Shown one piece after another: positions 1 through 29,952 of a stretch of DNA of 29,952 nucleotides. A program made the translations under genes and the position numbers. This stretch comes from a virus, in the IMG/VR virus record IMGVR_UViG_3300021356_000116, positions 1 to 29,952 of that record; one strand, written 5' to 3'. Below the pieces are notes generated by a model. The model was not told the origin of the DNA. It made no database searches and worked only from the letters and a program-made list of their open reading frames with translations. Position 1 is the stretch's first letter. Each line of letters starts with the position of its first letter.

Positions 1-5
1 TGATT

Positions 6-13
6 TATAAATA
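6..13 (+). promoter_or_regulatory. T4-type late promoter upstream of gp22
   Basis: Exact match to the T4 late promoter -10 element TATAAATA. It lies 40 bases before the gp22 start codon, and transcription would begin about 5-7 bases after the element. The genes downstream, gp22 and gp23, are late head genes, and the late sigma factor gp55 that reads this motif is encoded at 7231-7740. T4 late promoters need no -35 box, and none is seen here. Confidence 0.8.
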
Positions 14-53
14 AACTTAGATTAATTATACGGAAATTACGAGGTAAACTCAA

Positions 54-1205
54 ATGTCAGATATGCTAAACGAAAAGTTTGAGGAGTTCGTTACCGAGCA
101 GAAGGTGATTGTAGAAGCTGGCGATCCTATGCCAACGGTTTCTGCTAACGTTATCCCTGGCACTGGTAGTGAACCCTCAGCAGTTTCGGATGCCCAAACT
201 GCTAACGCAGGTGGCAAAGATCCTGCACCAACCGTCGCACCATCGGTTGCACCTGGACAATCTGCAGCAGCAGATCTTGGAGGTTCTACCTCTGGTCCTC
301 TTCACGGCAACGACGAAGATGGCGCTGAGAATCCTGGCGCTAAGGCGGCAGCACCTATCTCCCAAGATAGCAGTGTTACCTCAACCGCTGGCAAACCAGG
401 AAAAGATGCTGCACCCTCGGTTGGCGCGGAAGTAGCATATGGCACCAAGATGGGTGGCAACGTAACATATCCAATCAAAGCAGGTTTTGAGATCGATATG
501 TCTGCAGACGTTGCTGCACTTCTAGAAGGAACCGAACTCTCTGAAGAGTTTGCAGAAAAAGCAAAGACAATCTTTGAAGCTGCTGTAACTGCAAAACTCT
601 CTGAAGAGTACGACAAGCTTGTTGAGCATTTCGCTAACGAAGTAGAGAAGCAAGTAGAGACTGCAAAGTCTGAACTCTCTGAAGAAGTTAACGGAACGGT
701 CAACTACGCCATCGGTCAATGGATGGAGCAAAACCAAGTTGCTGTTGACCGTGGTATCAAGAATGAGATCACTGAAGACTTCATCGCAGGTCTCAAGGGT
801 CTCTTTGAAGAGCACTACATCTCTATCCCCGACGACAAGGTTGACGTGGTAGAGGGTATGGCTGAATCTATTCGTGAGATGGAAACTCGCCTTGACGAAC
901 AGGTCAAAGCAAATGTGAAACTACAAAATCGTCTTAATGAGTCTGCCAAACTCAATATTCTGTCCACCGTGTCAGAAGGACTTGCAGATACTCAGAAAGA
1001 AAAACTCGCAGCACTTGCTGAGGGTCTAGAGTTTGTCTCGGAAGAGTCATTCTCCGCAAAGGTCAAGACCATTAAGGAGTCTTACTTTAAAGAGTCAGCT
1101 TCTGCACCCGCAGAAATTGCTGATGAAACTCCCGTCGAAGGAGGAGACGCTGAGGTATCGCCAGCAATGGCACAATATCTCAACGCCCTCAATCGCTGGC
1201 AGTGA
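54..1205 (+). CDS. gp22: Prohead core scaffolding protein gp22
   Basis: Major scaffold of the T4-type prohead core, on which gp23 assembles before the gp21 protease degrades it. The start is supported by a GAGGT Shine-Dalgarno about 10 bases upstream. The 383 residues exceed T4 gp22 (about 270). After a conserved-looking N-terminus (MSDMLNEKFEEFV), residues about 24-135 are low complexity, rich in Ala, Pro, Gly and Ser, and repeat a GKDPAPTV/GKDAAPSV-like unit. From about residue 150 the protein is acidic, Glu/Lys rich and predicted helical or coiled coil, as expected for a scaffold. It sits directly before gp23, as in all T4-like phages. The assignment rests on position plus composition, since scaffolds diverge quickly; the helical C-terminal half and the order 22-23 make it firm. 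Gene 21 should lie just upstream of the window. Confidence 0.9.
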   Translation: MSDMLNEKFEEFVTEQKVIVEAGDPMPTVSANVIPGTGSEPSAVSDAQTANAGGKDPAPTVAPSVAPGQSAAADLGGSTSGPLHGNDEDGAENPGAKAAAPISQDSSVTSTAGKPGKDAAPSVGAEVAYGTKMGGNVTYPIKAGFEIDMSADVAALLEGTELSEEFAEKAKTIFEAAVTAKLSEEYDKLVEHFANEVEKQVETAKSELSEEVNGTVNYAIGQWMEQNQVAVDRGIKNEITEDFIAGLKGLFEEHYISIPDDKVDVVEGMAESIREMETRLDEQVKANVKLQNRLNESAKLNILSTVSEGLADTQKEKLAALAEGLEFVSEESFSAKVKTIKESYFKESASAPAEIADETPVEGGDAEVSPAMAQYLNALNRWQ

Positions 1206-1240
1206 TATTATTTTAACCCCATTTTTTCAAGAGCAAAACA

Positions 1241-2668
1241 ATGTTTAATTCAAAAGCTCTAACCGAAAAGTGGTCACCTGTTCTAGGTCATGAAGGCGCT
1301 GGTGCCATCAAAGACAACTATAGAAAGAGTGTTACCGCTGTTCTGTTAGAAAACACCGAAAAGCAGCTACGCGAAGAGCGTGGTATGATCAACGAAGCAT
1401 CCAACACCGTTGGCGCTATCGCACCTGCTGGTCTATCTGGTGATAGCCTAGCAAACACCCCAGCAACTGGTGGTCTTGCAGGTTTCGACCCTGTAATGAT
1501 CAGCCTCATCCGTCGCGCAATGCCTAACTTGGTTGCGTATGACATCTGTGGCGTTCAACCAATGTCTGGTCCTACTGGTTTGATCTTCGCAATGAAGAGC
1601 CACTACCAGGATAAGGATGCTGCACTTCGTGCTGGTAAAGAGGCACTCTACAACGAGCCTGACACCAACTTCTCTGCATCTTCTGCAGGTGCAGCTGCAT
1701 ACGACAACACTCCCCTCGGATCTGACGACGTTAATCCTAAGGGTGACGGCGGCACTACCGACGCTAACCCTGGTCTCCTCAACGACAGCGGCACCTATGA
1801 GCGCGGCGAGAGAGGAATTGCAAGAGAGAACGCTGAGACCCTAGGTTCAGGTTCAACCTTGTTCAACGAGATGTCCTTCAGCATCGAGAAGACTTCGGTA
1901 CAAGCACGTACCAGAGCACTCAAAGCTGAGTACACCTTGGAACTCGCACAAGACCTCAAGGCGATCCATGGTCTAGACGCTGAGCAAGAACTCGCTAACC
2001 TTCTTTCTAGCGAGATCCTTGCTGAGATCAACCGTGAAGTTGTCAGAACTGTTTACACCGTTGCTAAGCCTGGTGCTCAGAACAACGTTGCTAACGCTGG
2101 CATCTTTGACCTCGACGTTGACTCCAACGGTCGCTGGTCGGTTGAGAAGTTCAAGGGACTTATGTTCCAGATCGAAAGAGATGCTAACGCTATCGCGCAG
2201 CAAACTCGTAGAGGAAAGGGCAACTTCATCATGACATCTGCTGATGTTGCTTCTGCACTCGCAATGTCTGGTGTCCTTGACTACTCCTCAGGTCTAACTG
2301 GCGCAGGCGGTCCTTCCATCGGTGAAGTCGATGACACTGGCAACCTCCTCGTCGGAACCATGAACGGTCGCATTAAGGTCTACGTTGATCCTTATTCTGC
2401 TAACGTTTCCAACAGCCACTTCTATGTTGCTGGTTATAAGGGTTCCTCCCCATATGACGCAGGTCTCTTCTACTGCCCATATGTACCCCTCCAGATGCTC
2501 AGAAGCATCGATCCTAACACCTTCCAGCCTAAGATTGGATTCAAGACCCGCTACGGCATGGTCGCGAACCCATTCGTCACACAGGCGAACGGTACACCCG
2601 ATCAGGAAACGCTTACCGCTTCCCGCAACCAGTATTACAGACGTGTTCTTGTCAAGAACCTCATGTGA
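1241..2668 (+). CDS. gp23: Major capsid protein gp23
   Basis: Main hexamer-forming capsid protein of T4-like phages (HK97 fold). The 475 residues fit the cyanophage gp23 size; T4 gp23 is 521. Recognisable family segments include MFNSKALTEKWSPVL at the N-terminus, PNLVAYDICGVQPMSGPTG near residues 95-110 and a C-terminus ending YYRRVLVKNLM. The N-terminal delta piece is probably removed by the gp21 protease, which cuts after (I/L)xE; residues 50-52 (INE, followed by A53) are a good candidate site, inferred by analogy with cleavage after E65 in T4. The gene starts 35 bases after gp22 stops. GC content looks higher and codons more regular than in the small genes downstream, consistent with very high expression. 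A strong terminator follows. Confidence 0.97.
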   Translation: MFNSKALTEKWSPVLGHEGAGAIKDNYRKSVTAVLLENTEKQLREERGMINEASNTVGAIAPAGLSGDSLANTPATGGLAGFDPVMISLIRRAMPNLVAYDICGVQPMSGPTGLIFAMKSHYQDKDAALRAGKEALYNEPDTNFSASSAGAAAYDNTPLGSDDVNPKGDGGTTDANPGLLNDSGTYERGERGIARENAETLGSGSTLFNEMSFSIEKTSVQARTRALKAEYTLELAQDLKAIHGLDAEQELANLLSSEILAEINREVVRTVYTVAKPGAQNNVANAGIFDLDVDSNGRWSVEKFKGLMFQIERDANAIAQQTRRGKGNFIMTSADVASALAMSGVLDYSSGLTGAGGPSIGEVDDTGNLLVGTMNGRIKVYVDPYSANVSNSHFYVAGYKGSSPYDAGLFYCPYVPLQMLRSIDPNTFQPKIGFKTRYGMVANPFVTQANGTPDQETLTASRNQYYRRVLVKNLM

Positions 2669-2689
2669 TATTGTTTACATATCAACACA

Positions 2690-2714
2690 GGGACCCTGCG
2701 GGGTCCCTTTTTTT
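2690..2714 (+). terminator. Intrinsic terminator after gp23
   Basis: Perfect 7-bp stem GGGACCC/GGGTCCC with a TGCG tetraloop closed by C-G, a UNCG-type extra-stable loop, followed by seven T. It lies 21 bases after the gp23 stop and should end the highly abundant gp22-gp23 late message. Confidence 0.92.
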
Positions 2715-2746
2715 ATGCTTAAATAGTAGAAGCATCTGTTCTCATA

Positions 2747-2917
2747 ATGATTATGCCTCGTGGAAGACTGGATAAGGTTGACATCCTCGCAAGAGTCTAT
2801 AAGATGAAGACAGCACTATATGATGGGCAACACTCTGACAAGTCAGGAGACTGGCATGACGGAGCACATGACGCTCTCAATAGGGTGCTAGACACCATCA
2901 ACGAATACGGTTCATGA
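2747..2917 (+). CDS. Small conserved cyanophage protein, function unknown
   Basis: A 56-residue reading frame from ATG 2747. Met3 at 2753 is an alternative start, giving MPRGRLDKVDIL. The product has a basic N-terminus and a polar C-terminal half (HSDKSGDWHDGAHDALNRV, then LDTINEYGS) with two helix-like stretches. No catalytic motif is seen. I recall similar small proteins after the capsid gene in other cyanophages, but no function is known to me. The stop overlaps the next start (ATGA), so the two are probably translationally coupled. It is the first gene after the gp23 terminator, so it needs read-through or its own promoter. An AAATAG sequence near 2721 is too weak to call. Confidence 0.7.
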   Translation: MIMPRGRLDKVDILARVYKMKTALYDGQHSDKSGDWHDGAHDALNRVLDTINEYGS

Positions 2918-3093
2918 ATCCCTCTTTAGTTTTACTACTGTGCCTATCACCTCTAGTGGTGATCTTCATCGTAATGAAACTTGCTCTCTGGATTACGGAG
3001 ACTGCATCATTCCGTGCTGAAACTGAAAAGTTAAAAAGAATGCAACACGGTCCTTACATCGTCTGGGATGATGAAGAGGAGGAAGACGAATGA
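2914..3093 (+). CDS. Small membrane protein, function unknown
   Basis: 59 residues, starting in an ATGA overlap with the preceding gene and ending in an ATGA overlap with the next. Residues about 4-27 form one hydrophobic membrane segment (LVLLLCLSPLVVIFIVMKLA). The rest is polar, ending in a strongly acidic tail (DDEEEEDE). It has no lipobox and no convincing signal-peptidase site, so a single-span inner-membrane protein is the best guess. It belongs to a run of tiny overlapping genes between gp23 and gp3. I do not recognise the family. Confidence 0.65.
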   Translation: MNPSLVLLLCLSPLVVIFIVMKLALWITETASFRAETEKLKRMQHGPYIVWDDEEEEDE

Positions 3094-3281
3094 ACATGAA
3101 CAAACTTTATGAAGAAATTTTAAAAATGAAGAACGAAACTTTGATGGAAGAACCTTGTCCTCTATACGAACCTGAGTGGGAAGATGTCACAAATTCAGCA
3201 AAAGATTGGGAAGATTTTTGGTATAACGAAGACCGAACCACAACCGACGATAACGAAGGAAGAAGTTCAGGAGATGATTGA
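3090..3281 (+). CDS. Small acidic protein, function unknown
   Basis: 63 residues beginning MNMNKLYEEILKM, with a start in an ATGA overlap after an AGAGGAGGAAG purine run that can serve as Shine-Dalgarno. The protein is acidic and rich in Trp, Glu and Asp (WEDVTNSAKDWEDFWYNED), ending in a low-complexity Thr/Asp/Ser tail. No known domain is seen. The last 98 bases are also read in another frame by the gene starting at 3184, so one of the two may be false or the stretch may be truly dual coding. The strong start and operon position favour this frame being real; the disordered tail could be the price of overlap. Confidence 0.6.
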   Translation: MNMNKLYEEILKMKNETLMEEPCPLYEPEWEDVTNSAKDWEDFWYNEDRTTTDDNEGRSSGDD

Positions 3282-3426
3282 CGATGCAATACGCAAACAC
3301 AATCGCAACGCTGGAATTATTTCTATGTGTGTTGGTTGGGTTGTTCTTGCACTTTTTGCTGAGGGTCTTCTTCGACTTATCGGAGTAATTCCACCAATAG
3401 CACCATGGTTGAACATACACTTATAA
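3184..3426 (+). CDS. Small membrane protein, function unknown
   Basis: 80 residues. The N-terminal half is charged (IGKIFGITKTEPQPTITKEE, then EVQEMIDDAIRKHNRN). Residues about 45-77 are hydrophobic (MCVGWVVLALFAEGLLRLIG, then VIPPIAPWLNI), giving one membrane helix plus a Pro-kinked segment. The first 98 bases overlap the preceding acidic gene in a different frame. A shorter start at 3274 would remove most of the overlap, but the charged segment with EVQEMIDDAIRKHNRN looks like real protein and the purine run GGGAAG before 3184 is usable. The 3' end overlaps the next gene by 22 bases. The family is not recognised. Confidence 0.6.
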   Translation: MSQIQQKIGKIFGITKTEPQPTITKEEVQEMIDDAIRKHNRNAGIISMCVGWVVLALFAEGLLRLIGVIPPIAPWLNIHL

Positions 3427-3611
3427 TTGAATGGATAGGAATAATCTTAGCACTGGTGTTTGGCGTGACGATGTTCTGTCAAGGTCATGCTATCTTCCAT
3501 GGTAAATATGGGTATAAGCATACGGAACGTGATAAGCAACGTTCTGCGGATATTCGGAAACAACTGGAAAAAATCATCAATGCAAATGGACATTCTACAA
3601 AAGAGGATTAG
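3405..3611 (+). CDS. Small membrane protein, function unknown
   Basis: 68 residues with an N-terminal membrane helix at about residues 6-25 (LIIEWIGIILALVFGVTMF), followed by a basic, soluble tail (KYGYKHTERDKQRSADIRKQ) predicted helical. It overlaps the preceding gene by 22 bases and the following one by up to 32, in keeping with this compressed cluster of membrane proteins between gp23 and gp3. No enzymatic motif is seen. A single-pass protein with a cytoplasmic basic tail is likely; the function is unknown. Confidence 0.6.
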   Translation: MVEHTLIIEWIGIILALVFGVTMFCQGHAIFHGKYGYKHTERDKQRSADIRKQLEKIINANGHSTKED

Positions 3612-3759
3612 GCAATTGGAAATTTCAGAGAAAATTGACGCTGCTCTATTAGAATGGTACTCTGAACAAGGAAGACCAGTTCCACAATGGAAGAAAGAAA
3701 AGTATTCATGGTGGAGAGAATATCTTATTGACCTAGGACTTGATCCAAATAATCCATGA
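3586..3759 (+). CDS. Small soluble protein, function unknown
   Basis: 57 residues from ATG 3586 (MDILQKRIRQLEISEK); ATG 3580 would add Met-Gln. A GGAAAA purine run upstream fits either start. A much longer open frame begins at 3487 but would overlap the preceding gene almost entirely, so I reject that start. The protein is rich in Trp, Lys and Glu (WYSEQGRPVPQWKKEKYSWW) and ends YLIDLGLDPNNP. No domain is recognised. Its stop overlaps the oxygenase start at 3756 (ATGA), so the two are probably coupled. Confidence 0.65.
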   Translation: MDILQKRIRQLEISEKIDAALLEWYSEQGRPVPQWKKEKYSWWREYLIDLGLDPNNP

Positions 3760-4232
3760 TTGAAATTAATAATTTTTTATCAGATGAGTATTGCGATGAT
3801 CTGATAAACGTGCATAAACAACATTGCACCACTGAAGCGAAACCAAATGAACAAAGACCATTCTATGTCAACGGAAAATATCCAGACATAGAATATAAAG
3901 TAGAAAAACTCTCTAGACAATTATCAAATTTAGCACAGTTGGAGACAACTGCTATTGTGCATTGGTCTGTAGGATCACATATGAAACCTCACTATGATCA
4001 TCCACAAGATCTGTTTGCTGCCATCATATATCTAAATGATGATTACAAGGGAGGACAAACATGTTTTGAGAATGCAGAGATCCAACCAGAAAAAGGAAAG
4101 TTGTTATTGTTTTCTTCTTGTGGTGTAAAACATTGGGTCAATATGGTATGTGAATCTGACAGATACACTCTCGCATTTTGGATTACTAAAACAAATGATA
4201 TGATGTTTGTCCCAGGAATAAATACTAAGTAG
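3756..4232 (+). CDS. 2OG-Fe(II) oxygenase, prolyl 4-hydroxylase type
   Basis: A 158-residue non-haem iron dioxygenase that would use 2-oxoglutarate and O2 to hydroxylate a substrate, unknown here. Visible motifs are the metal triad H79-x-D81 (PHYDHP) and H126 (VKHWV), and R136 in DRYTLAFWI for the 2-oxoglutarate carboxylate. Strands typical of the double-stranded beta helix appear as AAIIYLND, GGQTCF and KGKLLLFSS. The size matches the minimal catalytic core. Cyanophages often carry several such genes; this is the first of three in the window and the only one with the classical HxD...H...R spacing of prolyl 4-hydroxylases. It lies between the small membrane genes and gp3, so hydroxylation of a structural or host protein is conceivable but unproven. 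Confidence 0.85.
   Translation: MIEINNFLSDEYCDDLINVHKQHCTTEAKPNEQRPFYVNGKYPDIEYKVEKLSRQLSNLAQLETTAIVHWSVGSHMKPHYDHPQDLFAAIIYLNDDYKGGQTCFENAEIQPEKGKLLLFSSCGVKHWVNMVCESDRYTLAFWITKTNDMMFVPGINTK
4217..4224 (+). promoter_or_regulatory. Candidate late promoter for gp3
   Basis: AATAAATA followed by CTAAG, one mismatch from the T4 late element TATAAATA and still matching the looser NATAAATA form described in cyanophages. It sits within the last codons of the oxygenase gene, 22 bases before the gp3-like start, leaving a leader of roughly 15 bases. The position before a tail gene, which must be expressed late, supports it; the mismatch and the AT-rich context limit confidence. Confidence 0.5.
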
Positions 4233-4246
4233 CTTGGGAAGTTGAC

Positions 4247-4768
4247 ATGTCTGCTGATTGGTATAAGGAACAACCTAGCAATAGGAATTTTCTAAACCCT
4301 ATTGGTTATCTCCTGAAACTGGAAAAGTTTGAAGGAGTAGACTTCTTTTGTCAAAGAGCAAATCTCCCCGAACTTACGATGCCAACTACGGAGGTAGCAA
4401 GTCCATTTAGGAACTTGCCTATCATTCCTGGAGGCGGAGTAACGTTCGGGGATTTTTCTGTATCTTTTATTGTTGATGAAGATCTCAAGAACTACAATGC
4501 TATCCACAGTTGGATTCGCGATAATGGCAATGCAGATCAAATGCAGAGAACTACAGCATCGGATGATATCTTAACACATGGTTTGCTTCATATCGTAACT
4601 TCTCATTTCAACCCAGCATTCATTGTAGAGTTCAGAGACATCTTCCCTATCAGTTTGTCCGCTCTACAGTTTGATGCTACAATGACTGATGTGGAGTACA
4701 TCACCGCAGAGGTGACGTTCAAACATCAACAAATGTTCTTACTTGATAAAGACTCACGACCCTTATGA
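4247..4768 (+). CDS. gp3: Tail completion and sheath stabiliser protein gp3
   Basis: The 173 residues are close to T4 gp3 (176), which caps the tail tube and stabilises the sheath at the head-proximal end. The sequence has a tail-tube-like character: IGYLLKLEKFEGVDFFCQ near the start, LPIIPGGGVTFGDFSVSFI near residue 65, and an alternating beta pattern ending VEYITAEVTFKHQQMFLL. Tube-fold proteins share such a layout. Cyanophages place gp3 exactly here, between gp23 and uvsY. A GGGAAG ribosome-binding site precedes the ATG. Its 3' end overlaps uvsY by ATGA although the two act at different stages; a candidate late promoter at 4217 would serve gp3. Another tube-fold tail protein such as gp19 is less likely given size and position. 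Confidence 0.75.
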   Translation: MSADWYKEQPSNRNFLNPIGYLLKLEKFEGVDFFCQRANLPELTMPTTEVASPFRNLPIIPGGGVTFGDFSVSFIVDEDLKNYNAIHSWIRDNGNADQMQRTTASDDILTHGLLHIVTSHFNPAFIVEFRDIFPISLSALQFDATMTDVEYITAEVTFKHQQMFLLDKDSRPL

Positions 4769-5238
4769 ATTTTGAATCTCTTCGTAATAAATTTGAAAAA
4801 CTGAGAGAAGACTGGGCAGAAGATTCTGCAGTTGACTTTCAATTTAAGAACAAACAGTATACCACAGATCTGGGACAACTCGCGTTAGACATCCCTTTTC
4901 AACATAATAAATACTTAAACCATTACACTGACATTCAGCAGATCAAAACCTCGCTGGAGTTTGAGATCCGTAAGACGGTAAGAGAGAAGCGTGAGTATTA
5001 CTCTGGCGAAGCAGACGCTAAGACATACGCCGCTAAACCGTTTGGATCATCTATCAAGACTTCCGAAAAGATGAAGGTCTATCTAGAGAGTGATGATGAG
5101 ATCATCAACCTAGAAGCAAAGATCAAATATCTAGAGCAAATGCTTTACTGGCTTGATCAAGTCATGAAGCAAATTTCCAATAGAGGTTTTCAGATCAAGA
5201 GTGCCATTGAGTGGGAGAAATTCGTAAATGGACAATGA
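4765..5238 (+). CDS. uvsY: UvsY recombination mediator
   Basis: Recombination mediator that binds ssDNA, displaces gp32 and loads UvsX. At 157 residues it is slightly longer than T4 UvsY (137). Conserved family features include a Lys/Arg-rich REKREYYSGEADA segment matching the T4 ARLDYYSGRGDG, a region with SEKMKVYLESDDEI matching SEMKTVLSADKD, and the C-terminal helix SNRGFQIKSAIEWEKF matching KSRGFAIKHIQDMRAF. Heptad-like helices fit its ring-forming coiled architecture. It overlaps gp3 upstream and the UvsW start downstream (ATGA), so UvsY and UvsW are made together; both serve recombination-dependent replication with UvsX (24653-25669). Confidence 0.92.
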   Translation: MNFESLRNKFEKLREDWAEDSAVDFQFKNKQYTTDLGQLALDIPFQHNKYLNHYTDIQQIKTSLEFEIRKTVREKREYYSGEADAKTYAAKPFGSSIKTSEKMKVYLESDDEIINLEAKIKYLEQMLYWLDQVMKQISNRGFQIKSAIEWEKFVNGQ

Positions 5239-6707
5239 TGACCACCCTGAGTATCAAAAAGAAAAACGAAGTCTATGTTACCGTTCAGTCTGCAGAACCT
5301 CATGTTCATCATGAGCTCTCGGACTATTTTTCTTTTGAGGTTCCCGAAGCAAAATTCCTAAAGAAGAACCCCAGATACAAATACTGGGACGGAACGATTC
5401 GTCTGTACTCCCCAGGTACAGGCGAACTTTATGGTGGGTTGATGGAGCACCTAAAAGTTTGGGCAGATGAAAGACAGTATCAGATTGAATATGAAAAGAA
5501 TGATTGGTATGGAGATGTTGAAGAGACAAATAATTTTGTCTCTCCTCGTGGCATCAAAACCTTTATGGACAAGATCACCAGAGCGGGAATTACTCCACGC
5601 GACTATCAGTACCGTGCGGTCTATGAAGCGATAAAAAATAACCGCAAACTTCTATTATCTCCTACGGGTTCTGGGAAGTCTCTGATGATCTATTCCCTCG
5701 TCAGATACTATACTGCTACCGACAAGAAGACGCTCATCATCGTCCCTACTACGTCCTTGGTAGAACAGATGGTCAATGACTTTAATGACTACGGATGGAA
5801 TGCTGACGACCATGTGCATAAGATATATTCGGGCAAGGATAAAAATACGGATAAACCAATTATTATTTCAACCTGGCAGTCAATCTACAAGTTTCCCAAA
5901 AGATACTTTGATGATATTGACTGTGTTATCGGTGATGAAGCACACCTATTTAAGTCGAAGTCCCTCACGGGAATCATGACAAAGTTGCATAACGCAAAGT
6001 ATCGCTTTGGTTTCACTGGTACTCTAGACGGAACCAAGACTCATAAGTGGGTGCTTGAGGGATTGTTTGGCAACTGTGAGCGTGTGACTAAAACAGATGA
6101 TTTAATCAGAGAAGGATATCTTAGCAAGTTTAGAATCAAAGTGTTGTTGTGTAAGCACGCTCCGCAATACTTTGAATCATATCATGATGAGATGGAGTAT
6201 CTTGTAGAACATCGTGGTAGAAATAATCTGATTAAAAATTTAGTCAATGATATGGATGGCAACACTCTTGTGTTGTTCAATTATATCGAGAAGCATGGGG
6301 AACCACTTTTTGATTTGATAAATAGCACTATAGACCCCGAGCGAAAACTATTTTTTGTTCATGGTGGTACTGATGTAGAAGACAGAGAACAGGTACGGCA
6401 GATTACTGAGACAGAGAATAATGCAATTATTCTTGCATCTTACGGCACGTTTTCTACAGGCATCAACATCAAACGACTACACAATATTATCTTTGCATCC
6501 CCAAGTAAGTCGCGCATCCGCAACCTCCAGTCCATCGGACGTGTCCTCAGGAAAGGCGAAGGCAAAGACATTGCAACCTTGTATGACATCGCTGACGACA
6601 TTGGCGGGCAGAACTACACCCTTCGTCATTTGAATGAACGAGTTAACATTTACAATGAAGAGAACTTTAAGTATGAGGTTATAAAAGTAAACCTTAGAGC
6701 AAATTAA
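5235..6707 (+). CDS. uvsW: UvsW RNA-DNA and DNA helicase
   Basis: Superfamily 2 helicase that unwinds R-loops and branched DNA and helps switch T4 from origin-dependent to recombination-dependent replication. With the start at 5235 (MMTTLSIKKK, in ATGA overlap with uvsY) it has 490 residues; T4 UvsW has about 500. An upstream ATG at 5211 would add eight residues and is less likely. The N-terminal domain shows YKYWDGTIRLY, as in T4. Helicase motifs are Walker A SPTGSGKS at 142-149, DEAH at 234-237, FGFTGT (motif III) and QSIGRVLRKGEG (motif VI). In T4 this gene has a late promoter; I see only a weak NATAAATA inside uvsY, so transcription with uvsY is assumed. Confidence 0.95.
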   Translation: MMTTLSIKKKNEVYVTVQSAEPHVHHELSDYFSFEVPEAKFLKKNPRYKYWDGTIRLYSPGTGELYGGLMEHLKVWADERQYQIEYEKNDWYGDVEETNNFVSPRGIKTFMDKITRAGITPRDYQYRAVYEAIKNNRKLLLSPTGSGKSLMIYSLVRYYTATDKKTLIIVPTTSLVEQMVNDFNDYGWNADDHVHKIYSGKDKNTDKPIIISTWQSIYKFPKRYFDDIDCVIGDEAHLFKSKSLTGIMTKLHNAKYRFGFTGTLDGTKTHKWVLEGLFGNCERVTKTDDLIREGYLSKFRIKVLLCKHAPQYFESYHDEMEYLVEHRGRNNLIKNLVNDMDGNTLVLFNYIEKHGEPLFDLINSTIDPERKLFFVHGGTDVEDREQVRQITETENNAIILASYGTFSTGINIKRLHNIIFASPSKSRIRNLQSIGRVLRKGEGKDIATLYDIADDIGGQNYTLRHLNERVNIYNEENFKYEVIKVNLRAN

Positions 6708-6709
6708 AT

Positions 6710-7108
6710 ATGGAAGAAGAATTCTATGCAACAATAAAATTATTATCAGGCGAAGAATTAGTATCTAAAATCTGCTATCTTCCTGACGAAGATAAAATTA
6801 TGTTGGAGCGTCCTCTTATTGTAGAGAATGCAAAACAAAGAAAAGGATCACTAGAGGTTACAGGATTTGCATTGAAAGAATGGATCAGTGCAACGTTTGA
6901 AGACATGTTCGTGATCAAGAGAGATCACGTACTTACTATGTCTGAGGTTGAGGGTGAGATTGTAGATTTCTATGAAAAAACCCTCACCCGACTAGAGAGC
7001 GGAAAATCGCTAGCAGGAAGAGGGAATAAATTACCTAGAGGATCTGGGTATCTAGGTTCAGTAAAAGAGATGAAGAAAACTCTAGAAGATCTATTTAATA
7101 AAAGCTAA
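6710..7108 (+). CDS. Sm-like small phage protein, paralogue of the 21051-22006 trio
   Basis: 132 residues starting two bases after the uvsW stop. The N-terminal half reads IKLLSGEELVSKICYLPDED, then KIMLERPLIV, a bent beta-strand layout resembling Sm/LSm folds: a strand, a TGE/SGE turn, a second strand, then LxxPxxV. The same pattern recurs in the three tandem genes at 21051-22006 (LKTGDRVIAEL, LSTGERVLCLF, LQNEWIIAQV), which I take as a paralogous family. The C-terminal half differs: it carries a helical segment (EGEIVDFYEKTLTRLESG) and a basic, Gly-rich linker. The fold is my inference from strand pattern; RNA or DNA binding would follow but is untested. No catalytic residues are seen. It ends about 70 bases before the gp55 promoter. 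Confidence 0.7.
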   Translation: MEEEFYATIKLLSGEELVSKICYLPDEDKIMLERPLIVENAKQRKGSLEVTGFALKEWISATFEDMFVIKRDHVLTMSEVEGEIVDFYEKTLTRLESGKSLAGRGNKLPRGSGYLGSVKEMKKTLEDLFNKS

Positions 7109-7176
7109 TAGCTACTACTTCTCTTGAACCCTGACAGAGTTATCCTACTGAGGTTCTGAGGATTTGTCAACCCCCT

Positions 7177-7205
7177 TTGACAGATCACTGACACAGTGGT
7201 ATACT
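7177..7205 (+). promoter_or_regulatory. Near-consensus sigma-70 early promoter for the gp55 operon
   Basis: TTGACA at 7177-7182, exactly 17 bases of spacer, then TATACT at 7200-7205. This is a perfect -35 box and a 5-of-6 -10 box, so the host RNA polymerase should use it early. The -35 box is also the right arm of a 6-bp inverted repeat (TGTCAA at 7165-7170, TTGACA at 7177-7182), which could be an operator. It would drive gp55, gp47 and gp46 up to the terminator at 11234. Confidence 0.88.
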
Positions 7206-7230
7206 TTATACATGATATGTGAGTTAAATC

Positions 7231-7740
7231 GTGGCATACACAGTAATGGCAAAAAGAAAACAAACAGAGTATTACGTCAATAACAAGGAGTTCCTTGCTG
7301 CCATTACTGAGTATCGCAGCAAGGTTCATAAAGCGAAGGAACTGGGTAAACCACGTCCTCGTGTTACAAACTACCTTGGTGAGTGTTTCCTAAAGATCGC
7401 AACACACCTATCTTATAAACCAAACTTTGTCAATTACATGTTCCGTGAGGACATGATCTGTGATGGTATTGAGAACTGTTTACAGTACATTGACAACTTT
7501 GATCCAGAGAAATCAAAGAACCCGTTTGCCTACTTCACACAAATCATTTACTACGCTTTCCTCCGCCGTATTCAAAAAGAGAAAAAGCAACTAGAGATTA
7601 AACAAAGAGTTCTTGAGAAGTCTGGGTATGATGAAGTTATGCACACTGACTCTTATGATGGTAGTATGTCTGGTATGAACGCATCCTATTCTGACATGGG
7701 CAGTATTAAAGAAAATATTGAAACAAGAATGAATCGATGA
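7231..7740 (+). CDS. gp55: Late transcription sigma factor gp55
   Basis: Divergent sigma factor that directs host RNA polymerase to TATAAATA late promoters, with the gp45 clamp as activator. The segment MICDGIENCLQYIDNFDPEK, then SKNPFAYFTQIIYYAFLRRI, matches sigma region 2, which binds the core enzyme and melts the -10 element. I use GTG 7231 because it lies 25 bases after the -10 box, like the 21-23 bases seen at the other promoters here, and has GTGAG upstream. ATG 7246 (MAKRKQTEYYV) is a real alternative and gives 164 residues, near the usual length; neither start has a strong Shine-Dalgarno. Its stop overlaps the next start by ATGA. Making gp55 from a strong early promoter fits the T4-type programme, in which gp55 must exist before late genes open. 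Confidence 0.93.
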   Translation: MAYTVMAKRKQTEYYVNNKEFLAAITEYRSKVHKAKELGKPRPRVTNYLGECFLKIATHLSYKPNFVNYMFREDMICDGIENCLQYIDNFDPEKSKNPFAYFTQIIYYAFLRRIQKEKKQLEIKQRVLEKSGYDEVMHTDSYDGSMSGMNASYSDMGSIKENIETRMNR

Positions 7741-7982
7741 GTGAACACCCTGAAATTGCTGAACATGAATGGTTTGAAACTGAGTGGGGAGAATTCCGTG
7801 TTGAACAAAAACGCTTTGGAACGTGGTCTAGCTACGGTAAGGATGGCACGGCGTACATCACCGCACTTACGAGGGAAGCTTGTATTGCAGGAACGAGATT
7901 TCACTTGGAAGGTATCAATACTAACTGGGCAAACTGTAGAACGTCCAAACCATTCGATGGAACCGTTGGAGGTAAATTATGA
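7737..7982 (+). CDS. Small acidic protein, function unknown
   Basis: 81 residues beginning MSEHPEIAEHEWFETEWGEF, translated from an ATGA overlap with gp55 and ending in an ATGA overlap with the next gene. It is mixed alpha/beta with several aromatic residues (WFETEWGEFRVEQKRFGTWS) and one Cys near each of residues 49 and 68. No motif is recognised. I think small proteins of this kind sit between gp55 and gp47 in other cyanophages, but no role is known to me. A rival frame at 7741-7992 is discarded because it would not fit the chain of overlapping starts. Confidence 0.72.
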   Translation: MSEHPEIAEHEWFETEWGEFRVEQKRFGTWSSYGKDGTAYITALTREACIAGTRFHLEGINTNWANCRTSKPFDGTVGGKL

Positions 7983-8206
7983 AATCAACTGAAAATTATG
8001 AACAATTGCTTGAGCGTTTCAATAAGAGAACTGCTCAACTAACTGCTAGAGCAGATGAATTGTATGAAGCATACGCTGAGTATGTACAAATCTGTAAGGA
8101 CTTAGATCGTCTAGAAGGATCTTTACAAGCAGTAGAATACCTAGCATACGGTAAGTTGCCAGGCGATGGTAATCATGATGGCATGAAGGATCATAAACCA
8201 CAATGA
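7979..8206 (+). CDS. Small coiled-coil protein, function unknown
   Basis: 75 residues with a long helical, coiled-coil-like segment at about 5-55 (ENYEQLLERFNKRTAQLTAR, ADELYEAYAEYVQ), a second short helix (DLDRLEGSLQAVEYLAY) and a polar His/Gly/Asp tail. Both ends overlap neighbouring genes by four bases (ATGA), so expression is coupled with gp55 and gp47. A structural or adaptor role with the recombination nuclease could be guessed from position only. No enzymatic motif is visible. Confidence 0.72.
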   Translation: MKSTENYEQLLERFNKRTAQLTARADELYEAYAEYVQICKDLDRLEGSLQAVEYLAYGKLPGDGNHDGMKDHKPQ

Positions 8207-9240
8207 AGATTGCAATCATTACAGACCAGCACCTAGATGGTCGCAAAGGTTCTCTTGCATTCTGGAACTATTTCCAGAAATTCTATGATGAAGTATTTTT
8301 TCCAACGCTTGAGAAAGAAGGTATCAGCGTCGTCTTTGATCTGGGCGACACATTTGATAATCGAAAGTCTATGGACTTTAATACTTTTCACCGTGTGCGT
8401 GAAAATTATTTCGAGAGATTGAAACCATACGAAGTTCACATGCTGCTGGGCAACCACTGCACGTATTACAAGAACACCAATCGTATCAACTCTCCAGAAC
8501 TTCTTCTAGAGCAGTATGAAAATATCAAAATCTATTCTGAACCCAAAGAAATCCTTATGGGTAAGAAAGTATTTTTGATGTTGCCTTGGATCAATAAAGA
8601 AAACCAGGAAGAGATCTTTGGATTGCTTGAGACAAGCGAAGCAGATATCTGCTGTGGTCATCTAGAACTCAATGGGTTTGAGGTGACACCTGGCATGAGG
8701 ATGGATCATGGAATGGATGCAGGAAAATTCCATCGCTTCCAACGTGTATGGTCTGGACATTATCATCACAAGTCTAAGAAGGGTAATGTTCAATACCTTG
8801 GCAACCCTTACCAGATGTACTGGAATGATTATAAAGACCGCCGTGGATTCCATATCTACGATACTGAAAGTGATAAACTTAAGTTTGTCGCAAATCCCTA
8901 TGAGATCTTCGACAAAATCTTCTATGACGACGCAAGTGTGGACTACAACAAACAAGATGTGTCTGGTTATAAGGACAAGTACATCAAGATCGTCGTTGAA
9001 GAAAAGCGGAACTACCAGATGTTTGAAACACTGGTTGATCGTCTTTACAACGTAGGTGTTCACGATGTCAAGATTGTAGAAACACTTGTCGAAGAAGACA
9101 CTGCAGACATTGATATCTCTACAAAAGATACATTGACTTTACTTAATGAGTATATTGATGAGGTAGAGATGTCCGTAGACAAGTCGGATCTAAAGGGTCT
9201 GATGAGATCTCTATATATTGAAAGTTGCAACGTTGCGTGA
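8203..9240 (+). CDS. gp47: Recombination nuclease subunit gp47 (SbcD/Mre11-like)
   Basis: Metallophosphoesterase nuclease subunit of the gp46/gp47 complex, which resects DNA ends for recombination-dependent replication and helps degrade host DNA. The 345 residues compare with 339 in T4. Metal-binding motifs are all present: D8-x-H10 (TDQHLD), D49 in LGDTFDNR, N84-H85 in LLGNHC, an H in CCGHLE and H186-x-H188 (SGHYHHK). The C-terminal part, from about residue 240, is the capping and partner-binding region. Encoded with gp46 from the same message; a DUF3110-like gene sits between the two subunits, an arrangement I have seen in other cyanophages. The start lies in an ATGA overlap. Confidence 0.96.
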   Translation: MKIAIITDQHLDGRKGSLAFWNYFQKFYDEVFFPTLEKEGISVVFDLGDTFDNRKSMDFNTFHRVRENYFERLKPYEVHMLLGNHCTYYKNTNRINSPELLLEQYENIKIYSEPKEILMGKKVFLMLPWINKENQEEIFGLLETSEADICCGHLELNGFEVTPGMRMDHGMDAGKFHRFQRVWSGHYHHKSKKGNVQYLGNPYQMYWNDYKDRRGFHIYDTESDKLKFVANPYEIFDKIFYDDASVDYNKQDVSGYKDKYIKIVVEEKRNYQMFETLVDRLYNVGVHDVKIVETLVEEDTADIDISTKDTLTLLNEYIDEVEMSVDKSDLKGLMRSLYIESCNVA

Positions 9241-9241
9241 G

Positions 9242-9508
9242 ATGTTTATCGTAACCTTAGAAGATCACCCTGACGGCGTATATTCTGTCTTTGATGACGA
9301 CGAAGACAGGGTGATTCCTATCTTTGAGGAAGAAGATGACGCTCTTCGCTATCACATGATGCTAGAGGATGATGAAGATTATCCACCCATGCAGATTGTG
9401 GAAGTTGACGATCATGTTATAATTACAGCATGTCAAGAACGAGGACATAAGTTCTCTATCATTACCCCTGACGATTTTTTGATACCCCCTGACGATCCCG
9501 AAGAATGA
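9242..9508 (+). CDS. DUF3110-like small protein
   Basis: 88 residues from ATG 9242, one base after the gp47 stop; an upstream start at 9218 inside gp47 is less likely. The pattern IPIFEEEDDALRYHMMLED, followed by PMQIVEVD, ITACQERGHKFSII and a terminal TPDDFLIPPDD, matches DUF3110, a cyanobacterial and plastid family whose hallmark is (F/L)FExxDDAxRYAxxLE...FP...E(I/V)...C...G. The match is from memory of the family pattern, not a search. The protein is strongly acidic. Function is unknown; cyanobacterial origin would suggest a captured host gene, although it is now fixed between gp47 and gp46. Its stop overlaps the gp46 start. Confidence 0.78.
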   Translation: MFIVTLEDHPDGVYSVFDDDEDRVIPIFEEEDDALRYHMMLEDDEDYPPMQIVEVDDHVIITACQERGHKFSIITPDDFLIPPDDPEE

Positions 9509-11235
9509 TTATTTTTAAAAAAATCCGCTGGAAGAATTTTCTATCAACGGGTAATGTATTCAGTGAAGTTGATCTACAAACATCAAAGACTAATCTAATC
9601 ATCGGTAGCAACGGCGCAGGTAAGAGTACCATCTTGGATGCTCTTACCTTTTCTTTGTTTGGAAAACCATTTCGTAAGATCAACAAACCCATGTTGGTCA
9701 ATAGTATCAATGAGAAAGATTGCCTTACTGAAATCGAGTTCAGTGTAGGTCGCAAAGAATACAAAGTAATTCGTGGTGTCAAACCAAACAAGTTTGAGAT
9801 CTACTGCAACGATCAGTTGTGGAACCAGGAGAGCACACTGGTAGAACAGCAAAAGAACTTTGAGGCGAACGTCCTCAAGATGAACTACAAGTCATTCACA
9901 CAAATTGTGGTGTTGGGATCCTCCACGTTTGTGCCGTTCATGCGTCTGCCACTAGCACAACGTCGCGAGATCATTGAAGACATTCTTGATATCCAAGTGT
10001 TCTCTACGATGAATGTCCTGCTCAAGGATAAGGTCAGGGAGAATAACGAAGAGATCAAGACACTAGACTATCAGATTCATCTCCTAGAAGAGAAGATCGA
10101 TCTGCAAAAAAAGTATATGCTTGAGTTGGAGAAGAAAACAAAAGAAGAGATCACCCGTAAGGAAAACAAAATCTCTGAATTGTTATTAGATGAAAACAAT
10201 TTCCATAATGAAATTGCGCGTCTCTCTTCTGAAGTACAAAAACATTCTGAAGATATGAAGGAGGTGGCAAATAGTACAACAAAGTTAAAGAAGTTAAACA
10301 CTTTTCTTCTTAAAATTCAATCTAAGTTAAACAACTGTAAGAAAGAGCATGATTTCTTTGCTGACAATCATGTCTGTCCTACCTGTACACAGGAGTTAGA
10401 TGAAGATTTTAGACAAGAAAAGATTGATGAAGGTGCTAACGAGTTAAATAAAATGAATACTGGCGTCGAAGATCTTCTGCTGGAGATAGCAAAAGAAGAA
10501 GAACGCGAGCATAAGTTTACTAAATTGTCTGATCAAGTCATGCAGTTGAATGCATCGATCAGTCAGTCTAATTTTCAGATTACTTCTATCAAGAAAATTA
10601 TTTCTGATATCGAAGGAGAGATCAAAGAGTTGCAGGGAACCAACCCAGACAAGAAAGCAGAGTTTGTTAAGTTGGAAGGTCTTGTCAATGACAAGAAATC
10701 TTTGAATAGTGAACTTGCTAATTCAAAGAAAGACCGAGATGTTTTAACAACGGCATCACAGTTGCTCAAGGACAACGGGATCAAGACTAGGATCATTAAG
10801 ACCTATCTCCCAGCGATGAACCAACTCATCAATCAGTATCTCCAGCGTATGGACTTTTATGTCAACTTTACCTTGGATGAGAACTTTGAAGAGATAATCA
10901 AGTCTAGATATCGTGATGTGTTTTCATATGACAGTTTTAGTGAAGGAGAAAAATCTCGTATTGATATCGCTCTTCTGCTTACTTGGCGTAGCATTGCTAA
11001 GCTCAAGAATTCTGTGGATACTAACCTTTTGATTTTGGATGAGATCTTTGATAGTTCACTCGATCAGCAAGGTGGTATGGATCTTAGTTGGATCATCCGT
11101 AATTTCGATGATAACTCTAACGTTTATGTTATCAGTCATAGAGAAAATTTAGATGGAAAATTTGATCGAACACTCACTGCGGTGAAGGAGAAGAACTTCT
11201 CTGTCATCCAGGAGACAGTTTCGGAACTGGACTGA
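9505..11235 (+). CDS. gp46: Recombination nuclease subunit gp46 (SbcC/Rad50-like)
   Basis: ATPase subunit of the gp46/gp47 exonuclease. The 576 residues are near T4 gp46 (560). The head is split between the two ends: Walker A GSNGAGKS at 34-41, the ABC signature FSEGEKSRIDIALLL around 478-492 and Walker B NLLILDEIFD with D512/E513. Between them lie two long coiled coils (about 180-285 and 310-410) joined by the zinc hook C291-P-T-C294, where two molecules dimerise through zinc. Its start is an ATGA overlap with the DUF3110-like gene, and a strong terminator follows the stop directly. The partner is gp47 (8203-9240). Confidence 0.97.
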   Translation: MIIFKKIRWKNFLSTGNVFSEVDLQTSKTNLIIGSNGAGKSTILDALTFSLFGKPFRKINKPMLVNSINEKDCLTEIEFSVGRKEYKVIRGVKPNKFEIYCNDQLWNQESTLVEQQKNFEANVLKMNYKSFTQIVVLGSSTFVPFMRLPLAQRREIIEDILDIQVFSTMNVLLKDKVRENNEEIKTLDYQIHLLEEKIDLQKKYMLELEKKTKEEITRKENKISELLLDENNFHNEIARLSSEVQKHSEDMKEVANSTTKLKKLNTFLLKIQSKLNNCKKEHDFFADNHVCPTCTQELDEDFRQEKIDEGANELNKMNTGVEDLLLEIAKEEEREHKFTKLSDQVMQLNASISQSNFQITSIKKIISDIEGEIKELQGTNPDKKAEFVKLEGLVNDKKSLNSELANSKKDRDVLTTASQLLKDNGIKTRIIKTYLPAMNQLINQYLQRMDFYVNFTLDENFEEIIKSRYRDVFSYDSFSEGEKSRIDIALLLTWRSIAKLKNSVDTNLLILDEIFDSSLDQQGGMDLSWIIRNFDDNSNVYVISHRENLDGKFDRTLTAVKEKNFSVIQETVSELD

Positions 11236-11260
11236 GGTGCCTACGGGCACCTCTTTTTTT
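11234..11260 (+). terminator. Intrinsic terminator after gp46
   Basis: Perfect 8-bp stem GAGGTGCC/GGCACCTC with a TACG tetraloop closed by C-G, an extra-stable UNCG loop, followed by seven T. It begins at the gp46 stop codon and ends the gp55-gp46 transcript. Confidence 0.93.
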
Positions 11261-11263
11261 GTA

Positions 11264-11277
11264 TATACTATGTTCAT
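11264..11277 (+). promoter_or_regulatory. Candidate promoter for the zincin-VWA gene
   Basis: TATACT at 11264-11269, then three bases and TTCAT, ending 16 bases before the ATG. The same TATACT-N3-TTCAT block precedes cobS at 13454. There is no good TTGACA 17 bases upstream, since that region is the terminator stem, so an activator or a phage-specific mode is possible. The position right after a terminator argues that a promoter is needed here. Confidence 0.55.
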
Positions 11278-11292
11278 CAACGCAACAGGGAC

Positions 11293-13413
11293 ATGAACCA
11301 AGAGATCAAAGGCAACCTGGCACGACTGCTCGCTACTGAGAACCTGATTGTAGAGCATCGCAATACCACCACAGCATCCTTTGACGTGGATCGTCGCATC
11401 CTGACCCTGCCTAACTGGGATCGTGCTAGCAGCACTGTGTATGACATGCTCGTCGGTCATGAGGTTGGTCATGCTCTCTTTACTCCTAACGAAGACTGGC
11501 GTGAGATTGCTGACTGCCCTAAGGACTTTGTAAACGTTGTTGAGGATGCTCGCATCGAGAAACTGATGAAGCGTAAGTATCCTGGTCTGCGTAAGTCTTT
11601 TGCTGGTGGTTATAAAGAACTGAATGATCAAGACTTCTTTGGTATTGCTGATGAAGATCTCAGCAAACTGAGTCTGATTGATCGTATTAACCTACACTTC
11701 AAGGTTGGTTCTAGTGCCATGATCCCCTTCTCTATTGAGGAGCAGGTGTTCGTCGCTCGCACTGATGTCGCTGAGACTTTTGAGGAAGTCTGTCAGATTG
11801 CTGTCGATGTGTATGAGTTTTCTAAGCAAGAGAAAGTTGTTGAACAAACTCCTGAGTTCCAACCACCAGGGTCTGCTGAGTCTGAAACCGAAAGTGTCGA
11901 TGACGAACAATCTGAGCAGCAAAATAACCCCATGGCAGGTATCAACAATGCTGGTCCAATTGAAGGACCTGAAAAACAAGAAGACGAGGAAGAAGAGGAA
12001 GAAGATGTAGAAGGTCCTTCTGGTGGAAATACGTCTCAAACCCAACGTTCGTTTGATTCATCTGCTCAAGATCTAACTGATCGTTGGTCATCTAGCAATA
12101 TTCATTACGTTGAAATTCCAGATACTGTAGACACTTCTGACTACATTGCTGACTGGAAAGAAGTACATGCATGGATTGATGAGTTCCGTCAGCGGTTTGA
12201 TGATGACGATCGGTACTACAACGTAGATAAATCTTATATGAAGTTTCGTAAAGAATCTCAGAAGGAGGTAAGTTATCTTGTTAAAGAGTTTGAGTGCCGT
12301 AAGTCTGCTGACGCTTACGCTCGTGCTGGTCAATCTAAGACTGGTGTGCTTGATACTTCTAAGCTACACACTTACAAGTACAATGAAGATCTCTTCAAAA
12401 AAGTAACGGTTCTTCCTGACGGTAAGAACCATGGCATGATCTTTATTCTTGACTGGTCTGGTTCTATGGGCAATGAACTGTTTGGGACAGTCAAGCAGTT
12501 GCTGAACCTGACTGCATTCTGTAAGAAAGTCCATATTCCTTTTGAGGTTTATGCATTTACTAATGAGTGGTGTCTTGTAGAACGTATCAAGAACAATACT
12601 GATCGCTATGATTATTTCAATGAAGAAGAATGTGATTGCACTGAAGGTAAAATCTTCCTGAACAAAGGTCGATTTCATCTGATCAACTTTGTGTCTTCCA
12701 ATTCTAACTCTAAAGATTACGAGCGCATGTGTCTTAATCTTTATCGTGAAGCATATGCATATGCGTATCACGTCACTTATCACACCACCCCAGGTGTAAC
12801 TTTGTCTGGCACTCCTTTGAACGAAGCGATTGTCATGCTCAACTACATGATTCCTGAGTTCAAACAACAGAACGATCTGCAGAAAGTCAATGTCTGTGTC
12901 TTGACTGATGGTGAATCATGTCAGGCAACTTATGGTCGCAAGTTCTACAACGATCACAAGGATGAGTATTATGTTCGTCCTCGCCGTGTGGATCACTACA
13001 CCATTCTGCGTGATCGTAAGACTGGTCGCACCTATCCTTCAGGTGGTGGATGGGCAGAGATGACTAACAACTTTATCACTCAAGTCCATGACAGGAATCC
13101 TGGTGTAAACGTTATTGGTTTTCGTATTATGGGTGGCACTGGTCTCTCTAGTTTTGTTTCCCAATACGCTGACATCTCTCAGTATGACAAGGTTCAGCGG
13201 CAATGGAAGAAGGAACGTTCTGCTATCCTCCCTATGCCTAAGAGCTATAGTGCCTTGTATGTTATCAACAACAACTCTCTGAATCAAGATGCTGAGTTTG
13301 ACGTTGAGACTGGTGCTAGCAAAGGCGAGATCACCAAGGCATTTAAAAAAATGCTTGGTAAGAAGTCAACTAACAAAAAACTCCTCAGTTCTTTCATTGA
13401 GTATGTCGCTTGA
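11293..13413 (+). CDS. Zincin metallopeptidase-like protein with VWA domain (CobT-like)
   Basis: 706 residues. The N-terminal domain carries HEVGH at 56-60 and, 24 residues on, NVVEDARIE with E84 or nearby Glu as third zinc ligand, a gluzincin-type arrangement. An acidic linker follows (about 195-260, with a run of Glu near 235). The C-terminal half is a von Willebrand A domain with the MIDAS motif D387-W-S-G-S391, a Thr in TLSGTPLNEA and D539 in VLTDGES. This layout resembles CobT-type VWA proteins that work with MoxR/CobS AAA+ ATPases, and cobS is indeed the next gene. CobT is a cobaltochelatase subunit in aerobic B12 synthesis, but CobN is not in this window, so the pair may remodel or cleave another protein. 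The start has AGGGA upstream. Calling it CobT is inference; zincin plus VWA is seen directly. Confidence 0.85.
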   Translation: MNQEIKGNLARLLATENLIVEHRNTTTASFDVDRRILTLPNWDRASSTVYDMLVGHEVGHALFTPNEDWREIADCPKDFVNVVEDARIEKLMKRKYPGLRKSFAGGYKELNDQDFFGIADEDLSKLSLIDRINLHFKVGSSAMIPFSIEEQVFVARTDVAETFEEVCQIAVDVYEFSKQEKVVEQTPEFQPPGSAESETESVDDEQSEQQNNPMAGINNAGPIEGPEKQEDEEEEEEDVEGPSGGNTSQTQRSFDSSAQDLTDRWSSSNIHYVEIPDTVDTSDYIADWKEVHAWIDEFRQRFDDDDRYYNVDKSYMKFRKESQKEVSYLVKEFECRKSADAYARAGQSKTGVLDTSKLHTYKYNEDLFKKVTVLPDGKNHGMIFILDWSGSMGNELFGTVKQLLNLTAFCKKVHIPFEVYAFTNEWCLVERIKNNTDRYDYFNEEECDCTEGKIFLNKGRFHLINFVSSNSNSKDYERMCLNLYREAYAYAYHVTYHTTPGVTLSGTPLNEAIVMLNYMIPEFKQQNDLQKVNVCVLTDGESCQATYGRKFYNDHKDEYYVRPRRVDHYTILRDRKTGRTYPSGGGWAEMTNNFITQVHDRNPGVNVIGFRIMGGTGLSSFVSQYADISQYDKVQRQWKKERSAILPMPKSYSALYVINNNSLNQDAEFDVETGASKGEITKAFKKMLGKKSTNKKLLSSFIEYVA

Positions 13414-13423
13414 CGAACTGTCC

Positions 13424-13452
13424 ACTCTGCCCTGACTCTGCCTCACTCTGCC
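13424..13452 (+). repeat. Three direct repeats ACTCTGCC before the cobS promoter
   Basis: ACTCTGCC occurs at 13424-13431, 13435-13442 and 13445-13452, with 11- and 10-base periods, about one helical turn each. The last copy ends one base before the cobS -10 box. Sites on one face of the helix just upstream of a promoter with a poor -35 box suggest an activator-binding array, but slippage-derived repeats are possible. Confidence 0.6.
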
Positions 13453-13453
13453 C

Positions 13454-13467
13454 TATACTTACTTCAT
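13454..13467 (+). promoter_or_regulatory. Candidate cobS promoter
   Basis: TATACT at 13454-13459, three bases, then TTCAT, ending 13 bases before the ATG. This is the same block as at 11264. The best -35 match is CTGACT at 13432-13437 (4 of 6 to TTGACA, 16-base spacer), inside the ACTCTGCC repeats. Confidence 0.6.
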
Positions 13468-13480
13468 ACGAAACAAACCG

Positions 13481-14587
13481 ATGCCTGCCAAGTCTGACCT
13501 GACCACTGCCCAACTTACTTCTTACCTGTCTGAAACCTATGGCAATGATATCAATGCTAATCATGTTCGTTCTGCCTGTGATCACTTTGGTGTCACCTAC
13601 CCTACTGCTGTCAAGCGTCTGCGCGACTTCTATGTCAAGCGTGGCACTTGGAACTTGACTGTTGCTGAGCGTCTTGAGCAGACCTACGAAGCACCTGCTG
13701 CTACCCCTGCTGTTATGGAAGCAGTTGAGCAGAACCTTGTGCCTGACAAGGATGATACCTATGTTCCCTTTGGCAACTTCACTGACGTGAAGAAGATTAT
13801 CAAGTCTGGTATCTTCTACCCTACGTTCATCACTGGTCTGTCAGGAAACGGTAAGACTTTCTCTGTTGAGCAAGCATGTGCTGCTCTAAATAGGGAGTTG
13901 ATTCGCGTTAACATTACCATTGAAACCGACGAGGATGATCTTATTGGTGGTTTCCGTCTTGTTAACGGCGAAACTGTTTGGCATAATGGTCCAGTCATCG
14001 AAGCTCTGGAACGGGGAGCTGTGCTGCTTCTAGATGAAGTTGACCTTGCCTCTAACAAGATCCTGTGTCTTCAATCTGTTCTGGAAGGCAAGGGTGTATT
14101 CCTGAAGAAAACTGGTCGTTATGTCAAACCTGCCGCTGGTTTCAACATCATCGCTACTGCCAACACCAAGGGTAAGGGTTCTGATGATGGTCGCTTCATC
14201 GGCACCAACGTTCTCAATGAAGCATTCCTTGAGCGTTTTGCACTGACCTTTGAGCAGGAGTATCCTACCCCTGCCATCGAGACTAAGATTCTGCTGCGTG
14301 TTGCTGCTTCTCTTGGCAAGCATGATGAAGAGTTCTGCACCAACCTTGCAAACTGGGGAGACATTATTCGTCGCACCTTCCGTGAAGGTGGTGTTGATGA
14401 AGTTATCTCCACCCGTCGTCTTGTTCACATCATGCGAGCATATGCTATCTGGGGTGATCGTATGAAGGCAATCAAGGTTTGTGTAAATCGTTTCGATGAT
14501 GAGACCAAGCAGTCGTTCGTTGAATTGTATGATAAAATTGATGCTGATGTTTCTACGGAGGAAGAAGATGCCGAACCTAATGACTGA
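13481..14587 (+). CDS. cobS: CobS, AAA+ ATPase of cobaltochelatase type
   Basis: MoxR/CobS-family AAA+ ATPase, a gene carried by nearly all T4-like cyanophages. In bacteria CobS with CobT forms the ATP-driven ring that serves CobN in inserting cobalt during B12 synthesis. The 368 residues include an N-terminal helical region (1-90), Walker A GLSGNGKT at 119-126, Walker B LLLDEVD with DEVD at 185-188, sensor-1 NIIATANT near 223-230 and an arginine-rich segment STRRLVHIMRAY typical of sensor 2. It follows the zincin-VWA gene by 67 bases with its own promoter-like block. The acidic end DADVSTEEEDAEPND overlaps the next gene. Whether the phage enzyme boosts host cobalamin synthesis or drives the neighbouring VWA protein is open. 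Confidence 0.93.
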   Translation: MPAKSDLTTAQLTSYLSETYGNDINANHVRSACDHFGVTYPTAVKRLRDFYVKRGTWNLTVAERLEQTYEAPAATPAVMEAVEQNLVPDKDDTYVPFGNFTDVKKIIKSGIFYPTFITGLSGNGKTFSVEQACAALNRELIRVNITIETDEDDLIGGFRLVNGETVWHNGPVIEALERGAVLLLDEVDLASNKILCLQSVLEGKGVFLKKTGRYVKPAAGFNIIATANTKGKGSDDGRFIGTNVLNEAFLERFALTFEQEYPTPAIETKILLRVAASLGKHDEEFCTNLANWGDIIRRTFREGGVDEVISTRRLVHIMRAYAIWGDRMKAIKVCVNRFDDETKQSFVELYDKIDADVSTEEEDAEPND

Positions 14588-14744
14588 TAAGTTTCACGGC
14601 TATGTCAATCATCTTGCTATTCTTGACAGTGGCAAGACTGTTCGGATCTTAGGTGGCGAAGGTCTGAAGTTGTTTGTCAAAGATCTTGACGGCAACGTTG
14701 AAGAATGCTACCATGATAACCTACGCCTAATTTGGAACCGCTGA
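14568..14744 (+). CDS. Small beta-rich protein, function unknown
   Basis: 58 residues (MPNLMTDKFHGYVNHLAIL...) starting inside the end of cobS; the AGGAGGAAG-like run GGAGGAAG ending just before ATG 14568 is a strong Shine-Dalgarno. ATG 14580 (MTDKFH) is an alternative. The sequence alternates short strands (GKTVRILGGEGLKLFV, DGNVEECYHDNLRLIW), giving a compact small-barrel look. No motif is recognised. The stop is directly followed by the ATG of the next gene, so cobS, this gene and the DUF3310-like gene form one unit. Confidence 0.75.
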   Translation: MPNLMTDKFHGYVNHLAILDSGKTVRILGGEGLKLFVKDLDGNVEECYHDNLRLIWNR

Positions 14745-15032
14745 ATGGCATTTAAATATGATGAAGATAAACTCCTACAGGAGCTACGTGATTACATCTC
14801 TGGAACTTACAACCAACATTACTCTGCTGGCAATGACAGTATTCAAACGTTAGACTTGATCGAAGCATGTGGTGATGCTGAAGCATTCTGCCGAAGCAAC
14901 ATCCTCAAGTATGCTTCTCGCTACGACAAGAAAGGAACTGCACGTCGGGACATTATCAAGATCCTGCACTACGGTCTCCTTCTTCTTCACTTCTCAGACA
15001 AGTCCGCTATTACTGAATCCTACAATCAATGA
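14745..15032 (+). CDS. DUF3310-like protein, possible nucleotide kinase
   Basis: 95 residues starting at the base after the preceding stop. The pattern QTLDLIEACGDAEAFCRSNI, then LKYASRYDKKGTARRDIIKI and LHYGLLLL, matches DUF3310, a phage family with the hallmark (D)xIE...F..GN.IKY..R...K....D..K...Y. Members are sometimes labelled SaV-like nucleotide kinases, but I see no P-loop here and regard that function as unproven. The protein is helical. It overlaps gp45 by ATGA, so it is co-translated with the sliding clamp. Confidence 0.75.
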   Translation: MAFKYDEDKLLQELRDYISGTYNQHYSAGNDSIQTLDLIEACGDAEAFCRSNILKYASRYDKKGTARRDIIKILHYGLLLLHFSDKSAITESYNQ

Positions 15033-15700
15033 GTAAAGTTATCCTATCTAAAAAAACCCTTGATGTCCTCAAAAACTTTTCCAACATCAATTCCTCTATT
15101 GTCTTCCGTAAAGGATCCACGGTTAGAACTATTTCTAACGCAGAGAATATCCTCGCAAAGTTCACTGGTGAGGAGGTGTTTCCTACTGACTTCGCAATTT
15201 ATGATCTCAGTCAGTTTCTTAGCGGCATCTCTCTGTTTAACGATCCTCAGCTCGAATTTACCAGTAGCGATTTTGTTAGCATCCGTGGGGGGCGTCAGTC
15301 TGCTAAGTATTATTTTTCGGATCCAGAAATTACGCTCAAGAGTGCTCCAGAAAAGAATGTAAACTTCCCTGGTGCAGATCTCCAGTTCAATCTGACGGGT
15401 GATGATTTGATTGCATTGCAGAAAGCATCTGCTGTGTACGGTCTTCCAGACCTGACTTTCCAGTCTGAAGAAGGACTAGATACTATCAAAATTATTCTTC
15501 GTGACAAGGAAAATGATACCAGCAATACTTACGATCTCACCGTGGGTGGTTGTTCTACTGGCACCTATTCTTTGGATGTCAAGATTGACAACATTCGTGT
15601 TCTCGCTGGCGACTATACTGTCAAAGTCTCCAAGCACCTTATCTCAGAGTGGTCAAACACCAGTCTGGATCTCACGTATTATGTCGCACTGGAACCTTGA
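15029..15700 (+). CDS. gp45: Sliding clamp gp45
   Basis: Trimeric PCNA-like ring that tethers gp43 and also activates late transcription by binding gp55-RNA polymerase. The 223 residues match T4 gp45 (228). The start MSKVILSKKTLDVLKNFSNI with NSSIVFRKGSTVRTISNAEN is typical, as are YDLSQFLSGISLF and the C-terminal LISEWSNTSLDLTYYVALEP. Two clamp repeats are implied by the alternating helix and strand pattern. The gene is coupled to the DUF3310-like gene upstream (ATGA) and to speD downstream (TTGA, where the speD TTG start shares the gp45 stop). Confidence 0.95.
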   Translation: MSKVILSKKTLDVLKNFSNINSSIVFRKGSTVRTISNAENILAKFTGEEVFPTDFAIYDLSQFLSGISLFNDPQLEFTSSDFVSIRGGRQSAKYYFSDPEITLKSAPEKNVNFPGADLQFNLTGDDLIALQKASAVYGLPDLTFQSEEGLDTIKIILRDKENDTSNTYDLTVGGCSTGTYSLDVKIDNIRVLAGDYTVKVSKHLISEWSNTSLDLTYYVALEP

Positions 15701-16032
15701 AGCATATCCTTTTTACCTTAAAGGGTTGTACGAAAGATCTTCTGAATGATGAAGAGTTCGTTAGGGATATTGTTTACACAGCATCCAAAAAGTGTAAGTC
15801 AACATTGCTTGCACTTCATTCGCACAAGTTTGATCCTCAAGGTGTAACTTGTGTTGCCATGCTTGCTGAGTCCCATATCAGCATTCATACGTGGCCTGAG
15901 AAAGGCATGGCGGTGTGTGATATTTTCACATGCGGTGAGCATACTAAACCCAAGAAGGGTGTAGAGTATATGCAACTGATGTTCAATGCCTCGGACATCA
16001 TTTCTAAATCATTTACCCGACCACTTGAATGA
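15697..16032 (+). CDS. speD: S-adenosylmethionine decarboxylase proenzyme SpeD
   Basis: Makes decarboxylated AdoMet, the aminopropyl donor for spermidine. The enzyme is a pyruvoyl protein that cuts itself at E58-S59 in AESHISIHTWPE. The expected residues are at the spacing of bacterial class 1B enzymes: S59 (becomes pyruvate), H64 and C79 (spaced +5 and +20, as S63/H68/C83 in the Thermotoga enzyme). The 111-residue length is right for this class if translation starts at TTG 15697, giving MKHILFTLKGC; the only in-frame ATG (15649) would add 16 residues deep inside gp45. The TTG shares bases with the gp45 stop (TTGA). It lies in the clamp/clamp-loader operon, so it is made with replication proteins, when polyamine demand for DNA packaging rises. 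speD is a known cyanophage metabolic gene. Confidence 0.92.
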   Translation: MKHILFTLKGCTKDLLNDEEFVRDIVYTASKKCKSTLLALHSHKFDPQGVTCVAMLAESHISIHTWPEKGMAVCDIFTCGEHTKPKKGVEYMQLMFNASDIISKSFTRPLE

Positions 16033-16973
16033 GTAAAGAGTTTCTGTGGGTTGAGAAGTATCGACCCAACATTGTTGAAGACTGCATTCTCCCTGACAGC
16101 ATCAAAGATGTCTTTCAGGGTTTTGTTAATCAAGGTGAGTTGCCTAACCTGCTGCTTAGCGGCACTGCAGGTGTGGGCAAGACTACCATCGCTAAGGCGC
16201 TGTGTGAGGAGATTGGTGCCTCTTACATCGTGATCAATGGATCCGATGAAGGACGCTTCTTAGACACCGTGAGGAACCGTGTGAGGCAGTTTGCCACAAC
16301 GATCTCTCTGACCTCTGGAGCGTCCCACAAGGTCGTCATCATCGACGAGGCAGACAACACCACTAACGACGTTCAACTGTCCCTCAGGACCGCTGTGGAA
16401 GAGTTCCATGGCAACTGTCGTTTTATCTTCACCTGCAATTTTATAAATAAAATTATCGAACCGCTGCATTCACGTTGCACGGTCGTTGACTTTAGAATCA
16501 AACCAGAACAAGCGACTGGTTTGCAAGGGCAGTTCTTCACTCGCCTCAAAACCATTCTGGATCATGAACAAATCCAGTATGAGGATAAAGTCCTTGCCAA
16601 GCTTACAAAGCGTTATTATCCTGATTGGCGTCGTCTTATTAATGAGTGTCAGCGTTATGCTGCTACAGGTAGTATCAACTCTGCCATATTGGTTGATGTT
16701 GCTGACGTTAATCTTGACACTCTGTTGTCTTCTTTGAAGAAAAAAGAATTCACCAATGTCAAGAACTGGGTTGTTCAGCACATGGACAATGACCCCAGCA
16801 TGGTGATGCGTAAGATCTATGACAGCATTTACACTGTAATGAAACCTGCTTCTATCCCTGAGGCAGTTCTTATCATTGCTAAGTACATGAGGGACATTGC
16901 TATTGTTCCTGATCAGGAAGTCAATATGCTTGCATGTTTGACTGAGATCATGATGAGTTGTGAGTTTCAATGA
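16029..16973 (+). CDS. gp44: Clamp loader large subunit gp44
   Basis: AAA+ ATPase that opens the gp45 ring and loads it on primer-template. The 314 residues match T4 gp44 (319). Visible motifs are the N-terminal VEKYRP typical of clamp loaders, Walker A GTAGVGKT at 45-52, Walker B VVIIDEAD with D106-E-A-D109, sensor-1 FIFTCNF and the Ser-Arg-Cys arginine-finger motif at 148-150. The C-terminal collar domain starts near residue 220. The start is an ATGA overlap with speD. A perfect TATAAATA lies in this gene at 16442-16449, though it may be chance. The partner subunit gp62 is separated by six genes (18985-19371). Confidence 0.95.
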   Translation: MSKEFLWVEKYRPNIVEDCILPDSIKDVFQGFVNQGELPNLLLSGTAGVGKTTIAKALCEEIGASYIVINGSDEGRFLDTVRNRVRQFATTISLTSGASHKVVIIDEADNTTNDVQLSLRTAVEEFHGNCRFIFTCNFINKIIEPLHSRCTVVDFRIKPEQATGLQGQFFTRLKTILDHEQIQYEDKVLAKLTKRYYPDWRRLINECQRYAATGSINSAILVDVADVNLDTLLSSLKKKEFTNVKNWVVQHMDNDPSMVMRKIYDSIYTVMKPASIPEAVLIIAKYMRDIAIVPDQEVNMLACLTEIMMSCEFQ

Positions 16974-17125
16974 CGCTACTCAAATTCATCGAGAAGGAAC
17001 CTAAATTTATTATGATGGAGGAAATGCTTGAGCGCCTTGAAAAAGAACCTGATCGACATTACAAAAGAATACTTAAAAACGCCGCCAGTAAAGACAACAC
17101 CCGAAAACGTGCAAGAGGCAAATGA
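16970..17125 (+). CDS. Small basic protein overlapping the next gene, function unknown
   Basis: 51 residues starting in an ATGA overlap with gp44. It reads MTLLKFIEKEPKFIMMEEML, then ERLEKEPDRHYKRIL, and ends in a basic tail KDNTRKRARGK. The overlapped start and protein-like composition suggest it is real, but the last 98 bases are also read in the +1 frame by the gene starting at TTG 17028. If that gene is the only true product here, this frame could be a leader peptide whose translation exposes the next ribosome-binding site. A programmed +1 frameshift joining the two is a further, less likely option. No family is recognised. Confidence 0.5.
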   Translation: MTLLKFIEKEPKFIMMEEMLERLEKEPDRHYKRILKNAASKDNTRKRARGK

Positions 17126-17252
17126 TGCTTTGTTTCATGCTACAATGAACTTACCTAATGCTGCTAAGCATTGCGGCATGACTGAGCGAGAGATGAAACA
17201 TATCTTTCGTGAGTATCTAAAGTATAACCCTCCCACATACGATGACGACTGA
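17028..17252 (+). CDS. Small helical protein with HTH-like segment, function unknown
   Basis: 74 residues starting at TTG 17028, chosen because a strong GGAGG at 17017-17021 lies six bases upstream; no in-frame ATG exists before residue 40. The C-terminal half (NLPNAAKHCGMTEREMKHIF, then REYLKYNPPTYDDD) looks like a helix-turn-helix: Ala-Ala-x-x-x-Gly-Met-Thr followed by a recognition-like helix. Such segments occur in small phage regulators. I recall closely similar small proteins near gp44 in cyanophages, of unknown role. It overlaps the preceding frame by 98 bases and the following oxygenase by 11. Confidence 0.72.
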   Translation: MSALKKNLIDITKEYLKTPPVKTTPENVQEANDALFHATMNLPNAAKHCGMTEREMKHIFREYLKYNPPTYDDD

Positions 17253-17841
17253 AAGTTTATATTCTATCCCATTTTACAGGGCACTTGTAGATGATGTAGA
17301 TGCAATTCAAGAAGAACTGCATCCTGCCATAGAAAGAACTATGGTAAATTCAATTGAAGGTTGGGGTAGCACACACAAATTATCCACGGCAACATTCCTG
17401 GATAATTTTATTGAAGACAATGCTCTCATCAAATTTAAGCAAGAGATCTACAAACATGTAGATCAATTCATGAATGATGTTAGGTTTGATTCAAACCCAA
17501 ACTATAAGGATTCGATGCGTGTGAAGATTAATTCTTCATGGGTATCTCTGTTTGAGAAAAATGATTATGCACACATCCATGATCATGGAGATGCTGATCT
17601 CTCTGGTGTGTATTACTACAAAGTAGATAATTCACATGGAGACTTTTTTGTCAGCAGTCCATTCCCTGCATTGAGTGCTGCTTATCCATTTTTTCAACTG
17701 TCTAATAGGCGGTCATACCAACCATGCAATGGTGCAATATACTTGTTCCCTGGTTTTCTGCAGCATGGTGTCTGTACTAACACGTCCGATGAGACTAGAA
17801 TTAGTGTAGCGTTTAACATCTATTTTGAAAGATCTTTTTAA
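17242..17841 (+). CDS. Putative 2OG-Fe(II) oxygenase
   Basis: 199 residues of the cyanophage 2OG-Fe(II) oxygenase type (the family with an H-x-H-x-x-x-x-x-x-S/L-G start motif). The triad candidates are H111/H113 in AHIHDHGDADLSGVYYY and H175 in FLQHGV, with an Arg in ETRISVAFNI for 2-oxoglutarate. Strands CNGAIYLFPGF and ISVAFNIYF fit the jelly-roll. The substrate is unknown; related cyanophage genes are proposed to act on proteins or in nitrogen/2OG signalling, but none is proven here. It is a distant relative of the protein at 19790-20485, with which it shares the HxH...LxHxV...R layout, and is less like the one at 3756. Confidence 0.85.
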   Translation: MTTESLYSIPFYRALVDDVDAIQEELHPAIERTMVNSIEGWGSTHKLSTATFLDNFIEDNALIKFKQEIYKHVDQFMNDVRFDSNPNYKDSMRVKINSSWVSLFEKNDYAHIHDHGDADLSGVYYYKVDNSHGDFFVSSPFPALSAAYPFFQLSNRRSYQPCNGAIYLFPGFLQHGVCTNTSDETRISVAFNIYFERSF

Positions 17842-17843
17842 TT

Positions 17844-18707
17844 ATGGCAACCACTTTGAAATCACTAAAGACTCCTCTCCGCTATCCTGGTGGCAAGAGT
17901 CGCGCTTTGTCAAAACTTTTTCAGTATATCCCTGATCTTAAAGATTACAAAGAATATCGTGAACCGTTTCTTGGTGGTGGTAGCGTAGCATTAGAAGTGT
18001 CTAAGAGGTATCCTCGTCTAGACATTTGGGTCAATGATTTATACGAACCTCTCTATAACTTCTGGAGAGAACTACAGGACAATGGTAATGAAATTAAGAA
18101 CATCCTGCTCCAACTTAAACAAAGGCACCCTGACCCCACTTCCGCTAAGAAACTTTTCCTGGACGCTAAAGAATATCTTTCAGGGTCTCAGGCAACGACT
18201 AAGTTCCCACCGTATACTGAAAACATATGGCGTGCTGTTTCTTTCTACGTTGTTAATAAGTGCAGTTTTTCGGGTCTTACTGAGTCATCCTCCTTCTCAA
18301 AACAAGCAAGTGATTCAAACTTCTCCCTTGCAGGTATTGAACGACTAACAGATTATCAGAAGTTGATTGGCAATTGGAAAATTACTAACAAGTCTTATGA
18401 ACAACTCCTTACTGATGACAAAGACGCCTTTACGTACCTTGATCCCCCCTATGAGATCGGATCCAATCTATATGGTAAGCGTGGAAACATGCACAAAGGA
18501 TTTAACCATGACCATTTTGCTGTCAAGTGTGATCGGTTTATTGGTCCTCAACTTATATCTTATAATTCGTCTCAACTCATTCGTGAGAGGTTTGAAGGGT
18601 GGACAGCAGCAGAATTTGCACACACCTACACGATGAGGAGCGTGGGGAGTTATAATACAGATCAAGCAGACCGCAAGGAACTCGTCCTTTTCAATTATGA
18701 AGTGTGA
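17844..18707 (+). CDS. dam: D12-class N6-adenine DNA methyltransferase (Dam-like)
   Basis: Methylates adenine in DNA, probably GATC by analogy with Dam. The 287 residues are close to T4 and E. coli Dam (259 and 278). Motifs are TPLRYPGGKSR at 10-20 (AdoMet binding, motif X), REPFLGGGSVALEV near 40-53 (motif I), NDLYEPLYNFW and the catalytic D200-P-P-Y203 (motif IV) in TYLDPPYEIGSNLYG. No restriction enzyme is next to it, so it is an orphan methylase, possibly for defence against host nucleases or for marking phage DNA. It follows the oxygenase by two bases, and its end overlaps a small gene by 11 bases. Base composition is like its neighbours. Confidence 0.93.
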   Translation: MATTLKSLKTPLRYPGGKSRALSKLFQYIPDLKDYKEYREPFLGGGSVALEVSKRYPRLDIWVNDLYEPLYNFWRELQDNGNEIKNILLQLKQRHPDPTSAKKLFLDAKEYLSGSQATTKFPPYTENIWRAVSFYVVNKCSFSGLTESSSFSKQASDSNFSLAGIERLTDYQKLIGNWKITNKSYEQLLTDDKDAFTYLDPPYEIGSNLYGKRGNMHKGFNHDHFAVKCDRFIGPQLISYNSSQLIRERFEGWTAAEFAHTYTMRSVGSYNTDQADRKELVLFNYEV

Positions 18708-18837
18708 AGTCAAACTCTTTGTTGCTGGCAAGGTCTTCTGTGAAGAGGTGATTGCTCGCAACTACAATGAAGCAAAGGAAGTCGCCCTTGCTCGTAATCC
18801 TAATGCAAAAGTTATTGGTGTTACTGCGAAGTTCTAA
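18697..18837 (+). CDS. Small conserved protein, function unknown
   Basis: 46 residues (MKCEVKLFVAGKVFCEEVIA, then RNYNEAKEVALARNPNAKVI, then GVTAKF). The pattern strand-turn-strand-helix-strand suggests a small alpha/beta fold with a helix of the type YxxAKxxAxARNPxAKVxGV. I remember very similar short proteins in other cyanophages. The start overlaps the dam stop by 11 bases and the stop TAA shares its last base with the ATG of the next gene (TAATG). There is no known function. Confidence 0.75.
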   Translation: MKCEVKLFVAGKVFCEEVIARNYNEAKEVALARNPNAKVIGVTAKF

Positions 18838-19046
18838 TGTGGCGGATTTGGGCAAAAGCACTGGGTGAAAAGTATGGACGCACAGACAGAGAGGCTGATA
18901 CTATTGCTGGCATACGCACCCTTATTTTTATTTCTTACTTGGTTACCAACCTTTTTATTATTAGTGGAGTGATTAGACACTGGAATGACGTACCAACTAA
19001 AAGACTACCTTTACAGCATCAACCAATCGAAAAAGAATCTACTTAA
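18837..19046 (+). CDS. Small membrane protein, function unknown
   Basis: 69 residues. An N-terminal amphipathic, charged part (MWRIWAKALGEKYGRTDREA) precedes one membrane helix at about residues 25-45 (GIRTLIFISYLVTNLFIISG), then VIRHWND and a polar tail. It starts at the TAATG junction with the previous gene and overlaps gp62 by 62 bases in another frame. The conserved-looking IWAKALGEK start is familiar to me from cyanophages. An inner-membrane or anchor role is likely but not known. Confidence 0.72.
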   Translation: MWRIWAKALGEKYGRTDREADTIAGIRTLIFISYLVTNLFIISGVIRHWNDVPTKRLPLQHQPIEKEST

Positions 19047-19371
19047 TGGAGACCCTGATGCTGAGCGAGGGTATCCTCCTTACATTGTTAACAGGTGCCT
19101 CAGTTCTTTTACGGATACTATCTTATATGCCAATGAGATGAACAAGTATCCAGAACTTCCAAAGAAGATGCAATATGATTTTTTACTAAATAGTGTGAAG
19201 CCAAGGAAGCGTTTCTCTCCATGGGCACGTAAAGATTCTATTGATTATCTTGAAATGGTAAAAGAGTATTATGGTTATAATGACGATAAAGCTCTACAAG
19301 CACTCAGGATTCTCACCAAGGATCAACTAGATCATATTACAAAGGTATTGAATAAAGGTGGTAGAAAATGA
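18985..19371 (+). CDS. gp62: Clamp loader small subunit gp62
   Basis: One gp62 with four gp44 forms the T4-type clamp loader, and gp62 carries no ATPase motif. The 128 residues are shorter than T4 gp62 (187), as usual in cyanophages. The segment YPPYIVNRCLSSFTDTILYA, then NEMN and KMQYDFLLNSVKPRKRFSPW, is the signature I associate with marine gp62, including the RKRFSPW core and a C-terminal YYGYNDDKALQALRIL helix. It is coupled to regA by an ATGA overlap and starts 62 bases inside the preceding membrane-protein gene. The order gp62-regA just before the polymerase region is as in T4. Assignment is by recalled family pattern, since the T4 protein is barely similar. Confidence 0.82.
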   Translation: MTYQLKDYLYSINQSKKNLLNGDPDAERGYPPYIVNRCLSSFTDTILYANEMNKYPELPKKMQYDFLLNSVKPRKRFSPWARKDSIDYLEMVKEYYGYNDDKALQALRILTKDQLDHITKVLNKGGRK

Positions 19372-19793
19372 GCGGTGAAATTGAAGTCCAGTGGAAACAA
19401 ACTGACATGGTTGAGGTGGTTCTTGGAGAACCAGATGACTTTCTCAAGGTGAGAGAAACTCTGACTCGCATTGGAGTAGCATCTCGCAAAGAGAAAAAGA
19501 TCTACCAATCCTGTCATATCCTACACAAACAAGGCAAGTATTATATCGTACACTTCAAAGAGTTGTTCGCTCTTGACGGTAAGAATACGAATCTATCATT
19601 GAATGATGTTCAACGTCGCAATCGCATTGTGCAACTCCTCAGTGATTGGGGATTGATTACTGTTGTAGATGCAGAGAAGATTGCTGATCTTGCTCCTCTC
19701 AATCAAATCAAAGTCTTGTCATTTAAAGAAAAAAATGATTGGACGCTTGAGAGCAAGTATAATATTGGACGAAAGAAAACTGCTGCTGAATGA
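19368..19793 (+). CDS. regA: RegA translational repressor
   Basis: Binds ribosome-binding sites of early messages (gp44, gp45, rIIB in T4) and blocks initiation. The 141 residues align well with T4 RegA (122), with an extra N-terminal segment (MSGEIEVQWKQTDM). Shared stretches include DDFLKVRETLTRIGVASRKE, YQSCHILHKQGKYYIVHFKE and LLSDWGLI, and a C-terminal VLSFKEKNDWTLESKYNIG. It is translated with gp62 (ATGA) and its stop overlaps the next oxygenase start. Its targets probably include the gp45-gp44 cluster just upstream; no specific operator is visible. Confidence 0.95.
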   Translation: MSGEIEVQWKQTDMVEVVLGEPDDFLKVRETLTRIGVASRKEKKIYQSCHILHKQGKYYIVHFKELFALDGKNTNLSLNDVQRRNRIVQLLSDWGLITVVDAEKIADLAPLNQIKVLSFKEKNDWTLESKYNIGRKKTAAE

Positions 19794-20485
19794 ATCAATT
19801 AGATAATCATCCAGCAAAGGTACGATCTTCAAATTCAAATTTAAATAGATGGAAGAGTTGGGATGCGAACACACCGTTTGCACCCAACTTTGATATATCA
19901 ATCTATACTGATATCTACAACCAGTATCTTTGCACTGAACTTGCTAAGATTCTTGAGTCTCGTAATGAAAGATCTTATGAGAAAGTGTGGGAGACTTATA
20001 ATATTTTCTCTTGGAATTTTGATGAGATGAAATATCTGGCAAAGTTAATTTACCAGACATACTCTTCATACATGACTGCCATGGGAGAGGAACCTCTTGC
20101 CCGAGATAAAGTGTGGATTCGTGGTTGGGCAGTTGCTTTAGAAGCAGGTCAAAAAATTGATATTCATTGCCACAACATTACAGAGAATGCATATCTCAGT
20201 GGAAATGTATCCTTGTCTAATCTGGGATCAACTACTGACTATTGGTTTCCTTATCTTAGTACATACTTTGGGTGGTGGAAATCTGTCAATACTGTGGGAT
20301 CTATGAATATGTTTCCTGCATGGTTAGAGCATAGGGTAGATACACAACAATCAAATACTACAAGGTATTCTATTGCCTTTGACTTGTTTACCGAACATAC
20401 TCTAGATTTTATTAGTAAGAACCGAAATTTTGGTTCGGTTCCCCAGACAGGATTGCTAACTGCAAAAACCTTTGAATCGATATAA
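19790..20485 (+). CDS. Putative 2OG-Fe(II) oxygenase
   Basis: 231 residues with the same broad layout as the oxygenase at 17242. Metal-ligand candidates are H126 and H128 in DIHCHNITENAYLSGNVSLS, and H181 in WLEHRV; an Arg in TTRYSIAFDLF would bind 2-oxoglutarate. Tryptophan-rich DYWFPYLSTYFGWW lies in the middle. The long N-terminal part (about 1-100) has no recognisable motif. The starting ATG overlaps regA (ATGA). It is the third such gene in 17 kb, and the host substrate is unknown. An inverted repeat (20419-20441) near its 3' end may affect the message. Confidence 0.8.
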   Translation: MNQLDNHPAKVRSSNSNLNRWKSWDANTPFAPNFDISIYTDIYNQYLCTELAKILESRNERSYEKVWETYNIFSWNFDEMKYLAKLIYQTYSSYMTAMGEEPLARDKVWIRGWAVALEAGQKIDIHCHNITENAYLSGNVSLSNLGSTTDYWFPYLSTYFGWWKSVNTVGSMNMFPAWLEHRVDTQQSNTTRYSIAFDLFTEHTLDFISKNRNFGSVPQTGLLTAKTFESI

Positions 20486-20505
20486 GTATACGTGTAAGAG
20501 GAGTT

Positions 20506-20526
20506 GGGGCATACATGCCCCCCTTT
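20506..20526 (+). terminator. Weak terminator-like hairpin before hsp20
   Basis: Six-bp stem GGGGCA/TGCCCC with a TACA loop, followed by CC and four T. It ends the run of genes from cobS to the third oxygenase and lies 20 bases after its stop. The short T run makes termination partial at best. Confidence 0.5.
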
Positions 20527-20534
20527 TACGCCAA

Positions 20535-20551
20535 GGATGCCTTCGGGGTCC
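20535..20551 (+). other. UUCG-capped hairpin in the hsp20 leader
   Basis: GGATGCC, TTCG, GGGTCC folds into a stem of six pairs (one G-T) with a single bulged G, capped by C(UUCG)G, a very stable RNA loop. It lies 27 bases before the hsp20 ATG and has no T run, so it could protect or process the message instead of ending it. Confidence 0.5.
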
Positions 20552-20577
20552 TACGTAAACGTCGCTTATTCAAGGAC

Positions 20578-20982
20578 ATGACTAACATAACTTGGGAACA
20601 TTATACCCCCTATTCAATTGGATTCAATGAAACATTCAGCAGACTCGAAGCTCTTGCGGGAGGTGGATCAAATTACCCACCTTACAATGTTGTTGATGGA
20701 CATGATGGTAGAACCTTATTGGAGGTCGCTCTTGCTGGATTTTCAGGAGATGATATTGAAGTCGAGACAGAACGGAATGTTCTAACAGTCTCTGCTCGTA
20801 AAGCACCAGCAGACAAAGAGAGAACATATCAACACAAAGGAATTTCATATAGAACATTCTCACGCAACTGGCAGATGGGAGATGACGTAGAGATTGAAGA
20901 TGTAAAATTTGAAGATGGACTACTGACAATTACTCTTATCAAGAATCTACCAGAAAAACAGAAAAGAAAAAAATGGTTCTAA
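20578..20982 (+). CDS. hsp20: Hsp20 small heat shock protein
   Basis: ATP-independent chaperone of the alpha-crystallin family, typical of T4-like cyanophages. I start at ATG 20578 (MTNITWEHYTPYSIGF, 134 residues), preceded by AAGGA. An upstream ATG at 20515 lies inside a terminator-like hairpin and would add 21 residues unlike the family. The alpha-crystallin domain spans about 34-125: PPYNVVDGHDGRTLLEVALA, GFSGDDIEVETERNVLTVSA, the HKGISYRTFSRNW segment and the A-x-x-x-n-GL-type motif FEDGLLTITLIK. It ends with a basic KQKRKKWF and lacks a clear I-x-I. Likely roles are folding of phage or photosystem proteins; expression could be late or stress related. A strong terminator follows. Confidence 0.94.
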   Translation: MTNITWEHYTPYSIGFNETFSRLEALAGGGSNYPPYNVVDGHDGRTLLEVALAGFSGDDIEVETERNVLTVSARKAPADKERTYQHKGISYRTFSRNWQMGDDVEIEDVKFEDGLLTITLIKNLPEKQKRKKWF

Positions 20983-20993
20983 ATAATGTTGAA

Positions 20994-21018
20994 GGGGGAT
21001 TTGACATCCCCCTTTTTT
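20994..21018 (+). terminator. Intrinsic terminator after hsp20
   Basis: Seven-bp stem GGGGGAT/ATCCCCC, loop TTGAC, then six T. Flanking AA and TT could lengthen the stem. Its loop holds the -35 box of the next promoter. Confidence 0.92.
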
Positions 21019-21029
21019 GGTGTTAAACT
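21001..21029 (+). promoter_or_regulatory. Sigma-70 promoter overlapping the hsp20 terminator
   Basis: TTGACA at 21001-21006 (perfect), 17 bases, then TAAACT at 21024-21029 (4 of 6 to TATAAT). The -10 ends 21 bases before the next ATG, the same spacing seen at other promoters here. The -35 box is the loop of the terminator hairpin. It would drive the Sm-like trio and gp43. Confidence 0.75.
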
Positions 21030-21050
21030 AAGATCGAAATCACAATAACT

Positions 21051-21404
21051 ATGGCAGTATCAATCCTTACATTAAAGACTGGTGATCGTGTTATTGCTGA
21101 ACTGAAGGAAATCTTCGATGGGGAAGATGAGAACAAAAAAGGCGTTTGCCTTCTCATGGAAGAACCATACATCCTGAGTCTAGATGGCGCATCCCCTCAG
21201 TATCTTACTGAACAGATGGGAAGTGAATATCAAATCAGGTTTAGTAAGTGGAATCCTTACTCCTCAGATTGGCAATTCAAGATTCCTTATGATAGTGTTA
21301 TGACTATCAGCAATCCTGAACCAGGATTGCAGCAAGCATACGAAAACAAAATTACTGAAAAGGTTGAAAAATATGGAAGAGACGAATCAGGAACTGAGGA
21401 TTAA
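21051..21404 (+). CDS. Sm-like small protein, first of a tandem trio
   Basis: 117 residues. The N-terminus MAVSILTLKTGDRVIAELKE and LLMEEPYILSL, the middle YQIRFSKWNPYSSDWQFKIP and the end VMTISNPEPGLQQAYENKI share order and residues with the next gene (LSTGERVLCLF, RYSKWCPY, YPDNAILDNYVTEL) and more loosely with the third (LQNEWIIAQV, FNVRSSDLTVVTNPS). The strand-turn-strand start with TGDRV resembles Sm/LSm folds; that is my inference. No catalytic residues are seen. It is the first gene after the promoter at 21001 and overlaps the second gene by 41 bases. A small nucleic-acid-binding protein associated with the polymerase operon is the best guess. Confidence 0.75.
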   Translation: MAVSILTLKTGDRVIAELKEIFDGEDENKKGVCLLMEEPYILSLDGASPQYLTEQMGSEYQIRFSKWNPYSSDWQFKIPYDSVMTISNPEPGLQQAYENKITEKVEKYGRDESGTED

Positions 21405-21786
21405 TCATTCAGTTCGCATTGCAATTCTTTCCACTGGCGAAAGAGTTCTTTGTTTATTTGGTGATGTAAAAGATGAGCAAGAAAGAACTGTAGGATACAA
21501 GATGCTGTATCCATTTGTTCTTGGTCTTGGTGAAAAAGATGAGAATGGCAATCTGCCGATTCGTTATTCTAAGTGGTGTCCCTACACACCAGTACAAGAG
21601 TTCAGGATCAATGGTGAGCACATTGTCAGTGTAACTTATCCAGACAATGCAATTCTGGATAACTATGTTACTGAATTGGAAGGTTATGGCATCCCGAAGG
21701 AAAGGGTTTTCTATGAACTACCCGAAGATTTTATTGAGGAACTAGAAAATGGAGATAACGGCGAACCTGATCAAGCTGCAGAATGA
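21364..21786 (+). CDS. Sm-like small protein, second of a tandem trio
   Basis: 140 residues, starting 41 bases inside the previous gene in another frame. Start ATG 21364 (MKNMEETNQELRIN) gives a 16-residue lead before HSVRIAILSTGERVLCLFGD; ATG 21373 (MEETNQ), preceded by GGTTGAAAAAT, is an alternative. Family features are STGERV, KMLYPFVLGL, the RYSKWCPYTPVQEFRIN segment almost identical in order to RFSKWNPYSSDWQFKI in the first gene, and YPDNAILDNYVTELEGYG near the end. An acidic tail (EELENGDNGEPDQAAE) overlaps the third gene. Tandem duplication explains the order best. The function is unknown. Confidence 0.75.
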   Translation: MKNMEETNQELRINHSVRIAILSTGERVLCLFGDVKDEQERTVGYKMLYPFVLGLGEKDENGNLPIRYSKWCPYTPVQEFRINGEHIVSVTYPDNAILDNYVTELEGYGIPKERVFYELPEDFIEELENGDNGEPDQAAE

Positions 21787-22006
21787 ATGGATCATCGCTC
21801 AAGTAGAACCAGTTGAGGGGGACACCTTACCAGGCGACCCTGATGTCTGGTTAGTCGAACCATATTTGGTAGACTATGAAGGTCAACTGGTTCCATGGGC
21901 AGAGCATTCTTCTGAGCGTGAATTTAATGTCAGGTCTTCGGACCTGACTGTTGTGACCAACCCTAGCAAGACAATCCTTGCTAGATACATTGAATGTCTT
22001 GAATGA
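21749..22006 (+). CDS. Sm-like small protein, third of a tandem trio
   Basis: 85 residues, shortest of the set: ANLIKLQNEWIIAQVEPVEG, DVWLVEPYLVDYEG, FNVRSSDLTVVTNPSKTILA and RYIECLE. The LxxEPYLVDY and VTNPSKTIL parts align with the first two genes, while the SKW-PY core is replaced by PWAEHSSEREF. It overlaps the second gene by 38 bases and gp43 by ATGA, so it is translationally coupled to the polymerase. A perfect 8-bp hairpin with a UUCG loop lies inside it at 21929-21948, about 55 bases before gp43. Function is unknown; a role in polymerase expression or activity is only a guess from position. Confidence 0.75.
   Translation: MEITANLIKLQNEWIIAQVEPVEGDTLPGDPDVWLVEPYLVDYEGQLVPWAEHSSEREFNVRSSDLTVVTNPSKTILARYIECLE
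21929..21948 (+). other. UUCG-capped perfect hairpin upstream of gp43
   Basis: GTCAGGTC, TTCG, GACCTGAC: eight perfect pairs with a C(UUCG)G loop, 54 bases before the gp43 start and inside the third Sm-like gene. No T run follows, so it is not a terminator. In T4 such hairpins occur between genes and gp43 represses its own translation through a hairpin, but that operator has a different loop. Confidence 0.7.
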
Positions 22007-24492
22007 AGTTTTACACTAGTGTTGAGCAAGCAGGCAACCGTCTGCTTGTACGTGGTTATGAGAACGGCAATCGCTATAGCGTCAGGGTTCCTTTCAACCC
22101 TACGCTGTATCTGCCTACAAAGAATTACTCTGAGTGGAGAACACTAGAAGGTGATTGTGTAGAACCTCATAAGTTTGGATCTATTTCCGAAGCACGAGAC
22201 TTCGTAAAACAATACAAAGAAGTAGATGACTTCGAGATTTATGGGAACTCTAGGTTCTTGTATCAATACATTGCTGAGCAGCATCCTGAGGAAGAACTTA
22301 AGTTCGACTCCTCAAAGATTCGTGTATTTACCATCGATATTGAAACCGCTGCCGAAAACGGATTTCCAGATATCCAAACTGCCGATCAGGAAATACTCGC
22401 TATCTCAATCAAAGATAGTTTCACTGGTCGAATTGTTGTGTTCGGAGCGAGAGCATTCAATAACACAGACCCCATGGTGGACTACATGCATTTCCGATCA
22501 GAAGAAAGCATGTTGGGTGCATTCCTCGAATACTGGCAAGAAAACTTTCCAGATGTAATTACTGGATGGAACGTGCAGTTGTTCGATATGCCGTACATCC
22601 ACAATCGTATTGATCGTATCTTGGGGGATAAGTATGTCAAACTTCTGTCTCCATGGAAACTAGTATCGCAGCGTGAGATCTTTATCAAAGGTCGCAAGAA
22701 CTTCTCTATCGACATGCTCGGTATCTCTACGCTTGATTATCTGGAACTGTATAAGAAGTTCACTTACACAAACCAAGAGTCTTACCGACTAGATCATATC
22801 GCCTTTGTTGAACTGAGTGAGAAGAAACTTGATCACTCTGAGTTTGATACGTTCAAAGAGTTCTATGAGAACGACTGGCAGAAGTTCATCGAGTACAACA
22901 TCCATGACGTTCGTCTGGTGGATAAGCTTGATGACAAGATGAAACTGATTGAACTTGCATACACCATGGCATATGACGCCAAGGTGAATTATGAAGATGT
23001 GTTTAGTCAGGTTCGCATGTGGGATAACTATATTTACTGCGAACTTCTAAAGCGTAAGATTGCTATCCCGCCAAAGAAGGAAGCGACTAAGACGGAAAAG
23101 TATGCAGGTGCATATGTCAAAGAACCGATTCCTGGGTTTTATGATTGGGTGGTCAGTTTTGATCTCAACAGTCTGTATCCTCACCTTATTATGCAGTACA
23201 ATATCTCGCCCGAGACCCTCCAAGATGCCAGACATTCATCGGCAACCGTTGATAAGATACTTGATAAACAGGTAGAGATTGACGGTGAGTTTGCTGTGTG
23301 TGCGAATGGCGCACAGTACCGCAAAGACAAGCATGGGTTTCTTCCTCAGATGATGAAGAAGATGTACGATTCTCGTGTCATCTTTAAGAAGAAGATGATC
23401 GAAGCAAAGAAACAATACGAGAAGACACCAACTATCGAACTTACGAAAGAAATTGCCCGCTGTAATAACATTCAGATGGCAAAAAAGATCTCTCTTAATA
23501 GTGCTTATGGTGCTATTGGTAATGAACACTTCCGCTATTATCGTCTTGCTAATGCAGAAGCAATTACCTTGTCGGGTCAAGTTTCAATTCGATGGATTGA
23601 GAACAAGATGAATGTGTATCTAAATACACTGTTAAAAACTGAGGGTAAAGATTATGTCATTGCATCTGACACTGACTCAATCTATCTTAACCTTGGACCT
23701 CTTGTTGATAAATTCTTTATTGCTAAGTCTGGCGATAAAGCAGCAATTGTTTCCATACTTGATAAGATCTGCCAGGAGAAACTGGAACCTTTTATCGAGA
23801 GTTCATATCAAGAACTTGCAGATTACGTTTCGGCGTATGACCAGAAGATGAGCATGAAGCGAGAGAACATCGCTGATCGTGGCATCTGGACTGCAAAGAA
23901 GCGTTACATTCTTAACGTATGGGACAGTGAGGGAGTTAGATACAAAGAACCCAAGATGAAGATCATGGGTCTTGAGACGGCAAGGAGCTCTACTCCTGCG
24001 TATTTTAGGGACAAGTTGTATGCAGCGTTTAAGATTATTATCGGCAAGACAAATGATGAACTTATCGATTTCATCAATGGTGTCAGAACAGAGACGAGAG
24101 AGCGACACTATTCAGATGTCGCCTTCCCTAGAGGAGTCAATAACCTCGCCAAGTATCGACACCCAACTGAGATCTATCAGAAGGGAACACCAATCCACGT
24201 AAGAGGTGCTCTTCTTTATAATCATTACGTAAGAAAATATAAGGTAGAGAACAAGCATCCTCTCATTCAGGAAGGTGAGAAGATCAAGTTCATGTATCTC
24301 AAGACACCAAATCCAATTCATGAGAATTGTATCAGTTTCTTTGGTGAACTGCCAAAGGAGTTGGGTCTTGAAAAATATGTGGACTACCAAACACAATTTG
24401 AAAAGTCATTCCTCGAACCGTTGAAAAACGTGCTACAATGTATTGGTTGGACCCACGAGAAGACCATTACAATTTCGAGTTTCTTTTCATGA
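22003..24492 (+). CDS. gp43: DNA polymerase gp43 (family B)
   Basis: Replicative polymerase with 3'-5' proofreading. The 829 residues are close to other cyanophage gp43 and shorter than T4 (898). Exonuclease motifs are D112-I-E114 in FTIDIETA (Exo I), WNVQLFDMPYI (Exo II) and YNIHDVRLVD (Exo III). Polymerase motifs are D387-LNSLYP (motif A, SFDLNSLYPHLI), KKISLNSAYG with N499 to G503 (motif B) and D556-T-D-S559 (motif C, ASDTDSIYLN). The gene is intact, not split as in some T4-like phages. Its start overlaps the third Sm-like gene (ATGA) and its stop overlaps the next small gene, so polymerase is made as part of a gene chain from the promoter at 21001. RegA and a UUCG hairpin upstream could control it. 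Confidence 0.97.
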   Translation: MKFYTSVEQAGNRLLVRGYENGNRYSVRVPFNPTLYLPTKNYSEWRTLEGDCVEPHKFGSISEARDFVKQYKEVDDFEIYGNSRFLYQYIAEQHPEEELKFDSSKIRVFTIDIETAAENGFPDIQTADQEILAISIKDSFTGRIVVFGARAFNNTDPMVDYMHFRSEESMLGAFLEYWQENFPDVITGWNVQLFDMPYIHNRIDRILGDKYVKLLSPWKLVSQREIFIKGRKNFSIDMLGISTLDYLELYKKFTYTNQESYRLDHIAFVELSEKKLDHSEFDTFKEFYENDWQKFIEYNIHDVRLVDKLDDKMKLIELAYTMAYDAKVNYEDVFSQVRMWDNYIYCELLKRKIAIPPKKEATKTEKYAGAYVKEPIPGFYDWVVSFDLNSLYPHLIMQYNISPETLQDARHSSATVDKILDKQVEIDGEFAVCANGAQYRKDKHGFLPQMMKKMYDSRVIFKKKMIEAKKQYEKTPTIELTKEIARCNNIQMAKKISLNSAYGAIGNEHFRYYRLANAEAITLSGQVSIRWIENKMNVYLNTLLKTEGKDYVIASDTDSIYLNLGPLVDKFFIAKSGDKAAIVSILDKICQEKLEPFIESSYQELADYVSAYDQKMSMKRENIADRGIWTAKKRYILNVWDSEGVRYKEPKMKIMGLETARSSTPAYFRDKLYAAFKIIIGKTNDELIDFINGVRTETRERHYSDVAFPRGVNNLAKYRHPTEIYQKGTPIHVRGALLYNHYVRKYKVENKHPLIQEGEKIKFMYLKTPNPIHENCISFFGELPKELGLEKYVDYQTQFEKSFLEPLKNVLQCIGWTHEKTITISSFFS

Positions 24493-24665
24493 GCAAGAAA
24501 ATCTTTGTAGTCACATGGACTAATCATGTCGTGGGTCAAGTAGGACCTGAGGACATTAAGTGCTTTGAAGACTACGAAACCGCTATGGCATTTGCCAAAC
24601 TTATGCGGAACGATTATAATTATGTCAACTTTTATGAGGAACGAGTAGATCAATGGGATTCTTAG
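24489..24665 (+). CDS. Small protein between gp43 and uvsX, function unknown
   Basis: 58 residues from ATG 24489 ([20 protein letters not shown]), an ATGA overlap with gp43. A longer frame from 24438 would overlap gp43 and is rejected. It alternates strands and one helix ([28 protein letters not shown]), with the family-like [12 protein letters not shown]. Small proteins of this sort are common between gp43 and uvsX in cyanophages as far as I recall. It overlaps uvsX by 13 bases. There is no known function. Confidence 0.75.
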
Positions 24666-25669
24666 ACACCGTAATTAAAGAAAGTGGAAACGAGTTTGCT
24701 GGTTTGGTTAGCGAAGGAATTGCTGCTGGCGACATTACTGATTATGTTGATACTGGCAGTTATATCGTTAACGCCTTGGTTAGTGGTTCGTTGTTTGGAG
24801 GTCTTCCTTCCAATAAGGTTACTGCCCTGGCAGGAGAATCGAGCACGGGGAAGACTTTTTTCGCTCTTTCTGTCGTTCGTAATTTCCTTGATGCTAATCC
24901 TACAGGTGGCGTCATTTATTTTGAGACTGAATCCGCCATTTCCCGTGATATGATTGAGTCTCGTGGTATCGACTCTAAGCGCATGATCATCATGCCTGTC
25001 GCTACCATTGAAGAGTTTAGGACACAGGCATGTAGGATCCTTGACAAGTATCTCAAGGAACCCAAGGACGAGCGTGTGCCTATGATGTTTGTGCTAGACT
25101 CTCTTGGTATGCTTTCCACCACCAAGGAGATGGAAGATGTTGCTAACGACAAGCAGGTCCGAGACATGACTAAGAGTCAGTTGATCAAAGGTGCCTTCCG
25201 TGTGCTTACCCTTAAATTAGGACAAGCGCAGGTGCCTATGATTGTCACTAACCATACATATGATGTGATCGGTTCCTATGTTCCTACAAAGGAGATGGGT
25301 GGCGGCACAGGTCTGAAGTATGCTGCTTCTACTATCATCTATCTTTCAAAGAGTAAAGAACGAGACAGTAAGAAGGAAGTTGTTGGTAACATTATCAAAT
25401 GCGAGGCGAAGAAGTCTCGTCTAACCATCGAAGGGAGTAAAGTTGCAACACGTCTATTTTTCGACGAGCGAGGTCTTGACAAATACTACGGCTTACTGGA
25501 ACTGGGTATCGAGTACGGAGTCTTCGGGAAGAACGGCAATCGGGTTCTTATTGGGGAATCTTCCGTTTATCCTTCTGCTGTACTTGCTGATCCCGAAAAA
25601 TATTTCACCCCCGAAGTGATGGAACAACTGGAAGTCGCAGCACAGAAAGAATTCTCCTATGGCAATTGA
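24653..25669 (+). CDS. uvsX: UvsX RecA-like recombinase
   Basis: Strand-exchange ATPase that drives recombination-dependent replication, helped by UvsY (4765-5238). The 338 residues compare with about 390 in T4; the C-terminal tail is shorter. Walker A GESSTGKT is at 61-68, followed by [13 protein letters not shown] and Walker B-like MMFVLDSLG. The loop [20 protein letters not shown] (with V for I at the start) and [18 protein letters not shown] match RecA/UvsX L2 and adjoining strands. The starting ATG overlaps the preceding gene by 13 bases, and the C-terminus overlaps gp41 by 11. Confidence 0.96.
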
Positions 25670-27047
25670 GCGTATTGAAACCACTATCTTGCGAAACCTC
25701 ATCTTCACTGAGGAGTATTATCGCAAGGTAGTTCCTTTCCTAAAAGCAGATTATTTCCAAGAATATCATGAGAAGATTATCTTTGAAGAGATCGCTGACT
25801 TCGCTTCTAAGTATGATAAAGTTCCTACTCAAGAAGTCCTTGCGATTAATATACAAAATCGTAATGACCTTACTGACGATGCGTTCCAAGATTCGTTATC
25901 GACGGTATCCAGTTTTTCCAACGAATGGGTTGACTACGAATGGTTGCTCGACTCCACAGAAAAGTGGTGCCAAGACAGAGCTATATACATCGCCCTCATG
26001 CAGTCCATCAAGATCGCAGATGGAGGCGATAAGAAGGTTTCGCGAGATGCGATACCCTCCATACTCCAAGAAGCCTTGGCAGTATCGTTCGACGAACACA
26101 TAGGACACGATTACATTGAACAAGCATCAGAACGCTATGACTTCTACCACCGCAAAGAAGAGAAGGTTCCCTTCGATCTCGAAAAGTTTAACTTTATCAC
26201 GAAAGGTGGTCTCTCTAACAAGACTCTCAACGTCGCTCTTGCTGGTACAGGCGTCGGCAAGTCTCTATTCATGTGCCATGCGGCTGCTGCCGCGCTCAGC
26301 GAGAACTACAACGTTCTCTACATTACATGTGAAATGGCAGAGGAGAAAATTGCTGAACGAATTGACGCAAACCTTTTAAATGTCGCTGTCAAAGACATTA
26401 CAGAACTTCCTGAAGTTCTCTTCACTAGTAAAGTTCAGGAGATCGCTCGAAAGACTAGAGGCAAACTTATTATCAAGGAATACCCCACAGCGTCAGCACA
26501 TGCAGGACACTTCAGGGCACTCCTGAGTGATCTAAAGTTGAAGAAAGATTTCAAACCTGATATCATCTTCGTAGACTATCTTAATATATGTGCAAGTGCG
26601 AGGTATAAAGGTGCAGTTGTCAACAGTTACACGTATGTCAAAGCGATTGCTGAGGAGCTTCGGGGTCTTGCTGTGGAAGCTAATCTCCCTATCGTTAGTG
26701 CTACTCAGACCACTCGTAGTGGTTATGGCAATAGTGATCCAGATCTTACCGATACTTCTGAGTCTTTTGGCCTTCCTGCCACTGCTGATTTTATGTTTGC
26801 CCTTATCTCTACTGAGGAGCTTGAACAACAGGGTCGCCTCATGGTCAAACAACTTAAGAACAGGTACTCAGACCTCGCTACCTCACGAAAATTCATGGTG
26901 GGAATTGACAGATCCAAAATGAGGTTGTATGATGTTGCGGATGATGCTTCCGAAATCAGCATCGACACAGAAGACGTGGGAGACAAACTCTCACAATTCG
27001 CTGAATCACAAAACAGACTATCTAAATTTGCTGAATGGAACGTATGA
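25659..27047 (+). CDS. gp41: Replicative DNA helicase gp41 (DnaB-like)
   Basis: Hexameric 5'-3' helicase that moves with the replisome and pairs with primase gp61, which is not in this window. The 462 residues are near T4 gp41 (475). The N-terminal domain (about 1-150) is helical; the RecA-like domain has Walker A GTGVGKS at 196-202, [18 protein letters not shown] (motif H1a region), Walker [11 protein letters not shown] and the H4-like [19 protein letters not shown]. The start overlaps uvsX by 11 bases, and the stop lies in an ATGA overlap with mazG. Confidence 0.95.
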
Positions 27048-27448
27048 CTATTAAATTTGAACGCTACGAAGAATTTGTTGCTGCTGTCACTAGTAATGCT
27101 AGTACGAATTTTGTTGACTTTGCTGATCGTATTGGTGAGCTTGACCGAGAAGGTGCCAATATTGAGAGACTTCTTACTGCTGGGGTTGGAATTAATGCTG
27201 AGGGTGGTGAGTTTCTTGAGATCATTAAGAAGATGGTATTCCAAGGAAAACCCTGGAACGAGGACAACCGTGAGCATCTTATTATTGAGTTGGGTGATCT
27301 TCTATGGTATGTCGCTCAAGCAACAATGGCATTGGGTATCAGCTTTGATGAAGTCATTGCAACTAACGTGAAGAAACTTGAGAAACGTTATCCCGAAGGT
27401 TCCTTCGACATCTACTTCTCTGAAAACCGTGCTGCTAACGACCGATGA
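27044..27448 (+). CDS. mazG: MazG-like nucleotide pyrophosphohydrolase
   Basis: Hydrolyses nucleoside triphosphates to monophosphates; the cyanophage enzyme has been thought to act on ppGpp or on dGTP/dCTP-rich pools. With ATG 27044 (ATGA overlap with gp41) it has 134 residues. Metal-binding glutamates are in AEGGEFLEIIKK (E53-x-x-E56) and ELGDLLWYV (E82-x-x-D85), the MazG EExxE-12-28-ExxD hallmark in the short all-helical form. IATNVKKLEKRYPEGSF is the conserved Asn-Lys-Leu-x-x-Arg-Tyr-Pro motif. ATG 27035 is an alternative adding three residues. mazG is common in cyanophages, often near gp41 or gp43. Confidence 0.93.
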   Translation: MTIKFERYEEFVAAVTSNASTNFVDFADRIGELDREGANIERLLTAGVGINAEGGEFLEIIKKMVFQGKPWNEDNREHLIIELGDLLWYVAQATMALGISFDEVIATNVKKLEKRYPEGSFDIYFSENRAANDR

Positions 27449-27657
27449 AAACACTTACACTAGAAGATTACCAGAATGCAGGTGAAACTTTCTGGCCAAA
27501 GTATTGGTACATCGCCAAAGAACTTGGAGAAGATGCCAAACCTGAGCAAGTCCTTAAAGTCATGGAAGCGATTGGTGGTGTTGCACTTAAGCAAGCACTA
27601 GAAGACAAACTGTCTGGTCCATTTGGATTTAATAAAAAGGAGAAAGATGAAGACTAG
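27445..27657 (+). CDS. Small helical protein, function unknown
   Basis: 70 residues, ATGA overlap with mazG and an 11-base overlap with the thioredoxin. It is mostly helical (LTLEDYQNAGETFWPKYWYI, AKELGEDAKPEQVLKVMEAI, GGVALKQALEDKL) with a basic, Lys-rich tail (FNKKEKDED). It has no Cys and no catalytic motif. The family YWYIAKELGxxAKPEQVLKVMEAIGG seems familiar from cyanophage genomes but without function. It is probably part of the gp41-mazG-trx operon. Confidence 0.75.
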   Translation: MKTLTLEDYQNAGETFWPKYWYIAKELGEDAKPEQVLKVMEAIGGVALKQALEDKLSGPFGFNKKEKDED

Positions 27658-27943
27658 GTTTATTTTGTTTACCAAGGACTCTTGTGGTCCTTGTGGTCTG
27701 GTAAAGCGATACTTCAATGCTCTCAATGATGAGCGTACTGAACTCATCGAAGAAGTTCATCTTGAAGATTTCAGTGATGAACCAATTCCAGAAGAGAACA
27801 TTGCCATTGCTAAAAAGTATGGCATCACTGCCACACCTGTCCTGATTGTTGTTGATGGAGAAGGAGAACTACTTGAAACTTACTCAAGCGGTATGCCAAT
27901 CACTCAGAACATTCGTAAACTCTGGGCGAAATACGAAGTATAA
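27647..27943 (+). CDS. Thioredoxin-like protein
   Basis: 98 residues starting at ATG 27647, chosen because AAGGAGA lies just upstream and it gives the normal thioredoxin N-terminal strand (MKTRFILFTKDSCGPC). An ATG at 27623 would add eight unlikely residues. The redox site is C13-G-P-C16, the canonical thioredoxin motif, and the cis-proline segment is ATPVLIVVD. The length is short for thioredoxin, so alpha-helix trimming is likely. In cyanophages such proteins may reduce ribonucleotide reductase or regulate host carbon enzymes; the partner is unknown. Its stop codon TAA is inside the late promoter at 27939. Confidence 0.9.
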   Translation: MKTRFILFTKDSCGPCGLVKRYFNALNDERTELIEEVHLEDFSDEPIPEENIAIAKKYGITATPVLIVVDGEGELLETYSSGMPITQNIRKLWAKYEV

Positions 27944-27946
27944 ATA
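27939..27946 (+). promoter_or_regulatory. T4-type late promoter for the 27984 gene
   Basis: Exact TATAAATA, overlapping the thioredoxin stop codon. The start site should be about 27951-27953, inside the left arm of the hairpin at 27949-27977, leaving a leader of about 32 bases. Confidence 0.8.
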
Positions 27947-27948
27947 TG

Positions 27949-27977
27949 ACCTCCCTCTAAATAGTTAGACGGGAGGT
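27949..27977 (+). promoter_or_regulatory. Hairpin hiding the ribosome-binding site of the 27984 gene
   Basis: ACCTCCC at 27949-27955 pairs perfectly with GGGAGGT at 27971-27977, with a 15-base loop, followed by TTT. The right arm contains the Shine-Dalgarno GGGAGG, seven bases before the ATG. Read-through RNA would hide the site; RNA from the late promoter lacks most of the left arm and would leave it open. Its T-run could also make it a weak terminator. Confidence 0.75.
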
Positions 27978-27983
27978 TTTCTT

Positions 27984-29129
27984 ATGGCATTTAATAGTAT
28001 ACCTAAAAACTCCTCTGAGATGAGAGCTCTTGCAGGGAGCAGTATTGATAAGAAGTACAGAGGTCCAATCATTCATTTCTATAACCATATTAAGAAGCAC
28101 TATGGTATAGAAGATGCATTGGCATTTAATCCTAAAACTAACGCAGGTAAGAGTTGTAAAATCATGCGTGGATTGAAGGGCACTGTCGATGTAAGCAAGA
28201 TTAAAAAACAAGTTGGACTAGATTCCAATTTCAAAATTACCTGGGGCGACGGTAGCAGAGGTAATCGTGGCACAGGAAACAGGGGTAATTTATTTGAAGG
28301 ACAATTGGAGGAAGGATTAAATGATTGGATTGAAGAAGGTGATTACACTAACAATCAATACAAAGGATTTATCGATGACTTGATTAATTATTATGATTTG
28401 GAAGATTGTCAAGTAGTAAAAGTAATTGCTGAGGGTGGTGAAAACAAAAAGAGACCACTGAAATATGAAAATGGAAACTGGAAGGTTGGTGATGCTGATG
28501 GATCACACTATGATATTGGAGCTACAGTTACAGATCTTACACTAACAACTAAGAAGGGATCTAAAACAAGTGTCATATATCTTTCTTTGAAGACTAGTGG
28601 CACAACTACTATGTCTAACCTAGGTGTCAAGAAAATTTTTACTAAAGAAGATATACAGAGTGGTTCTATTAAAACTGATGTGGGACTGAAAGTTCTAGAA
28701 ACATTTGGTATTAACAACGATAGGTTTTGCAGAATTTTCAATGAAGCATACAATGGTAAAGTTAGGAGTGGTGGCAATGATCCCAGTCCGCAATTCAACA
28801 GAACACTATTGCAAGGTATGATTCGTGGTTCTATCGGATATGGATATCACTACACTCATAAGCAAGGAAGTAAGATCAAGAACTTCCCCATGACTAAGCA
28901 ATTATGTGATCGTGCTACTAGAGTCAGTTCGGTAATTGTCCACTATGGTGGTAAGACTGGTACGGGGCAGCGTGTTGACATCACGGTCAAAACACCAGTC
29001 ATGGAATTGAAGTTTAACATTCGTGACACAAGCGGCAGTTCGGACCCATGGCCTGATAAACTACAGTCAGCATACAAGTTCAACGGCGAAGCGGTGTTCA
29101 GCATTCCTGAGGACGGGTACGTAGACTGA
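27984..29129 (+). CDS. Late protein of unknown function, possible PD-(D/E)xK-like nuclease
   Basis: 381 residues. The start MAFNSIPKNSSEMRALAGS is preceded by a strong but structured Shine-Dalgarno and a late promoter. Near residues 58-110 the protein is basic and Gly/Arg rich (GDGSRGNRGTGNRGNLFEG). A segment D177-IGATVTDLTL, then VIYLSLK203-TSGTTTMSNLG, has the spacing of a nuclease core (Asp, then about 25 residues on a beta strand ending in x-x-Lys, here S-L-K in place of D/E-x-K), followed by a Thr/Gly-rich loop like those binding DNA. That resemblance is my reading and unproven. The C-terminal third is beta rich. It is coupled to the ligase-like gene after it (TGATG overlap). Its late expression suggests a packaged or DNA-processing role. 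Confidence 0.65.
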   Translation: MAFNSIPKNSSEMRALAGSSIDKKYRGPIIHFYNHIKKHYGIEDALAFNPKTNAGKSCKIMRGLKGTVDVSKIKKQVGLDSNFKITWGDGSRGNRGTGNRGNLFEGQLEEGLNDWIEEGDYTNNQYKGFIDDLINYYDLEDCQVVKVIAEGGENKKRPLKYENGNWKVGDADGSHYDIGATVTDLTLTTKKGSKTSVIYLSLKTSGTTTMSNLGVKKIFTKEDIQSGSIKTDVGLKVLETFGINNDRFCRIFNEAYNGKVRSGGNDPSPQFNRTLLQGMIRGSIGYGYHYTHKQGSKIKNFPMTKQLCDRATRVSSVIVHYGGKTGTGQRVDITVKTPVMELKFNIRDTSGSSDPWPDKLQSAYKFNGEAVFSIPEDGYVD

Positions 29130-29952
29130 TGGCAAATATTAAACAGCTCAAGCACCTAGAGCACTTGGAAGATGAGATGCTGAACTACGGCGTCGAAGGG
29201 TGTAAAGCAGCAGTCTCTTTCTTGAAAGAACTCCGCAAGATGCTGGGACAGCAAGAGAGTAGTGGTTTCATGCAGACCAAGTGGGACGGTGCTCCTTCTG
29301 TTATCTGTGGCATGGATCCCCTTGCAGATATCTTTTTTGTTGGAACAAAGTCTGTCTTTAATAAAGACACACCAAAGATCTGCTATTCAGAAGAAGATGT
29401 GGACTCTATGTATGATGGAGACTTAGCAGAAAAACTCAAGTTCTCTTATCGATACTTCAGTAAACTTGGTATCAAGGGAGTTATTCAGGGAGACCTTTTA
29501 TTTACATCGGACATTAGAAAGGAGACGGTAGATGGCGAACAACTCTACACATTTCGACCAAACACTATTACTTATGGCATCCCTGTTAACCACGATATTG
29601 GTAAAAAAGCTGGCAGAGCAAAGATCGGAGTAGTATTTCATACTCATTATCAGGGAACAGATCTTCCTACAATGCAAGCAATGGCAGGAGCACCTGTTGA
29701 TACTTACAATGACATTCCTGAAGTATTGATTGTCAGGAACGATACTCCTATGCATAAGGTTGGGTTCTCTCGTGCAGAGATGACAAAGTTTGATAATTAT
29801 ATTTCTAAGATCGAACGTATGTGTCAGATCTGTGGTCCTTTCCTTGATGAATTGGTGGATGCAACTGGCACCACAGGCGATAAGAAATTTCATATTGCAT
29901 CATACCTGAAGCAGTTCTTTAATAATGAGATTAAGAATGCTCGTAGTATTTC
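29129..29952 (+). CDS. Ligase/nucleotidyltransferase-like protein, 3' end missing
   Basis: Open to the edge of the window with at least 274 codons. The TGATG overlap couples it to the preceding gene. The N-terminal helices (1-45) precede K51-W-D-G54 in MQTKWDGAPSV, which fits the KxDG motif I of covalent nucleotidyltransferases (DNA/RNA ligases and capping enzymes). IFFVGTKSVF at about 68-77 resembles motif III, and GVIQGDLLF near 117-125 resembles motif IV (with Asp for the usual Glu). Motif V is not clear. I believe similar cyanophage proteins are annotated only as domains of unknown function. If active it would use Lys51 to form an AMP adduct. Substrate and true length cannot be told from this window. 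Confidence 0.7.
   Translation, partial: MANIKQLKHLEHLEDEMLNYGVEGCKAAVSFLKELRKMLGQQESSGFMQTKWDGAPSVICGMDPLADIFFVGTKSVFNKDTPKICYSEEDVDSMYDGDLAEKLKFSYRYFSKLGIKGVIQGDLLFTSDIRKETVDGEQLYTFRPNTITYGIPVNHDIGKKAGRAKIGVVFHTHYQGTDLPTMQAMAGAPVDTYNDIPEVLIVRNDTPMHKVGFSRAEMTKFDNYISKIERMCQICGPFLDELVDATGTTGDKKFHIASYLKQFFNNEIKNARSI

What the first reader, a model, noticed from the sequence alone, without database searches (positions are those of the whole stretch)
29129..29952. KxDG ligase-like protein expressed as a late gene pair
K51-W-D-G, a motif III-like FFVGTKS and a motif IV-like IQGDLLF suggest a covalent nucleotidyltransferase unlike the known T4 ligases (gp30, Rnl1, Rnl2). Ligases are normally early; a late, operon-coupled one next to a possible nuclease could act during packaging, in the virion or at entry. 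Motif IV has Asp where Glu is usual and motif V is not seen, so the activity may differ.
Basis: partly seen in the sequence, partly recalled or inferred. Interest (0 to 1): 0.6.

Follow-up and report, generated by a model that had tools for sequence, protein, structure and literature searches.

The report
Phage ligase-like enzyme with cutting partner
A protein family of unknown function found in nearly all ocean cyanobacteria-infecting T4-like phages has, by predicted structure and fully conserved active-site residues, the catalytic core of a DNA/RNA-joining enzyme, and it sits in a cassette between a restriction-enzyme-like nuclease and another nucleotide-transferring enzyme; these phages were thought to lack any ligase.

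Summary
The gene (29129 to beyond the window end) belongs to Pfam DUF6267, function unknown. The window cuts off its last third. IQGDLLF is motif III, not IV. In 133 diverse homologues K51, D53, G54, K74, D122, H171, E369 and K381 are invariant; KxDG is in 365 of 365 loci. The AlphaFold model (pLDDT 91.5) aligns best with RNA and DNA ligases (48 of 50 listed PDB entries; best NgrRnl, Z 8.2), though no sequence search reaches them. It is very probably a divergent covalent nucleotidyltransferase of ligase type, with a 125-200-residue spacer between motifs IIIa and IV and no C-terminal domain. The upstream gene folds like restriction enzymes HinP1I/MspI. The downstream gene is a HIGH-type nucleotidyltransferase, found in 228 of 241 long-form loci and sometimes fused; an orthologue was detected in a phage virion. 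Late-promoter sequences upstream are conserved. Cyanomyoviruses tested lack recognised ligases, but four relatives have DUF6267 plus a gp30-like ligase, so it is not simply a replacement. Activity, substrate and timing are untested.

The parts
29129..29950 (+). DUF6267 gene, first 274 of about 400 codons (3' end beyond the window): ligase-type covalent nucleotidyltransferase core
   Evidence: Pfam PF19782 1.6e-90; full-length model on the 98%-identical L006 copy, pLDDT 91.5; ligase folds by VIA-align
29279..29290 (+). motif I K51-W-D-G, predicted site of covalent nucleotidyl attachment
   Evidence: K, D and G invariant in 133 homologues; KxDG in 365/365 loci
29333..29353 (+). FFVGTKS, motif Ia region, with invariant K74
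   Evidence: position of Arg89 (motif Ia) in RLIG1, PMC11494293, by analogy
29483..29503 (+).
29630..29650 (+). VVFHTHY, motif IIIa, invariant H171, T172 and Y174
   Evidence: RLIG1 also has His in motif IIIa (PMC11494293)
27984..29129 (+). upstream partner (PHROG 8438): restriction-endonuclease-fold protein; its stop codon overlaps the DUF6267 start by one base
   Evidence: model pLDDT 84.4; HinP1I Foldseek E 9e-5, VIA Z 9.7, MspI Z 9.0
28533..28592 (+). predicted nuclease active site D184 ... S201-L-K203 (with E105 at 28296-28298)
   Evidence: conserved in the alignments of 59 and 32 homologues
27939..27946 (+). TATAAATA, T4-type late promoter -10 element
   Evidence: kept at the same place in several nuclease-bearing relatives; consensus NATAAATA in S-PM2, PMC2984593
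27949..27977 (+). terminator-like hairpin ACCTCCC/GGGAGGT plus T-run with CTAAATA (27957-27963) in its loop, just before the nuclease gene
   Evidence: a CTAAATA or NATAAATA element upstream in 49 of 56 loci printed

Best explanation
DUF6267 is a divergent covalent nucleotidyltransferase of the polynucleotide ligase / capping enzyme superfamily and most likely a strand-joining enzyme. Proposed chemistry (inferred): Lys51 takes AMP from ATP or NAD+; motifs Ia, III and IIIa hold the nucleotide; E369 (motif IV) and K381 (motif V) act in metal binding and phosphate transfer; AMP passes to a 5'-phosphate and the nick or end is sealed. It probably works on DNA in a late-expressed cassette: a restriction-endonuclease-fold protein makes or recognises the ends, the ligase-like protein seals or adenylates them, and a HIGH-type nucleotidyltransferase supplies or modifies the nucleotide co-substrate. 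Shown computationally: family, conserved motifs, predicted fold, gene linkage and fusions, late-promoter-like sequences. Not shown: adenylylation, ligation, DNA rather than RNA, timing, complex formation. The covalent-nucleotidyltransferase core alone I put near 0.9; the confidence given is for the whole mechanism as a late DNA-end-joining enzyme.
For: Invariant K51, D53, G54, K74, D122, H171, E369, K381, R385 in 133 sequences. Model pLDDT 91.5, pTM 0.87. VIA-align top rows NgrRnl Z 8.2 (180 residues, 3.7 A), T4 Rnl2 Z 7.3, archaeal RNA ligases, Trl1, DNA ligases; 48 of 50 rows are ligases. RLIG1, a demonstrated KxDG RNA ligase, uses the same set (K73, D75, R89, E174, H195, E240, K253; motif IV-V spacing 13, here 11-14) and also gave NgrRnl as top fold match (PMC11494293). 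HIGH neighbour downstream in 228/241 long-form loci; fusions L201, L203, L204 and S-PM2 591 aa. Upstream REase fold; the DLP6 upstream gene matches a type II restriction enzyme model at 1.7e-12. Late-promoter-like elements.
Against: No sequence or profile search reaches a known ligase. Foldseek against PDB gives no significant hit, and Z about 8 is near the background the tool warns of; the case rests on consistency of the list plus motifs. Superposition of motif residues could not be inspected. Motif V lacks the second Lys of T4 Rnl2's K-x-K. There is no recognised C-terminal OB or RNA-binding domain. DNA versus RNA is undecided: the best fold matches are RNA ligases.
Confidence: 0.55

Rival explanations
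1. It is the missing replicative DNA ligase of cyanomyoviruses, a displaced functional replacement for T4 gp30.
For: No PF01068, PF01653 or PF09414 match in 8 isolated cyanomyoviruses, HTVC008M and Melnitz-1, nor in S-SM1 and further cyanophage-type records, while T4 rings. A review notes that g30 is absent and that distant homologues were not excluded (PMC2984593). The gene lies between gp41 and gp61.
Against: DLP6 and contigs G006, G007 and G008 carry a PF01068 ligase as well as DUF6267, and G006/G007 also a PF09414 RNA ligase. Late-promoter-like control and nuclease linkage do not suit Okazaki sealing. Host LigA could do it.
Confidence: 0.15
2. It is an RNA ligase (repair of tRNA or other RNA), in the manner of RLIG1, T4 Rnl1 or NgrRnl.
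For: Best fold matches are RNA ligases; the motif set resembles RLIG1 including His in motif IIIa.
Against: The partner has a DNA restriction-enzyme fold; no kinase or phosphatase partner was seen; G006 and G007 already have an Rnl2-type ligase.
Confidence: 0.2
3. It is a covalent nucleotidyltransferase that does not ligate: it transfers a nucleotide to DNA/RNA 5' ends, a small molecule or a protein, together with the HIGH-type enzyme.
For: Constant linkage and fusion to a HIGH-type nucleotidyltransferase; no substrate-binding C-terminal domain; unusual motif V; invariant residues outside the ligase motifs (H12, N145, Y149, N265, K340).
Against: The motif set and fold match ligases rather than capping enzymes.
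Confidence: 0.2
4. It is a catalytically dead structural or DNA-binding protein that keeps the fold.
For: No activity shown; a neighbour's orthologue is in a virion (PMC3037559).
Against: All predicted catalytic residues are invariant across 133 sequences of 25-58% identity to the reference.
Confidence: 0.04

Closest known systems
Pfam PF19782 DUF6267 / PHROG 455
   Same: Full-length family match, 304.6 bits on the window part and 422.9 on the complete homologue.
   Different: The families carry no function; assignment to the ligase superfamily is new here as far as the searched library shows (no paper mentions DUF6267).
Naegleria gruberi RNA ligase (PDB 6vt3, 5cot)
   Same: Best structural match, Z 8.2 over 180 residues; motifs I, IV and V in the same order.
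   Different: About 10% identity; NgrRnl is matched mainly over residues 145-339, with the rest unmatched; DUF6267 has a 190-200-residue spacer between IIIa and IV in the long form.
RLIG1 / C12orf29 and the Yasminevirus homologue
   Same: KxDG, acidic motif III, His in motif IIIa, Glu in IV, Lys in V with spacing 13; no separate RNA-binding domain (PMC11494293).
   Different: No sequence similarity found; RLIG1 is a demonstrated RNA ligase; not directly compared in structure here.
T4 Rnl2 and T4 gp30
   Same: Listed fold matches, Z 7.3 (2hvq) and 5.6 (6dt1).
   Different: No Pfam match to PF09414 or PF01068; profile comparison with the T4-clade Rnl2 gave nothing; motif V is K-x-V-x-R; no C-terminal domain; both kinds coexist with DUF6267 in some phages.
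HinP1I / MspI type II restriction endonucleases (upstream partner)
   Same: Predicted fold, HinP1I Foldseek E 9e-5, Z 9.7 over 214 residues.
   Different: 8-14% identity; active site D...S-x-K; no cognate methyltransferase adjacent.

Membership tests
DUF6267 (PF19782) | profile score above the curated cut-off of 27 bits | tested here: met
   304.6 bits
Covalent nucleotidyltransferase superfamily | motif I KxxG with invariant Lys | tested here: met
   K51 133/133, KxDG 365/365
Covalent nucleotidyltransferase superfamily | motifs III, IIIa, IV and V in order, with conserved acidic III, Glu in IV, Lys in V | tested here: met
   D122, H171, E369 and K381 invariant; spacings; IV and V lie beyond the window, in L006. 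Assignment is by order and secondary structure, not by residue superposition
Covalent nucleotidyltransferase superfamily | nucleotidyltransferase fold | tested here: met
   48 of 50 VIA rows are ligases, best Z 8.2; Foldseek alone not significant
Covalent nucleotidyltransferase superfamily | lysyl-nucleotide intermediate | not testable with these tools
   needs protein and labelled ATP/NAD+
Polynucleotide ligase | joins 3'-OH and 5'-phosphate strands | not testable with these tools
   needs an assay
T4 Rnl2 family (PF09414) | profile match | tested here: not met
   no match at E up to 5; hhalign with the T4 clade gave nothing
ATP-dependent DNA ligase (PF01068, gp30) | profile match | tested here: not met
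   no match at E up to 5
T4 Rnl1 family (PF09511) | profile match | tested here: not met
   no Pfam match other than DUF6267 and one weak unrelated hit
NAD+-dependent ligase | adenylation-domain profile PF01653 | tested here: not met
   no match; NAD+ use itself not tested
PD-(D/E)xK restriction-endonuclease fold (upstream gene) | core fold and acidic...x-K active site | tested here: met
   HinP1I/MspI matches; D184, S201 and K203 invariant; cleavage untested

The most novel reading that the evidence does not exclude
A widespread phage 'cut-and-seal' system: a conserved ligase-type enzyme paired with interchangeable restriction-endonuclease-like nucleases and a HIGH-type nucleotidyltransferase, made late and partly packaged in the virion, processing DNA (host, rival or own ends) in a way not described for any phage.
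Probability: 0.25. Interest if true: 0.85.

Novelty: new variant of a known kind. Interest (0 to 1): 0.62.

Why it matters
Cyanomyoviruses are reported to lack gp30 ligase and the T4 host-DNA-degrading nucleases denA, ndd and denB, with 'distant homologues' or 'an un-described method' left open (PMC2984593). This cassette places an unrecognised ligase-type enzyme and a restriction-enzyme-like nuclease side by side in these phages, so both questions become testable on named proteins. It also gives a catalytic hypothesis, with residues to mutate, for a Pfam family of unknown function found in hundreds of sequenced phages and in many marine and freshwater viral contigs, and it may yield a new enzyme for molecular biology.

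Tried and rejected
Sequence routes to a known ligase: phmmer and hmmsearch against PDB sequences gave only coiled-coil or repeat noise from the helical part; NCBIfam and PADLOC gave nothing for DUF6267; hhalign against 30 T4-clade Rnl2 sequences gave nothing, though that alignment is narrow. Foldseek against PDB gave no significant hit. BFVD returned relatives and fusions, with RNA ligases only at E 0.2 or worse. A plain gp30 replacement was weakened by four records holding both. Idea: each phage avoids the target site of its own nuclease. Several phages lack certain 4-base palindromes completely, but the missing sites did not track the nuclease family: CCGG is absent in window, Sf-CH1b and S-RSM4 yet normal in G001 and G005, which carry the same nuclease family. 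Idea: the hairpin with CTAAATA in its loop is a genome-wide module; among 13 sequences only 3 of 47 CTAAATA sites had it, all at this locus. Plain presence of late-promoter words in 1.9 kb upstream is not enriched; only the position just before the nuclease gene is conserved. Expression timing and a virion protein list for DUF6267 were not found in the text of the papers read.

Full report
The window is a fragment of a T4-like cyanomyovirus (IMG/VR virus record, 29,952 bases), closest among named phages to Synechococcus phages Sf-CH1b and S-RSM4. The gene at 29129 is Pfam DUF6267, PHROG 455, both without function. It runs off the window. A complete copy in L006 is 98% identical over the 274 shared residues and is 400 aa long.

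Motifs. In the complete protein the order is K51-W-D-G (I), FFVGTKS (Ia region, K74), IQGDLLF (III, D122), VVFHTHY (IIIa, H171), PEGYVL (IV, E369) and MIKFVNR (V, K381, R385). In 133 diverse homologues these residues are invariant, together with H12, P56, G61, F70, F77, Q120, N145, Y149, T172, Y174, N265, K340, F388 and N392. KxDG is present in all 365 loci collected. Two size classes exist: about 400 aa and about 300 aa. They differ mainly in the IIIa-IV spacer, 191-202 against 125-147 residues, with smaller differences before motif I and between III and IIIa; I-III and IV-V spacings are nearly constant. The protein ends 17-26 residues after motif V, so there is no C-terminal OB or RNA-binding domain.

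Fold. AlphaFold2 on the L006 protein with the 133-row alignment gave pLDDT 91.5 and pTM 0.87. Foldseek against PDB was not significant. VIA-align 2 on the Foldseek candidates put NgrRnl first (6vt3, Z 8.2, 180 residues, 3.7 A), then T4 Rnl2 (Z 7.3), archaeal RNA ligases, fungal Trl1, DNA ligases I, III and IV, and T4 DNA ligase (Z 5.6); only 2 of 50 rows are not ligases. Z about 8 alone would be weak; agreement of the list with invariant motifs in the right order makes the superfamily call strong. Sequence searches do not reach any ligase. A published precedent behaves the same way: RLIG1, shown to be a KxDG RNA ligase, has NgrRnl as its top structural match, lacks the T4 Rnl1 RNA-binding domain, and uses Lys and Asp in I, Arg in Ia, Glu in III, His in IIIa, Glu in IV and Lys in V (PMC11494293). 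The five-motif definition and three-step reaction are in PMC4599027.

Neighbours. Upstream, 27984-29129 overlaps the DUF6267 start by one base. Its model (pLDDT 84.4) matches HinP1I (Foldseek E 9e-5; Z 9.7 over 214 residues) and MspI (Z 9.0), with E105, D184, S201 and K203 invariant. In long-form relatives the upstream place is taken by several sequence families: PHROG 8438 in 48 of 231 loci, a second family in 59 (its DLP6 member matches a type II restriction enzyme model, 1.7e-12), and three more in 30, 8 and 7. Conserved D...(S/E)-x-K patterns are visible in these families, but for the last three nuclease identity is inference from that pattern only. Downstream, a HIGH-type nucleotidyltransferase ('cytidyltransferase', T4-GC190) follows in 228 of 241 long-form loci but only 12 of 66 short-form ones. 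L201 fuses DUF6267 to it; L203 and L204 fuse DUF6267, the HIGH domain and a C-terminal stretch with a GDVKI...EVKS pattern; a S-PM2 record is a 591-aa fusion. T4-GC190 was detected in purified S-SM1 virions (PMC3037559); DUF6267 (T4-GC71) is not named in that text, and the supplementary list could not be read.

Timing. A TATAAATA lies at 27939 and a CTAAATA in the loop of a terminator-like hairpin at 27949-27977, before the nuclease ATG. A CTAAATA or NATAAATA element occurs within 90 nt of the assigned start in 49 of 56 loci printed; six of the seven without it appear to be genes cut by a contig end, where the assigned ATG is internal (my reading of the listing). NATAAATA is the reported late promoter of S-PM2 (PMC2984593). 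This supports late transcription but does not show it. The cassette lies among replication genes (gp43, uvsX, gp41 ... gp61), so read-through is possible.

Is it the missing ligase? Eight isolated cyanomyoviruses, HTVC008M and Melnitz-1 have no PF01068, PF01653 or PF09414 match, while T4 has PF01068 and PF09414. S-SM1 and the other cyanophage-type records are also negative (some are fragments). But DLP6, G006, G007 and G008 have PF01068 plus DUF6267, and G006 and G007 also PF09414. So DUF6267 does something a gp30-like ligase does not, at least there. It could still serve as ligase where none other exists.

Conclusion. The core claim, a covalent nucleotidyltransferase of ligase type in a lineage outside gp30, Rnl1 and Rnl2, I hold at about 0.9. 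That it joins strands and works on DNA within a late cassette I hold at about 0.55. It is a new variant of a known kind: known chemistry and fold, new family, unusual architecture and unusual partners.

Noticed in passing
window 1-29952; also L001, L002, L404, L409-L476: Some 4-base palindromes are completely absent from these phage genomes: CCGG 0 of 21 expected in the window, 0 of 69 in Sf-CH1b, 0 of 82 in S-RSM4; GTAC 0 of 341 in S-SM1; GGCC 0 of 282 in DLP6; TCGA 0 in G005, G013 and G014. Probably restriction avoidance; it did not track the nuclease family.
   Followed up: partly
window 27949-27977: Terminator-like hairpin carrying a late-promoter-like CTAAATA in its loop, 24-30 nt before the nuclease start, conserved in dozens of loci; possibly a combined terminator and late promoter.
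   Followed up: partly
L203 and L204 (Firmicutes MAG contigs): About 930-aa proteins joining DUF6267, a HIGH-type nucleotidyltransferase and a C-terminal domain with a GDVKI...EVKS pattern.
   Followed up: partly
L085:6992-8768 (S-PM2): In NC_006820 the DUF6267 reading frame is split, with its second half joined to the HIGH domain; another S-PM2 entry (A0A0M6VVW4) is a single 591-aa fusion, so the split is probably a sequence error or strain variant.
   Followed up: partly
window 17844-18707: ORF that looks like a Dam-type DNA adenine methylase in the same genome as the restriction-enzyme-like gene (translation; name by eye and by the relatives' annotation).
   Followed up: no
BFVD A0A4Y5JUK8 (Pseudomonas phage PA5oct): A 446-aa uncharacterised jumbo-phage protein is a distant structural match to DUF6267 (E 5.4e-5, 11% identity); the family may extend beyond T4-like phages.
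   Followed up: no
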